Shown piece by piece: positions 1 through 64,000 of a DNA stretch of 64,000 nt. Positions within the stretch are counted from its first letter, which is position 1. Each line of letters starts with the position of its first letter. A program made the translations under genes and the position numbers. The stretch is from Buttiauxella izardii. Its GTDB lineage: Bacteria; Pseudomonadota; Gammaproteobacteria; Enterobacterales; Enterobacteriaceae. The notes under the pieces were generated by a model. It worked only from the letters and a program-made list of their open reading frames with translations. It was not told the origin of the DNA and did no database searches. The stretch spans positions 1 through 64,000 of the forward strand of contig NZ_QZWH01000031.1 in the NCBI RefSeq assembly GCF_003601925.1, written 5' to 3'.

Positions 1-114
1 CCCTTACACGTTCACCGTTCATTGATTTCTGTGGAATCGAATAACGTATAGGTGAACGGAAAACCTCCGAACTCCATTAAAAACGAAATCCATAAACACC
101 GCCCAGCGCAAACA

Positions 115-537
115 TTAGCCCAGCGGCACCAACAAAACATCCACCTGACTCGACGCTACCACCGCCTTCGCGGAGCAAATTATCTTGCTAAAAAAGCTGT
201 GATTGTGGTTGCCACAGATCACCAAATCCACCGAACCCTTATTACAAATCGCCAGAATATGCTGACTTAATTCACCTGTCGCAATAACTGATTCGGTAAT
301 CGGGTAATGGGCCTTCGCAATAAGCTCATCAATAAAAAGTTGAGTCTCTTCGAGCATTAATTCCCGCAGATTCTCCATCATCGGTGCGGCAAATTGATTA
401 TAAAGTTCAGGATCTGACGCGAGCGTTATCAGAGTGATTTTCGCATTCGCTGGCTGGGCGATTGAAACGGCCTTTTCCACCAATTGCTGGCTTTCCGGAC
501 TGACGGCGACAGCAACCAATATATGTTGGTAACTCAT
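115..537 (-). CDS. uspC: Universal stress protein UspC
   Basis: A 140-residue UspA-fold cytoplasmic protein closely resembling E. coli UspC. It begins MSYQHILVAVAV and carries the C-terminal nucleotide-loop-like segment DLVICGNHNHSFFS followed by SSQVDVLLVPL. The open frame extends 23 codons further upstream. I chose the internal ATG because a strong AGGAGG lies 5 bases before it and because known UspC proteins start there. It is transcribed away from flhDC, as in E. coli. In the family, UspC is linked to stress survival and motility; that role is known from the family, not visible here. Confidence 0.93.
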   Translation of the reverse strand: MSYQHILVAVAVSPESQQLVEKAVSIAQPANAKITLITLASDPELYNQFAAPMMENLRELMLEETQLFIDELIAKAHYPITESVIATGELSQHILAICNKGSVDLVICGNHNHSFFSKIICSAKAVVASSQVDVLLVPLG

Positions 538-871
538 TACAACCTCCTGTTGCCTGATAACCAGACGGTTAACATTTTTCCTACAACAATCCTCAACATT
601 GCGCAAGGATAGTAACCGTAGAAAATGTGAGTCTGCTCATGAAAAAAGATTAATAACGCTAATGTAATCGAGTTGTGAAGAAATCGAGATGCCTGGAACG
701 CTCAAATTTCCATCAAACTTTAGTATTATTTTTTATCTCTAAAATCGCGTTCAGCGTTAACTGCGAAATTGTTCGTTTTGATCAGTAATTAGCAATAATA
801 CAAGGTGTTATATGCTGAAAACGTTTGCTGTATCAGATTATTCGTTGGTGTAACTAAAAATGCGATATAAA

Positions 872-887
872 TCACATAGCTATGTGA
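872..887. promoter_or_regulatory. Perfect 16-bp palindrome, possible operator
   Basis: The sequence TCACATAGCTATGTGA is a perfect palindrome in the flhDC upstream region. The half-sites are CRP-like but in everted order (TCACA then TGTGA), so it is not a standard CRP site. The binding protein, if any, is unknown. Confidence 0.4.
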
Positions 888-1041
888 GTCGCCAAAGACG
901 ATATTGAGCGCAAGTCATAAGATTGTTAGCCAGAAGAAAAGGTTTTACCAGATCAACGTAACGGATATTCCGAATTTGATTATAAAGCGCTCAAATGAAA
1001 AGTCTTACTGATGTTTGACGGGGATGTATAAAGTAAATATA

Positions 1042-1057
1042 TGTGATCTCCGTCACA
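1042..1057. promoter_or_regulatory. CRP-cAMP binding site of flhDC
   Basis: TGTGATCTCCGTCACA matches the CRP consensus TGTGA-N6-TCACA exactly. It lies about 285 bases upstream of flhD. E. coli flhDC is activated by CRP-cAMP from a similar distance, with a leader of roughly 200 bases, so catabolite control of motility is expected here. Confidence 0.85.
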
Positions 1058-1340
1058 TAAACTTCAAAATTCAACCGTGACCGCATTGTATGTCTAATGG
1101 GCTGCGAGTAGAGTTTGCCCGGAATTAGGAAAAATCTTAATTTCTTACATAAAATTTACTCTCGGATAAGAACGCACCAACAAGGAAGTCTCCACCACAT
1201 TTGTGTCGGTGGATTCAGTGCGTGTTATCAGTCAATTGATATTGGCTTTTTGCTTGTTTTAATTTTAACCGGAATTTCCGGCGACTCACGGGGTGCGGCA
1301 CAGCCGCATGTATAAAAGTTAGTTTTTCAGGATGAACCAA

Positions 1341-1691
1341 ATGCATACATCCGAGTTGTTAAAACATATCTACGATATTAATTTATCGTACTTACTGCTT
1401 GCTCAACGTCTTATTAGCAGTGATAAAGCCTCAGCAATGTTTCGTCTGGGTGTGACAGAAGACATGGCCAATTCCCTGAGCGAATTAACCTTGCCACAAA
1501 TGGTGAAATTAGCGGAAACCAATCAGTTGATTTGCCAGTTCCGCTTTAATGACGAACAAACAATAACTCGTTTAACACAAGACTCTCGTGTGGATGATTT
1601 ACAGCAAATTCATACTGGCATTTTGTTATCCACCCGCTTATTAAATGAGGTGTCCGCAACAGACGAGGCACCGCGTAAAAAAAGGGCGTAG
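1341..1691 (+). CDS. flhD: Flagellar transcriptional regulator FlhD
   Basis: FlhD is the non-DNA-contacting partner in the FlhD4C2 complex that activates class 2 flagellar promoters. The 116-residue product starts [19 protein letters not shown] and ends RKKRA, nearly identical to E. coli. The frame opens at an earlier ATG at 1332. The ATG at 1341 is preferred because CAGGA (1328-1332) sits 8 bases upstream and the resulting length equals that of E. coli FlhD. flhC follows 4 bases after the stop, so the two are co-transcribed. Control: CRP site upstream and a long leader. Confidence 0.96.
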
Positions 1692-1695
1692 CAAA

Positions 1696-2274
1696 ATGAG
1701 CGAGAAAAGTATTGTTCAGGAAGCCCGCGATATTCAACTGGCGATGGAATTAATCACGCTAGGTGCAAGATTGCAGATGCTTGAAAGCGAGACTCAATTA
1801 AGTCGTGGCAGACTGATCAAACTGTATAAAGAGCTCCGTGGTAGCCCGCCTCCGAAAGGAATGCTGCCATTTTCTACCGACTGGTTTATGACGTGGGAGC
1901 AAAATATTCATGCTTCCATGTTTTGCAACGCCTGGCAGTTCCTGTTGCGCACCGGTTTATGTACCGGTGTTGATGCGGTCATCAAGGCGTATCGTTTATA
2001 CCTTGAGCAGTGTCCCGCGCAAGAGGGCGGCCCGCTGCTGGCGCTGACTCGCGCCTGGACGCTGGTGCGTTTTGTCGAAAGTAACATGCTGCAATTAAGC
2101 CGCTGTAACTGCTGTAGCGGCAACTTTATTACCCACGCTCACCAGCCCGCAGGCAGCTTTGCTTGCAGTATGTGCCAGCCTCCATCAAGAGCGGTAAAAA
2201 GACGTAAACTTTCTACGAATACTGCCGATATTATTCCACAACTGCTGGATGAACAGGTCAAACAGGCCGTTTAA
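1696..2274 (+). CDS. flhC: Flagellar transcriptional regulator FlhC
   Basis: FlhC is the DNA-binding partner of FlhD in the flagellar master regulator. The 192-residue product has the zinc-binding cysteines of the family near its C-terminus (CNCCSG and CSMC, about residues 137-160). The frame runs 17 codons upstream into flhD. The start at [10 protein letters not shown] matches the E. coli protein and length. It lies 4 bases after the flhD stop and ends just before a strong terminator. Confidence 0.96.
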
Positions 2275-2298
2275 CAGTTCGGTGTGGTAAACACTCCA

Positions 2299-2330
2299 GC
2301 AGCGATAAGCCATTATCGCTGCTTTTTTTT
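2299..2330 (+). terminator. Rho-independent terminator of flhDC
   Basis: A 10-bp perfect stem (GCAGCGATAA / TTATCGCTGC, loop of 4) is followed by a run of eight T. Confidence 0.9.
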
Positions 2331-2401
2331 GCCCCGCATCCGACTGTTTGCTCCTCTGATTTGTGATTCCTCGTCACATTTAACAGCAGAAGGATGTACT
2401 C

Positions 2402-3298
2402 GTGCTGATTGTAATAGGTTATCTGGTCGTAATTGCGACAGTATTCGGCGGCTATATGATGACCGGGGGTCATCTTGGCGCACTCTATCAACCAGCTGAA
2501 TTTGTCATCATCGGCGGAGCGGGGATCGGGGCCTTTATCGTGGGCAATAACGGTAAGGCGATAAAGGCGACGGTAAAAGCGTTGCCATTACTGTTTCGCC
2601 GCTCGAAATATACCAAAAGCATGTATATGGATTTGATGGCGCTGCTTTATCGCTTGATGGCGAAGTCGCGTCAGCAAGGGATGTTTTCTCTTGAACGTGA
2701 TATCGAAAATCCCAAAGAAAGTGAAATCTTCGCCAGCTATCCGCGTATTTTAGCCGACACTCTGATGCTCGAATTTATTATTGATTACCTGCGCTTAATT
2801 ATCAGCGGGAATATGAACTCGTTCGAAATAGAAGCGCTGATGGATGAAGAAATTGAAACCCACGAAAGTGAGGCGGAAATACCGGCTAATAGCCTGGCCA
2901 TAATGGGGGATTCACTCCCGGCATTCGGTATTGTGGCGGCGGTAATGGGCGTAGTACATGCGTTGGCATCCGCTGACAGACCTGCTGCGGAACTCGGATC
3001 TTTAATTGCGCACGCCATGGTCGGCACATTCCTCGGTATTTTGCTGGCATACGGGTTTATTTCCCCATTAGCGACCGTTTTGCGCCAGAAAAGCGCTGAA
3101 ACCACCAAGATGATGCAGTGCGTAAAAGTCACTTTGCTCTCAAGTCTTAACGGTTACGCGCCGCCAATCGCCGTGGAATTTGGCCGTAAAACGCTGTATT
3201 CCAGCGAGCGCCCATCGTTCATCGAACTGGAAGAACATGTTCGTGCCGTGCGCTCGCCAAATGGGCAGCAGCAGCGTGCCACGGAAGAAGAAGTATGA
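2402..3298 (+). CDS. motA: Flagellar motor stator protein MotA
   Basis: MotA is an inner-membrane protein that forms the proton-conducting stator with MotB. The 298-residue product has four membrane segments. The large cytoplasmic loop follows segment 2, and the conserved proline-containing stretch [19 protein letters not shown] starts segment 3. The start is a GTG, as in E. coli motA, with AGAAGG 6-7 bases upstream. It overlaps motB by 4 bases (ATGA), so the two are translationally coupled. It heads the motAB-cheAW operon. I did not find a convincing sigma-28 promoter in the 130 bases upstream. Confidence 0.96.
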
Positions 3299-4224
3299 AG
3301 AACAATGCGCGCCCCATTATTGTCGTAAAACGCCGCAAACATAAGGGCCACGGCGGCGGCGCGCACGGTTCGTGGAAAATTGCCTATGCCGACTTTATGA
3401 CGGCGATGATGGCCTTTTTTCTGGTGATGTGGCTGATTTCCATCTCCAGCCCTAAAGAATTGGCGCAAATTGCCGACTACTTCCGTACGCCACTTTCCGC
3501 CGCGATTACCGGCGGGCAGCGTATTGCTGACAGCTCAAGCCCAATCCCAGGCGGCGGCGATGATGTCACTCAGCAACAAGGTGAAGTGAAACGGCAACCG
3601 AATATTGAAGATCTCAGAAAGAAAATGGAAACCAGCCGTCTTAAACGCCTGGGCGATAAGTTAGATCAGCTGATTGATGCTGACCCAAAGTTGCGTGCGC
3701 TGCGTCCGCATCTGCAAATCGACCTGGTGCAGGAAGGGCTACGGATACAAATTATCGACAGCCAGAACCGCCCAATGTTTAAAAACGGCAGCGCGGAAGT
3801 GGAGCCTTACATGCGCGATATTCTGCGCAGCATCGCGCCGTTACTGAATGATTTTCCGAACAAAATTAGTTTATCTGGCCACACGGATGATTTGCCGTAT
3901 GCCATGGGCGAGCGCGGATACAGCAACTGGGAACTTTCTGCTGACCGGGCGAATGCCTCGCGGCGCGAACTGATGTCGGGCGGGCTTATTGACGGCAAAG
4001 TGCTGCGCGTAGTGGGCATGTCATCAACCATGCGCCTGACCAACCGCGGGCCAGGCGACGCCATTAACCGTCGCATTAGTTTGCTGGTACTGAACAAACA
4101 AGCTGAAGAGGCCATCGTGCACGAAAACGCAGAAAGCGATAACCGGCCACTCAGCATTCTCCAACAACCTGTGGCCGTGGAACCGGCGCAGAACACATTA
4201 CCGCCACAATCCGGTACGAGGTGA
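3295..4224 (+). CDS. motB: Flagellar motor stator protein MotB
   Basis: MotB anchors the stator to peptidoglycan. The 309-residue product has a basic N-terminus and one membrane segment (about residues 28-50) with the proton-accepting Asp at residue 33 ([12 protein letters not shown]; Asp32 in E. coli). A periplasmic OmpA-like peptidoglycan-binding domain follows (SGHTDDLPY and NRRISLLVL). It overlaps motA by 4 bases, and cheA starts 4 bases after its stop. Confidence 0.96.
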
Positions 4225-4228
4225 TAGC

Positions 4229-6223
4229 GTGAGTATGGATATCAGCGATTTTTACCAGACATTTTTTGACGAGGCCGACGAGTTGCTGGCCGATATGGAA
4301 CAGCACCTGCTGAATCTGCTGCCCGAAGCGCCGGACTCAGAACTGCTGAACGCCATTTTTCGCGCGGCGCATTCCATTAAAGGCGGCGCGGGAACATTTG
4401 GCTTCTCCGTTTTGCAGGAAACCACGCATTTAATGGAAAACCTGCTCGACGACGCGCGGCGCGGTGAGATGCAACTCAGCACCGATATCATCAACCTGTT
4501 TTTGGAAACCAAAGATATTATGCAGGAACAGTTGGACGCCTATAAAAACTCACAGGAACCGGATGCTGAGAGTTTCGATTATATCTGCAAAGCGTTACGC
4601 CAGCTGGCTCTGGAAGCCAAAGGTGAAACGCTCGCACCGCCTGCAAAACTGACGGTCGTAGAAAAAGAGACGGTCGAAAAGCCGCCTGCCAGCGACGGGA
4701 AATTGCGCATTACCATTACCGGGTTGAAAGCCAGCGAACTCGATTTGCTGCTCGAAGAACTGGGTAATCTTGGCTCGTTGAGCGAGGTGGAAAAGGGGGC
4801 GAACTCTGTCACCGCCACCATGGAAACCACCGTCAGTGCGGACGATATCAGCGCGGTGTTGTGCTTTGTTATCGAGCCGGAGCAAATTGAATTTCTGCCG
4901 TTGCCTACGGCGGCGACCGTTGAAGTAATCGACGCAGTTGAAGAGCCGGTGGCACTCGCCGTCAATGCGCCACAACCGGTTGCAATACCCGCAGCCCCTC
5001 GCGTAGAACGCGAAGCTAAAGCAACCCGCGTCAACGAATCGAGCAGTATTCGTGTCGCGGTTGAAAAGGTCGATCAGCTCATCAACCTGGTAGGCGAACT
5101 GGTGATTACCCAGTCGATGTTGGCGCAACGATCCAACGAACTCGACCCGGTTGAACACGGCGAATTGATTACCAGCATGGGGCAGTTACAACGTAACGCC
5201 CGCGATTTGCAAGAGTCGGTGATGTCTATCCGTATGATGCCCATGGAATATGTCTTCAGCCGCTTCCCGCGTCTGGTGCGTGATTTGGCGAGCAAATTGG
5301 ATAAACAAGTCGAGCTGACGTTGCAAGGCAGCTCCACCGAACTGGATAAAAGTTTAATCGAACGCATTATCGACCCATTAACGCACCTGGTGCGTAACAG
5401 CCTCGATCACGGTATCGAAACGCCTGAAAAACGCGTTGCAGCCGGGAAATCTGCGGTCGGTAATTTGATTCTTTCTGCTGAACACCAGGGCGGGAACATC
5501 TGCATTGAAGTTTCCGACGATGGCGCAGGTCTGAACCGCGAACGCATCCTTGCCAAAGCGCTATCGCAAGGTATGCCGGTGCATGAAAACATGTCTGATG
5601 ACGAAGTGGGCATGTTGATTTTTGCCCCTGGATTCTCCACGGCGGAGCAGGTGACAGACGTTTCCGGGCGCGGCGTCGGCATGGACGTGGTGAAACGTAA
5701 CATCCAGGAAATGGGTGGCCACGTTGAAATCAAATCTCAGGCCAACATCGGCACCACGATTCGCATCATGCTGCCGCTGACGCTGGCGATCCTTGACGGT
5801 ATGTCGGTCAAAGTGTGCGACGAAGTGTTCATTCTGCCGCTCAACGCGGTGATGGAATCGTTGCAGCCAAAAGAAGATGACTTGCATCCACTGGCGGGTG
5901 GCGAGCGCGTGCTGGAAGTGCGCGGTGAATATTTGCCGCTGGTTGAACTGTGGAAAGTGTTCGATGTAAACGGTGCAAAAACCGAAGCTACGCAAGGCAT
6001 TGTGGTGATTTTGCAAAGTGCCGGACGCCGTTACGCGCTGCTCGTCGATCAATTAATCGGTCAGCATCAAGTGGTGGTGAAAAACCTCGAAAGCAACTAT
6101 CGCAAAGTGCCGGGCATTTCTGCCGCCACCATTCTTGGGGATGGCAGCGTGGCGCTGATTGTGGATGTTTCCGCGCTGCAAGGTTTGAATCGTGAACAAC
6201 GTATGGCAGGCCACGCCGCCTGA
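4229..6223 (+). CDS. cheA: Chemotaxis histidine kinase CheA
   Basis: CheA is the receptor-coupled histidine kinase that phosphorylates CheY and CheB. Of its 664 residues, the P1 domain carries phospho-acceptor His48 ([11 protein letters not shown]). A CheY/CheB-binding P2 domain lies about 155-230, then dimerisation P3. The ATPase P4 follows with N, G1 and G2 boxes ([27 protein letters not shown]), then the CheW-like P5. The start is GTG, as in E. coli. Met98 (ATG at 4520) is the position used in E. coli to start the short form CheA-S, so that internal start is preserved. Confidence 0.97.
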
Positions 6224-6249
6224 TCCCAGGTTTGAGGAAGGATAAGAAA

Positions 6250-6750
6250 ATGACTGGATTGACCAATGTGACAAAACTGACCGGGGAAACGGTAGGGCAA
6301 GAATTCCTCGTTTTCACCCTCGGTGACGAAGAGTACGGCATCGACATTTTGAAAGTGCAGGAAATCCGTGGCTACGACCAGGTAACGCGCATCGCCAACA
6401 CGCCTGCGTTTATCAAAGGCGTGACCAACCTGCGCGGCGTGATTGTCCCGATTCTCGACCTGCGTATTAAGTTCGACCAGGACGGTGTGGAATATAACGA
6501 AAACACGGTCGTGATTGTGCTCAATTTAGGGCAACGCGTAGTAGGAATTGTGGTGGACGGTGTCTCTGACGTGCTCTCTCTGACCGCCGAACAAATCCGC
6601 CCGGCTCCAGAGTTTGCGGTGACGCTTTCAACAGAATACCTCACCGGCCTTGGCGCACTGGGCGAGCGAATGCTGATTCTGGTGAACATCGAAAAGCTGT
6701 TGAACAGCGAAGAGATGGCGCTGGTGGATAGTGCGGCGCGCGTGGCGTAA
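6250..6750 (+). CDS. cheW: Chemotaxis coupling protein CheW
   Basis: CheW links chemoreceptors to CheA in the polar signalling array. The 166-residue product is very close to E. coli CheW ([18 protein letters not shown]). The frame opens 6 codons earlier, but [10 protein letters not shown] is the family start and has a good GAGGAAGGA upstream. It is the last gene of the motAB-cheAW operon; a terminator follows. In E. coli tar comes next, whereas here an 8.4-kb accessory block intervenes. Confidence 0.96.
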
Positions 6751-6767
6751 TCGCTTAAACACGCAAT

Positions 6768-6800
6768 AAAAAGGCCTGAGCGCAATCTCAGGCCTTTTTT
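6768..6800 (+). terminator. Rho-independent terminator after cheW
   Basis: An 11-bp stem (AAAGGCCTGAG / CTCAGGCCTTT, loop CGCAAT) is followed by a T run. It closes the motAB-cheAW operon. Confidence 0.92.
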
Positions 6801-6857
6801 GTTTTTATTAAAAACTGGTTGAAAAAGAATCACCCTGTTATCGCAAACTAGAGTACT

Positions 6858-6887
6858 CTATCTCAATAATTGTATAAATTGAGATAG
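6858..6887. promoter_or_regulatory. 10-bp inverted repeat at the fic start, likely operator
   Basis: CTATCTCAAT, a 10-base spacer, then ATTGAGATAG form a perfect inverted repeat ending 5 bases before the fic ATG. The spacer contains TATAAA, which could be a -10 element. A protein bound here would block transcription of fic. The winged-helix-like C-terminus of the Fic protein makes autoregulation plausible, but that is inference. Confidence 0.6.
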
Positions 6888-6891
6888 TTTG

Positions 6892-8184
6892 ATGAAGCAA
6901 CCCCCGGCGTTAATCCCATTCTCCTCGTTGAGCGGGGAGCAGATAGAATCCCACCAGCGGTATAACCGAATGCTGGATGACAAAGGTCGCTATCTTCCTT
7001 TTGAAGAATTTCGCCATCGCCTAAAACGCGGGGATGACCTCCAGCTGGCCTGGACGCTAACACGTCGTGCACGTGATGCAGCTATTCAACGTATTGATTA
7101 CTTTAACGAAGCCGGTGAACAGGCGGGGTTTAATTTCACGCCTTCCATCGTCGAGGTTTGCGCGCTGGTGGATATTTTTGCCAGCCAGGCAGCGATGCAG
7201 AAACAGGCCGCGTCTCTACGGGGAGCAGGGGCTGAACTATCGGCGCTGGTACTTGAAGAGCCGATTACCAGCTCGCAACTTGAAGGGGCGAACACCACAA
7301 CGCTTGTCGCACGTAACCTGTTAGAAAGTGGGCGCAATGCGCGCAACGAAGACGAGCAAATGATCGTCGGTAACGCCCGGTTGATGGCTGAAATCCCGAA
7401 CCATCTCAGCGAACCTTTGACCCTCGATCTTATTCGGCATTTTCATGCGGTTGGCATGAGCGGTATTGATGACGATAAATATGCCCCAGGGACATTCCGG
7501 CAAACCGATGATGTTGTGATTGCCGATTATGACGGAAATATTATTCATCAGCCGCCCCCGGCAAACCGGATCCTGGAGCGTCTTCAGGCAGTTTGCGACG
7601 TGGTTAATAACACCCGTGGTCGGTATATTCACCCGCTGATACGCGCCTGTATTCTTCACTTAATGATTGCTCACGAACACCCATTTCGTGACGGCAACGG
7701 CCGCACAAGCCGTGCGCTTTTTTACTGGTTCATGCTCAAAAATGGCTACGAGGCATTCAGGTACATTTCCATCAGCGCGTTTCTGCATGCCGCTCCGGTG
7801 AAATACGCCCACAGCTATCAATACACGGAAGGTGACGGCATGGATCTGACCTATTTTCTGGATTACCAGGCAAGCCTGCTGGTTCGCGCAGTGCACGAAT
7901 ACCTGGCGCATATCGACGAACTGATAAGCCGCAGGTCAGCGATAGACCGCGTGTTGTTTGAGTCTGGGGCATTAGGGCGGCTGACCTCACGCCAGGTCAC
8001 CGTGCTAAATATTATGACCGCAACGCCTGGAAAGCTGTTTGCTGCCGCTGAGATCGCAGGTTCGTTAGGGATTTCGGACAATACCGCGCGAGCGTCAATC
8101 CGGGCGCTGGTGAAAGAAGGGGTTGCGGAGCAAGTGCGGGTTAACGATCAGCAAACACTATATCGGGCAAAATTCGAAAGTTGA
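6892..8184 (+). CDS. Fic domain protein, class II (self-inhibited), with C-terminal helix-turn-helix
   Basis: Predicted Fic-family AMP transferase of 430 residues. The catalytic motif HPFRDGNGR lies at 263-271. An N-terminal inhibitory helix has the [S/T]xxxE[G/N] signature (SSQLEG, 127-132), which places it in class II, where the inhibitory Glu is in the same chain upstream of the Fic core. The C-terminal region (about 360-430) looks like a winged helix (SDNTARASIRALVKEG). No separate antitoxin gene is adjacent. A TTG codon directly precedes the chosen ATG; no strong Shine-Dalgarno is visible. The target protein is unknown. It sits at the edge of the accessory insertion after cheW. Confidence 0.85.
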   Translation: MKQPPALIPFSSLSGEQIESHQRYNRMLDDKGRYLPFEEFRHRLKRGDDLQLAWTLTRRARDAAIQRIDYFNEAGEQAGFNFTPSIVEVCALVDIFASQAAMQKQAASLRGAGAELSALVLEEPITSSQLEGANTTTLVARNLLESGRNARNEDEQMIVGNARLMAEIPNHLSEPLTLDLIRHFHAVGMSGIDDDKYAPGTFRQTDDVVIADYDGNIIHQPPPANRILERLQAVCDVVNNTRGRYIHPLIRACILHLMIAHEHPFRDGNGRTSRALFYWFMLKNGYEAFRYISISAFLHAAPVKYAHSYQYTEGDGMDLTYFLDYQASLLVRAVHEYLAHIDELISRRSAIDRVLFESGALGRLTSRQVTVLNIMTATPGKLFAAAEIAGSLGISDNTARASIRALVKEGVAEQVRVNDQQTLYRAKFES

Positions 8185-8192
8185 TGGCAAAA

Positions 8193-8217
8193 ATAAAGGG
8201 GCTTATCGCCCCTTTAT
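8193..8217. terminator. Bidirectional hairpin between fic and the symporter gene
   Basis: ATAAAGGGGC / GCCCCTTTAT form a 10-bp stem between two convergent genes, flanked by A and T tracts, so it could terminate both. Confidence 0.75.
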
Positions 8218-8233
8218 CGTTATCTCGTCGGGC

Positions 8234-9496
8234 TTACGCCTCGATCTCTTCCCCAACTTCAATCGACTCTTCCATCTCACCTTCATTCTTCGACAGCATC
8301 GCCGTCGCGACACCGTTGCCCAGCACATTAATTGCTGAACGGCCCATGTCGAGGAAATGGTCGATACCCATCAGCAGCAAAATGCCCGCCACCGGAATAT
8401 TGAAGCTTGGAATGGTCGCCGCCAGCACTACCAGCGCTGAACGTGGCACGCCTGCAATCCCTTTAGAGGCCAGCATTAACGTCAGCATCAACACCACAAT
8501 TTCAGAGAAATTCAGGTGGATATTATACGCCTGGGCGATAAACATGGAGGCGAACGAGCAGTACACCATTGAGCCGACCAGGTTGAACGAATAACCAATT
8601 GGCAGCACGAATGACGCGATGTTGCGCGAGCAACCAAAACGGGTCAGCTGATCGAGCGTTTTAGGATAAGCCGCTTCGGATGAACTGGTGGTGAACGCAA
8701 CCAGAACCGGGTCTTTTAACATCGCAATCAGGCGGAACACATCACGCTTGAGCACCATATAACCGACGCCAATCAGCACCATGCAGGTCAGGATGATAGC
8801 CAGATAGTAGCCCCCGATAAATGAGGCATAGTTAAGCAAAATCCCCAGACCTTCGGTCGCTACAACAGACGAAATAGCGGCGAAAATCGCCAGCGGTGCC
8901 ACGTACATCACGTAGCCCGTCACTTTCAGCATGATGTGGGAAACCACGTCTAATGCGGCGACTAACGGCGTATTAAATTTCTCACCAAGAGACGCGCCCG
9001 CAATACCGAAGAACAGTGAGAACACCACGATTTGCAGGATTTCGTTATTCGACATCGCGCCCGCAATACTGGTTGGGATGGTATGCGAGATAAACGCTTT
9101 CAGGTTCATGCCGCTCACCGCAAGGCCGGTCTGAACGTCGCCCGCAGGGATTTGCAGATTCATCCCCGCACCTGGCTGCTGAAGGGTGACGATAAACAAA
9201 CCCACCAGAATCGACAGAATGGAAGAGGAAACAAACCACACCATCGCTTTGCCACCGACGCGGCCAATGGTCGAGGTTTCGCCCATCTTCATGATGCCCA
9301 CCGTCAGGGTGCTGAACACCAACGGTGCAATCACCATTTTGATCAGACGTAAAAAGATGTCGGTAAACAGCGTGATGTTTTCGGCATAACTCTTAATGTT
9401 GTCAGCAGCGGCATATTCGTGGATCGCGGCACCGGAGAGGATCCCGGCAAACATGAATAGAAGAATAAATAGCGTGAGTTTGTTTGAACTAGACAA
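8234..9496 (-). CDS. Dicarboxylate/amino acid:cation symporter (DAACS family)
   Basis: Inner-membrane secondary transporter of 420 residues related to GltP and DctA. The serine-rich re-entrant loop is TTSSSEAAYP (about 269-278). The C-terminal substrate-binding residues are conserved: Asp383, Arg386 and Asn390 in FLDMGRSAIN. In the family's NMDGT cation-binding motif the Asp is replaced by Val307 (NLVGS), which is unusual and may change ion coupling. The substrate cannot be assigned beyond a small dicarboxylate or acidic amino acid. A CRP-like site lies about 170 bases upstream. It is convergent with fic and divergent from the pilus operon. Confidence 0.85.
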   Translation of the reverse strand: MSSSNKLTLFILLFMFAGILSGAAIHEYAAADNIKSYAENITLFTDIFLRLIKMVIAPLVFSTLTVGIMKMGETSTIGRVGGKAMVWFVSSSILSILVGLFIVTLQQPGAGMNLQIPAGDVQTGLAVSGMNLKAFISHTIPTSIAGAMSNNEILQIVVFSLFFGIAGASLGEKFNTPLVAALDVVSHIMLKVTGYVMYVAPLAIFAAISSVVATEGLGILLNYASFIGGYYLAIILTCMVLIGVGYMVLKRDVFRLIAMLKDPVLVAFTTSSSEAAYPKTLDQLTRFGCSRNIASFVLPIGYSFNLVGSMVYCSFASMFIAQAYNIHLNFSEIVVLMLTLMLASKGIAGVPRSALVVLAATIPSFNIPVAGILLLMGIDHFLDMGRSAINVLGNGVATAMLSKNEGEMEESIEVGEEIEA

Positions 9497-9902
9497 TTAC
9501 GTAATAACCCCGTCGATTAGTAACAATTAATTAACTTATTGAGCCATATATAATTTTTATGGTTGCCCAATTTATATTCGGCCCATAAATTGAAGCAAAG
9601 CGGGAAAGGATTCAACTATTTTTTACTTTTTGTCTTATTTGTTAATGCAGAAACCCTTATGTAACAGTGTGATAACAATCACGAAAATAATATTAATATT
9701 TCCGGTTATTTGTCATGCAAATGCCGAGGTTTAAGCATTAACCCATTGAATAAAGCCAATAAAATTTTGCAATACGACATCGGAGTGATTTGCCGTTCAG
9801 TTTCTGGTCATTTCTAAATACCTAAACTAAATTTCAATAAGTTAGCGAATGCAGCGCCCTGGCGATCATTGGGGATGGGATGTGCAAAACGAGGGCTAAA
9901 CA
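9497..9902. other. Divergent promoter region, symporter and pilus operon
   Basis: About 400 AT-rich bases without a gene. It must contain the minus-strand promoter of the symporter and the plus-strand promoter of the pilus operon. The only site I can name is the CRP-like sequence at 9668-9683. A GAGGG at 9891-9895 serves the pilin start. Confidence 0.6.
9668..9683. promoter_or_regulatory. CRP-cAMP binding site
   Basis: TGTGATAACAATCACG matches TGTGA-N6-TCACA with one mismatch at the last base. It could serve the symporter, the pilus operon, or both. Catabolite control of C4-dicarboxylate carriers is common in enterics. Confidence 0.7.
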
Positions 9903-10472
9903 ATGAAAGCACACACACTCTTATTGCTTTGTGGAAGTGGTTTACTTTGTGGCATCAGCGGGGCGCAAGCGGTGACCAGCAATGGCACCATAAATGCGAC
10001 ACTCACCCTGACCAACGGCTGCCTGATTAACGGCTCACCCGCTCAAAACGGCATTAACTTCGGGACGCTGGATTTTGGTGAACATCCTGCAACTTTCTCG
10101 ACGTTGACCACTGAACTTGCTGGCGCTTCCGGCGGCAACAGCTTCGGCATTCAATGCACCAACGGCTCGACTTACACCGTGCAAGTCACCGGCAGCACTA
10201 ACGGCGCACCGGGCACCACCGTCGGCACGCCGGGAACGCCCGCTCGTTATCTGGTTAATACCTCAGACGCAACCCAAGGCGTGGCCTACAGCATCTACAG
10301 CGACAGCGCCTTCAATAATGTGATCGCCAACAATACGGCTATTCCGAAAGCGTCCACCACCGACGGCGTAGACAACTACATTGTTTACGGGCGTATTCAG
10401 GGCGGGGGAGACAGCGTGACGGTGAAACCCGGCACCTACACTGACGTGATTAATGTCAGCGTGACTTACTAA
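9903..10472 (+). CDS. Csu-type major pilin, spore coat U (SCPU) domain protein
   Basis: Secreted pilus subunit of 189 residues. It has a signal peptide (about residues 1-23, ending GAQA) and one SCPU domain with the family features INFGTLDFG, a pair of cysteines (Cys40 and a second in GIQCTNG), and a C-terminal beta strand PGTYTDVINVSVTY suited to donor-strand exchange. It is first in a five-gene archaic chaperone-usher operon, so it is probably the CsuA/B-like major subunit. The start has GAGGG 7 bases upstream. Confidence 0.85.
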   Translation: MKAHTLLLLCGSGLLCGISGAQAVTSNGTINATLTLTNGCLINGSPAQNGINFGTLDFGEHPATFSTLTTELAGASGGNSFGIQCTNGSTYTVQVTGSTNGAPGTTVGTPGTPARYLVNTSDATQGVAYSIYSDSAFNNVIANNTAIPKASTTDGVDNYIVYGRIQGGGDSVTVKPGTYTDVINVSVTY

Positions 10473-10533
10473 CCCTTCATTCTCCAACAAGCATTTTTAA
10501 CTGCAGGTCATCGCTCCTGCTGAGGGCCGCGCT

Positions 10534-11037
10534 TTGCATAAAATTCACGCGCTACTATGGGGATTGATGGGGGTATTTGCGGCGAATGCCGTCACCCAAC
10601 AATCATTCCAGGTTGGCGCGACGATAACGCCAGGCTGTTCCATTGCCAGCGGCAGCGGCGGGTTATTCGGGACGCTGGATTTTGGCAGCCATAACGGCGT
10701 GGAAAGCGGGCTCGCCAGCAACGCGTTTATTCCCAACACCTCGCTGGCACTGGCCTGCACGCCAGGCGTGGCGTTAAGCATGACGATCGACGGCGGAAAA
10801 CATTACACCTCGCTGCGCAATATGGTGCGCACTGGCGGAAATGAAGCGGTGCCGTACCGGCTCTACACCAGCGGGGCGCTAACCGCCAATAGCGAAATTT
10901 TGGTCAACCAGGCGGTGGCAATTAGCTACAGCAACAGCAATAACATCACTTTGCCGATTTATGGCGCGGCGCAACTCACGGGATTTAGCCCCGCAGGGAC
11001 GTATACCGACCAACTCACCGTGACCTTGTCATGGTAA
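10534..11037 (+). CDS. Csu-type minor pilin, SCPU domain protein
   Basis: Second pilus subunit, 167 residues, with a short signal peptide (through FAANA) and one SCPU domain (GLFGTLDFGS, CTPGVALSM, C-terminal SPAGTYTDQLTVTLSW). The start appears to be TTG, with GAGGG 7 bases upstream; no ATG fits the signal peptide. It probably corresponds to CsuA or CsuB; Acinetobacter csu operons have both, here only one is present. It lies in the operon between the major pilin and the chaperone. Confidence 0.82.
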   Translation: MHKIHALLWGLMGVFAANAVTQQSFQVGATITPGCSIASGSGGLFGTLDFGSHNGVESGLASNAFIPNTSLALACTPGVALSMTIDGGKHYTSLRNMVRTGGNEAVPYRLYTSGALTANSEILVNQAVAISYSNSNNITLPIYGAAQLTGFSPAGTYTDQLTVTLSW

Positions 11038-11052
11038 CAAAGGGAGAAAACA

Positions 11053-11805
11053 ATGACGCAACGGCTTTCGCATAAACTGCTGTTCGCGGCAGGATGTTTT
11101 GCCAGCGCTCAGGCTCTGGCGGCGGGTAATATCCTGATTTGGCCCATCGATCCCTATCTTGCTCCTGACGCGAAAGCCGCAGAATTGTGGATACAAAATC
11201 AAAGCAGCGAAGCCACCACCATGCAGGTGCGGGTGGTCGGCTGGCAGCAGCAAGATGGGCATGAAAAATACCAGCCGCAACAGGATGTGGTCGCCAGCCC
11301 GCCGATTGTGCAAATCGCCGGTGGCGGCAAGCAGTTGATTCGCCTGATTAAACAAAGTGTGGTGCCGCCAAATCAGGAACAGGCTTACCGCATCGTGGTG
11401 GACGAAATCCCGCAACCCGCTGATAACCGTAAACCGCAGTTGGGCTTGAAGTTACAGATGCGTTATTCCATTCCGCTGTTTGCTTATGGCGCGGGTATGG
11501 TCACCGAACAGGCGGCCAGCAATCACGCCAGTACCGAACCGGCGAAACTGTCCTGGCGGGTAGTGAATGACGGCGGTAAACCGACGCTGCAAGTCACGAA
11601 TCGCGGTAACGTTCACGCGCGTTTGAGTAAAGTCACGTTGCGCCAGGGAAGCCAACAGCGGGTTTTGACCGACGGGCTAATGGGTTACGTGCTGCCCGGA
11701 AGCCAGCGAGAATGGCCGCTTCCCGCTTCACTTTCCCGGCCTGACCAATTGTCTGCAACGATCAACGCTCGTTCCGAACAATGGCAAACCTCTCCGGTCA
11801 ATTGA
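11053..11805 (+). CDS. csuC: Csu-type periplasmic pilus chaperone
   Basis: PapD-like chaperone of 250 residues with a signal peptide (to ALAA). The first immunoglobulin-like domain (ILIWPIDPYLAP, then GGGKQLIRLIK with the subunit-docking basic residues) and the YRIVVDEIP segment are typical of chaperones for SCPU-domain pili. It has a strong AGGGAG upstream. Its 3' end overlaps the usher gene by 25 bases, so translation is likely coupled. It should cap subunits in the periplasm and deliver them to the usher. Confidence 0.88.
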   Translation: MTQRLSHKLLFAAGCFASAQALAAGNILIWPIDPYLAPDAKAAELWIQNQSSEATTMQVRVVGWQQQDGHEKYQPQQDVVASPPIVQIAGGGKQLIRLIKQSVVPPNQEQAYRIVVDEIPQPADNRKPQLGLKLQMRYSIPLFAYGAGMVTEQAASNHASTEPAKLSWRVVNDGGKPTLQVTNRGNVHARLSKVTLRQGSQQRVLTDGLMGYVLPGSQREWPLPASLSRPDQLSATINARSEQWQTSPVN

Positions 11806-14177
11806 GCCGATTAACGATGGCAATGTTATTGATGTCTTTGCCGTTGTGCAGCCACGCTGCACAGGAAGACGATGCGTTGCCGCCGCCACCGGACGCCCAG
11901 GCGTTGAACCAGACCGCGCAGTTTCATTTATCGCTGGTGTTTAACCAGTGGGACAGCGGCCAGGTGGTGCCTGTCACCCAGCGCAACGGGCAATTTTTTG
12001 TCAGCCGGGCGGATTTGCAACGCGCCGGTTTACCGGGCGAAAAATTCACCCAGGACGAGGTAAACGTCTCGGCGCTGAAAGACGTGCAAACCGAGTACGA
12101 CAGCGCCGGTCAACGCCTGATGATGAAGGTTCCCAACGAATGGCTGCCCAGCCAGGCGATTACGCTGGGAAGAAAAGACGCCAGTTTTAAGCCGTTAAGC
12201 GGCACCGGGGCGCTGCTCAATTACGATCTCTACACCAGCCATGCCGAAAACAGCGGCGGCCAGGCCTCGCTTTGGCATGAGTTGCGCTTGTTTAGCGGCA
12301 ATCTGAGTCTTTCTTCTACTGGCACCGCGCGGCAGGGGTTTTCAGGCTATGACGCAGGAAGTGGCGAAGGCTACATCCGCTATGACACCACGCTCACCGG
12401 CACCGACGAAGATGACATTATCAGCTGGTCGGCGGGGGATGTGGTCAGCGACGCCTTAAACTGGAGCAATAGCGTGCGTATGGGCGGCGTCTCCATTGGC
12501 CGCAATTTCTCGCTGCGCCCGGATCTGATTACTTACCCGCTGCCCGCGTTTTCCGGCGAAGCGGCGGTGCCTTCCACCGTTGACGTGTTTATTAACGGCT
12601 ATCGCAGCGGCAGCACCGATCTGCAACCCGGCCCGTTTACGCTCACCAATTTGCCGTACATCAACGGCTCCGGCGATGCGGTACTGGTAACGACCGATGC
12701 GCTTGGCCGCCAGGTTTCCACCACGCTGCCGTTTTATGTCGCCAGCGAATTGCTCAAGCCGGGTTTGAGTGACGGCGCGTTCACACTCGGCGCGATGCGG
12801 CGTGATTACGGCATCGAAAACTTTTCCTATGGCCCGGCGGCAGCCAGCGGTTCGTACCGTTATGGCGTGAACGAATACTGGACGCTGGAAAGCCATGCCG
12901 AAGGGGCGCAATCCCTGGCATTAGGCGGCGTAGGAACGCTGGTTAAACTCGGGAATTTTGGCGTGATCAACGGCGCGTATTCGCGCAGCGAAATGCGTGG
13001 GGAAGGCGGGCAGCAAGTTAACTGGGGTTATCAGTACAGCACCAATAGTTTTAACATCGGCACCCAACACAGCCACCGCGACCGCGGCTTTGGCAATCTG
13101 GCGCTGTACGACTCGCCGGACATGTACGACGAAAACAACAAGCCCATCGCCAGCCTTAGCCGCAGCACCGATCAATACTCACTCTCTTTTAACCTGGGCA
13201 GTTACGGCAACGTCGGCGCGGCGTGGATTGACGTGCGCAGTTTTGACGATGAAAAAACGCAATTGCTGAACTTGTCATGGAGCAAAAACCTGTGGGGCGA
13301 CAGCAGCTTTTATCTCGCCGCCAGCCACGACCCGGCGCAAAACGGCTGGAGCGTGGCGCTCTCTTTGCAGGTTCCCTTCGGCGTGTCAGACACTGCGGCA
13401 TTCAGCGTCGAAAGCACACCGGATGCGGGCAGTTCACAGCGGGTGAACTACAACCACGCGATGCCAAGCAACGGTGGTTTTAGCTGGAACATGGCCTACG
13501 CGCATCAAAGTGATAGCGACGATTACCAGCAGGCCACGCTCGGCTGGCGCAACAATAAAGTCGAATTGCAGGGCGGGGTTTATGGGCAGCGTAATAATTA
13601 TACGCAGTGGGGCGAAATGTCCGGCTCGCTGGTGATGATGGACAACACGCTGCTGGCGGCGAACCGCATCAACGACGCCTTTATGGTGGTCAGCACCGAT
13701 GGCTACCGTGATGTCACGGTGAATTTTGAAAACCAGCCCGTTGGCACCACCGACGATGACGGCTACCTGCTGATTAGCGGCGTGTCATCTTATTACCCGG
13801 CAAACTACAGCATCAACACGCTGAATCTTCCCGCCGACACGCGCATTACAGACACCGAACGGCGCGTGGCGTTACGCCGTCACTCCGGCTATTTGCTTGA
13901 TTTTCCTATGGAACAGCAGCGTGTCGCCAGCGTTATTCTGCAAGACAGCAAAGGTAAAGTGCTGCCGGTATCAAGCCAGGTTTATCGTCCGTTACAGTCG
14001 CCGGTTCCCGTGGGTTACGACGGCATTGCCTGGCTCGAAAACCTTAGCGATGTGAACCCGCTGACGGTGACGTTGCCAGACGGGAAGCGCTGCAAAGCGA
14101 CGCTGACGCTTGAGAAAAACCCCGATCGCAAACTGAAAACCTACGGCCCGCTGGAGTGCCGCGAGGTGGGGAGATGA
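11781..14177 (+). CDS. csuD: Csu-type outer membrane usher
   Basis: Outer-membrane assembly platform of 798 residues. It has a signal peptide (ending CSHA), an N-terminal periplasmic domain, a large beta-barrel with plug (VPSTVDVFINGYRSGSTDLQ), and C-terminal carboxy domains (EQQRVASVILQDSKGKVLP, then a pair of cysteines, Cys778 and Cys794 by my count). The ATG at 11781 lies inside csuC; a second ATG at 11817 would give a shorter signal peptide. The next gene overlaps by 4 bases. Confidence 0.9.
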   Translation: MANLSGQLSRLTMAMLLMSLPLCSHAAQEDDALPPPPDAQALNQTAQFHLSLVFNQWDSGQVVPVTQRNGQFFVSRADLQRAGLPGEKFTQDEVNVSALKDVQTEYDSAGQRLMMKVPNEWLPSQAITLGRKDASFKPLSGTGALLNYDLYTSHAENSGGQASLWHELRLFSGNLSLSSTGTARQGFSGYDAGSGEGYIRYDTTLTGTDEDDIISWSAGDVVSDALNWSNSVRMGGVSIGRNFSLRPDLITYPLPAFSGEAAVPSTVDVFINGYRSGSTDLQPGPFTLTNLPYINGSGDAVLVTTDALGRQVSTTLPFYVASELLKPGLSDGAFTLGAMRRDYGIENFSYGPAAASGSYRYGVNEYWTLESHAEGAQSLALGGVGTLVKLGNFGVINGAYSRSEMRGEGGQQVNWGYQYSTNSFNIGTQHSHRDRGFGNLALYDSPDMYDENNKPIASLSRSTDQYSLSFNLGSYGNVGAAWIDVRSFDDEKTQLLNLSWSKNLWGDSSFYLAASHDPAQNGWSVALSLQVPFGVSDTAAFSVESTPDAGSSQRVNYNHAMPSNGGFSWNMAYAHQSDSDDYQQATLGWRNNKVELQGGVYGQRNNYTQWGEMSGSLVMMDNTLLAANRINDAFMVVSTDGYRDVTVNFENQPVGTTDDDGYLLISGVSSYYPANYSINTLNLPADTRITDTERRVALRRHSGYLLDFPMEQQRVASVILQDSKGKVLPVSSQVYRPLQSPVPVGYDGIAWLENLSDVNPLTVTLPDGKRCKATLTLEKNPDRKLKTYGPLECREVGR

Positions 14178-15133
14178 AAGGGCTGCTGGCGCTGTTACTG
14201 TTGATGGTGGGAGCGCCCGCCTGGTCGGCCTGTACTCAGGGCGGACAAACGGCGTCGTTCGGTAGCCAAAGTTCGTTTGTGGTGAACTCCACCGTCCAGA
14301 ACACCAGCACCACATTGACGCTTGATTGCGACACAGTGCTGAACTTGCTGACTTCCGACTCGATAAAACTGATTTACCTGGGGGCAACGCCAGTGGTGAC
14401 GGGCATTCGCGGCCTGCTCAAACGCACTGACAACACCACGATAACCGATAACGTTCCGGTGGTGGTGTGCGTGCAATCCGGGTGCGCCGGGAGCAGCGAA
14501 GTGCAAGTCGGCGGGACTTACACCTGGAGCGGCAGCACGCTACTCAATCTGCTTGCCAGTAAGCGCTATGCGTTGCCGATTTATTTGCGCACGGTCGCCG
14601 GGCAAAACGTCAGCGCCGGGCCGTATCGCGTGGTGCTGAACTTTCGTCTCGACTGGAATATTTGCAGCCTCGGCGTGGCGGCGTGTCTTGCGTATCAATC
14701 CGGGAACGGCAGCGCCGATGTGGCGGTGACGCTGACCGTCACTAACGATTGCAGCACCATTTCTGCTCCGGCGGTGAATTTCGACAGCGCGCCGCTGGTG
14801 CAAAACTTTAAAAGCGTGTCGCAAAGTATTGCCATCACTTGCACCAAAGGCAGCACTTACACGGTTGGTGTCAGCGATGGCTCAAATGCCTCGGGCAACG
14901 TGCGGCGCATGAAAAGCGGCAACAACTATATGAACTATGAGATCTATAAATCCAACGGCACTGACCGTTGGGGAAGTCTTGGCACAGAGCGCTGGGCGAG
15001 TGCCGCCTCGTCGGGGTTGAGTAGTGACGGCTTGCTGCGCAACTTTAACTATGTGGCAAAAGTGCTCACCAGCCAGACCACGCCGCCCGCGGGCGCGTAT
15101 ACCGATACGTTAGTGGTGGATGTCGCGTTTTAA
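14174..15133 (+). CDS. csuE: Csu-type pilus tip subunit with two SCPU domains
   Basis: Tip adhesin candidate of 319 residues: signal peptide (to AWSA), an N-terminal SCPU-like domain that should act as the adhesive tip, and a C-terminal SCPU pilin domain (VNFDSAPLV, ITCTKGSTYTVGVSDGSN, PPAGAYTDTLVVDVAF). An in-frame GTG lies 6 codons earlier. I prefer the ATG because GAGGTGGGGAG precedes it and it overlaps the usher stop as ATGA. In Acinetobacter, CsuE tips bind hydrophobic abiotic surfaces; the target here is unknown. It is the last gene of the operon. Confidence 0.85.
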   Translation: MKGLLALLLLMVGAPAWSACTQGGQTASFGSQSSFVVNSTVQNTSTTLTLDCDTVLNLLTSDSIKLIYLGATPVVTGIRGLLKRTDNTTITDNVPVVVCVQSGCAGSSEVQVGGTYTWSGSTLLNLLASKRYALPIYLRTVAGQNVSAGPYRVVLNFRLDWNICSLGVAACLAYQSGNGSADVAVTLTVTNDCSTISAPAVNFDSAPLVQNFKSVSQSIAITCTKGSTYTVGVSDGSNASGNVRRMKSGNNYMNYEIYKSNGTDRWGSLGTERWASAASSGLSSDGLLRNFNYVAKVLTSQTTPPAGAYTDTLVVDVAF

Positions 15134-15167
15134 CGTGTCAAATACAAAACCCCATGCCAACCAGTCC

Positions 15168-15198
15168 GTAGGTCGGGCAAGCGTAGCGCCCCCGACAT
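15168..15198. repeat. REP-like palindromic unit
   Basis: GTAGGTCGGG through CCCCCGACA forms an imperfect stem resembling the REP/BIME units seen elsewhere in the window (30366, 39383, 48642). It lies between the pilus operon and the tar promoter, where it may stabilise or end the pilus transcript. Confidence 0.6.
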
Positions 15199-15218
15199 TT
15201 TCGCCCCAAAGTTTCACG

Positions 15219-15245
15219 TAAAGTTTCAATACCCCATGCCGATAA
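15219..15245 (+). promoter_or_regulatory. Sigma-28 (FliA) promoter of the tar-tap-cheRBYZ operon
   Basis: TAAAGTTT, 11 bases, then GCCGATAA is an exact match to the flagellar class 3 consensus. It lies 32 bases before the tar ATG. Confidence 0.95.
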
Positions 15246-15276
15246 CATCCATAAGAAATCATTAAAAGGGTGTTAT

Positions 15277-16938
15277 ATGTTGAACCGTATTCGCGTTGTC
15301 ACCATGCTAATGATGGTGCTGGTGGTGTTCGCGCTCCTCCAGCTCATCTCTGGCGGAATGTTTTTTAACTCACTCAAACAAAATAACGACAGTTTTAAAG
15401 TTTCCAGGGAGTTACGCGTTCAGCAATCAGAACTGGCCAACACCTGGGAATTGATGCTGCAAACACGCATCAACCTGAGCCGTTCTGCGGCGCGCATGAT
15501 GATGGATGCCAGCAACGGGCAAAGTGCAGCAAAAACGGACTTGCTGAATAACGCCAAAAAATCCCTCGTTGAAGCGCAAAAACATTACGCTGCTTTCAAA
15601 GAAATTCCGCCGATTACGCCAGAGCTTGAAGCGCTGGTAAAAGGCATTGATGACGATTACCAGAACTACAACCAGGCGTTGAACGAACTGGTGGGTTATC
15701 TGGAAACCGGCAACATGGATGCCTACTTTGCGCAGTCCACCCAAAGCCTGCAAAACGCCCTCGAGAAAGAATACGCCGACTACATTGCGCTCAACGACCG
15801 CATGTACGAGCAATCTTATATCGCAAGCACTCACGACTATAACTTTGCCAAGTGGCAGATTGCGGGGCTTGCACTCGCGCTGTTCGCGGTGATTGTGCTG
15901 GTGTGGTTCGGTATGCGTCGCATCCTGCTGCAACCGCTGGCGGTGGTGATTGGGCATATTCGTGAAATCGCCAACGGCAATCTGACGGAAAATATCGTTT
16001 CCACCGGGCGCAACGAAATGAGCGAGCTGACCTCCAGCGTGCGCCACATGCAGCAAGAACTGATTATTACCGTCGGCAGCGTGCGCGATGGATCTGACGC
16101 CATCTACAGCGGTGCCTCGGAAATCGCCGCCGGAAACAACGATCTCTCTTCCCGTACCGAACAGCAGGCCGCATCGCTAGAAGAAACCGCCGCCAGCATG
16201 GAACAGCTCACCGCGACCGTGAAACAGAATGCGGAAAACGCCCGTCAGGCTTCGCAACTGGCATTAAGCGCCTCCGAAACCGCACAGCGCGGCGGCAAAG
16301 TGGTGGATGGCGTGGTGAAAACCATGCACGACATCGCCGGTTCCTCGAAGAAAATCGCTGACATTACCGGCGTGATTGATGGCATCGCTTTCCAGACCAA
16401 CATCCTGGCGTTGAACGCCGCCGTTGAAGCCGCGCGTGCCGGTGAGCAGGGGCGCGGTTTTGCCGTGGTTGCAGGCGAAGTGCGCAACCTGGCGCAACGC
16501 AGCGCGCAGGCCGCCAAAGAGATCAAATCGCTGATTGAAGATTCAGTTTCTCGCGTCGATACCGGCTCGGTGCTGGTAGAAAGCGCCGGGGAAACCATGA
16601 GCGATATCGTCAATGCCGTCACCCGCGTCACCGACATCATGGGCGAAATCGCTTCGGCTTCCGACGAGCAAAGCCGGGGTATCGACCAGGTGGCTCTGGC
16701 GGTTTCTGAAATGGACCGCGTGACTCAGCAAAACGCCTCGCTGGTGGAAGAGTCCGCGTCGGCTGCCGCCGCCCTTGAAGAACAAGCCAGCATGTTAAAC
16801 CAGCTAGTTGCGGCCTTCCGTTTAACCACCCAATCCGCGACAACGCCTGCCGCCATCGCTTCTCCAACGCCTGCGCCCGTGCTCAAAACGAGTAAAGCCG
16901 CCGTCGGTGGAAATGACGATAACTGGGAAACTTTCTAA
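15277..16938 (+). CDS. tar: Methyl-accepting chemotaxis protein Tar (aspartate receptor)
   Basis: Inner-membrane chemoreceptor of 553 residues: membrane segment 1 (about 8-30), periplasmic four-helix domain, segment 2 (about 190-212), HAMP, and the methylation/signalling domain with the hairpin tip motif around [19 protein letters not shown]. It ends in the CheR/CheB docking pentapeptide NWETF. Ligand residues of E. coli Tar are present: Arg64, Ser68, Arg69 and Arg73, and Tyr150, Gln153 and Thr155 (E. coli 149, 152, 154). Asn68 of Tsr is not. Aspartate sensing is therefore likely. It is first gene of the operon, behind a perfect FliA promoter. Confidence 0.94.
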
Positions 16939-16980
16939 GAATCTTTTATCGCCGGCAGACGTGCCGGCAGAGGGGCTGTG

Positions 16981-18585
16981 ATGTTCAACCGTATCCGAAT
17001 TTCGACCACGCTTTTGTTAATCTTGATCGTCTGCGGCGTGCTGCAGATTGGTAGTAATGGACTGTCCTTTTGGGCATTCAGGGATGATTTTCAGAATCTA
17101 AAAATGGTTGAAGTCGGAAACCAGCAGCGCGACACCTTAACGCAAAGCCGCGCAGCATTGTTGCAGGCCAGCACCGCGTTGAGCCGCGCAGGAACGTTAA
17201 CCGCGCTCAGTTATCCGCCAGAAGATATTAAACGTCTGATGGCGAATGCCCGTGGCAGCCTGAAACAAGCGGACATGCTGTTTAACCAGTTTCTGGAAAT
17301 CCCGCCTTTAAATAAAGAAGGCGAGGATATGGTGGTATCGACTAAGCAAAGTTACGCCGCTTATCGGGATGACTTACAGCATCAGGCGACCTGGCTGGAA
17401 AGCAATCAGCTTTCGGATTTCCTCAGCGCACCGATTCAGAAATCACAGGATATTTTTGACGCCTATTTTAATGCCTGGCAACAGAGCATTAATGACACCG
17501 TGGCGGCGTCGAGTGCTGACAGCAAACTGAACTACCAGATCTCGGCGGTGATTTTTGCCAGCGTAACGGTGATTGCCATTCTGATGCTGATTGGCTCGAT
17601 TATGTGGTCGCGCAGAATGCTGGTGCAGCCGCTGGAAATCGTGCGCAGCCACTTTGAACATATCGCCGCTGGGGATTTAGCCCGCCCGATCAGCGTGTAT
17701 GGACGTAACGAAATCTCTGAGATTTTCCGCAGCCTGAAAAACATGCAGCAGGAACTCAAAGAAACCGTGGCGCAGGTTCGCCAGGGCAGCAGCGCGATGC
17801 ACACCGGCATTGCTGAAATTGCCGCGGGTAACAACGATCTTTCTTCACGCACCGAACAACAGGCTGCATCACTGGCTGAAACCGCCGCCAGCATGGAGCA
17901 GTTAACGGCCACCGTCAGCCAGAACGCCGACAACGCGCGCCAGGCCGCGCAGCTTTCCCGCACCGCCGCCGACACCGCGCAGCAGGGCGGGCAACAGGCC
18001 GCCAACGTCGCCCGCACCATGCACGACATCGCCGGAAGCTCGAAGAAAATCGGCGATATCACCAGCGTGATTGATGGCATCGCTTTCCAGACCAACATCC
18101 TGGCGCTGAACGCCGCCGTCGAAGCCGCTCGTGCCGGTGAACAGGGGCGTGGTTTTGCGGTGGTTGCAGGCGAAGTGCGTAACCTCGCACAGCGCAGTGC
18201 GCAGGCGGCAAAAGAGATCAAAGTGCTGATTGAAGAGTCGGTGAACCGCGTGCAGCAAGGCTCGCAACTGGTTGATACCGCCGCCACTACCATGGCGGAG
18301 ATCGTCCGTTCGGTCACGCAGGTGAACGACATCATGGGCGAAATCGCTTCTGCGTCTGACGAACAACGTCGTGGTATCGAGCAGGTTGCACAGGCCGTCA
18401 GCCAAATGGATCAAGTTACCCAACAGAACGCCGCGCTGGTGGAAGAGGCAGCCGCCGCGACCGATGCGCTGGCAAACCAGGCCGAACATCTAAGCGGCGT
18501 GGTCGCCGTATTTAATCTGGAAAGTATTGCAAGCGAAGATACCGCCAGAGATTTAGTCACCAACGGGGTGCTCGCCACCTCCTGA
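16981..18585 (+). CDS. tap: Methyl-accepting chemotaxis protein Tap (dipeptide receptor)
   Basis: Chemoreceptor of 534 residues closely matching E. coli Tap ([44 protein letters not shown]). It has two membrane segments, HAMP and a standard signalling domain. It lacks the C-terminal NWETF peptide, as known Tap proteins do, so it relies on Tar for efficient methylation. In E. coli, Tap senses dipeptides through DppA and also pyrimidines. A GTG directly precedes the chosen ATG. A hairpin (GCCGGCAGACGTGCCGGC, 16951-16968) lies in the 42-base gap after tar. Confidence 0.94.
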
Positions 18586-18604
18586 AAGTAATTGAGAAGA
18601 CGCT

Positions 18605-19471
18605 ATGACATCACCACTGCCCAACGGGCAAACGTCATTAATGTTACAGATGACACAGCGTCTACCGCTGTCCGACACGCATTTTCGTCGGATATGCCAG
18701 TTGATCTACCAGCGCGCAGGGATTGTGCTGGCCGATCACAAACGCGACATGGTTTACAACCGCCTGGTGCGCCGTTTGCGCACCCTCGGGCTGGAGGATT
18801 TTGGGCATTACCTGAGCATGCTGGAAGCCAACGGCAGCAATGCCGAATGGCAGGCGTTCATTAATTCCCTGACCACCAACCTGACGGCGTTTTTTCGCGA
18901 AGGACATCACTTTCCGATACTCGCTGAACATGCGCGTAAACGCAGCGGTGAGTACAAAGTCTGGAGTGCGGCGGCGTCTACCGGGGAAGAGCCGTATTCC
19001 ATCGCTATTACGTTGGCGGATGTTATCGGCACGGCACCGGGGCGCTGGAAAGTGTTCGCCAGCGACATCGACACACAAGTGCTGGAGAAAGCCCGGAGCG
19101 GCGTGTATCGCCAGGATGAGTTAAAAACGCTGTCGCCAGTACAGATGCAGCGTTATTTCCTGCGCGGCACCGGGCCGCATGACGGGCTGGTACGGGTGCG
19201 TAACGAACTGTCCACTCACATGGAATTTGCGCCGATCAATTTGCTGGATAAACAAGCGCCGATCCCCGGCCCGTTTGATGCCATTTTTTGCCGCAATGTG
19301 ATGATTTATTTTGATAAAGCAACGCAGCAACAGATTTTGCAGCGCTTTGTGCCGCTGCTGAAACCGGGCGGATTGCTGTTTGCCGGGCACTCAGAAAACT
19401 TCAGTCATCTCAGCCGGGAATTTTTGCTGCGCGGGCAGACCGTGTACGGACTGAGTAAGGAAAGGTCATGA
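18605..19471 (+). CDS. cheR: Chemoreceptor methyltransferase CheR
   Basis: SAM-dependent methyltransferase of 288 residues that methylates receptor glutamates during adaptation. The N-terminal helical domain is basic ([18 protein letters not shown]). The SAM-binding fold follows, with [13 protein letters not shown] and [14 protein letters not shown]. The beta-subdomain that recognises the NWETF receptor tail is present. It overlaps cheB by 4 bases (ATGA). Confidence 0.96.
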
Positions 19472-20517
19472 CAAAAATAACCGTGCTGTGTGTCGATGAT
19501 TCCGCCCTGATGCGCCAGATCATGACAGAAATTGTGAACAGCCACGACGACATGGAAATGGTGGCGACCGCGCCAGATCCTTTGGTGGCGCGGGATTTGA
19601 TTAAGAAATTTAACCCGGACGTGCTGACGCTCGATGTGGAAATGCCGCGCATGGACGGGCTGGATTTCCTCGAAAAACTGATGCGTCTGCGCCCGATGCC
19701 GGTGGTGATGGTTTCGTCGCTCACCGGAAAAGGCTCTGAAGTGACGCTGCGAGCGCTGGAATTGGGGGCGATTGATTTTGTCACCAAGCCGCAGTTGGGC
19801 ATTCGCGAAGGGATGCTGGCGTACAGCGAAACTATCGCCGAAAAAGTGCGCACTGCTGCGAAGGCGAAACTGGCAGCGCGTGCGCCGGTTGCTGCACCGA
19901 TGGCCATTAAAGCGGGGCCGCTTTTAAGCTCGGAAAAATTAATCGCCATTGGTGCGTCAACCGGCGGCACCGAGGCGATTCGCCATGTGCTGCAACCGCT
20001 GCCGCTTTCCAGCCCGGCGGTGTTAATCACCCAGCATATGCCGCCAGGTTTTACGCGCTCGTTTGCTGAACGCCTCAATAAACTGTGCCAGATCGCGGTG
20101 AAAGAGGCCGAAGACGGCGAACGCGTTTTGCCAGGACACGCGTATATCGCGCCGGGCGATAAACATATGGAACTTGCCCGCAGCGGGGCGAACTACCAAA
20201 TCAAAATTCATGACGGCCCGCCCGTGAACCGGCATCGCCCGGCGGTGGATGTGCTGTTCCATTCTGTTGCGAAATTCGCCGGGCGCAATGCCGTGGGCGT
20301 GATCCTCACCGGAATGGGGAATGACGGTGCCGCCGGGATGCTGGCAATGCATAAAGCCGGGGCATGGACTATCGCCCAAAACGAAGCAAGTTGTGTGGTG
20401 TTCGGCATGCCGCGCGAGGCCATTAGCAGTGGTGGCGTTAGCGAAGTGGTCGATTTAAGCGAAATCAGTCAACAGATGTTGATGAAAATTAGTGCCGGAC
20501 AGGCAATACGTATTTAA
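19468..20517 (+). CDS. cheB: Chemotaxis methylesterase/deamidase CheB
   Basis: Response regulator of 349 residues that demethylates and deamidates receptors. The N-terminal receiver has phospho-acceptor Asp56 ([12 protein letters not shown]). The C-terminal esterase has the catalytic elements [11 protein letters not shown] (Ser), TQHMPPGF (His) and GMGNDGA (Asp). It is phosphorylated by CheA. It starts inside the cheR stop and cheY follows after 17 bases. Confidence 0.96.
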
Positions 20518-20534
20518 CCGAAGGAACTCTATAA

Positions 20535-20924
<390 letters not shown>

Positions 20925-20934
20925 GGAGAGGCTC

Positions 20935-21579
20935 ATGCACTCATCGACAAATCCCGCGTCAGAGTTACATTCAACCGGCGATATCATCGTTCGGATAGGC
21001 AGCCTGACCCGTATGCTGCGTGACAGCCTGCGCGAGCTGGGCCTGGATCAAGCGATTGCCGAAGCGGCGGAAGCCATTCCTGACGCCCGCGACCGCCTGG
21101 ACTATGTGGTGCAGATGACCGCGCAGGCCGCCGAACGCGCACTCAACTGCGTGGAGCTGGCGCAACCGCATCAGAACAAACTCGAGTCCGAGGCCAAAGC
21201 GCTGAATGGCCGCTGGGATGCCTGGTTCGAAAACCCAATCGAGCTGGCGGATGCCAAAGAACTGGTGACTGACACGCGCAGTTATCTTTCTGGCGTACCG
21301 TCACACACCAGTTTCACCAACGCCCAGCTGCTGGAAATCATGATGGCGCAGGATTTCCAGGATTTAACCGGCCAGGTCATCAAGCGCATGATGGATGTTA
21401 TCCAGGAAATTGAACGCCAGTTATTGATGGTGTTAATGGAGAACATGCCGGAGCTGGATGCAAGAGCGAAACGCCCGGCGGACAGCTTGTTAAATGGCCC
21501 ACAAATGAACGCCAGTGCGGCGGGCGTGGTGGCAAGCCAGGATCAGGTTGATGATTTGCTGGATAGTTTAGGTTTTTAG
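20935..21579 (+). CDS. cheZ: CheY-P phosphatase CheZ
   Basis: CheZ, 214 residues, forms a long four-helix bundle dimer that dephosphorylates CheY-P. The catalytic region [18 protein letters not shown] carries the conserved Asp and Gln, and the C-terminal CheY-binding peptide DDLLDSLGF is intact. A strong GGAGAGG precedes the start. It is the last gene of the operon. Confidence 0.96.
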
Positions 21580-21586
21580 TATTTAT

Positions 21587-21621
21587 GCGCTGTACCTGTA
21601 GTTGGATGCAGCGCGATTTTT
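21587..21621 (+). terminator. Probable terminator after cheZ
   Basis: GCGCTG and CAGCGC form a short stem with a 16-base loop, followed by GATTTTTA. It is weaker than the other terminators in the window. Confidence 0.5.
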
Positions 21622-21665
21622 ACTTAGTTCAATCCTTCGATAATAAAACCAATAAATGTCATATT

Positions 21666-22498
21666 TTACTCGCCGAAGTATTTATAGTGCCGGGTATTAT
21701 TTTTTTTATGATTAATTATGGAAATGTCTTCACCTTGTTGACTCTTTTCAAGTAAATGAATCAATTTCTCTATTCGCATAGTACTGATTAAGTTGCTCTC
21801 AAAATTGGTTTGTTCATAGCTCATCAAAATCTCACTGCTGTATTTTGGTAGGTTAATTTTAAGGAATTCACACAGTTTTCCTCCTAATATTTCTACGTTT
21901 TTTCCGTAAATAGTTCTAATGATTTTAACAACAGAACCTTTTTCATTAGGATTTTTTTCTAAAACAATATCCAATCGACGGTTAATTAAATCTTGTAAAT
22001 AATTTGGGGGGTGATTATTCTTTTTTCTTGAATGTCATAAATCACTGCATCCCATGTCATTAACGTAGTATGCAACAAACTATCTATGTTATGTAAAGAA
22101 ATAATATCTTCTCTAAAAGCCCAGGTATCTTCTAAGCTCCATATATCGAAATCCATACGAGAATGAGTTAACCTGAATCCCCCAAATTTATTTTCTGCAA
22201 AGCTAGAAACGTTAAGTTTTTTTAAAGTCTGATACAACGCACGATTTTGGTCAAATTTCTTTAAAGCCTTGCACAGAGTCTTCCCTTTGCTGACTGAAAT
22301 AAGATCAGTAATATTTTTATCCAGAGGAAAAACTTGGGTTTTATCTGCAAGTCTTCGGGTTGGGGCGGCAAATAAAATGCGGTCATAATCGCGTTCAATT
22401 TCTTGCCTTCCACCTGCTGTTTCTGAAGGGCTTGATTCAGCATTGGCACTATTGCTGTCTTTACGCCGAGAACTGTTTAGTCATTGACTCCACTGCAT
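21666..22498 (-). pseudogene. Degraded dGTP triphosphohydrolase-like gene, internally deleted and frameshifted
   Basis: Reading the minus strand from the ATG at 22498 (AAAGGATT upstream), codon 6 is TGA. The same frame then stays open to 21986. Residues about 34-62 read ERDYDRILFAAP, TRRLADKTQVFPLDKN, the N-terminal signature of dGTP triphosphohydrolases. After the Asn at 22313 the catalytic HD core is missing. The text resumes with DLISVSKGKTLCKALKKFDQ, which I recall from the C-terminal part of long dGTPases. The downstream part (from about 22200 to 21666, AT-rich) is unrecognised. It is split by a one-base deletion in a run of six A (22021-22026); adding one A joins it to the 102-codon frame ending YKYFGE. 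Confidence 0.75.
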
Positions 22499-22764
22499 TT
22501 TTAATCCTTTAATTGTTTATTAGTCATTCCTGATGCAAAGAAAGTAGCAGAGAGGTCTTTGGCTGAAAAGTTGATAGTTCATTGCTTTTTCAATCTTTAG
22601 GCGCGTCTCGAAAATTTTCATGTAAGTTAATGAAACTCACTACTTCGAAGATTATGTCGGATGTGAATCCATAAACAAACCCCTAAACTCCCTCGTTTTC
22701 CCCCCATTAACTTTATCCCTCTCTGGCATGCTGTGCTGGTAATTGCGGCCACGAGATTGTTGCG
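22499..22764. other. Upstream region of flhB
   Basis: No gene seen. By analogy with E. coli this should hold the class 2 flagellar promoter of flhBAE bound by FlhDC, but I could not place the boxes with confidence. Confidence 0.4.
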
Positions 22765-23916
22765 GTGTCAGAAGAAAGCGACGACGATAAAACAGAAGCC
22801 CCCACACCCCACCGACTTGAAAAAGCACGTGAAGATGGGCAGATTCCCCGATCCCGCGAATTGACTTCACTGCTCATGCTGCTGGTGGGTATCAGCATTA
22901 TCTGGCTTGGCGGTGAACCTCTGGGGCGACAACTGGCGGCCATGTTGTCGGCGGGTTTGCATTTTGACCACAGCATTATTAACGACCCGAATCTTATCGT
23001 CAGCCAAATCAGCCTGCTTATCAAACAGGCGGTCTGGGCGCTGCTGCCGCTGATTATGGGGCTGGTGATTGTGGCGATTGCGGCACCGATGTTGCTGGGT
23101 GGCCTGTTGTTTAGCGGCAAATCAATTCAGTTCAAATTCAGCAAAATGAATCCGATTGCGGGCTTAGGAAGAATGTTTTCTGCCCAGGCCGGAGCCGAGT
23201 TACTCAAAGCCTTCCTGAAAGCGATTCTGGTGGGCAGCGTGACCGTTTGGTATCTGCTGCACAAATGGCCGGAAATGATGCGCCTGATGAGCGAACCGCC
23301 GCTGGCGGCATTGGGACACGCGCTCAATATGGTGGCCGTCTGCGGTTTGTTGATTGTTCTGGGTCTGACGCCGATGGTCGGTTTTGACGTGTTCTTCCAG
23401 ATTTTCAGCAACCTGAAAAAATTGCGCATGAGCCGCCAGGATATTCGCGACGAATTCAAGCAGCAAGAAGGCGACCCGCACGTAAAAGGCCGTATTCGCC
23501 AGCAACAGCGCGCTGCCGCTCGCCGCCGCATGATGACCGACGTGCCCAAAGCCGATGTGATTGTCACCAACCCGACGCACTATTCCGTGGCGTTGCAGTA
23601 TGACGAAAACAAAATGAGCGCGCCAAAAGTGCTGGCGAAAGGGGCGGGGCTGGTGGCATTGCGCATTCGTGAGATTGGCAATGAGCACCGCATTCCGATG
23701 CTGGAAGCGCCGCCGCTGGCGCGTGCGCTCTATCGCCATGCCGAAATCGGCCAACAAATTCCTGGGCAACTTTACTCCGCCGTAGCCGAAGTGCTGGCGT
23801 GGGTCTGGCAACTGCGTCGCTGGCGCGTGGCTGGCGGCCTGATTCCGAAAAAACCTGAAAATCTTCCAGTACCAGAAGCGCTGGACTTTGCAAACGAGAA
23901 GGACTCCGATGGCTAA
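22765..23916 (+). CDS. flhB: Flagellar type III export protein FlhB
   Basis: Membrane component of the flagellar export gate and substrate-specificity switch, 383 residues. The N-terminus is basic/acidic (EAPTPHRLEKAREDGQIPRS) and four membrane segments follow. The cytoplasmic domain contains the autocleavage motif NPTH (about residue 270) in DVIVTNPTHYSVALQYDE. The start is GTG, as in E. coli. The upstream 1.1 kb holds a decayed gene, so the flhB promoter lies within the last 270 bases. It overlaps flhA by 8 bases. Confidence 0.96.
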   Translation: MSEESDDDKTEAPTPHRLEKAREDGQIPRSRELTSLLMLLVGISIIWLGGEPLGRQLAAMLSAGLHFDHSIINDPNLIVSQISLLIKQAVWALLPLIMGLVIVAIAAPMLLGGLLFSGKSIQFKFSKMNPIAGLGRMFSAQAGAELLKAFLKAILVGSVTVWYLLHKWPEMMRLMSEPPLAALGHALNMVAVCGLLIVLGLTPMVGFDVFFQIFSNLKKLRMSRQDIRDEFKQQEGDPHVKGRIRQQQRAAARRRMMTDVPKADVIVTNPTHYSVALQYDENKMSAPKVLAKGAGLVALRIREIGNEHRIPMLEAPPLARALYRHAEIGQQIPGQLYSAVAEVLAWVWQLRRWRVAGGLIPKKPENLPVPEALDFANEKDSDG

Positions 23917-25990
23917 TTTGCTCGCAACACTGCGTCTGCCCGCCAGTATGAAATCCGGGCAATGGCAGATTCTTGCCGGACCGGTGCTCATCTTGATGAT
24001 TTTGTCGATGATGGTGCTTCCGCTGCCCGCGTTTGTACTGGATTTACTGTTCACCTTTAACATTGCGTTGTCGATTATGGTGCTGCTGGTGGCGATGTTC
24101 ACCCAGCGCACGCTCGAGTTTGCCGCATTCCCAACCATTTTGCTGTTCACCACGTTGCTGCGCCTGGCGCTGAACGTGGCATCCACGCGTATCATTTTGA
24201 TGGAAGGCCACACCGGCGGCGCGGCGGCAGGTAAAGTGGTCGAAGCCTTCGGTCACTTCCTCGTCGGCGGCAATTTCGCCATCGGTATCGTGGTGTTTAT
24301 CATCCTCGTCATCATCAACTTTATGGTTATCACCAAAGGTGCCGGGCGTATCGCCGAAGTGGGCGCGCGCTTTGTGCTGGATGGGATGCCGGGCAAACAG
24401 ATGGCGATTGATGCCGATTTGAACGCCGGGCTGATTGGTGAAGAAGAAGCGAAAAAACGCCGTTCGGAAGTGACGCAGGAAGCGGATTTTTACGGTTCGA
24501 TGGACGGTGCCAGTAAGTTCGTGCGCGGCGATGCCGTCGCGGGCTTGTTGATCATGGCGATCAACGTCATCGGCGGTTTATTAGTTGGTGTGCTCCAGCA
24601 TGATATGGCGGTGGGCGCAGCGGCTGAAACGTACACGCTGTTGACTATCGGTGATGGCCTGGTAGCACAGATCCCGGCGCTGGTTATCTCCACGGCGGCG
24701 GGGGTTATCGTCACCCGCGTGGCGACTGACCAGGACGTGGGCGAACAGATGGTGACCCAACTGTTCAACAACCCGCGCGTGATGCTGCTCAGTGCGGGCG
24801 TTTTGGGCTTGCTCGGCATGGTGCCGGGAATGCCGAACTTTGTGTTCCTGCTGTTTACCGTCGCACTGCTGGCGCTGGCCTGGTGGATGCGCGGTCGTCA
24901 GATGGCGGAACCTGTGGCGCCGGCGGCACCCGCCAAACCACAGGAAAACCCGCAGGCGGTGGAAGCCACCTGGAATGACGTTCAGCTCGAAGACTCACTG
25001 GGAATGGAAGTCGGCTATCGCCTGATTCCGATGGTCGATTTCCAGCAAGATGGCGAGCTGCTCGGGCGTATTCGCAGTATCCGCAAGAAGTTCGCCCAGG
25101 ATATGGGGTTCTTGCCGCCAGTGGTACACATTCGCGACAACATGGATTTGCCGCCAGCGCGTTATCGCATTCTGATGAAAGGCGTGGAAATTGGCAGCGG
25201 TGACGCTTACCCAGGCCGCTGGCTGGCGATTAACCCCGGCACTGCCGCAGGGACGTTGCCGGGCGAAGCGACCATCGATCCGGCGTTTGGCCTTGCTGCC
25301 ACCTGGATTGAAAGCGCGTTAAAAGAACAGGCACAAATTCAGGGCTTTACGGTGGTGGAAGCCAGTACCGTGGTTGCGACGCATCTCAACCATCTGATTG
25401 GCCAGTTTGCGCCGGAACTGTTTGGACGCCAGGAAGCGCAGCAGTTGCTTGACCGCGTGACGCAAGAAATGCCGAAGCTGACGGAAGATTTAGTGCCGGG
25501 CGTCGTCACGCTGACCACGCTGCATAAAGTGCTGCAAAACCTGCTGGCCGAGAAAGTGCCAATTCGCGATATGCGCACTATTTTAGAAACTCTCGCGGAA
25601 CATGCGCCGATTCAAAACGATCCTCATGAATTAACCGCCGTGGTTCGCGTCGCGTTGGGGCGCGCGATTACACAGCAATGGTTCCCGGGTAGCGGCGAAG
25701 TGCAGGTAATTGGACTCGATGCCGCACTCGAACGCCTGCTGTTACAGGCATTGCAGGGCGGCGGAGGGCTTGAGCCGGGGCTTGCTGACCGTTTGCTGGA
25801 GCAGGCAACGGAAGCTCTGAAACGCCAGGAGATGCTCGGCGCGCCGCCAGTGTTGCTGGTCAACCACGCATTGCGTCCGCTACTGGCGCGTTTCTTACGC
25901 CGCAGTTTGCCGCAGTTAATGGTGCTTTCAAGCCTTGAGCTTTCTGAGAACCGCAACATCCGCATGACTGCGACTATTGGAGCGAAGTAA
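23909..25990 (+). CDS. flhA: Flagellar type III export protein FlhA
   Basis: Export-gate membrane protein of 693 residues. It has eight membrane segments with the highly conserved cytoplasmic FHIPEP-type loop between segments 4 and 5 (KGAGRIAEVGARFVLDGMPG). The large C-terminal cytoplasmic domain forms the nonameric ring that receives chaperone-substrate complexes. The frame opens 7 codons earlier inside flhB; the start MANLLATLRLPAS matches the family. It overlaps flhE by 1 base (TAATG). Confidence 0.96.
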   Translation: MANLLATLRLPASMKSGQWQILAGPVLILMILSMMVLPLPAFVLDLLFTFNIALSIMVLLVAMFTQRTLEFAAFPTILLFTTLLRLALNVASTRIILMEGHTGGAAAGKVVEAFGHFLVGGNFAIGIVVFIILVIINFMVITKGAGRIAEVGARFVLDGMPGKQMAIDADLNAGLIGEEEAKKRRSEVTQEADFYGSMDGASKFVRGDAVAGLLIMAINVIGGLLVGVLQHDMAVGAAAETYTLLTIGDGLVAQIPALVISTAAGVIVTRVATDQDVGEQMVTQLFNNPRVMLLSAGVLGLLGMVPGMPNFVFLLFTVALLALAWWMRGRQMAEPVAPAAPAKPQENPQAVEATWNDVQLEDSLGMEVGYRLIPMVDFQQDGELLGRIRSIRKKFAQDMGFLPPVVHIRDNMDLPPARYRILMKGVEIGSGDAYPGRWLAINPGTAAGTLPGEATIDPAFGLAATWIESALKEQAQIQGFTVVEASTVVATHLNHLIGQFAPELFGRQEAQQLLDRVTQEMPKLTEDLVPGVVTLTTLHKVLQNLLAEKVPIRDMRTILETLAEHAPIQNDPHELTAVVRVALGRAITQQWFPGSGEVQVIGLDAALERLLLQALQGGGGLEPGLADRLLEQATEALKRQEMLGAPPVLLVNHALRPLLARFLRRSLPQLMVLSSLELSENRNIRMTATIGAK

Positions 25991-26382
25991 TGAATCGCTT
26001 ATTTATGCTGATGTTATTGCCTTTTGTGACGCACGCCAGCGGTGAGGGCGCGTGGCAAGCGAGTGGTGTGGGCGCAACGCTCAGCCATCGCGGTGAAGCG
26101 GTTTCTTCGCGGGTGTTGGCACCGTCGCAACCGGTCAGCGGTGTGATGACAATGGTCGCCTGGCGCTATGAATTGATTGGCCCGACGCCAGCCGGGTTAA
26201 ACGTCCGGCTGTGTTCGGTGACGCGCTGTGTGGAAATAGAAGGGCAGAGTGGGACGACGCGCGGTTTAACCAATGTGGCGGCCAACGAACCACTGCGTTT
26301 TGTCTGGCAAGTTCCCGGCGGCGGGGCGTTGTTCCCGGCGCTAAAAGTCCGTAGCAATCAGGTCATTGTGAATTATAAATGA
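25990..26382 (+). CDS. flhE: Flagellar protein FlhE
   Basis: Small periplasmic protein of 130 residues with an N-terminal signal peptide (MNRLFMLMLLPFVTHAS) and two cysteines (CSVTRCVEIEG) that likely form a disulfide. In Salmonella, FlhE limits proton leakage through the export gate; that is family knowledge. It is the last gene of flhBAE and a terminator follows. Confidence 0.9.
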   Translation: MNRLFMLMLLPFVTHASGEGAWQASGVGATLSHRGEAVSSRVLAPSQPVSGVMTMVAWRYELIGPTPAGLNVRLCSVTRCVEIEGQSGTTRGLTNVAANEPLRFVWQVPGGGALFPALKVRSNQVIVNYK

Positions 26383-26387
26383 CCCTT

Positions 26388-26414
26388 AAAGCCGCATGAC
26401 TGATGCGGCTTTTT
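26388..26414 (+). terminator. Rho-independent terminator of flhBAE
   Basis: AAAGCCGCAT / ATGCGGCTTT is a 10-bp stem with a 5-base loop followed by a T run. Confidence 0.9.
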
Positions 26415-26448
26415 CCCTTCCAGATCTCATTTTCAATCCCTGCTTTTG

Positions 26449-26471
26449 ATAAAAACGAACCCTTGTTTTAT
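26449..26471. promoter_or_regulatory. Inverted repeat upstream of the rhiTN-like pair
   Basis: ATAAAAAC and GTTTTAT flank an 8-base centre in the otherwise featureless 237-base gap before the transporter. It vaguely recalls pectin-regulator (KdgR) half-sites, but the centre is too long for a standard KdgR box, so the regulator is unknown. Confidence 0.3.
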
Positions 26472-26651
26472 AAATCGGTGACACCCGTGCCGGGACTCTT
26501 TGTAATTTTGCCAACATTCGCCCGTCCGTGGCAAAAATGGAAAGGTAACATCAGCCCCGTCCTTCTACCTTAACGTTGTAAGGTTCCTCGCAGGCCCGAT
26601 ACGCACGGGACGTGCAATCTCCAATAACAAAAGCAACGGGGTTTGACGGCA

Positions 26652-28241
26652 ATGAAAACACGTAAGATTGGACTGGCAAATTATCTTGCCTATGGCTCAG
26701 GTGATTTCCTCGGAGCGGGAACCACGGCATTAACTGCCGCCTGGCTACTCTATTTTTATACTACCTTCTGTGGACTCACACCGATTGAAGCAACCTTCAT
26801 TTTTGCCATGGCAAGGGTGCTGGATGCTGTGGTTAGCCCGTTGATGGGCTTCCTGACTGATAACTTCGGTTCGACCTGGCTTGGCAAACGCTTTGGTCGC
26901 CGTAAGTTCTTTATTTTGCTAGGTATTCCTTTGGTCTTCAGCTACAGCTTTATGTGGGTTGGAGAGATGAGTTACTGGTATTACCTGGTGACGTATCTAA
27001 TTTTTGACGTGGTCTACACCATGATTCTGGTGCCGTATGAAACACTGGTTCCAGAAATGACCGATGACTTTAAACAGAAAACCAAGTTCTCTGGCGCACG
27101 TATTTCGATGGCGCAGCTTTCGGCGATTCTGGCCGCGTTCTTGCCGGGCATTCTGCTAAACCACTTCGGTAAAGACAACGCGATTTCCTTCTTCTACTCA
27201 AGCCTGGTCTTCGCCACGATATGCGCCATTGTGCTGACGTTTGTCTGGTTCTTTACCTGGGAACGCCCACGTTCAGAATGGACAGAAGCCGCATTACGTG
27301 CCGAAGAAGAGAAGAAAACGCTGACCTTCGCACAAAGCATGAAGCGCCTGAATGTTGAGCTGACTTCCACGCTGCGGGTGAAAATTTTCCGCCAGCATCT
27401 GGGCATGTATCTGGGCGGTTATATTGCGCAAGACGTGTTCAACGCCGTGTTTACTTATTACGTGGTGTTTGTGCTGATGCAAAGTGCGTCGATGGCGTCC
27501 AGCCTGCTCGGCACGATGGCGATTCTGCAATTCATCGCGGTGATCGGCATGATCCCGCTGTGTATTAAATATGGCCCGGCTCCGTCTTATCGCATGGTGG
27601 TGGTGCTGTTTGGCCTGAGCTCTGTTTCCTACGCGGTGCTTTACTACGCGGGATTAAGCGATGTGTTCTCGCTGCTGATGCTGGTTTCTGCCATCGCCGG
27701 TCTGGGTCGTGGCGGTATCAACTATGTGCCGTGGAACACTTACACCTACATTGCGGACGTGGATGAAGTGATTACCGGGCAGCGCCGTGAAGGGATCTTT
27801 GCCGGGATTATGACGCTGACGCGCAAAGCCTCACAGGCCGGTGCGGTGATGTTAGTGGGTATCGTGATGCAGCTTTCCGGCTTTGTTTCCGGCCAGAGCG
27901 TGCAACCGCCAGCGGTCAGCCACACCATTCTGATGATTCTGAGCTTTGGCACTGTCGCGGTATTGGCGTGCGGTTTCTTAGTCTCCCTGCGCTTTAAGCT
28001 GAATCTGCAAACTCACAGCGTGTTACGTGAAGAAACCGCGAAGATGCGTGCGGCGGGCCGTCCGGTTCCTGAAGCGACCACGCCAGAAGCTCGCGCCACT
28101 GTCGAATTGCTGGCGGGAATGCCGTACGACACGCTGTGGGGCAACAACAATATTGGTTATCTCAATCGTAATAAGCCTGCCGCTCCATCATTAAAACAGG
28201 CTGCTGCAATGAATTCGAATACATCACAGAGGTTAAGCTAA
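26652..28241 (+). CDS. rhiT: GPH-family oligosaccharide:cation symporter, RhiT-like
   Basis: Inner-membrane transporter of about 529 residues with some twelve membrane segments. It has GPH/MelB-type features: YGSGDFLGAG at the N-terminus, DAVVSPLMGFLTDN, GRRKFF between segments, and VPYETLVPEMT. It overlaps the next gene by 1 base. That gene encodes an unsaturated rhamnogalacturonyl hydrolase, so the likely substrate is an unsaturated rhamnogalacturonide disaccharide, as for Dickeya RhiT. The start is uncertain: a TTG at 26643 or this ATG, preceded by GGGG 11 bases away. The C-terminal tail is long and hydrophilic. Confidence 0.75.
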   Translation: MKTRKIGLANYLAYGSGDFLGAGTTALTAAWLLYFYTTFCGLTPIEATFIFAMARVLDAVVSPLMGFLTDNFGSTWLGKRFGRRKFFILLGIPLVFSYSFMWVGEMSYWYYLVTYLIFDVVYTMILVPYETLVPEMTDDFKQKTKFSGARISMAQLSAILAAFLPGILLNHFGKDNAISFFYSSLVFATICAIVLTFVWFFTWERPRSEWTEAALRAEEEKKTLTFAQSMKRLNVELTSTLRVKIFRQHLGMYLGGYIAQDVFNAVFTYYVVFVLMQSASMASSLLGTMAILQFIAVIGMIPLCIKYGPAPSYRMVVVLFGLSSVSYAVLYYAGLSDVFSLLMLVSAIAGLGRGGINYVPWNTYTYIADVDEVITGQRREGIFAGIMTLTRKASQAGAVMLVGIVMQLSGFVSGQSVQPPAVSHTILMILSFGTVAVLACGFLVSLRFKLNLQTHSVLREETAKMRAAGRPVPEATTPEARATVELLAGMPYDTLWGNNNIGYLNRNKPAAPSLKQAAAMNSNTSQRLS

Positions 28242-29380
28242 TGATTATCTATCCCGTCAAACACAGCCCTTTACTGTGCCAGCCGGAGCATTTTATTGCC
28301 CGGGATGAGTTGAAATCCCTGATCCACAAGGTGACGGACAACCTGATTAACATTAAGGATGAAACGGGCCAATTTTTGCTGCGACTGGATGACGGACGAG
28401 TCATTGATACCAAAGGTTGGGCAGGCTGGGAGTGGACGCACGGCGTCGGTTTGTACGGTATGTATCAGTATTATCGCCAGACCGGTGATAAGAAGATGTG
28501 TGAGATTATTGATAGCTGGTTTGCCGACCGTTTTGCCGAAGGCGCGACCACCAAAAACGTCAATACCATGGCGCCGTTCCTGACGCTGGCTTATCGCTAC
28601 GAAGAAACGCACGCCCCGTCGTATTTGCCGTGGCTCGAAAGCTGGGCGGAGTGGGCGATGTATGAGATGCCGCGCACCGAACACGGCGGTATGCAGCATG
28701 TCACGCTCGCGGAAGAAAACCATCAGCAAATGTGGGACGACACGCTGATGATGACGGTATTGCCGCTGGCGAAAATCGGCAAATTGCTGGGCCGCCCGGA
28801 GTATGTGGAAGAGGCGACATACCAGTTCTTGCTGCATGTGCAGAATTTAATGGATCGGGAAAGCGGGCTGTGGTTCCACGGCTGGAATTACGAAGGTAAT
28901 CATAACTTTGCCAAAGCGCGTTGGGCGCGGGGTAATAGCTGGCTGACAATCGTCATTCCAGATTTCCTCGAACTGGTGGATTTGCCGGAGAACAATGCGG
29001 TGCGCCGTTACCTGGTGCAAGTGCTGGAAAACCAGGTCGCTGCGCTGGCGAAATGCCAGGACGACAGCGGTCTTTGGCACACGCTGCTCGACGATCCGCA
29101 TTCGTATCTGGAAGCATCCGCCACGGCGGGATTTGCTTACGGCATTCTGAAAGGTATTCGTAAACGCTACATTGGTAAGCAATACACAGAAGTTGCCGAG
29201 AAAGCCATGAAAGGGATTGTGAAAAACATCTCCCCGGAAGGTGAGCTGTTGCAGGTTTCGTTCGGTACAGGAATGGGTAGCAACCTGGAGTTTTATCGCC
29301 AGATCCCGCTGACATCCATGCCTTACGGCCAGGCGATGGCGATTCTGTGCCTCGGCGAGTATTTGCGTATTTATCTATAA
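28241..29380 (+). CDS. rhiN: Unsaturated rhamnogalacturonyl hydrolase (GH105), RhiN-like
   Basis: Cytoplasmic glycoside hydrolase of 379 residues, GH105 family (YteR/YesR/RhiN). It should hydrate and cleave the unsaturated galacturonyl residue from rhamnogalacturonan lyase products. The (alpha/alpha)6-barrel motifs are visible: WAGWEWTHGVGLYGMYQYY, the catalytic Asp in QMWDDTLMM, and WARGNSW. There is no signal peptide, consistent with action on an imported disaccharide. The start overlaps the transporter stop (TAATG), so the two form a unit. No lyase or pectin-degradation gene lies nearby in the window. Confidence 0.85.
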   Translation: MIIYPVKHSPLLCQPEHFIARDELKSLIHKVTDNLINIKDETGQFLLRLDDGRVIDTKGWAGWEWTHGVGLYGMYQYYRQTGDKKMCEIIDSWFADRFAEGATTKNVNTMAPFLTLAYRYEETHAPSYLPWLESWAEWAMYEMPRTEHGGMQHVTLAEENHQQMWDDTLMMTVLPLAKIGKLLGRPEYVEEATYQFLLHVQNLMDRESGLWFHGWNYEGNHNFAKARWARGNSWLTIVIPDFLELVDLPENNAVRRYLVQVLENQVAALAKCQDDSGLWHTLLDDPHSYLEASATAGFAYGILKGIRKRYIGKQYTEVAEKAMKGIVKNISPEGELLQVSFGTGMGSNLEFYRQIPLTSMPYGQAMAILCLGEYLRIYL

Positions 29381-29401
29381 GCACTTTTTTAATCACAAAA
29401 G

Positions 29402-29429
29402 GCCTGTCGAATCAGACAGGCTTCTTTTT
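29402..29429 (+). terminator. Rho-independent terminator after rhiN-like gene
   Basis: GCCTGTC / GACAGGC stem with a 6-base loop followed by TTCTTTTTC. Confidence 0.8.
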
Positions 29430-29529
29430 CTTGAATGGTTCCCAAAAAATAAGAAATTAAATAAGGAGTATTCAAGGGCACAATTCATTATGCTCCGCGC
29501 TGTTGCTTTCCCCCCACCAGGATCACCCT

Positions 29530-30321
29530 TTGTCCATTTCTTCTGCGTCCCGTATCGCTGCCAGCAGTCTGGTAGAATCCGGGGCTATTATTGGTGCACA
29601 CGTTAGCATCGGACCGTATTGTATTATTGCCGCAGGTGTTGTGATTGGAGAGGGAACCGTTATCGGTTCTCATTCGGTTATTACCGGGCTGACAACCATT
29701 GGTTGTGACAATCGTATTGGCCAATATTCCTCTATTGGCGAAGTTAATCAGGATCTTAAATATGCCGGTGAGCCGACGACACTGGTTATCGGTGACCGCA
29801 ATCAGATTGGCCACCATGCGACGATCCATCGCGGCACGGTGCAGGGTTTAGGCTCCACCCTTATTGGCAATGACAACCGCTTTAGTAATGGTGTGCATAT
29901 TGGGCACGATTGCGTCTTGGGAGACAACACCCAGATTGGTGATAACAGCGGCCTGGCCGGGCATGTCGAGTTGGACGATGACGCGCAAATTGGTTTCATG
30001 TGCGCGATTCATCAGTTTTGTATGCTTGGCAATGGCGTGAAAATTCTCGATCAATCGGGCGTGGTTCAGGATGTGCCGCCGTTTGTCATGGCAGGTGGAA
30101 ACCATGCGCAGCCGCTGGGCGTGAATGTGGAATCCCGGGCGTTTCTGGCGCTTGATGAACAACAGCAGGCGTTGATTCACACGCTTTATGCGCGTTTTTA
30201 CCATGAAGCGTTGTCGATTGACGAAGTGAAAAGGTCGTTAAAAGTGATGGAAAGTGATTTCCCGGTGATTGGGTTTTTCGACCGATTTTTTGCGCGCTCG
30301 GCGCGGGGAATTGTGCGTTGA
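29530..30321 (+). CDS. LpxA paralogue (left-handed beta-helix acyltransferase)
   Basis: Hexapeptide-repeat acyltransferase of 263 residues. It is colinear with LpxA, the UDP-GlcNAc 3-O-acyltransferase of lipid A synthesis, sharing IGEVNQDLKYAGEPT, IHRGTVQG, the catalytic His126 in HIGHDC (His125 in E. coli) and SGVVQDVPPFV. It is not the housekeeping lpxA, which belongs in the bamA-skp-lpxD-fabZ cluster. E. coli Gly173, the acyl-chain ruler, aligns with Asp174 here, so chain preference probably differs. I chose TTG at 29530 because AGGA lies 7 bases upstream and the length equals LpxA; the frame opens at another TTG at 29503. The substrate is unknown. Confidence 0.8.
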   Translation: MSISSASRIAASSLVESGAIIGAHVSIGPYCIIAAGVVIGEGTVIGSHSVITGLTTIGCDNRIGQYSSIGEVNQDLKYAGEPTTLVIGDRNQIGHHATIHRGTVQGLGSTLIGNDNRFSNGVHIGHDCVLGDNTQIGDNSGLAGHVELDDDAQIGFMCAIHQFCMLGNGVKILDQSGVVQDVPPFVMAGGNHAQPLGVNVESRAFLALDEQQQALIHTLYARFYHEALSIDEVKRSLKVMESDFPVIGFFDRFFARSARGIVR

Positions 30322-30330
30322 TTAAATGAA

Positions 30331-30362
30331 AAAAGCTCGCCATTTACGGCGAGCTTTTTGTT
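30331..30362. terminator. Bidirectional terminator between the lpxA paralogue and argS
   Basis: AAAGCTCGCC / GGCGAGCTTT stem with a 6-base loop, A-rich on the left and T-rich on the right. Confidence 0.88.
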
Positions 30363-30365
30363 TTT

Positions 30366-30396
30366 GTCGGATGACGCAGCCGCTTATCCGACCTAC
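30366..30396. repeat. REP-like palindromic unit
   Basis: GTCGGATGACGCAGCCGC followed by TTATCCGACCTAC is a typical enterobacterial REP-type stem-loop at the 3' end of argS. Confidence 0.7.
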
Positions 30397-30406
30397 GAAA
30401 GAACTT

Positions 30407-32140
30407 TTACATACGCTCTACGGTTTCGATACCCAGCGTATCCAGACCCAGTTTCAACGTTTTCGCCGTTAACAGCGCCAGTTTCAGGCGGCTGTTACGC
30501 GCTTCTTCACTGTCTGCGGTCAGAATCGGGCAATGCTCGTAGAAGCCGGAGAACAGACCCGCCACGTCGTACAGATAAGTACACATCATGTGCGGCGTGC
30601 CGTCACGGGCAACCACATTCAGCGTTTCTTCAAATTGCAGCAGACGTGCAGCCAGTTGCGCTTCGCGGTCTTCAGTGATAACCACTGGCGCTTTCAGCAA
30701 TTCGGTTTCGTCGATGTCGGCTTTGCGGAACACAGACAGCACGCGGGTATAAGCGTATTGCATATACGGCGCGGTGTTGCCTTCGAAGGCCAGCATGTTG
30801 TCCCAGTCGAAGATGTAATCGGTAGTCCGGTTCTTGGACAGATCCGCGTATTTTACCGCGCCGATACCGACGGCATTTGCCAGCGCTTCTAATTCATCAG
30901 CAGGCATATCCGGGTTCTTCTCACTCACCAGACGGCGCGCACGTTCCAGCGCTTCATCCAACAAATCGGTCAGTTTAACGGTGCCGCCGGAACGGGTTTT
31001 GAACGGCTTACCGTCTTTGCCCAGCATCATGCCGAACATGTGGTGTTCTAACGGTACGGAATCTGGCACATAACCGGCTTTACGCACGATAGTCCACGCC
31101 TGCATCAAGTGCTGGTGCTGACGGGAGTCGATAAAATACATCACGCGGTCGGCGTGCAGCGTCTCAAAGCGATATTTCGCACACGCGATATCAGTGGTGG
31201 TGTACAGGTAGCCGCCATCCTTCTTCTGGATGATGACGCCCATCGGCTCACCTTCTTTATTCTTGTATTCATCAAGGAATACAACCGTTGCGCCTTCGCT
31301 TTCCACCGCCAGACCTTGAGCTTTCAGATCCGCCACAATGCCCGGCAGCATTGGGTTATAGAGGCTTTCACCCATTACGTCGTCACGGGTCAGCGTCACG
31401 TTCAGGCGCTGATAAGTGATTTGGTTTTGCGTCATGGTCACATCGACCAGTTTGCGCCACATGGTGCGGCAATATTCGTCGCCGCCTTGCAGTTTCACCA
31501 CGTAAGCGCGAGCGCGTTCGGCAAACTCAGCATCTTCGTCGTAGTGTTTTTTGGCGGCGCGATAGAACTCTTCGAGGTCAGCCAGCGCCATTTCACCCGC
31601 GTTTTCTTGCTGCTGTTTTTCGAGATACGCGATCAGCATCCCGAACTGCGTACCCCAGTCACCGACGTGGTTGGCGCGAATAACTTTGTGGCCGAGGAAC
31701 TCAAGTGTACGAACAGCCGCATCACCGATGATGGTGGAGCGCACATGGCCGACGTGCATTTCTTTCGCCACGTTTGGTGCGGAGTAATCAACCACGACTG
31801 TTTTCGGTTCAGAAACGGTGACGCCAACACGGTCAGACGCCACGGCTTCATCGACATTTTTTGCCAGAAACGCAGGGTCGAGGAAAATATTGATAAAACC
31901 TGGGCCGGCGATTTCGACTTTGCTGGCAATTCCGGTCAAATCCAGATTAGCAATCACCAACTCGGCGACTTGTCGTGGTGGCTTGCCCAGTGATTTCGCA
32001 ACTGACATCACGCCATTGGCCTGATAGTCGCCGAACTGAACTTTTGCTGACTGACGAACTTGCGGTTCGCAATCCGCAGGCGCACCTGCGGCAATCAGTG
32101 CCTGACTGACTTTATCTGAGAGAAGAGCCTGAATATTCAC
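30407..32140 (-). CDS. argS: Arginyl-tRNA synthetase
   Basis: Class I aminoacyl-tRNA synthetase of 577 residues, the same length as E. coli ArgS. It has the N-terminal Add1 tRNA-binding domain, the HIGH-type signature as HVGH in [17 protein letters not shown], and the KMSKS region in the degenerate form seen in this enzyme ([16 protein letters not shown]). The C-terminal anticodon-binding domain ends GIETVERM. It is transcribed convergently to the accessory block. Upstream I see a candidate -35/-10 pair (TGACTA, 17 bases, TATACT at 32216-32244) and possible ArgR boxes. Confidence 0.97.
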
Positions 32141-32268
32141 CGGGATACCTTACTTTTGCTTAAGACTGCCGTGACTTTTACAGCAGCCGTATCGTGGGGA
32201 TAAAATTAGGGCGTAAGTATAACTGTATTTAACCCCCTTAGTCAGCAAAAGCCTTGCCCTGCGCGCCC

Positions 32269-32304
32269 TGAACTAATATCAACGGTATAGTGAATAACCA
32301 TTCA
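32269..32304. promoter_or_regulatory. Candidate ArgR (ARG) boxes between argS and yecM
   Basis: TGAATAACCATTCA (32291-32304) fits the ARG-box core TGAAT-N4-ATTCA exactly. A weaker partner, TGAACTAATATCAA (32269-32282), lies 22 bases away centre to centre; known tandem boxes are usually 21 apart. They could link argS or yecM to arginine levels. Confidence 0.5.
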
Positions 32305-32388
32305 GAACTTGATCGGCGTTTCGGGTGTTGGTGATGCGGGGTGAAAAAGGTAGATTAGCCCCCATTCGTGACTTGAGAGGATAGGGCG

Positions 32389-32955
32389 ATGGCCAACTGG
32401 CAGACAATTGCAGAACTGAATGATATTTCAGCGGATCTCCCGCGTTTTACACAAGCGTTAACAGAACTTGCCGCCCGGCTTGATTTGGAGATTGCGCCGC
32501 TTGACGCCGATCACATTTCCTTGCGTTGCCACCAGAATACAACGGCTGAACGCTGGCGTGCGGGGCTGGAAAAATGCGGGACTTTGCTGTCGGAAAATAT
32601 CATTAACGATCGCCCGATTTGCCTGTTTAAACTCGACGAGCCAGTATGCGTGGCGCACTGGGAATTTAGCGTGGTGGAACTGCCATGGCCGGGTGAAAAG
32701 CGCTATCCGCACGAAGGCTGGGAGCATGTGGAAATTGTGCTGCCGGGCGAGCCTGAAACCTTAAATGCGCGGGCGCTGGATTTGATGTCCGACGCCGGGC
32801 TGCGCCAGACGGGGATTTCGGTGAAAACCAGTTCGCCAAAAGGTGAACGCGAGCGCCTGCCAAATCCAACACTTGCAGTCACCGACGGCAAAGTCACCAT
32901 CAAATTCCATCCGTGGAGTATTGAAGAGATTGTCGCAAGCGAGTTAGCTGACTGA
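32389..32955 (+). CDS. yecM: VOC-fold metalloprotein YecM
   Basis: Uncharacterised protein of 188 residues, closely matching E. coli YecM (ADHISLRCHQN, EKRYPHEGWEHVEIVLPG, VTIKFHPWSIEEIVASE). The conserved His and Glu residues fit the vicinal-oxygen-chelate metal site known from the family structure. The physiological function is not established. Its last 12 bases overlap the end of the convergent PLP-enzyme gene. Confidence 0.9.
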   Translation: MANWQTIAELNDISADLPRFTQALTELAARLDLEIAPLDADHISLRCHQNTTAERWRAGLEKCGTLLSENIINDRPICLFKLDEPVCVAHWEFSVVELPWPGEKRYPHEGWEHVEIVLPGEPETLNARALDLMSDAGLRQTGISVKTSSPKGERERLPNPTLAVTDGKVTIKFHPWSIEEIVASELAD

Positions 32956-34089
32956 TTTTACTGCGGCGTCCATCCGTTTAATCGCTTCTTCCAGGGTTGC
33001 GGATGTACACCCAAAGTTAATCCGCACGAATTTCTTCTCGCCAAAATCGGCACCTGGCGAGAAGCCCAAACCCGCTTTCTGGAAGAACAGCGTCGGGTTT
33101 TCTACTGGCAATGCGCTGGCATCCACCCAACCGAGATACGTTGCTTGCGGCGAAGTCATCGTCAGTCCCGTCATTGCGTTCACAGCACTCACCAGGCGGT
33201 CGCGATTAGTGCGCAAGTACGGTAAAAGTTGCTGCAACCACGGTTCACCATCACGCCAGGCAGCCGTTGCCGCTGTCAGTGCCAGTACGTCAACGCTCGG
33301 CACGATCCCGTCGCGCACAGTGTTAAAACGCTTACGTAATTGCGGGTCAGGAATAATCGCCAGCGACGCGCCCAGCCCGGCAATATTGAACGTTTTGGAC
33401 GGTGACAACAGAGTGAGGGAGCGTTGTTCGGCATCTGGGCTCAGAGTCGCGAAAGGAATATGTTTCGCATCGGGATCAAGCAACAAATCGCAGTGGATTT
33501 CGTCGGAGCAAACAATCAGATCGTGGCGCTGAGCAAAGGCCAACTGTTGCAGTAACTCTTCGCGGGTATAAATCGTGCCGCCCGGGTTCTGCGGATTACA
33601 CAGCATCAGCAATTTTTCTTTGCCGGTGAATTGGGATTCCAGCGCGGCTAAATCCATCACCCAGCGGTCATTCTCAAGGCGAAGGGGCGCATTAAGTTGT
33701 GGACGCTGAGCAAACACGGAGGATTTCCTGAACGGTGGGTAAATCGGGGTCGGGGCAATCGTCGTTTCATCGGCGGCGGTAAATGCGCGAACGCTTAAAT
33801 TCAGCCCCGCGACAACGCCCGGTAAAAACACAATCCATTCAGGTTGGATCTGCCACTGATAACGGCTGGCCATGCGTTCGACAACAACATCCACTAATTC
33901 TTGTGGACGTCCACCGTAGCCAAAAACGCCATGTTCCACGCGCTGATGAAGTGCTTCGAGAATACAAGGCGGGGAGCGAAAATCCATATCGGCGACCCAC
34001 ATTGGCAAAACGTCATCGCCAAATTTATTCCATTTCGAACTGTCGCTGTGACGACGGTCTAAACGTTCATCAAAATCGAATGTCATCAT
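32944..34089 (-). CDS. PLP-dependent C-S lyase/aminotransferase, MalY/PatB family
   Basis: Fold-type I pyridoxal-phosphate enzyme of 381 residues. It has the MalY/PatB features: LPMWVADMDF at the N-terminus, NPQNPGG, CSDEIHCDL, the Schiff-base lysine in LLSPSKTFNIAGL, and the C-terminal phosphate/carboxylate Arg in FVRINFG. The likely reaction is beta-elimination of cystathionine or cysteine S-conjugates to pyruvate, ammonia and a thiol. It could also be a MalY orthologue with a regulatory role, but it is not next to maltose genes. Either of two adjacent ATG codons could be the start. Confidence 0.85.
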   Translation of the reverse strand: MMTFDFDERLDRRHSDSSKWNKFGDDVLPMWVADMDFRSPPCILEALHQRVEHGVFGYGGRPQELVDVVVERMASRYQWQIQPEWIVFLPGVVAGLNLSVRAFTAADETTIAPTPIYPPFRKSSVFAQRPQLNAPLRLENDRWVMDLAALESQFTGKEKLLMLCNPQNPGGTIYTREELLQQLAFAQRHDLIVCSDEIHCDLLLDPDAKHIPFATLSPDAEQRSLTLLSPSKTFNIAGLGASLAIIPDPQLRKRFNTVRDGIVPSVDVLALTAATAAWRDGEPWLQQLLPYLRTNRDRLVSAVNAMTGLTMTSPQATYLGWVDASALPVENPTLFFQKAGLGFSPGADFGEKKFVRINFGCTSATLEEAIKRMDAAVKSVS

Positions 34090-34176
34090 TGATTACCTTT
34101 TTGTGACTGTCGTTTGAGATTATCATTCTGAACCAGTGGCACAACCGCCAGGCTAAAGATTTTTAAGGAGTAATCA

Positions 34177-34926
34177 ATGCCTTTGCTTGAGATATGTTGT
34201 TATGGAATTGACTGTGCAGTGACAGCACAACTCGCCGGAGCGGACAGAATCGAATTATGTGCGGCACCAAAAGAAGGCGGATTAACCCCGTCTGCGGGCG
34301 TGCTGCGCAAAGTGAAAGAGCGGGTTTCGATTCCCGTGCACCCAATTATTCGCCCGCGCGGTGGGGATTTTTGCTACACCGACGCAGAGTTCGACACCAT
34401 GTTGGCCGATATCGCATTCGTGCGCGAACTCGGGTATCCGGGACTGGTGATCGGCATGTTAGATGGCGAAGGCCATATTGATATGCCGCGCATGAAGCGA
34501 GTGATGGACGAGGCAAAAGGCATGGCGGTGACCTTCCATCGCGCATTTGATATGTGCCAAAACCCTAACCAGGCGCTGGAACAGTTAACTGATTTAGGCG
34601 TCGCGCGCATTCTCACTTCCGGCCAACAGCAAACCGCAGAATTAGGACTTTCATTACTTAGGGAACTAAAACAACATTCCCGTGCTCCAATCATTATGGC
34701 GGGTGCAGGTGTCAGGCTGAGCAACTTAGAAAAGTTTGTCGAAGCGGGTATTGACGAGATGCACAGTTCGGCAGGGCAATCAGTACCTTCGCCGATGCGC
34801 TACCGCAAGGCTGGCGTATCAATGAGTGCTGATGCTGAAGCCGATGAATTTAACCGTTACTGCGTTGATGGCGACGTGGTAGCCGCGATGAAAGCCGTGC
34901 TGGTTGCCAGTCAAAAGGCGACATAA
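34177..34926 (+). CDS. cutC: Copper homeostasis protein CutC
   Basis: TIM-barrel protein of 249 residues, matching E. coli CutC ([15 protein letters not shown]-type segment, [37 protein letters not shown]). It was named for copper tolerance, although the copper role in E. coli has been questioned. Good TAAGGAG upstream. A terminator follows. Confidence 0.92.
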
Positions 34927-35302
34927 CAGACAAACGGTATACAGTTTTAAACCGCGCATCATATTGCCCATGTGATGTAGCTCGTACCAGGCCCCGGCGT
35001 TTTGCTGGGGCTTTTTTTATTCAACTTACGCACAAATAAATTTCATCTCGTGTATTTAATTTATTCAGATTCACTCAATGATATTGAGTAATTATATTGT
35101 GTGTAATTTGTTATTTAATTGTCTATTATATTGCTGCAAGCGGCATGACTGCTGTGTTGTACATTGCGTTACATACGGATACTAATCACTTAAGGAATAA
35201 TGTAGCTGGGTAACTTATGATTAAAATCCCTTTAAAAATATGTTGATAGAGCAAAGTTTCTATTTTTATTTTTAATTAGTCGTATGTGATGTTGTGTTAA
35301 TT
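34927..35302. other. cutC-dlt intergenic region
   Basis: 376 bases without a gene. After the cutC terminator the sequence becomes very AT-rich, unlike the flanks, and should contain the dlt-like operon promoter. I see a small inverted repeat ACTCAAT-GAT-ATTGAGT (about 35074-35090) and an AAGGA followed by ATGTAG near 35193-35205. No known regulator site could be assigned. Confidence 0.6.
34990..35018 (+). terminator. Rho-independent terminator of cutC
   Basis: GCCCCGGC and GCTGGGGC form a stem (with one wobble pair) over a short T-rich loop, followed by seven T. Confidence 0.88.
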
Positions 35303-36442
35303 ATGAAGATCAATAAAACTCTCTTTTTGCATATGTCGATGGCCGTGCTTGCCGCTCTGTTTTTGTCTTTGCCACCCCTTATTGATAGCCAGAAGGTAGA
35401 ATTAAAATTCCAGCCTTTAATAAAAACCATGGAAGGGACGCGTAAAATTCAGGCTGAAAAGATAGCGACCATTTCCCACGCGTTGGATGGTAATGCGATC
35501 TTTTTCCTCGGTGCTTCTGAAGTTGCCACTTCCGAAAATGAGCATTTCGCTGTCTATAATTTCTTCAACAGCAAACTTCATCAACCGACAGTGGCTTATG
35601 GTGACAGCTACGTTGATAACATGACGCAACTGGCCTTGTTGACACGTTTTAAACAAAATCTTTCGCCTAAAACGAAACTGGTTTTGCTGCTGGCCCCTGA
35701 TACTTTTTACTTTAATGGCATTCCGCCGACCATTTTTGCCGATCATTTCCCGGATACTATTTTTAAACCGTTAATGTCGGATAAAACGCTGCATCCCATT
35801 CTGACAAACTATTTAACGCATATTGATCCGCAAGACGTCGACCATTTAACTTTCAGCCAGATGCGCATTTTTGGCTGGCACGGGAATATCGTCTGGCGCG
35901 AAATCAAATATCAGTTCTCTTCATTCTGTGAATTGATCAGAGACTACTTTCTGACACTGCTACACATTCGTCATACCTCCGCACAGCCGTGGCCGTTGTT
36001 GAATCCTGTATGGAAAAATATCGACTGGAATGCGCAGCTCACTCAGGCAGAAATGCTTAACCGTGCTCGTCATGAAAGTGCCGCAACATTATGGATGGAC
36101 AAAGATATATTTGCGGACGTGAAAACAGCCGATGAATGGTATCCCACGCCGCCATCACAGCCGGAAGAGCAGGCATTTGATGACATGATAAAACTGCTGC
36201 ATGAACGCCAGGTCAATGTCGTGGTCATCATCGATCCAGTCAATCCGTGGGCCTTAAAACATACAGAAAAATTCAAAAATACCGACCGCTATATTCAGTC
36301 GGTATTACAAAAATACAACACGCCATATTTTGATATGTATAGCCAGAAATACCAGAACGGATGGAATTGGGACCGCATTCACCCGACCGAATTGGCATGG
36401 GTTGCCATGGACCGTTATATCGCAGAGGCGTTTAATAAATGA
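35303..36442 (+). CDS. dltD: DltD-like periplasmic acyl/aminoacyl transferase
   Basis: DltD homologue of 379 residues: one N-terminal membrane anchor (about 7-26), then a periplasmic SGNH-hydrolase-like domain. The nucleophile is Ser72 in FFLGASEV. The C-terminal Asp357 and His360 in WDRIHPTELAW complete a triad like that of Gram-positive DltD (D-x-x-H). In Gram-positives, DltD transfers D-alanine to teichoic acid on the outer face of the membrane. Here the acceptor must be a different glycan. The ATG is preferred; a GTG lies 3 codons earlier. It is first of five tightly spaced genes and overlaps dltX by 4 bases. Confidence 0.82.
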   Translation: MKINKTLFLHMSMAVLAALFLSLPPLIDSQKVELKFQPLIKTMEGTRKIQAEKIATISHALDGNAIFFLGASEVATSENEHFAVYNFFNSKLHQPTVAYGDSYVDNMTQLALLTRFKQNLSPKTKLVLLLAPDTFYFNGIPPTIFADHFPDTIFKPLMSDKTLHPILTNYLTHIDPQDVDHLTFSQMRIFGWHGNIVWREIKYQFSSFCELIRDYFLTLLHIRHTSAQPWPLLNPVWKNIDWNAQLTQAEMLNRARHESAATLWMDKDIFADVKTADEWYPTPPSQPEEQAFDDMIKLLHERQVNVVVIIDPVNPWALKHTEKFKNTDRYIQSVLQKYNTPYFDMYSQKYQNGWNWDRIHPTELAWVAMDRYIAEAFNK

Positions 36443-36558
36443 AAAAAGCCATCCGACTGTTTTTCCTTTATCTCTTTTTGCTGATAACGATCATTGCCTG
36501 GTCGTCAGTAGACAACAGCATGAATTTAAAGCTGCATTTTGAATATCAGCAGTTTTAA
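36439..36558 (+). CDS. dltX: DltX-like small membrane peptide (39 aa)
   Basis: A 39-residue peptide starting inside the dltD stop (ATGA): two lysines and an arginine, a single hydrophobic helix (about 7-26), and a C-terminal tail LHFEYQQF. Gram-positive DltX is a similarly small one-helix protein ending in FIYNEF. The pattern F-x-Y-x-x-F at the extreme C-terminus is shared. In recent models the DltX tyrosine carries the acyl group between DltB and DltD. Position between dltD and dltB, size, topology and tail all agree. It is too short for most gene callers. Confidence 0.8.
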   Translation: MKKAIRLFFLYLFLLITIIAWSSVDNSMNLKLHFEYQQF

Positions 36559-36569
36559 GGAATGAAATA

Positions 36570-37691
36570 ATGTATACAAGCGCCCCTTTTTTCGCTGTGT
36601 TATTTGCCAGTTCATTACTGTTTGCCGGGTTACACCGCTTACTGGGTAATCGGTTAAGCTACACTTCGCTGTTTTCTTTTTTTGCTCTGTTCGCCGTTTG
36701 GGGCTACGTATTCAAAAGCCAGATAATCGTTCCCATTTTGATGTTTAGTTATTTGTACGGCATTGCTATTTGCAAAGATAAGTCCTGGCTGAAAACCTGG
36801 CAGTCGGTGACCTTAAGTTTATTACCGCTGATTCTGGTGAAATTACATCTGAATAACCACTGGGGAATGATCGGGCTTTCGTTCATGACTTTCCGGGCGG
36901 TGGATGTTTTGCTCTATCGTAATAAAAAGGATTCGCGCAATTTCTTCCAGTATTTTAGTTATCTCTTTTCACCGTTTATTATTCTGGCGGGGCCGATGTA
37001 CCGCTGGAGAAGTTGGGTTCAGGATATCACCCAACCTAACTTCCGCTTAACAACCGCCGTTTTTTTGCAATCCATGGAGCAAATTTTCTATGGCATTGTG
37101 CAAAAATTCCTGTTTGCGATGCTGATTGATAACCTGATTATTAGCCACTGGAGTCATCGTCCTTTCACGCTGACGGTGGGGATTGTGATGTCGCTGGCCT
37201 ACAGTTTTTATCTCTATTTTGATTTTGCGGGTTACAGCAATATGGCGATTGGTGCCGGACGCTTATTTGGCTTGAATATCCCGGCCAACTTTAACTTGCC
37301 TATTCTGGCTAAAAACCCACAGGACTTCTGGCGCAGATTTCATATTAGTTTGTCCGAGTGGCTGCGTGATGTTGTGTTCATGCCGATATACATGAATTTG
37401 ATGAAGAGTGATTTCTTCAGGAACCATAAGGTCACGGCACAGAATATCGGTATTTTTTGCACCTTGTTTTGCATGGGAGCCTGGAATGGACTGGAGTTGA
37501 ATTACGTCGTCAGCGGTGCGCTCTTTGGCGGAATTTCAGTTATGCATAATATGATTCTGTGGTGTGCAAAACGTAGCCAAAAAATAACTTCGTGGTTAAA
37601 TAATCCGTTGATTTCCTTTGCCGGGCGAGTGTTAACCCTGGCAAGCGCTGCGGTTTCTCTTTATATTTTTAGCGGAATGTCTCCTGTATGA
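36570..37691 (+). CDS. dltB: DltB-like MBOAT acyltransferase
   Basis: Membrane-bound O-acyltransferase of 373 residues with about ten membrane segments. Family landmarks are present: YFDFAGYSNMAIGAGRLFG, and FWRRFHISLSEWLRDVVF containing the first conserved His (His258). The second, catalytic His of the GxWHG motif is replaced by Asn306 (GAWNG, codon AAT at 37485). This is unusual and may mean a shifted mechanism or lost activity. It should pass the DltC-bound aminoacyl group across the membrane. AAGGA upstream; overlaps dltA by 4 bases. Confidence 0.82.
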   Translation: MYTSAPFFAVLFASSLLFAGLHRLLGNRLSYTSLFSFFALFAVWGYVFKSQIIVPILMFSYLYGIAICKDKSWLKTWQSVTLSLLPLILVKLHLNNHWGMIGLSFMTFRAVDVLLYRNKKDSRNFFQYFSYLFSPFIILAGPMYRWRSWVQDITQPNFRLTTAVFLQSMEQIFYGIVQKFLFAMLIDNLIISHWSHRPFTLTVGIVMSLAYSFYLYFDFAGYSNMAIGAGRLFGLNIPANFNLPILAKNPQDFWRRFHISLSEWLRDVVFMPIYMNLMKSDFFRNHKVTAQNIGIFCTLFCMGAWNGLELNYVVSGALFGGISVMHNMILWCAKRSQKITSWLNNPLISFAGRVLTLASAAVSLYIFSGMSPV

Positions 37692-39124
37692 TTAATGAAT
37701 CTGAATTACAACAGCTAAATGAATATCTGCGGGCCGTGTTACTTAATCCGCAAAATGCTCAGCAACTGGCTATCAGTGGGAGCGATAATAACCTGACATG
37801 GCAACAACTGAGTTCCGCTGTTGTCGACTGGAACATTCGTTTTTCAGCACTCGATATCGCACCAAACGTTCCGGTAGTGTTGTACGGTCATCAGCAGGCA
37901 GAATTTGCCTCTGCTATTTATAGCTGCTTATTACACAATATCCCTTATATTCCGGTTGATAATATTTACCCGGCAGAGCGCCTGAAAGAGATCTGTGAAT
38001 TAGCCAGCGCGCCCTATTATTATGACGTTGAACAACGCACGTTTAAGTCAACGGGCATACCGGCACAGGCCCTGGAACAGCAGGATTTGGCCTACATCAT
38101 GTTTACTTCCGGCAGTACCGGGAAACCAAAAGGCGTGCAAATTGGCCGTGAAAGCGTGTGGAATTTCATGCAATGGGTACGGGATGATTTTTCCCTGCCA
38201 GAAAATCCGGTATTGATGAACCATGCGGTATTCAGTTTCGATTTATCGTTAATTCCACTATTAGGAAACCTGGCTACCGGCGGGCATATCGTTCTCAATG
38301 CGAAAGAAGATATTGCGGCTGAAAATTGGCTGCAAAATCTGCAACAGAAAAAAGTATCGGTATGGGTTTCAACGCCATCTTTTGCTTACCAGAAGCTTTT
38401 AAATCCGGAATTTCGGGCAGAATTTTTGACCGAACTGAAAGTGTTTGTCTTTATTGGCGAAGTTCTCAGTAAAGCGTTGGTAAAACATCTGCGACGCCTT
38501 TTCCCGGAAGCCAAAATTCTGAACTCTTACGGGCCAACTGAAGCCACGATCGCAACAACCGTTGTCGAAATTAGCGACGAAATAATCAAATCTGAGTGCG
38601 AATTATTACCTATTGGACAGATGATGCCGCAATCTGAAATGGAGATTACTCCAGATGGGGAGTTAATTATCTGGGGTAAAAACGTGATGCGCGGCTATCT
38701 GGGTTTACCAAAGGAAAATGCTGAAAAGCTATTATGGAATGAAACTCAGCAATGGCGTGGCTACAGAACCGGCGATTTAGGTCGCATGATTGACGGTAAT
38801 TTATATTGCCAGGGTCGCAACGACAGCCAAATTAAAATGAACGGCTACCGTATTGAAATTCACGAAATTGAAAATCGCTTGTTGGCGCTTTCGGGAATCA
38901 GCGAAGCGGTAGTGTTACCGCTGACGAAAAAAGATGGTGCGGTTTTACGACTTGCTGCTTTTTGTTCATCAAAACTTTCCGAGAAAGAGATTAAAGCAAA
39001 TCTCAAACAAACTTTACCGTCCTATATGGTGCCATCTCAGATTGTCATCATGGACGCATTACCACTTAATACAAACGGCAAAATTGACCGTAAATTACTC
39101 GATGCGCAGGCTCGTACTTGCTAA
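37688..39124 (+). CDS. dltA: DltA-like amino acid:carrier protein ligase
   Basis: Adenylating enzyme of 478 residues, related to D-alanine:D-alanyl carrier protein ligase. It has the P-loop FTSGSTGKPKG (139-149), amino-group-binding Asp185 (FSFDLS), YGPTEAT (281-287), GYRTGDLG, QIKMNGYRIE, and catalytic Lys465 in NTNGKIDR. In Bacillus DltA a Cys in the FCGE segment shapes the D-alanine pocket; here that position is Ile256 (FIGE), so side-chain or chiral preference may differ. It charges the adjacent DltC in the cytoplasm. Confidence 0.85.
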   Translation: MINESELQQLNEYLRAVLLNPQNAQQLAISGSDNNLTWQQLSSAVVDWNIRFSALDIAPNVPVVLYGHQQAEFASAIYSCLLHNIPYIPVDNIYPAERLKEICELASAPYYYDVEQRTFKSTGIPAQALEQQDLAYIMFTSGSTGKPKGVQIGRESVWNFMQWVRDDFSLPENPVLMNHAVFSFDLSLIPLLGNLATGGHIVLNAKEDIAAENWLQNLQQKKVSVWVSTPSFAYQKLLNPEFRAEFLTELKVFVFIGEVLSKALVKHLRRLFPEAKILNSYGPTEATIATTVVEISDEIIKSECELLPIGQMMPQSEMEITPDGELIIWGKNVMRGYLGLPKENAEKLLWNETQQWRGYRTGDLGRMIDGNLYCQGRNDSQIKMNGYRIEIHEIENRLLALSGISEAVVLPLTKKDGAVLRLAAFCSSKLSEKEIKANLKQTLPSYMVPSQIVIMDALPLNTNGKIDRKLLDAQARTC

Positions 39125-39139
39125 TCCTAAGGATCAAAA

Positions 39140-39358
39140 ATGGAACAGAAAATTTTAGATTTATTTGAAAACGTATTGTCGCGCAAAGTTGAATTTAATG
39201 ATGAGTTGATTGAGTCCGGTATTCTCGATTCGATTACTGCGGTTGATGTCGTATTGGAAGTTCAGGCTGAATTTGGCTGTATGATTCCACCGACGGACGT
39301 TGCAACCGTGTTGAAAACGCCTGCCACCCTGGCAGGGTGGATTGAAGAGAACGCGTAG
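39140..39358 (+). CDS. dltC: DltC-like aminoacyl carrier protein
   Basis: Acyl-carrier-type protein of 72 residues. The phosphopantetheine attachment site is Ser31 in ESGILDSITAVDVVLE, a close match to the DltC pattern of a Leu-Asp-Ser followed by a hydrophobic helix. A strong AAGGA lies 7 bases upstream. It is the last gene of the dlt-like operon. It would carry the amino acid activated by DltA to the DltB tunnel. Confidence 0.85.
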   Translation: MEQKILDLFENVLSRKVEFNDELIESGILDSITAVDVVLEVQAEFGCMIPPTDVATVLKTPATLAGWIEENA

Positions 39359-39382
39359 CTCTCACTGATCGCAAAGTATGTT

Positions 39383-39450
39383 GTAGGTCGTACAGCAGCG
39401 TCATCCGACAAAACTGGCGCAAGCGGTGGAGGACGCTGTCGCTTATCCAC
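39383..39450. repeat. Pair of REP-like palindromes
   Basis: Two units, 39383-39409 (GTAGGTCGTACAGCAGC to CATCCGAC) and 39426-39450 (GTGGAGGACGC to CTTATCCAC), lie between dltC and its terminator. Confidence 0.6.
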
Positions 39451-39474
39451 CCTACAAAACCGGTTAGTCAATCT

Positions 39475-39505
39475 GGAACCCCGGACTCAGTTCCGGGGTT
39501 TTTTG
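39475..39505. terminator. Terminator between dltC and cmoB
   Basis: AACCCCGGA and TTCCGGGGTT form a strong stem with a 5-base loop followed by six T. It closes the dlt-like operon and may also serve the convergent cmoAB. Confidence 0.9.
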
Positions 39506-39511
39506 TGCTTG

Positions 39512-41666
<2,155 letters not shown>

Positions 41667-41736
41667 ACCCACTTCCTTTAGAGATAGTTCCAGCACTGCC
41701 TATGATAGCAGCGCGACCTATAAGCTGTCGCTACCC

Positions 41737-42555
41737 CTAAAATAGGGAGTTTTGTTTGGGAATGGCCGGTTCGTTACCTAAAGCCGGGAAAGCTTGTTGC
41801 AACCCAGGCCATAATGCGTGAACCAGATCCTGCACCAGGCCAATATCGGGCGTATGCAAAAAGAGATACGGCGTGGATTTTTGTTCCCATTCGGGGAGCT
41901 TTTTTAGCCAGACATCAAAGAGCGCTTTATTTTGCTCCATATCGTCACTGCCGATAAATCGCACCATTGGATTTTTGGCAGTCAGAAGAGCATGAACCGG
42001 GACGACTGGCTTTTTGCGTTGCGCTTCACGAATGGCTTCATTATGCGGTTTGGCGCTATGAACCGGGCGACTATCAAGAATAACGCGATTCACATTACGT
42101 TCATGCAGGCCACGATTTAGCGCTTGTTCATCGGCACTTTTATCGAAGAAAGCAGGGTGGCGAACTTCAACGCCGTAAGTGAACTCTTTTGGCAATGAAT
42201 CGAGGAAATTCCACAGCGCGGGTAAATCAGATGGCCCAAATGCAGCGGGAAGCTGGAGCCAGTATTGCCCGATGCGATTTGCCAGCGGTGACATGCGCTC
42301 AAGAAACTCGGCGGTTAAATCACCACACTGGCGCAAGGCTGCGTTGTGAGAAATCGTCGCCGGGAATTTAAAGCAGAAACGGAAATTATCGTCGGTCATT
42401 TCGCGCCAGCGTAATACCGTTTCTGCTTTGGGAAGGGCGTACAGCGTGGTGTTGCCTTCCACACAATTGAAGTGGCGAGCGTAATCTTCAAGAGAAGTGA
42501 TGCCTAATCGCACCCATTTTGGATGCGACCATTGCGGAAGGCCAACGTAAATCAC
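41737..42555 (-). CDS. yecE: DUF72 family protein YecE
   Basis: TIM-barrel-like DUF72 protein of 272 residues matching E. coli YecE ([47 protein letters not shown]). The function is unknown. The start is GTG, overlapping the yecD stop as GTGA, which indicates translational coupling; the frame remains open 33 codons further into yecD. Confidence 0.9.
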
Positions 42556-43118
42556 AGCGCTGCAATGACCTCTTCGGTGCTGCGAACGCGGCCAATGCGC
42601 GGGAAGATATTCGTCATGCTGCCCTGGTGTTGTTCGCTGCTGGCGGCGCTGCATGCGTCTTCAGCAATGATCAGGTTAAAGCCTAATTCCCAGGCGTTAC
42701 GCGCGGTGGATTCGACGCCGATGTTGGTGGAAATCCCGCACAGCACGATAGTCTCGATACCCCGACGGCGCAGTTGAAGCTCGAGATCGGTGCCGTAGAA
42801 TGCGCCCCACTGGCGTTTAGTCACTTCGATATCGCTGTCTTTTTTACCCAGAGCCTGCGGGTAAACCCACCAGTTTTCAGGAAGCGCATGCGCGCCAGCT
42901 TGCGCATCAACCGGTTGCTTGAGCGCTTCGGCAAAGTCTTTTGACCAGCCGACGCGAACCATAATCACGGGTGCGCCATTCGCGCGGAATTTCTCAGCCA
43001 GTTTGGCTGAACGAGCCACCACATCCTGTGCACTGTGCGGGCCACCCGCAAACGGCAGGATACCTTCCTGCAAATCAATAACGACAAGTGCGGTTTTGGA
43101 AGTATTCAGTTCTAACAT
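42552..43118 (-). CDS. yecD: Isochorismatase-family hydrolase YecD
   Basis: Cysteine hydrolase of 188 residues with the isochorismatase-like triad: Asp in VVIDLQEGI, Lys in [10 protein letters not shown], and Cys in [17 protein letters not shown]. The substrate is unknown. The ORF extends 18 codons upstream; [16 protein letters not shown] matches the E. coli start and length. It is followed directly by yecE. Confidence 0.92.
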
Positions 43119-43247
43119 TGGGTGACTCCAGGTCAAAATGGGGTTATCGCGTAATACCTTACGATGGAACAAGAGCCTGGCAGTTTACAAATTTTGTTAA
43201 TTTTTGTGAGAATAAGCCAAACGAGGCGTTTTGAGACGCGTCAGTTC

Positions 43248-43276
43248 TTATCGTGGAGCGATATTTCCAGTATAAT
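43248..43276 (+). promoter_or_regulatory. Sigma-70 promoter of aspS
   Basis: TTATCG, 17 bases, then TATAAT (43271-43276), about 90 bases before the aspS ATG. Confidence 0.65.
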
Positions 43277-43368
43277 AGCCCCCTTTTTTCAACTATATCT
43301 GACTGACAAAAAATAGTGGCCACCGTTGCAGGTATTGGACAGTGAGCGGCTAATTTAAGGGATATCTC

Positions 43369-45141
43369 ATGCGTACAGTATATTGCGGGCAGCTCAATCA
43401 ATCCCATGTGGGACAACAAGTAACACTATGTGGTTGGGTCAATCGTCGTCGTGACCTCGGTAGCCTTATCTTTATTGATATGCGCGATCGCGAAGGCATC
43501 GTGCAGGTGTTTTTCGACCCGGATCGTCAGGATGCGTTCCAGCTTGCTTCCGAACTGCGTAATGAGTTCTGCATCCAGATCACCGGCACCGTGCGTCCGC
43601 GTGATGAGAAAAACATCAACAAAGATATGGCAACCGGTGCGGTAGAAGTCTTCGCCACCGATTTGAACATCATCAACCGTTCTGAAGCGCTGCCGCTGGA
43701 CTCCAACCACGTCAACACCGAAGAAGCGCGTTTGAAATTCCGTTATCTGGACCTGCGTCGCCCTGAAATGGCGAACCGCCTGAAGACCCGTGCGAAAATC
43801 ACCAGCTTCGTGCGCCGCTTTATGGATGACCACGGTTTCCTGGATATCGAAACGCCAATGCTGACCAAAGCCACGCCAGAAGGTGCGCGTGACTATCTGG
43901 TGCCGAGCCGTGTCCACAAAGGTAAATTCTACGCGCTGCCACAGTCTCCACAGCTGTTCAAACAGCTGCTGATGATGTCCGGTTTTGACCGCTACTATCA
44001 GATTGTTAAATGCTTCCGTGATGAAGATTTACGTGCTGACCGCCAGCCTGAATTTACCCAGATCGACGTAGAAACCTCCTTCATGACTGCACCGCAGGTG
44101 CGCGAAGTGATGGAAAAACTGGTTCGCGATATGTGGTTAGACGTGAAAAACGTTGACCTCGGCAGCTTCCCAATCATGACTTTCGCCGAAGCTGAGCGTC
44201 GTTATGGTTCTGACAAACCAGACCTGCGTAACCCAATGGAGCTGGTGGATGTGGCTGACCTGCTCAAAGACGTTGAGTTTAAAGTGTTCGCTGGCCCAGC
44301 AAATGATGCTAAAGGCCGCGTTGCTGCACTGCGAGTGCCAGGTGGCGCACAGTTAAGCCGTAAACAGATTGACGACTACGGCAAGTTCATTGAGATTTAC
44401 GGCGCGAAAGGTCTGGCTTACATCAAAGTGACCGAGCGTGCGAAAGGCATCGAAGGCATCACCAGCCCGGTCGCTAAGTTCCTGAATGCAGAAATTGTTG
44501 AAGCCATTCTTGAGCGTACTGGTGCGCAAGATGGCGACATGATCTTCTTCGGCGCAGACAACAAGAAAGTGGTCGCTGATGCACTTGGCGCACTGCGTCT
44601 GAAAATCGGTAAAGACTTGAGCATCACCGATGAAAACGCATGGGCTCCGCTGTGGGTTATCGACTTCCCAATGTTTGAAGACAACGGCGAAGGCGGCCTG
44701 ACCGCGATGCACCACCCGTTCACCGCGCCAAAAGATATGTCTCCAGAAGAACTGGCGGCAGATCCAGAAGCGGCAGTGGCCAACGCTTACGATATGGTGA
44801 TCAACGGTTACGAAGTGGGCGGCGGTTCGGTGCGTATCCACAACGGCAACATGCAACAGACTGTGTTCGGCATTCTGGGTATCACCGAAGAAGACCAGCG
44901 CGAGAAGTTTGGCTTCCTGCTCGACGCCCTGAAATACGGCACACCGCCGCACGCGGGCCTGGCATTTGGTCTGGATCGTCTGACTATGCTGCTGACCGGC
45001 ACCGACAACATCCGTGATGTTATCGCGTTCCCTAAAACCACCGCCGCAGCATGTCTGATGACCGAAGCGCCTAGCTTCGCCAATCCTCAGGCGCTGGCTG
45101 AACTGGGTGTGGCAGTGATTAAAAAGGCTGAGAAAGAATAA
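43369..45141 (+). CDS. aspS: Aspartyl-tRNA synthetase
   Basis: Class II synthetase of 590 residues. It has an N-terminal OB-fold anticodon-binding domain ([14 protein letters not shown]), the class II motif 2 loop ([19 protein letters not shown]), the bacterial GAD insertion domain, and motif 3 ([13 protein letters not shown]). This is the discriminating bacterial form. nudB begins immediately after its stop codon. Confidence 0.97.
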
Positions 45142-45588
45142 ATGGCCTTTAAGCGTCCCGTATCGGTATTAGTAGTGATTTTTGCGAAAGACACCGGACG
45201 GGTGCTCATGTTACAGCGGCGCGACGATCCTGAATTCTGGCAGTCGGTTACCGGCAGCATAGAAGAGGGTGAAACCGCGCTGTTTGCCGCGCAGCGTGAA
45301 GTAAAGGAAGAGGTCGATATCGACGTTGAGTCTGAGCATCTGACCTTGAATGACTGCCAACGCCGCGTGGAATTCGAGATTTTTACACATTTGCGTCATC
45401 GCTATGCGCCGGGAATTACGCACAACACAGAATATTGGTTCTGTCTTGCGCTGCCAAACGAACGCCAGATAGCCATTTCGGAACATCTGGCCTGGGAATG
45501 GACGGACGCACCCGCTGCGGCTGCTCTGACTAAGTCGTGGAGCAACCGGCAAGCGATTGAAGAGTTTGTAATTAATGCTGCTCACTAA
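45142..45588 (+). CDS. nudB: Dihydroneopterin triphosphate diphosphatase NudB
   Basis: Nudix hydrolase of 148 residues removing pyrophosphate from dihydroneopterin triphosphate in folate synthesis. The Nudix box runs from [20 protein letters not shown]. Its ATG abuts the aspS stop with no gap, so translation is probably coupled. The N-terminus is slightly shorter than in E. coli. Confidence 0.94.
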
Positions 45589-45611
45589 GCAGCTATTTTG
45601 GAGATATTTTT

Positions 45612-46355
45612 ATGGCAGGTCACAGTAAATGGGCCAACACCAAGCACCGCAAGGCTGCTCAGGATTCCAAACGCGGTAAAATTTTTACCAAAATCATTCG
45701 TGAGCTGGTAACGGCTGCGCGTCTGGGCGGCGGCGATCCGGGTTCTAACCCGCGTCTGCGTGCGGCAATTGATAAAGCATTGTCCAACAACATGACGCGC
45801 GACACCTTAAACCGTGCAATCGCACGTGGTGTGGGTGGCGATGAAGACACCAACATGGAAACCATCATTTATGAAGGTTACGGCCCTGGTGGTTCTGCGG
45901 TGATGGTTGAATGCCTGAGTGACAACCGTAACCGTACCGTTGCGGAAGTGCGCCATGCGTTCAACAAATGTGGCGGTAACCTGGGAACTGATGGTTCTGT
46001 AGCGTATCTGTTCACCAAAAAAGGCGTTATCTCTTATGCCCCAGGCAAAGATGAAGACACCGTGATGGAAGCCGCTCTGGAAGCGGGTGCGGAAGACGTT
46101 GTTTCTTACGACGACGGCGCAATCGACGTGTTCACCGCGTGGGAAGAAATGGGCGCAGTACGTGACGCGCTGGAAGCTGCGGGTCTGAAAGCAGACGAAG
46201 CTGAAATCTCCATGATTCCTTCCACCAAAGCCGATATGGACGCAGAAACCGCACCGAAACTGATGCGCCTGATCGACATGTTGGAAGACTGCGATGACGT
46301 GCAAGAGGTTTATCACAACGGTGAGATCTCTGACGAGGTTGCGGCAACTCTGTAA
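45612..46355 (+). CDS. yebC: YebC/TACO1-family protein YebC
   Basis: 247-residue YebC/TACO1 protein ([18 protein letters not shown] at the start, [13 protein letters not shown]). Family members have been described as DNA-binding regulators, and more recently as ribosome-associated translation factors that relieve proline stalls. It lies between nudB and ruvC in one apparent transcription unit. Confidence 0.95.
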
Positions 46356-46398
46356 TGGCGTTGGCTGAAACCGTACATCTGTTTACGGGAGACGCGTG

Positions 46399-46920
46399 AT
46401 GGCGATTATTCTCGGTATCGATCCGGGGTCACGCGTTACCGGTTACGGCGTTATTCGCCAGACCGGTCGGCAGCTTACCTATCTGGGCAGCGGCTGTATT
46501 CGTACTCAGGTGACCGACTTACCCTCGCGTTTGAAGCTTATCTACGCGGGGGTGAGCGAAATTATTACCCAGTTCCAACCTGAGTATTTCGCCATCGAAT
46601 CGGTATTTATGGCGAAAAATGCAGACTCCGCTCTGAAACTCGGCCAGGCTCGTGGCGCTGCGATAGTCGCGGCGGTGAACCATGATTTGCCCGTGTTTGA
46701 GTATGCGGCTCGCCAGGTTAAACAGACAGTTGTGGGTATCGGCAGTGCAGAGAAAAGCCAGGTGCAGCATATGGTGCGCACTTTGCTGAAACTCTCAGCT
46801 AACCCGCAGGCGGATGCGGCGGATGCGCTGGCGATTGCCATCACGCATTGCCACGTGACGCAGAACTCGATGCAGATGAGCGATACACGGCTTAATTTGT
46901 CTCGAGGACGTTTAAAATAA
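46399..46920 (+). CDS. ruvC: Holliday junction resolvase RuvC
   Basis: Endonuclease of 173 residues that cuts Holliday junctions bound by RuvAB. The acidic metal-binding residues are visible: first Asp in [13 protein letters not shown], Glu in FAIESVF, and Asp pair in [19 protein letters not shown] occurs at the start; the ATG is the family start. Confidence 0.96.
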
Positions 46921-46924
46921 ATAG

Positions 46925-46950
46925 GGCTGGATATCTATCCAGCCTTTTTT
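46925..46950 (+). terminator. ruvC terminator
   Basis: GGCTGGAT / ATCCAGCC stem with a 4-base loop followed by six T. The same bases form the LexA box of ruvAB. Confidence 0.75.
46927..46942. promoter_or_regulatory. LexA (SOS) box of ruvAB
   Basis: CTGGATATCTATCCAG fits the SOS pattern CTG-N10-CAG and is the sequence I recall upstream of E. coli ruvA. DNA damage should induce ruvAB from here. Confidence 0.9.
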
Positions 46951-46993
46951 ATATGATAGGCAAAATTTTTTACGCAACCGTAGGGGAAGCAGT

Positions 46994-47605
46994 GTGATTG
47001 GAAGACTCAGAGGCATCATCCTGGAAAAACAGCCACCGCTGGTATTAATGGAAGCCGGCGGCGTTGGATACGAAGTTCACATGCCCATGACGTGCTTCTA
47101 TGAATTACCGGAAATCGGTAAAGAAGCTGTGGTGTTTACCCAGTTTGTGGTGCGTGAAGACGCGCAACTGCTCTACGGTTTCAATAATAAACAAGAACGC
47201 ACGCTCTTCCGCGAGCTTATAAAAGTGAATGGCGTTGGCCCGAAACTGGCGCTGGCGATTCTTTCTGGTATGTCGGCACAACAGTTTGTGAATGCCGTTG
47301 AGCGTGAAGAAATTGGTTCATTAGTTAAGCTGCCGGGCGTCGGCAAAAAGACCGCCGAACGTTTGATTGTTGAAATGAAAGACCGCTTCAAAGGCATGCA
47401 TGGCGACCTGTTTACTCCGGCATCCGATTTGGTGCTAACTGCACCGGAAAGCGGTGTGACAGACGACGCCGAGCAGGAAGCCGTTGCGGCGCTGGTATCG
47501 CTGGGCTATAAACCACAAGAAGCCAGTCGCATGATCAGTAAAGTCGGCAAAGCTGGTGCCGATTGTGAAACCCTGATCCGTGAAGCATTACGCGCAGCAC
47601 TTTGA
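46994..47605 (+). CDS. ruvA: Holliday junction DNA helicase subunit RuvA
   Basis: Junction-recognition protein of 203 residues. It has an N-terminal OB-fold, two helix-hairpin-helix motifs ([13 protein letters not shown] and [16 protein letters not shown]), an acidic linker, and a C-terminal RuvB-binding domain. The start is GTG, giving MIGRLRGI as in E. coli, with GGGGAAG upstream. Confidence 0.96.
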
Positions 47606-47626
47606 AGCCCCTGAGGTAGAGAAAGG

Positions 47627-48634
47627 ATGATTGAAGCAGACCGTCTGGTATCGCCAGACACCATCACCCCTGATGAGTTAATTGACCGCGCGATTCGCCC
47701 GCGTTTCCTGGCGGATTATGTCGGCCAGCCGCAGGTCACATCGCAAATGGAGATTTTCATCCAGGCGGCGAAACTGCGTGGGGATGCCCTCGATCATCTG
47801 TTAATTTTCGGCCCGCCAGGGTTGGGTAAAACCACGCTGGCGAATATTGTCGCCAACGAAATGGGTGTGAATCTGCGTACCACTTCCGGCCCGGTGCTGG
47901 AAAAGGCAGGGGATTTGGCGGCAATGCTGACCAACCTCGAACCTCATGACGTTTTATTTATCGATGAAATCCACCGTTTATCGCCAGTTGTCGAAGAAGT
48001 GCTTTACCCGGCAATGGAAGATTACCAACTCGATATCATGATTGGCGAAGGCCCGGCAGCGCGTTCGATTAAAATCGATTTGCCGCCGTTTACCCTGATT
48101 GGCGCGACCACGCGCGCGGGTTCGTTAACTTCGCCACTGCGTGACCGTTTCGGTATTGTGCAGCGCCTGGAATTTTACGGCGTTTCCGATTTGCAGCACA
48201 TCGTTGGCCGCAGCGCGACAGTGTTGGGGCTGGAGATGAGCGAAGAGGGGGCTTTTGAAGTGGCGAAGCGAGCGCGTGGTACACCGCGTATTGCCAACCG
48301 TTTATTGCGCCGTGTGCGTGATTTTGCCGAAGTGCGCCACGATGGCACCATCAGTGCCGAAATCGCCTCGCAAGCGCTGGATATGTTGAATGTCGATACC
48401 GAAGGTTTTGACTATATGGACCGCAAGTTATTGCTGGCGGTGATAGATAAATTCATGGGCGGCCCGGTTGGGCTGGATAACCTGGCGGCAGCGATTGGCG
48501 AAGAACGTGAAACCATCGAAGATGTGCTGGAGCCGTTCTTGATTCAGCAGGGCTTCCTGCAACGTACTCCGCGTGGGCGAATGGCAACGCCGCGCGCCTG
48601 GACTCACTTTGGAATTATACCGCCCGTAGTTTAA
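47627..48634 (+). CDS. ruvB: Holliday junction branch migration motor RuvB
   Basis: AAA+ hexameric motor of 335 residues. Walker A is GPPGLGKTT, Walker B is LFIDEIHRL, sensor 1 is IGATTRAG, and the C-terminal winged helix ends with [15 protein letters not shown]. It works with RuvA to drive branch migration. It lies 21 bases after ruvA. Confidence 0.97.
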
Positions 48635-48641
48635 GTAAAAT

Positions 48642-48708
48642 GGCGGATGAAGTTGCACTTATCCGCCCTACGGTTTTGTAGGTTGGATAAGCGCAAGCGC
48701 CATCCAAC
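48642..48708. repeat. Inverted pair of REP-like palindromes (BIME)
   Basis: GGCGGATGAAGTTGCACTTA to TCCGCCCTAC (48642-48671) and GTAGGTTGGATAAGCGC to GCCATCCAAC (48678-48708) are opposed units between convergent ruvB and znuB. Confidence 0.75.
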
Positions 48709-48713
48709 ACAAT

Positions 48714-49499
48714 TTAAGCCGCTTGCTTCTTCGCCATACTTAATACAAACAATACCGCCGAACTTAACACCACTGATGGCCCGGCTGGTGTGTCATAAAA
48801 CGCTGAGAACGTCAGCCCGCCTGTGACTGAAAGCATTCCGATAATCACCGCAAAACCCGCCATTTGCTCAGGCGTACGCGCAAAACGACGCGCCGTTGCC
48901 GCAGGAATAATCAGCAGGGAAGTAATAATCAGCGCACCGACGAATTTCATTGCCACGCCAATCGTCAGCGCCGTCACCAGCATCAACAACATCTTCACGC
49001 GTTGCAGATTGACCCCGTCAACATGAGCCAAATCCGGACTGATAGTCATCGACAACAAATTACGCCATTGCCAAAGTAGTACGCCAACCACCACCGCCAC
49101 ACCCAACGCAATCGAAATAATATCGGGCATCGTCACTGAGAGCAGGTCGCCAAACAGATACGCCATTAAATCGACGCGCACGTTCGACATTAAACTCACC
49201 ACCACTAAACCAAGCGACAGGGCGCTGTGCGCCATAATGCCAAGCAAAGTATCCAGTGCCAGGTGAGGGCGCTTTTCGAGCCACACTAGCCCGATAGCCA
49301 GCAGTAAAGTCACTGCAATCACCGCATAAAATGGATTCACATTGAGCAGCAGACCAAACGCGACGCCGAGCAAAGAAGCATGGGCGAGGGTATCGCCAAA
49401 GTAAGACATCCGACGCCAGACCACAAACGAACCCAACGGGCCGGCGGCGCAGGCCAGTAAAATCCCGGCAAGCCAGCCGGGCAACAACAATTCAATCAT
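48714..49499 (-). CDS. znuB: Zinc ABC transporter permease ZnuB
   Basis: Inner-membrane permease of 261 residues with about eight membrane segments (ABC-3 family), carrying zinc through the ZnuABC system. The ATPase-contacting region is around [21 protein letters not shown]. It overlaps znuC by 4 bases. Confidence 0.95.
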
Positions 49500-50251
49500 G
49501 ACTGGCCATTCCCTCTGCGCAAAATAATACGTCCGGTTAAATCGTGACGATGATTATGGTGGTGACGGTAAATGCCCAACTGCTCAGCACCACGCACACC
49601 AAACATCGAAATAAATTCTGGATGCATCGACACCACTTCTGGCGTGCCAGAACAGCAAATATGGTGGTTCAAACACAACACATCATCGGTTTTCGCCATC
49701 ACTAAATGCAGGTCGTGGGAAACCATCATCACCGCGCAATCAAGCTCGTGGCGCAACTGGTCAATCAGGTTATAAAGCGCGAGTTGCCCGTTAACATCCA
49801 CGCCTTGTGTTGGTTCATCAAGCACCAGTAATTGCGGCTGATTTAACAAAGCACGCGCCAGCAGAACTCGTTGATTCTCACCGCCAGAAAGCTTTTGCAT
49901 TGGCGCTTCAATCAGATGGGCCGCCTGTACGCGTTTCAGCGCAGGCAAAATATCCGATTTTTTCACACCTGGACGCAGACGCATAAAGCGGCTGACGGTT
50001 AACGGCAGAGTGGCGTCGAGATGGAGTTTTTGCGGCACGTAGCCGATGCGCAGGTCGCGGTCACGCTTGATAACGCCTTCATCAGGTGCTACCAGACCCA
50101 AAACCACACGCACCAGTGTTGATTTCCCGGCACCATTTGGCCCAAGCAACGTCAAAATGCGACCCGGTTTGAGATCGAGTGAAATATCAGACAGCACGCG
50201 GCGTTGTCCGAAAGAAACAGAGATATTTTCCAGTGATACCAGATTTGTCAT
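49496..50251 (-). CDS. znuC: Zinc ABC transporter ATPase ZnuC
   Basis: ATPase of 251 residues with Walker A ([12 protein letters not shown]), signature [13 protein letters not shown], Walker B ([10 protein letters not shown]), and a C-terminal His-rich tail ([10 protein letters not shown]). It is divergent from znuA across a Zur-box region and energises ZnuB. Confidence 0.95.
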
Positions 50252-50278
50252 GACAATTTCAGGGGTTGCAGAAGTTAG

Positions 50279-50302
50279 CGGATGTTATAATATCACACAT
50301 CT
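50279..50302. promoter_or_regulatory. Zur box of the divergent znuCB and znuA promoters
   Basis: GATGTTATAATATCACAC with flanking bases closely matches the E. coli Zur operator I recall (TGTTATAATATCACA core). Zinc-loaded Zur should repress both directions. Confidence 0.85.
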
Positions 50303-50330
50303 CACATTCTTAACGATGAAAAGTCGCATT

Positions 50331-51275
50331 ATGTTACATAAAAACTCATTTCTTTGCGCAGCTTTAACAACTGCCTTTTTGGGTGCCGCAGCCGCCCCAG
50401 CGCAGGCGGCGGTAGTGGCTTCAATCAAACCCTTAGGTTTTATCGCCGCAGCGATCGCTGATGGCGTGACACCGACCGAAGTTTTGCTGCCAGATGGCGC
50501 TTCTGAGCATGATTATGCACTTCGTCCATCTGATGTAAAACGCTTACAAAGCGCGGACTTAGTGGTGTGGGTTGGCCCCGAAATGGAAGCCTTCATGCAG
50601 AAGTCAGTTAATCAATTAGCTGAACAAAAACAAGTGCAACTGGCCGCTTTGCCCGGTGTAAAACCGTTACTCATGAAAGGCAGCGACGATGACGACCATG
50701 GTCACGAAGGTCATGACCATTCAGCCGAAAATAGTGACGAAGATCACCATCATGGTGAATACAACATGCATATTTGGCTTTCGCCAGAGGTGGCGCGGCT
50801 GTCAGCGGTTGCAATCCACGATAAATTAGTGGAACTTATGCCGCAAAGTAGAGCCAAACTAGACGCCAACTTGCAGACTTTCGAGTTAGGATTAGCCAAC
50901 ATCGATAAGCAAGTCGGTAGCGTGCTCGCACCGCTCAAAGGAAAAGGGTATTTCGTTTTTCACGACGCTTATGGCTACTTTGAAAAACATTACGGTCTAA
51001 CGCCACTTGGCCATTTTACCGTGAACCCTGAAATCCAACCCGGTGCGCAGCGTTTACATGACATCAGAACACAGTTGGTTGAGCAAAAAGCCGTGTGCGT
51101 TTTTGCTGAGCCGCAGTTCAGGCCAGCCGTAATCAATGCCGTTGCCCGTGGCACTAACGTTCGTTCCGGAACGCTGGACCCACTGGGGATTGAGGTTAAG
51201 CTCGGCAAAGACAGCTATATGCAGTTTTTGAACGGGCTTGCGAACCAATATGCGAGCTGCCTGAAAGGAGATTAG
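50331..51275 (+). CDS. znuA: Periplasmic zinc-binding protein ZnuA
   Basis: Solute-binding protein of 314 residues with a signal peptide (to AQA) and the zinc-binding His residues of the A-1 family (SEHDY, then NMHIWLSP and TPLGHFTVN). It has the enteric His/Asp-rich loop ([13 protein letters not shown] ... EDHHHGEY). The frame runs about 95 codons further upstream across the Zur box, which cannot be coding. The ATG at 50331 follows E. coli usage (MLHK); an ATG at 50316 is the alternative. Confidence 0.94.
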
Positions 51276-51290
51276 TGAGGAAGTGAATAC

Positions 51291-52613
51291 GTGCAACAGA
51301 TAGCCCGCTCTGTCGCCCTGGCATTCGACAATTTGTCCCGGCCCCACCGCGTTATGCTGGGGTCTCTTACAGTTCTTACACTTGCGGTCGCTGTCTGGCG
51401 ACCGTACGTCTATCATCCTGAAGCCAGCCCCGTTATTAAAACCATTGAACTTGAGAAAAACGAGATTCGCTCGTTACTTCCCGAGGCCAGTGAGCCGCTA
51501 GATCAATCGCCAGATGCCGAAGATGACACCATTCCACAAGATGAACTCGATGATAAAACAGCGGGTGAAACCGGTGTTCACGAGTATGTCGTTTCTACTG
51601 GGGATACGCTCAGCAGCATTCTGAACCAGTACGGCATTGATATGGGTGATATCAGCCAGCTTGCCGCAGTGGATAAAGATCTGCGTAACCTGAAAATCGG
51701 CCAGCAAATTTCCTGGACGCTTAATGATAACGGCGAATTACAGCGCATGACGTGGGAAATGTCGCGTCGTGAAACCCGTACTTACGACCGCTCAGGTAGC
51801 ACCTTCAAACTCAGCAGCGAAATGCAGCAGGGCGAATGGGTCAACAATGTGCTCAAAGGCACCGTTGGCGGCAGCTTTGTTAGCAGTGCGAAAGACGCCG
51901 GTTTAACCAGTGCTGAAATTAGCTCGGTAATCAAGGCGATGCAGTGGCAGATGGACTTCCGCAAACTGAAAAAAGGCGATGAGTTCTCCGTCCTTATGTC
52001 TCGTGAAATGCTCGAAGGCAAACGCGAACAAAGCCAACTGGTCGGCGTTCGTCTGCGCAGCAGCGGTAAAGATTATTATGCGATTCGCGCTGAAGACGGC
52101 AAATTCTACGACCGTAATGGCTCCGGGCTGGCGAAAGGCTTTATGCGTTTCCCAACGGCTAAACAGTTCCGCATTTCGTCGAACTTTAACCCGCGTCGCT
52201 TAAACCCGGTTACCGGGCGTGTCGCACCGCACAAAGGTGTCGATTTTGCGATGCCACAAGGCACACCAGTGCTGGCGGTGGGTGATGGTGAAGTGGTTAT
52301 GGCAAAACGTAGTGGCGCGGCGGGTTACTTTGTCGCTATCCGTCACGGTCGCACTTACACCACGCGTTACATGCATCTGAAGAAATTGCTGGTTCAGCCT
52401 GGTCAGAAAGTGAAACGTGGCGACCGTATCGCGCTTTCCGGGAATACCGGGCGTTCTACCGGGCCGCACCTGCATTATGAAGTGTGGGTTAACCAGCAGG
52501 CTGTGAACCCGTTGACGGCGAAACTGCCACGTACCGAAGGGCTGACAGGTTCAGATCGTAGTGATTACCTGGCACAAGTTCGTGAAGTGACACCGCAGCT
52601 TAGATTCAACTAA
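51291..52613 (+). CDS. mepM: Murein DD-endopeptidase MepM
   Basis: Peptidoglycan hydrolase of 440 residues. It has an N-terminal membrane anchor (about 20-40), a LysM domain (YVVSTGDTLSSILNQYG), an OapA-like region, and a C-terminal M23 metallopeptidase domain with zinc ligands in HKGVDFAMP and HLHYEVW. It cleaves cross-links to allow wall growth. The start is GTG, 15 bases after znuA. Confidence 0.95.
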   Translation: MQQIARSVALAFDNLSRPHRVMLGSLTVLTLAVAVWRPYVYHPEASPVIKTIELEKNEIRSLLPEASEPLDQSPDAEDDTIPQDELDDKTAGETGVHEYVVSTGDTLSSILNQYGIDMGDISQLAAVDKDLRNLKIGQQISWTLNDNGELQRMTWEMSRRETRTYDRSGSTFKLSSEMQQGEWVNNVLKGTVGGSFVSSAKDAGLTSAEISSVIKAMQWQMDFRKLKKGDEFSVLMSREMLEGKREQSQLVGVRLRSSGKDYYAIRAEDGKFYDRNGSGLAKGFMRFPTAKQFRISSNFNPRRLNPVTGRVAPHKGVDFAMPQGTPVLAVGDGEVVMAKRSGAAGYFVAIRHGRTYTTRYMHLKKLLVQPGQKVKRGDRIALSGNTGRSTGPHLHYEVWVNQQAVNPLTAKLPRTEGLTGSDRSDYLAQVREVTPQLRFN

Positions 52614-52627
52614 TTAAGCCTTTTGAC

Positions 52628-52659
52628 AAAAGCCGGTACTCAGTGACCGGCTTTTTCTT
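52628..52659 (+). terminator. Rho-independent terminator of mepM
   Basis: AAAGCCGGT / ACCGGCTTT stem with an 8-base loop followed by TTCTTT. Confidence 0.88.
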
Positions 52660-52736
52660 TGTCTGATGGGCATTACCCCGCTAAGATACTTACAAATTCA
52701 TGTCATCAATGATTTGATGCTGTACTGAGAATATGC

Positions 52737-53711
52737 ATGGAAAAAGCAAAAAAAAGTCACAGTGAGTTCATTCCCGAATTTCAAAAGGCCTTCTTGCACC
52801 CGAAGTTTTGGGGCGCCTGGTTAGGCGTGGGCGCTTTTGCAGGGCTGGCAATGTTACCGCCTGCATTACGCGATCCTTTTCTGGGTAAAGTAGGACGCCT
52901 TGCCGGACGCTTCGGTAAAAGTGCGCGTCGTCGCGCGCAAATTAACTTGCTGTATTGTTTCCCGGAGATGCCTGAAGCAAAACGTGAAGCGATTATTGAC
53001 GAGATGTTTGCCACCGCGCCGCAAGCGATGGTGATGATGGCGGAGCTGGCGATTAAAGGCCCGCAAAAAATCATGCCGCGTGTTGACTGGCACGGCAAAG
53101 AAATTATCGACGAGATAAAGCAGCGCGAAGAAAAAGTGATTTTCCTCGTTCCGCACGGTTGGGCGGTGGACATTCCTGCGATGCTATTGGCGTCTCAGGG
53201 GCAAAAAATGGCGGCGATGTTCCATAACCAGGGCAACCCGTTATTTGACTATATGTGGAATACCGTGCGCCGCCGTTTTGGTGGGCGTCTGCATGCACGT
53301 AATGACGGGATTAAGCCGTTTATTAGCTCTGTGCGTCAGGGATACTGGGGATATTATCTGCCCGATCAGGATCACGGTGCAGAACATAGCGAATTTGTTG
53401 ATTTCTTTGGCACCTATAAAGCCACGCTGCCAGCGATTGGCCGTTTAATGAAAGTGTCGCGTGCACGTGTGGTTCCGTTATTCCCGGTCTACAACGGCAA
53501 AACACATCGTCTGGATATTCATATTCGTCCGCCGATGGACGACTTACTCGAAGCTGACGACAACACCATTGCCCGTCGCATGAACGAAGAAGTTGAAATT
53601 TTGGTGGGGCCAAATCTCGAGCAGTACACCTGGATTTTAAAATTGCTTAAAACGCGCAAAGAAGGGGAAACCGAACCCTATCGGCGCAAAGAACTGTATC
53701 CTAAAAAATAA
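52737..53711 (+). CDS. lpxM: Lipid A myristoyltransferase LpxM
   Basis: Late lipid A acyltransferase of 324 residues that adds the secondary myristate to Kdo2-lipid A. It has the HxxxxD active site as HGWAVD and a hydrophobic N-terminal anchor, and matches E. coli LpxM closely (FHNQGNP-type segment, [30 protein letters not shown]). Confidence 0.95.
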
Positions 53712-53712
53712 G

Positions 53713-53736
53713 AAAGGGGCCAATCGGCCCCTTTGT
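53713..53736. terminator. Bidirectional terminator between lpxM and pykA
   Basis: AAAGGGGCC / GGCCCCTTT stem between convergent genes. Confidence 0.85.
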
Positions 53737-53751
53737 CATATTACGAGTGAA

Positions 53752-55194
53752 TTACTCAACACACAGAATACGTGTGGTGTTGGTGGTACCAATGGTACTC
53801 ATCACGTCGCCCTGGGTCACGATAACCAGGTCACCGGAAACCAGGTAGCCTTTGTCGCGCAGCAGGTTTACTGCGTCACTTGCAGCGGCAACACCGTCGT
53901 TCTGGCTATCGAAGTACACCGGCGTCACGCCACGGTACAAAGATGTCAGGTTCAGCGTGCGCTCATGGCGAGACATGGCGAAAATTGGCAAGCCGGAGCT
54001 GATACGTGAAGTCATCAACGCGGTGCGGCCAGACTCGGTCATGGTGATGATGGCAGTAACCCCTTTCAGGTGGTTTGCCGCATACATCGCAGACATCGCA
54101 ATCGCTTCTTCGGTGTTATCGAACTGTACGTCTAAGCGGTGCTTAGAAACGTTGATGCTTGGGATTTTCTCAGCGCCCAGGCAAACACGCGCCATCGCGG
54201 CAACGGTTTCAGCCGGGTATTGACCCGCCGCAGTTTCAGCGGAAAGCATAACCGCATCCGTACCATCCAGAACGGCGTTCGCCACGTCCATGACTTCGGC
54301 ACGGGTTGGCATCGGGTTGGTGATCATCGACTCCATCATTTGAGTCGCGGTGATCACCGCACGGTTCAACTTGCGAGCACGGCGAATCAGGGTCTTCTGA
54401 ATGCCGACTAGCTCAGGATCACCGATTTCAACGCCCAGGTCGCCACGAGCAACCATTACCACGTCGGAAGCGAGGATTACGTCGTCCATCGCGGCTTCGT
54501 CGCATACGGCTTCTGCACGTTCAACTTTTGCCACGATCTTCGCGTCACAACCTGCGTCACGCGCCAGACGGCGAGCGTAGTTCAGGTCTTCGCCACAGCG
54601 TGGGAAGGAAACCGCCAGGTAATCAACGCCGATTTTTGCTGCAGTCAGAATGTCTGCTTTGTCTTTGTCGGTCAGCGCTTCAGCGGACAGGCCGCCGCCC
54701 AGCTTGTTGATACCTTTATTGTTCGACAGCGGGCCACCCACGGTGACTTCCGTGAACACTTTCATGCCCTGAACTTCAAGGACTTTTAACTGAACGCGGC
54801 CGTCATCAAGCAGCAGGATGTCGCCGGTGACAACGTCAGCAGGCAGACCTTTATAGTCGATACCGACTTTTTCTTTGTCGCCTTCGCCTTTGCCCAGGTT
54901 GGCATCAAGCAGGAATTTGTCACCAATGTTAAGGAAGACTTTGCCTTCTTTAAACGTGGACACACGAATTTTTGGCCCTTGCAAATCGCCCAGAATAGCG
55001 ACATGACGACCCAGTTTTGCGGCAATTTCACGAACTTTGTCAGCACGGATCTGATGATCTTCTGCGGTGCCGTGGGAAAAGTTCATACGCACCACGTTAG
55101 CGCCAGCAGCGATAATCTTTTCCAGATTATTGTCGCGATCGGTAGCTGGGCCTAAAGTGGTAACGATTTTGGTTCTACGTAGCCGTCTGGACAT
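53752..55194 (-). CDS. pykA: Pyruvate kinase II (AMP-activated)
   Basis: Glycolytic enzyme of 480 residues making pyruvate and ATP from phosphoenolpyruvate. Motifs: [23 protein letters not shown], the catalytic lysine in KIVAKVER, the metal-binding segment [13 protein letters not shown] and [11 protein letters not shown]. The length and sequence match E. coli PykA rather than PykF. Downstream of hexR on the same strand. Confidence 0.95.
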
Positions 55195-55325
55195 GTATTA
55201 CTCCGTTGACTGAAACAACTTTGGTGTTGCGTTAACAAAAAGATTCGGTGAGTCAGGTTGCTTGAAAATTTCAAACCAACAACTTAACCGAATGACCTAA
55301 AAAGTTACAGCTTTGTTATAAAAAC

Positions 55326-56195
55326 TTAAGTGTTTTCACCAGAGACAAACAGCCCCTTATCAAAACGCGATTCCTTGAGCGCTTCTTTGACTCGCTTCAA
55401 GTTATCTCTGAATTTTGCACCCCGGCGTAAAGTAAAGCCGGTTGCCAGCACATCAATCACCGTTAATTGCGCCAGGCGCGACACCATCGGCATATAAATG
55501 TCGGTGTCTTCTGGCACATCAAGCAATAAAGAGAGCGTCGCTTCGCGCGCTAATGGCGAACCTTCGGATGTTATTGCCAGCACGATGGCGTCGTTTTCAC
55601 GCGCCAGTTGTGCAAGCTCGACCAAATTTTTGGTGCGTCCGGTGTGAGAGATGAGGACAACGACATCTTCTTCGCTGCAATTCATGCAGCTCATGCGCTG
55701 TAAAACCACATCATCGGAATAGATAACCGGCACATTAAAGCGGAAGAACTTATTCATCGCGTCATGGGCGACGGCGGCGGAAGAACCCAGGCCAAAGAAG
55801 GCGATTTTCTTCGCTTGAGTGAGCAAATCTACGGCGCGGTTGACCGCTGCCATATCCAGCGATTGCCGTACCTGGTCAAGACTGGCCATCGCAGACTCGA
55901 ATATTTTGCCGGTATAGGCTTCGACGCTATCGTCTTCGTCAACATTCCGGTTTACATAAGGAGTGCCATTCGCCAGACTTTGGGCTAAATGTAATTTAAA
56001 ATCCGGGAAGCCCTTAGTTTCCAGACGGCGGCAAAAACGGTTGACTGTCGGTTCGCTGACTTCAGCACTGCGGGCAAGCGTGGCAATGCTTGAGTGAATG
56101 GCATCTTGTGGTGCGGTTAGAATCACTTCTGCGACTTTACGTTCTGATTTGCTAAGGTGTTCCAGTTGGGACTGGATTTTGTCCAGCATATTCAT
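55326..56195 (-). CDS. hexR: Transcriptional regulator HexR
   Basis: RpiR-family repressor of 289 residues: N-terminal helix-turn-helix (SEPTVNRFCRRLETKGF) and a C-terminal SIS sugar-phosphate domain (FFGLGSSAAVAHDA, VVVLISHTGRTKNLVELA). In enterics it controls zwf and edd-eda and responds to the Entner-Doudoroff intermediate KDPG. The frame extends 28 codons upstream; MNML is the family start. A matching operator lies before zwf at 56494. Confidence 0.94.
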   Translation of the reverse strand: MNMLDKIQSQLEHLSKSERKVAEVILTAPQDAIHSSIATLARSAEVSEPTVNRFCRRLETKGFPDFKLHLAQSLANGTPYVNRNVDEDDSVEAYTGKIFESAMASLDQVRQSLDMAAVNRAVDLLTQAKKIAFFGLGSSAAVAHDAMNKFFRFNVPVIYSDDVVLQRMSCMNCSEEDVVVLISHTGRTKNLVELAQLARENDAIVLAITSEGSPLAREATLSLLLDVPEDTDIYMPMVSRLAQLTVIDVLATGFTLRRGAKFRDNLKRVKEALKESRFDKGLFVSGENT

Positions 56196-56405
56196 AGGTG
56201 TCCGGCACTCATGGATTTTGTCGATTTCAACAAATGGAGAAATCGTGGCACGATTTAGCAAGAATATACTCTTGCCCATCGGTGATTGGGCAAGTTGATC
56301 AGGATAATGATGTTGTTTTTTTTCATTACATGATCAGGCTCTAACTTTAGAGATGGTATACATCGACAGCAAAACGTCAGAAAATTCCACTAAACATCGC
56401 AACAA

Positions 56406-56424
56406 GTGGCACTGACGGGCAAAT
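56406..56424. promoter_or_regulatory. Candidate marbox/soxbox of zwf
   Basis: GTGGCACTGACGGGCAAAT fits the degenerate MarA/SoxS/Rob consensus (GCAC core, then CAAAT) at most positions. E. coli zwf is a SoxS target, which supports the call. Confidence 0.5.
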
Positions 56425-56493
56425 GCTGCCCACTAACGCGATCAAATAATGGGTAGCGGTTTACCTGGATTCATCAAAAGCAGTACATTGTTC

Positions 56494-56508
56494 TGTAATA
56501 AAATTACA
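56494..56508. promoter_or_regulatory. HexR operator of zwf
   Basis: TGTAATAAAATTACA is a near-perfect palindrome fitting the HexR consensus TGTAAT-like/ATTACA. It lies 46 bases before the zwf ATG, next to the hexR gene. Confidence 0.88.
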
Positions 56509-56554
56509 CACGGGCCGGTATTCATACCGGACATCCGAAACGAGGAGACATAAC

Positions 56555-58030
56555 ATGGCGGTAACGCAGACAGCTCAGGCATGTGACCTGGTGATTTTCG
56601 GTGCAAAAGGCGACCTTGCGCGTCGGAAACTGCTGCCTTCCCTGTATCAGTTAGAGAAAGCAGGGCAAATTCACCCGGACACGCGCATCCTGGGCGTGGG
56701 CCGTGCAGATTGGGATAAAGCGGCTTATACCAAAGTTGTGCGTGAAGCGATTGAAACCTTTATGAAGGAAAAGATCGACGAAAGCCTGTGGGACAAGTTG
56801 AGCAACCGTCTTGATTTCTGCAATCTGGATGTGAATGACACCGCTGCTTTTACCAAACTCGGTAAGATGCTCGATCAGCAAAATCGCGTCACCATCAACT
56901 ACTTTGCCATGCCGCCGAATACCTTTGGCGCGATCTGCAAAGGTCTGGGCAAGGCGAAACTCAACGCCAAACCGGCTCGTGTTGTGATGGAAAAACCGCT
57001 CGGGACCTCACTGGCGACCTCCCAGGAAATCAACGATCAGGTTGGCGAGTATTTCGAAGAATGCCAGGTTTATCGTATCGACCACTACTTAGGTAAAGAA
57101 ACGGTTCTGAACCTGCTGGCGCTGCGTTTTGCTAACTCCCTGTTTGCGAATAACTGGGATAATAAAACCATCGATCACGTGGAAATCACCGTTGCGGAAG
57201 AAGTGGGCATTGAAGGGCGCTGGGGTTACTTTGACCAGGCCGGGCAAATGCGCGACATGATTCAAAACCACCTGCTGCAAATCCTTTGCATGATTGCTAT
57301 GTCTCCGCCGTCTGACCTTACCGCTGACCATATCCGCGATGAGAAAGTTAAAGTTCTGCAATCGCTACGTCGTATTGACCGCAGCAATGTGCGTGAAAAA
57401 ACGGTGCGTGGGCAGTACACATCAGGCTTTGCTCAGGGTCAAAAAGTCCCTGGCTACCTGGAAGAAGAGGGCGCGAATAAGTCCAGCAGCACCGAAACTT
57501 TTGTCGCTATCCGTGTGGATATTGATAACTGGCGTTGGGCGGGTGTGCCGTTCTACCTGCGTACCGGTAAACGTCTGCCAACCAAATGCTCAGAAGTTGT
57601 GGTTTATTTCAAAAGCCCACCACTGAACCTGTTTAAAGATTCCTGGCAGGATCTGCCACAAAACAAACTCACGATCCGTCTGCAACCGGACGAAGGTGTG
57701 GATATTCAGGTGCTTAACAAAGTGCCTGGGCTTGAGCACAAACACAACCTGCAAACCACTAAACTGGATCTGAGCTACTCCGAAACCTTCAATGAAACCC
57801 ATCTGGCAGATGCTTACGAGCGCCTGCTGCTGGAAACCATGCGTGGGATTCAGGCTCTGTTCGTGCGTCGTGATGAAGTGGAAGAAGCGTGGAAGTGGGT
57901 CGATTCAATCACCGAAGCATGGGCTGCCGATAACGATGCTCCTAAGCCATACCAGGCGGGAACATGGGGGCCAGTGGCTTCTGTAGCAATGATTACTCGC
58001 GACGGGCGTTCGTGGAACGAATTCGAGTAA
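56555..58030 (+). CDS. zwf: Glucose-6-phosphate 1-dehydrogenase
   Basis: First enzyme of the oxidative pentose phosphate and Entner-Doudoroff routes, 491 residues. NADP-binding [19 protein letters not shown], the substrate signature [12 protein letters not shown], and [12 protein letters not shown] are all present. It is under HexR and probably SoxS control. The downstream edd-eda genes form the rest of the Entner-Doudoroff pathway. Confidence 0.97.
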
Positions 58031-58036
58031 ATCTCC

Positions 58037-58103
58037 GTCATCCTTCAAGTTGCAGGGGTGTTTCCTTCAAGTTGCAGGGGTGTTGGCTGCAACTCGAATG
58101 ATT
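58037..58103. repeat. Truncated ERIC-like element with internal duplication
   Basis: The ends GTCATCCTTCAAGTTGCAG and CTGCAACTCGAATGATTT match ERIC termini, but the central ERIC core is missing. A 21-base block, CCTTCAAGTTGCAGGGGTGTT, occurs twice in tandem (58042-58062 and 58064-58084; period 22). Confidence 0.75.
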
Positions 58104-58155
58104 TAAGAGATAAATTTGGTGTTAGTTTGTAAAAACCGCGTAACAGAAGTTACTC

Positions 58156-58171
58156 ATTTTACCGGTAACAT
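58156..58171. promoter_or_regulatory. GntR operator of edd-eda
   Basis: ATTTTACCGGTAACAT matches the GntR operator ATGTTACCGGTAACAT with one mismatch. Gluconate should relieve repression of edd. Confidence 0.85.
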
Positions 58172-58206
58172 GATCTAACACGCGTACTGTGGAAATTTTT
58201 TAATTT

Positions 58207-58243
58207 AAAAGCCCTGACTGGATTCACCAGCAGGGCTTTTTTA
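58207..58243 (+). terminator. Terminator hairpin between zwf and edd
   Basis: AAAAGCCCTG / CAGGGCTTTT stem, with a further CTGG/CCAG pairing inside, followed by a T run. It ends zwf but would also lie in any edd leader starting near the GntR site. Confidence 0.85.
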
Positions 58244-58365
58244 TTTACACTAGCTGAAGCGATTTTGCCCTGATGGTTAGGATTCCCGCCTCTCAAAGTG
58301 AAAACAGAGCCGGCAATCATTTCCACCTGCCCAAAGCGACGGCAGCCACTTTATGAGGACCTGTT

Positions 58366-60177
58366 ATGAATCCTGATTTGTTACGCGTAACAAAACGCAT
58401 CGTTGAACGCTCCCGCCAGACCCGTGAAACTTACCTGGCGCGTATAGAAAAAGCGAAGTCAAATACCGTGCACCGCTCCGAACTGGCTTGCGGGAATCTA
58501 GCCCACGGTTTTGCGGCCTGTCAGCCAGAAGATAAAGCTGCGCTGAAAAGTATGCTGCGTAACAACATTGCGATCATCACTTCCTACAACGACATGCTTT
58601 CCGCTCATCAGCCGTATGAATACTATCCAGACCAGATTCGTAAAGCGCTGCATTCAGTAGGCGCGGTAGGGCAAGTGGCAGGTGGCGTGCCTGCCATGTG
58701 CGATGGCGTGACTCAAGGGCAGGACGGCATGGAACTGTCACTGCTCAGTCGCGAAATTATTGCTATGTCCACGGCGATTGGCCTGTCTCACAACATGTTC
58801 GATGGCGCGCTGTATCTCGGCGTGTGCGACAAAATCGTCCCTGGACTGACTATGGCAGCGTTGTCATTCGGCCATTTACCGGCGGTATTTGTGCCATCAG
58901 GCCCAATGGCGAGCGGTTTGCCGAATAAAGAAAAAGTGCGCATTCGCCAGCTTTATGCCGAAGGTAAAGTAGACCGCCAGGCCCTGCTAGAGTCGGAAGC
59001 CGCGTCTTACCACGCGCCGGGCACCTGTACCTTCTACGGCACCGCCAACACTAACCAGATGGTGGTTGAGTTTATGGGTATACAGTTGCCGGGTTCTTCG
59101 TTTGTTCACCCGGATGCACCGTTGCGCCATGAATTAACCGCAGCCGCCGCACGCCAGGTGACGCGTCTGACCGGAAACGGTAACGAGTGGATGCCAATCG
59201 GTAAAATGATTGACGAAAAAGTTGTGGTCAACGGCATCGTGGCATTGCTGGCAACCGGCGGTTCCACCAACCACACCATGCACCTGGTGGCAATGGCGCG
59301 CGCAGCGGGCATTATCATTAACTGGGACGATTTCTCTGACCTTTCGGATGTGGTGCCGTTGCTTGCACGTTTGTATCCAAACGGCCCGGCAGATATCAAC
59401 CACTTCCAGGCGGCTGGTGGCGTACCGGTGCTGATGCGCGAACTGCTCAAAGGCGGCTTGCTGCATGAAGACGTGAATACCGTTGCCGGTTTTGGTCTGC
59501 ATCACTACACCATGGAACCATGGCTGGATAACGGCCAACTGGCCTGGCGTGAAGGTGCAACCGCCGCGCTCGATACCGATGTCATCGCAACCTTCGAAAA
59601 GCCATTCTCTAAACATGGCGGTACCAAAGTGCTGAGCGGCAACCTTGGTCGCGCGGTCATGAAAACGTCGGCGGTGCCGGTGGAAAACCAGGTGATCGAA
59701 GCGCCAGCGGTTATTTTTGAAAGCCAGCATGACGTGTTACCTGCCTTCGAAGCAGGCCAACTTGACCGTGATTGCGTGGTTGTTGTGCGTCATCAAGGGC
59801 CAAAAGCGAATGGCATGCCAGAATTACATAAACTTATGCCGCCACTTGGGGTATTATTGGACCGCTGTTTCAAAATAGCGTTGGTCACTGATGGACGGCT
59901 ATCGGGCGCATCAGGTAAGGTGCCATCGGCAATCCATGTTACCCCAGAAGCTTATGATGGTGGGCTGCTGGCAAAAGTCCGCGATGGCGATATGATTCGC
60001 GTCAACGGTCAAACGGGTGAACTGACATTGCTGGTCGATGAAGCCGAGCTTGAAAAACGCACCGCGTACCACCCGGATCTCAGCGCAGATCGTGTTGGAA
60101 CAGGCCGTGAATTATTTAGCGCGTTACGCGAACAGTTATCTGGCGCGGAACAGGGCGCGACCTGCATTAAATTTTAA
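58366..60177 (+). CDS. edd: Phosphogluconate dehydratase
   Basis: Entner-Doudoroff dehydratase of 603 residues that converts 6-phosphogluconate to KDPG. It belongs to the IlvD/Edd [4Fe-4S] family. Cluster-type cysteines and motifs are visible ([40 protein letters not shown], and the C-terminal [18 protein letters not shown]). It is followed by eda in one operon. Confidence 0.97.
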
Positions 60178-60238
60178 GGACCGGATGTAGCGATTGCTGC
60201 TCTGGAAACGAATTATAAAGTTGGTTAAGAGGCCTTAG

Positions 60239-60877
60239 ATGAAAAACTGGAAAACTACTGCGGAACAGATCCTGACAACAGGACCGGTCGTTCCGGTTAT
60301 CGTAGTAAACAAACTGGAACACGCAGTCCCAATGGCTAAAGCATTGGTTGCTGGCGGCGTGCGCGTTCTGGAAGTGACTCTGCGTACTCCATGTGCAATG
60401 GATGCCATCCGTGCCATCGCTAAAGAAGTCCCAGAAGCGATTATCGGTGCTGGCACCGTGCTGAACCCACAGCAACTGGCAGAAGTGACCGAAGCTGGCG
60501 CACAGTTCGCAATCAGCCCAGGTCTGACCGAGCCATTGCTGAAAGCAGCAACCGAAGGTTCCATCCCATTGATTCCTGGTATCAGCACTGTTTCTGAACT
60601 GATGCTGGGTCTGGACTACGGCCTGAAAGAATTCAAATTCTTCCCGGCTGAAGCGAATGGCGGTACCAAAGCGCTGCAAGCTATCGCTGGTCCATTCTCT
60701 CAGGTTCGTTTCTGCCCAACTGGCGGGATCACACCGGCTAACTATCGTGACTATTTAGCGCTGAAAAGCGTTCTGTGTATCGGTGGTTCGTGGTTGGTTC
60801 CGGCTGACGCACTGGAAGCGGGTGATTACGATCGTATTACCAAGCTTGCTCGTGAAGCCGTCGAAGGCGCGAAATAA
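60239..60877 (+). CDS. eda: KDPG/KHG aldolase
   Basis: Class I aldolase of 212 residues that splits KDPG to pyruvate and glyceraldehyde 3-phosphate. The Schiff-base Lys lies in [12 protein letters not shown], the catalytic Glu in RVLEVTLRT, and the phosphate loop is in CPTGGI. It is co-transcribed with edd across a 61-base gap. Codon use looks highly expressed. An ERIC element starts at its stop codon. Confidence 0.97.
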
Positions 60878-60999
60878 CACGTCATCCTTCGAGCCGTAGA
60901 TGCGTTGGCTGCGTTCACTCACCCCGGTCACATAGTTTATCTATGCTCCCGGGGATTCGTTCTCTTGCCGCCTTCCTACGACTCGAATTATTCGTGTTA
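60875..60999. repeat. ERIC element (full length)
   Basis: About 125 bases, with terminal inverted repeats (TAACACG and CGTGTTA). Its core CTCACCCCGGTCACATAG and CTCCCGGGGATTCG correspond to the standard ERIC primer sequences. It begins with the TAA stop of eda. Confidence 0.9.
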
Positions 61000-61002
61000 T
61001 TG

Positions 61003-61034
61003 AATCCTCGCTCGAAAGAGCGGGGATTTTTTTT
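61003..61034. terminator. Terminator between eda and purT
   Basis: AATCCTCGCTC / GAGCGGGGATT stem (one G-T pair), GAAA loop, then eight T. It reaches the last bases of purT on the other strand. Confidence 0.85.
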
Positions 61035-62211
61035 AGCCTTTGACGATTACGGCTTTGGTTGCGGAAATGGCGCGAGCAATTGCATCTTCCACGCTAGAAC
61101 CCGTCGCCAGTGCGACACCCATTCGGCGTTTTCCGTTAATTTCTGGCTTACCAAACAGACGCACCTGTAAGCCCGCACCCAGCGCCGCATCGACATTGCC
61201 GTACTGCACGTTATCGCTGGTCAATTCTGGAAGGATAACCGCAGAAGCTGCCGGGCCGTACTGGCGAATATCGCCAATCGGCAAGCCGAGAAATGCGCGA
61301 ACATGCAACGCGAACTCTGACAAATCCTGAGAAATCAGCGTCACCATGCCGGTATCGTGAGGGCGAGGGGAGACTTCGCTGAAAATCACTTCGTCGCCAC
61401 AAACGAACAACTCAACGCCAAATAGCCCATAGCCCCCTAACGCTTTCACGACTTTCTCAGCGATTTCCTGAGAGCGCGCAAGTGCCGCATCACTCATTTT
61501 CTGTGGCTGCCAGGATTCGCGATAATCGCCATCTTCCTGACGGTGGCCGACTGGCGCGCAGAAATGCACGCCGTCAACCGCGCTGATGGTCAATAGAGTG
61601 ATTTCAAAATCAAAATTCACCACGCCTTCTACAATCACTTTTCCTTTACCTGCGCGGCCACCTTCTTGTGCGTATTCCCAGGCTTGCCCTAAATGTTCGG
61701 CATGGCGCACAAAACTTTGCCCTTTACCGGAAGAGCTCATTACCGGTTTAACGATACAAGGCAGGCCGATTTCATCGACCGCTTTTAAGAATGCGGCTTC
61801 GCTATCGGCAAAACGGTAGCTTGATGTAGGCAACCCAAGCTCTTCTGCGGCCAGACGACGAATGCCTTCGCGGTTCATGGTGAGTTGTGTGGCTCGGGCG
61901 CAAGGCACTACGCGCTGACCTTGTTTCTCAAGTTCAACCAGCATATCTGTAGCAATTGCTTCAATTTCGGGAACAATGAAGTCAGGCATTTCAGCGGCAA
62001 CCAGCTTTTTAAGCTCAGCACCATCGAGCATATTAATGACGTGGCTGCGGTGTGCGACATGCATCGCAGGGGCGTCTGCATAGCGGTCAACGGCAATCAC
62101 TTCGATTCCGAGACGCTGACATTCAATCGCCACTTCTTTTCCTAATTCACCCGATCCTAACAACATCACACGCGTAGCTGAAGGACGAAGCGCTGTTCCC
62201 AACATTGACAT
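61033..62211 (-). CDS. purT: Formate-dependent GAR transformylase PurT
   Basis: ATP-grasp enzyme of 392 residues that formylates glycinamide ribonucleotide with formate and ATP in purine synthesis. N-terminal [16 protein letters not shown], the ATP-grasp loop [11 protein letters not shown], and metal ligands in FGVELFV and [12 protein letters not shown] are present. A PurR box lies upstream. Confidence 0.96.
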
Positions 62212-62254
62212 AATCTGTATACCCGAGCAGAGAAAATAGACCGGCGGATTATAA

Positions 62255-62270
62255 ACGAAAACGTTTGCGC
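62255..62270. promoter_or_regulatory. PurR operator of purT
   Basis: ACGAAAACGTTTGCGC matches the PurR consensus ACGCAAACGTTTGCGT at all but two positions, 44 bases before the purT start. Confidence 0.88.
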
Positions 62271-62315
62271 ACGCAGTTTTTTTCCCGCTTGCGGTACAGG
62301 GTTAATATCATTACA

Positions 62316-62331
62316 CTGTTTAAATAAACAG
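62316..62331. promoter_or_regulatory. LexA (SOS) box of yebG
   Basis: CTGTTTAAATAAACAG is a nearly perfect palindrome fitting CTG-N10-CAG, 17 bases before the yebG ATG. E. coli yebG is SOS-induced. Confidence 0.9.
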
Positions 62332-62348
62332 TTAATCGGAGCTGCAAA

Positions 62349-62711
62349 ATGGCGGTTGAAATTAAATACGTTGTGGTACGAGAGGGGCAGGAAAAAATGT
62401 CTTTTGCCAGTAAAAAGGATGCAGACGCCTACGACAAAATGCTCGACCTGGCTGAAGTTCTGGGCGAATGGTTAACCCATAGCCCGGTGACTCTTGAAGA
62501 AGGGCAAGCGGATGTGTTGGCAATGTGGATGGCAGAAAATAAAGATGTGCTCTCCACGGTGCTGAGAAGCGGTAAATTGCCAGAGCTGGAAACGGCTGAT
62601 GCGGTTGATGAAGCTCAGGTTGATGAAGTCCAGGTCGATGAATCTGTCGCCGAAGAAACCGTTGACGACAAAGTCGCTGAGCACCCTCGTAAACGTACCA
62701 AAGCAGCCTGA
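62349..62711 (+). CDS. yebG: SOS-induced protein YebG
   Basis: DNA-damage-inducible protein of 120 residues matching YebG (MAVEIKYVVVREGQEKMSF). The C-terminal 40 residues are a low-complexity acidic repeat (VDEAQVDEVQVDESVAEE) ending in a basic tail (RKRTKAA). The biochemical role is unknown. A LexA box lies directly upstream. Confidence 0.93.
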   Translation: MAVEIKYVVVREGQEKMSFASKKDADAYDKMLDLAEVLGEWLTHSPVTLEEGQADVLAMWMAENKDVLSTVLRSGKLPELETADAVDEAQVDEVQVDESVAEETVDDKVAEHPRKRTKAA

Positions 62712-62717
62712 GTTGCG

Positions 62718-62746
62718 CCGCGTCGGGTTACCGGCGCGGTTCTTTT
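62718..62746 (+). terminator. Terminator after yebG
   Basis: CCGCGTCGG / CCGGCGCGG stem (one wobble pair), GTTA loop, then TTCTTTT. Confidence 0.75.
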
Positions 62747-62828
62747 CTCATCTTTAGTCTTATCAGACACTTCTTGACACCCTGTCGCTTAACCTCAGAT
62801 GTTAAGTTCCTAATAAAAGGTGTCTCTT

Positions 62829-63518
62829 ATGAGCAACTGGTTACAGCAACTTCAGTCGATGCTGGGGCAGGCAACGCAATCCGTGCAGAATCACACCGGT
62901 CAGAGTCAATCTTCACCGGGGAATAATTCTCAAGGTCTGAGCAAATTATTAGTGCCCGGCGCGCTGGGTGGCCTGGCCGGTTTATTACTGGCGAACAAAT
63001 CATCGCGCAAATTACTCACGAAATACGGTACTGGCGCGCTGCTGGTGGGTGGCGGGGCGGTTGCAGGAAGCGTGTTGTGGAACAAATATAAAGACCGAGT
63101 TCGTGAAGCCCACCAGGGTGAACCGCAATTCGGGCAGCAACAATCTCCGGTAGATGTGCGCACGCAGCGTCTGGTGATGGCACTGGTTTTTGCCGCCAAA
63201 AGCGATGGGCATATTGATGATAAAGAACGCCAGATTATCGAACAGCAACTGCGTGATGCAGGCATCGAAGGGCCGGGGCGTAATCTGATTCAGCAAGCCA
63301 TCGACCAGCCTCTTGATCCACAGCGCCTGGTGCAAGGCGTTAATAACGAAGAAGAAGCGCTCGAGCTTTACTTCTTAAGTTGCGCGGCAATCGACATCGA
63401 TCATTTCATGGAACGCAGTTATCTGAATGCGCTAGGTGATGCGTTAAAAATCCCGCAGGATGTACGCGAAGGCATTGAAAAAGACCTTCAGCAACAGAAA
63501 CTCAGTCTGCCGGGTTAA
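62829..63518 (+). CDS. yebE: DUF533 membrane protein YebE
   Basis: Inner-membrane protein of about 229 residues. It has a Gln/Ser-rich N-terminus, a glycine-rich hydrophobic segment ([13 protein letters not shown], then [16 protein letters not shown]), and a C-terminal TerB-like acidic domain ([17 protein letters not shown]). E. coli yebE responds to envelope stress; the function is unknown. A GTG 3 codons earlier is the alternative start. yebF, its neighbour in E. coli, is absent here. Confidence 0.88.
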
Positions 63519-63530
63519 TCCCGGCATTTT
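63509..63530 (+). terminator. Weak terminator at yebE stop
   Basis: GCCGGG / CCCGGC stem with the stop codon in the loop, followed by ATTTTCC. Confidence 0.55.
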
Positions 63531-63610
63531 CCTTAAAATCCCACGTTACGCTTGCAAGGCTGTCTGAATTTGCCACCCTTACAGGGTGTTAACTCAAAAA
63601 GAAAAACGAC

Positions 63611-64000
63611 ATGCCACCAAAAGCAAAAAAAATTCCCCATACCATGATCGAGCATGGTGATACCCGCATCGACAACTACTACTGGTTGCGCGACGACGAT
63701 CGCGCCGATGCGCAAGTCCTTGATTATCTTCATCAGGAGAATGACTACGGTCGTCAGGTGATGGGTACACAGCAGGCATTACAAGACCGCCTGCTTAAAG
63801 AGATGATCGACCGAATCCCGCAGCGTGATGTTTCCGCGCCTTATACCCAAAATGGCTATCGTTACCGCCAGGTTTTTGAAACGGGTAATGAATACGCTAT
63901 TTATCAGCGTCAGTCCGTGATCCTTGATGAATGGGAAGAATGGAGCACGCTGGTGGACGGTAATCGCCGTGCCGCGCACAGCGAGTTTTACACCATGGGC
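63611..64000 (+). CDS. ptrB: Oligopeptidase B (5' part)
   Basis: The first 130 codons of a prolyl-oligopeptidase-family serine peptidase that cuts after Arg and Lys. They match the E. coli PtrB N-terminus ([47 protein letters not shown]). Only part of the beta-propeller region is included; the catalytic domain lies beyond the window edge. Confidence 0.93.

What the first reader, a model, noticed from the sequence alone, without database searches (positions are those of the whole stretch)
35303..39358. Complete Dlt-like aminoacylation operon (D-X-B-A-C) in a Gram-negative enterobacterium
Five tightly spaced genes encode every part of the Gram-positive teichoic-acid D-alanylation machine: ligase, carrier protein, MBOAT transferase, small DltX-like peptide and DltD. 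Enterobacteria have no teichoic acid, so the acceptor must be another envelope or periplasmic glycan (LPS, enterobacterial common antigen, capsule, osmoregulated glucan or cellulose are candidates). The operon sits where K-12 has torYZ, behind an unusually AT-rich leader, and has its own terminator. Dlt-like loci have been reported in a few Gram-negatives such as Bordetella (dra), but I know of no defined acceptor in this family.
Basis: partly seen in the sequence, partly recalled or inferred. Interest (0 to 1): 0.88.

Follow-up and report, generated by a model that had tools for sequence, protein, structure and literature searches.

The report
Enterobacterial Dlt operon, altered active site
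A Buttiauxella bacterium carries a five-gene machine that Gram-positive bacteria use to decorate their wall with an amino acid; such operons are already known in related bacteria, but its membrane enzyme lacks the histidine that papers call invariant in this enzyme class, which makes its chemistry and its target worth testing.

Summary
Confirmed: five intact, tightly packed genes D-X-B-A-C at 35303-39358 in a Buttiauxella genome, a movable ~4.5 kb islet between cutC and cmoB. The operon type is not new: Dickeya dltBAC/dltD and Bordetella dra are in print, and loss of dltB makes Dickeya sensitive to polymyxin. What I did not find in print in my searches: (1) DltB has Asn306 where the literature says all MBOAT enzymes have a catalytic His; 81 of 81 Gram-negative Dlt loci have Asn, 54 of 54 other MBOAT rows have His; the partner site keeps His258, so the usual Asn/His pair is inverted. 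(2) Enterobacterial DltA has Ile256 for the Cys that sets D-alanine selectivity (48 of 48), while Photorhabdus/Bordetella-type loci keep Cys (32 of 32), so the amino acid loaded is open. (3) A site close to the recalled RstA box lies upstream of dltD in 48 of 48 enterobacterial rows. DltX keeps the FXYXXF acyl-shuttle tyrosine and DltD its Ser-Asp-His triad, supporting the route DltC > DltX-Tyr > DltD-Ser > acceptor. Enterobacterial common antigen and osmoregulated glucans are not shared by all carriers; LPS is the best acceptor guess. Catalysis, amino acid, acceptor and regulation are inferences.

The parts
35160..35182 (+). conserved operator block TACATTGCGTTACATACGGATAC; its first 14 bases fit the recalled RstA box TACATNTNGTTACA with 1 mismatch
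   Evidence: 0-2 mismatches to the 14-base pattern upstream of dltD in 48 of 48 rows (window + L069-L115)
35303..36442 (+). dltD: SGNH-type transferase, Ser72/Asp357/His360
   Evidence: PF04914 7e-23; these residues invariant in 47 of 47 rows
36439..36558 (+). dltX: 39-aa membrane microprotein ending FEYQQF (Tyr36 = acyl-shuttle Tyr)
   Evidence: C-terminal motif conserved; dN/dS 0.03-0.10
36570..37691 (+). dltB: MBOAT; His258 (= H289) kept, Asn306 (= H336), Ser315 (= Y345)
37688..39124 (+). dltA: amino-acid adenylating ligase; Asp185 kept, Ile256 in place of the D-Ala-selecting Cys
39140..39358 (+). dltC: carrier protein, Ser31 in LDSI
   Evidence: PF00550 9e-10; D30/S31 conserved
39475..39502 (+). 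terminator-like hairpin after dltC, converging with cmoB
   Evidence: exact stem-loop not in the dlt-less stretches L187-L189
35022..39501 (.). approximate extent of the islet relative to dlt-less Buttiauxella
   Evidence: blastn of window against L187 and L189

Best explanation
A Dlt-like aminoacyl-ester machine. DltA activates a small amino acid (D-alanine most likely, glycine possible) and loads it on the phosphopantetheine of DltC. DltB passes it through the membrane to Tyr36 of DltX; I propose that here His258 on the re-entrant loop is the catalytic base and Asn306 its partner, the reverse of the usual MBOAT pair. DltX hands the group to Ser72 of DltD, which esterifies a periplasmic acceptor, best guess LPS lipid A/core. 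The gain of amino groups lowers surface charge and so attack by cationic peptides. In enterobacterial carriers RstA probably controls the operon. Shown here: gene content, conserved residues, single clade, movable islet, operator conservation. Shown elsewhere: DltX-Tyr and DltD-Ser route in Gram-positives; polymyxin sensitivity of a dltB mutant in Dickeya. Inferred: inverted pair as the catalyst, amino acid, acceptor, RstA control.
For: All parts and motifs. Route in Gram-positives: FXYXXF acyl shuttle and DltD Ser (PMC12148441 passages). H336 aligned to Asn306, H289 to His258; Asn 81 of 81 with two synonymous codons (54 AAC, 27 AAT), His 54 of 54 control rows. The Gram-negative DltBs form one clade beside Firmicute DltB (17 rows, 100/99). 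Purifying selection, dN/dS 0.03-0.10 in 24 comparisons. Dickeya dltB is 32-fold up in infected aphids and its mutant suffers 99% mortality at 1 ug/ml polymyxin (PMC3544676 section). Operator: 48 of 48 rows, against 3 of 960 shuffles with <=1 mismatch; exact recalled RstA box about 100 bp upstream of asr in K-12; RstA orthologue at 74-82% identity in 8 of 8 enterobacterial type I carriers tested.
Against: No chemistry on any enterobacterial member was seen. A Dickeya dltD mutant is reported as resistant as wild type (PMC5541007 passage), which a strict DltD-dependent route does not predict. DltB without the His could be a scaffold rather than the catalyst. The Cys-to-Ile change in DltA weakens the D-alanine assignment. 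No acceptor gene was seen linked to the islet. 46 of 48 operator sites miss the recalled RstA consensus by 1-2 bases, and the consensus itself is recalled. In Dickeya neither polymyxin nor Mg2+ sensing of the two genes studied runs through PhoP (PMC3544676 section), which speaks against a simple PhoPQ-RstBA relay there; from recall, dltB itself was reported independent of PhoP. The structure job never returned.
Confidence: 0.58

Rival explanations
1. DltB in this clade is not the chemical catalyst. It is a channel/scaffold that brings the DltC thioester near DltX-Tyr, and another residue (for example invariant His326 or Glu263, or DltX itself) or no general base is used.
For: The MBOAT His is absent in 81 of 81; 24 positions are (nearly) invariant in the clade but rare in controls, among them His326, Glu263, Asp112 and Arg109.
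Against: His258 and many residues around the site stay invariant, and the gene is under strong purifying selection.
Confidence: 0.22
2. Ordinary D-alanylation of LPS exactly as in Gram-positives, with the His-to-Asn change neutral because His258 alone was always enough.
For: All other motifs kept; [quoted passage not shown]
Against: The His is reported required in DltB and PatA (PMC12148441); no enterobacterial amino acid has been identified in what I read; DltA pocket differs.
Confidence: 0.25
3. The enterobacterial branch loads glycine or another small amino acid instead of D-alanine.
For: Ile for Cys269 (48 of 48) and Ile for the Met of the methyl pocket (47 of 47 aligned rows); type II rows have Cys and Tyr/Phe, two Firmicute rows Cys and Met. 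Glycine on LPS is known in Vibrio (PMC4790380 passage) and in Edwardsiella core (PMC5485987 passages).
Against: Ile might also exclude L-alanine and keep D-alanine; no assay.
Confidence: 0.3
4. A decaying or chance gene set without function.
For: Some carriers are decayed (L107; G413 and G681).
Against: Intact frames, dN/dS 0.03-0.10, conserved operator, published mutant phenotype in Dickeya.
Confidence: 0.03

Closest known systems
dlt operon of Dickeya dadantii and Pectobacterium (dltD plus dltBAC)
   Same: same genes; Dickeya oryzae and D. undicola loci here have the same order, 71-72% DltB identity, same Asn, Ile and operator
   Different: other genomic site; phenotype known there, none here. 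D. dadantii itself was not examined
dra locus of Bordetella pertussis and the Bordetella/Achromobacter/Photorhabdus type II loci
   Same: same five parts, same DltB Asn, same DltX tyrosine motif
   Different: order C-D-X-B-A; DltA keeps Cys (32 of 32); no site with fewer than 2 mismatches to the operator. B. pertussis itself was not examined
Gram-positive dltXABCD
   Same: DltA, DltC, DltX FXYXXF, DltD triad
   Different: gene order, teichoic acid acceptor, DltB His336/Tyr345 become Asn/Ser, DltA pocket
AlmEFG of Vibrio cholerae (glycine on lipid A)
   Same: ligase plus carrier put an amino acid on a Gram-negative envelope (PMC4790380 passage)
   Different: AlmG is an LPLAT-type transferase, not MBOAT/DltX/DltD (PMC3783018 passage)
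PatA/PatB and AlgI-type MBOAT-SGNH systems
   Same: MBOAT plus SGNH, FXYXXF shuttle
   Different: acetyl-CoA donor (PatA), shuttle motif fused to the MBOAT, catalytic His present

Membership tests
Dlt aminoacylation pathway | all five components in one operon | tested here: met
Dlt aminoacylation pathway | DltX-like microprotein ending in FXYXXF | tested here: met
   FEYQQF in window; Tyr in 80 of 80 loci where dltX could be read (L119 is cut off), first residue Tyr instead of Phe in 8 of them; Pfam gave no match
Dlt aminoacylation pathway | DltD Ser-Asp-His triad | tested here: met
   S72, D357, H360 invariant in 47 of 47 rows
Dlt aminoacylation pathway | DltC carrier serine | tested here: met
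   LDSI
MBOAT catalytic pair (DltB) | invariant catalytic His on TM6' (H336) | tested here: not met
   Asn306; 81 of 81 loci Asn, 54 of 54 control rows His
MBOAT catalytic pair (DltB) | second residue Asn, Asp or His on the re-entrant loop (H289) | tested here: met
   His258 in 81 of 81
Gram-positive Dlt equivalogs (NCBIfam) | score above curated cut-offs for DltA, B, C, D | tested here: not met
   DltD 63.9/150, DltB 204.9/375, DltA 368.9/559.85, DltC 34/68
DltA D-alanine ligase | Cys269-type enantiomer-selecting residue | tested here: not met
   Ile in 48 of 48 enterobacterial type I, Cys in 32 of 32 type II; role of Cys from PMC4176424
Dlt aminoacylation pathway | D-alanine ester on an envelope polymer | not testable with these tools
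   needs chemistry
AlmEFG | LPLAT-type transferase AlmG in the operon | tested here: not met
   only MBOAT and DltD transferase families in the operon
Dickeya-type dltDXBAC | gene order D-X-B-A-C and high identity | tested here: met
   L078 and L101 Dickeya

The most novel reading that the evidence does not exclude
The Gram-negative Dlt clade is the first active MBOAT group that works without the invariant TM6' histidine, using an inverted His (loop) / Asn (TM6') pair to charge a DltX tyrosine; its enterobacterial branch has in addition a re-cut ligase pocket for an amino acid other than D-alanine, put on LPS under RstA control.
Probability: 0.25. Interest if true: 0.8.

Novelty: new variant of a known kind. 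Interest (0 to 1): 0.58.

Why it matters
MBOAT enzymes, including human HHAT, PORCN, GOAT and DGAT1, are described as sharing one invariant catalytic histidine. A functional bacterial clade that lacks it would show that the pair can be inverted and would give a natural test of which residue is the base. It also makes two open questions testable: which amino acid the enterobacterial Dlt machine moves and onto what, and which regulator drives it under envelope stress. Plasmid copies near IS elements that carry the operator show that the module moves between enterobacteria.

Tried and rejected
Acceptor from gene neighbourhood: flanking genes differ by genus and I saw none that recurs across genera as a polymer gene; the ORF caller in that script is crude, above all in GC-rich Achromobacter, and the clusters were judged by eye without a family search. 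Enterobacterial common antigen as acceptor for the whole clade: WzyE in 9 of 9 enterobacterial carriers but 0 of 6 Alcaligenaceae carriers. Osmoregulated glucans: MdoG in 9 of 15 carriers, absent in Photorhabdus and 5 of 6 Alcaligenaceae. Both remain possible for the enterobacterial branch alone. Repeats at the islet ends: none reported at a minimum of 10 bases within either end, none of 8 bases or more shared between 100-base stretches at the two ends. Known RNA family in 34000-40600: none at gathering score. Dlt on E. coli genomes: no near match to the plasmid operon in 20,395 records; distant relatives were not searched there. Distant Dlt in the wider phylum: in 398 genomes only 6 (all of the window's own family) exceed E 1e-200, the next hit is 9.8e-38 and AlgI-like. 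Sigma-70 promoter scan was no better than shuffles (6 found, 9.7 expected). A structure model of DltB was asked for and did not return; a DltD job was never accepted.

Weak points of the counts: the 81 Gram-negative DltBs are L069-L148 plus plasmid L060, found with two short peptide patterns from close relatives (94 encoded a relative, the best 80 kept), so more distant Dlt with His could have been missed. L061 (the same plasmid operon), L062 (record start cuts the operon) and the unnamed-genome loci L002-L009 and L032-L059 were left out of that count; alignment A1 (17 of 17 Asn) drew on some of them and on L063. Of the 54 control rows L021 and L151 are the same gene and several others are near-copies. 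Dickeya dadantii 3937 and B. pertussis, the strains with published phenotypes, are not among the rows. In type II loci 12 of 32 have a 2-mismatch site to the operator pattern; these twelve, all Achromobacter, are on the other strand and share a TGCA-x-xxGGTTACA-like sequence, and were not followed further. I found no paper noting the His-to-Asn change in my ten searches of one open-licence library, from which I opened passages of some fifteen papers; subscription papers, including Pandin 2016 and Taneja 2013, could not be read. The RstA box consensus, anything on Pandin 2016 beyond the cited passages, and the GrsA code positions used as labels are recalled.
Full report
Observation. Profile searches assign four of them to the Dlt families, below NCBIfam's curated cut-offs for Gram-positive members; the fifth, a 39-aa membrane peptide, matches no model but ends in FEYQQF, which is the FXYXXF acyl-shuttle motif of DltX (PMC12148441, passages read). 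The host genus is Buttiauxella: the named loci with 88-90% DltB identity are so titled.

Distribution. A close DltB is in 9 of 12 genomes of the genus (own included), 38 of 392 of the family at E <= 1e-60 (of the 38, G413 has stops inside and G681 is split) and 6 of 398 sampled across the phylum at E < 1e-200, all of the window's own family. Named carriers include Pectobacterium, Dickeya, Kosakonia, Cedecea, Phytobacter, Enterobacter, Lelliottia, Photorhabdus, Bordetella, Achromobacter, Candidimonas, and plasmids of Klebsiella electrica and Enterobacter cloacae with IS genes close by on both sides. Two layouts exist: type I D-X-B-A-C (L069-L115, plasmid L060) and type II C-D-X-B-A (Photorhabdus and Alcaligenaceae). 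Among the 47 named type I loci the flanking cutC/cmoB genes of the window are found, within the stretch held, only in the 6 Buttiauxella, and neighbours differ by genus: the operon is a movable islet. Two dlt-less Buttiauxella show the empty site, with a small fumD-like gene between cutC and cmoB; a third has other DNA there.

What is in print. dltB of Dickeya dadantii rises 32-fold in infected aphids, and a dltB mutant suffers 99% mortality after an hour in 1 ug/ml polymyxin; the authors call the substrate unknown and name Dickeya, Pectobacterium and Photorhabdus as carriers (PMC3544676: abstract, passages and two sections read). A later paper is cited as proposing LPS modification and as finding a dltD mutant as resistant as wild type (PMC5541007, passages; the cited paper was not held). 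[quoted passage not shown] So the operon as such is a further member of a known kind.

DltB. Aligned to the solved Streptococcus thermophilus DltB, window Asn306 falls on His336, His258 on His289 and Ser315 on Tyr345 (numbering checked). A structure paper describes one invariant His plus a second Asn, Asp or His as the MBOAT pair (PMC12979248, passages); His336, His289 and Tyr345 line the DltB site (PMC11035591, passages); the His is reported required in DltB and PatA (PMC12148441). In 81 of 81 Gram-negative loci the residue is Asn and the partner His is kept; in 54 of 54 control rows, 6 Firmicute DltBs and 48 AlgI-like proteins, it is His. The Asn codon varies synonymously (54 AAC, 27 AAT). 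Twenty-four positions are (nearly) invariant in the clade but rare in controls. In a 36-row tree the 17 Gram-negative DltBs are one clade (100/99), beside the 6 Firmicute DltBs (95/82 for the join), so one change at the base is the simplest history (one long branch, L160, is flagged there). dN/dS within Buttiauxella is 0.03-0.10 for all five genes, 24 comparisons (dS is high in many, so values are rough).

DltA. The D-alanine pocket of B. cereus DltA holds Asp197 for the amino group and Cys269, a main determinant of enantiomer choice (PMC4176424, passages); Leu, Met and Cys form the methyl cavity (PMC8972799, passages). The window keeps Asp and Leu but has Ile for Met and Ile for Cys. Ile at the Cys site is in 48 of 48 type I loci; Cys is in 32 of 32 type II loci and both Firmicute rows; at the Met site type II has Tyr (27) or Phe (5). 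A tighter pocket could favour D-Ala still, or glycine. This is the reason to call the amino acid open.

Route. DltC serine, DltX tyrosine and the DltD triad (47 of 47 rows) are all kept, so the Gram-positive route carrier thioester to DltX-Tyr to DltD-Ser to acceptor is the best reading. The weak step is the MBOAT site; I propose an inverted pair with His258 as base. Against a simple model stands the reported resistant dltD mutant of Dickeya.

Acceptor. I saw no polymer genes that travel with the islet. Among 15 carriers the common-antigen polymerase WzyE is in 9, none of the 6 Alcaligenaceae; MdoG is in 9, missing from Photorhabdus and 5 of 6 Alcaligenaceae. If one acceptor serves the clade, these two are out; LPS, peptidoglycan or a membrane component remain. 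LPS is favoured because a polymyxin phenotype follows and because glycine on lipid A does this in Vibrio (PMC4790380, passages). This is inference.

Regulation. A block close to TACATNTNGTTACA lies 105-172 bases before dltD in 48 of 48 type I rows, with 0, 1 or 2 mismatches to this recalled RstA box in 2, 41 and 5 rows; letter shuffles reach <= 1 mismatch in 3 of 960 and 2 in 57. Away from it the upstream DNA diverges between genera. The plasmid copies carry it; in 32 type II loci the best site has 2, 3, 4 or 5 mismatches in 12, 12, 7 and 1 loci, the twelve with 2 being a shared Achromobacter sequence on the other strand. The same recalled pattern finds an exact site about 100 bp before asr in K-12 and nothing else with <= 1 mismatch in 22 kb. 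RstA orthologues (74-82%) are in 8 of 8 type I carriers tested; Photorhabdus and four Alcaligenaceae have none at E <= 1e-60 and two Achromobacter have a 50% relative. Against it: in Dickeya the polymyxin and Mg2+ responses of two other genes did not run through PhoP. RstA control is a prediction; related rows are not independent.

Verdict. I rate it a new variant of a known kind.

Noticed in passing
window 39380-39470: A ~91-base dispersed repeat between dltC and cmoB; 43 matches in the own genome, itself included, most partial or diverged (only 40 of 171 candidates were scored, so a lower bound).
   Followed up: partly
L187, L189 (dlt-less Buttiauxella), L188: A small fumD-like gene (name by recall) lies between cutC and cmoB; it is absent from the window but a like gene lies between dlt and cmoB in four other Buttiauxella. 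In L188 an integrase-like reading frame, judged by eye, lies next to it, so the spot may attract insertions.
   Followed up: partly
L060, L061, L062: Near-identical dlt operon on Klebsiella electrica and Enterobacter cloacae plasmids near IS1/IS903/IS110 genes, and on a K. pneumoniae plasmid record whose start cuts through it, two places.
   Followed up: partly
L107: Insect symbiont Symbiopectobacterium 'North America' has a decayed dlt operon (DltA only in part, DltC not found).
   Followed up: no
L181, L182: dltB genes with no other dlt gene annotated nearby on Ligilactobacillus and Enterococcus plasmids, the first beside a bactofencin-type bacteriocin gene.
   Followed up: no
L082: A genome titled Chryseobacterium sp. 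18061 carries an enterobacterial-type dlt locus at 70% DltB identity; probably a mislabelled or mixed assembly.
   Followed up: no
L128-L148, upstream of dltC: Twelve Achromobacter loci share a TGCA-x-xxGGTTACA-like sequence upstream of their type II dlt operon.
   Followed up: no
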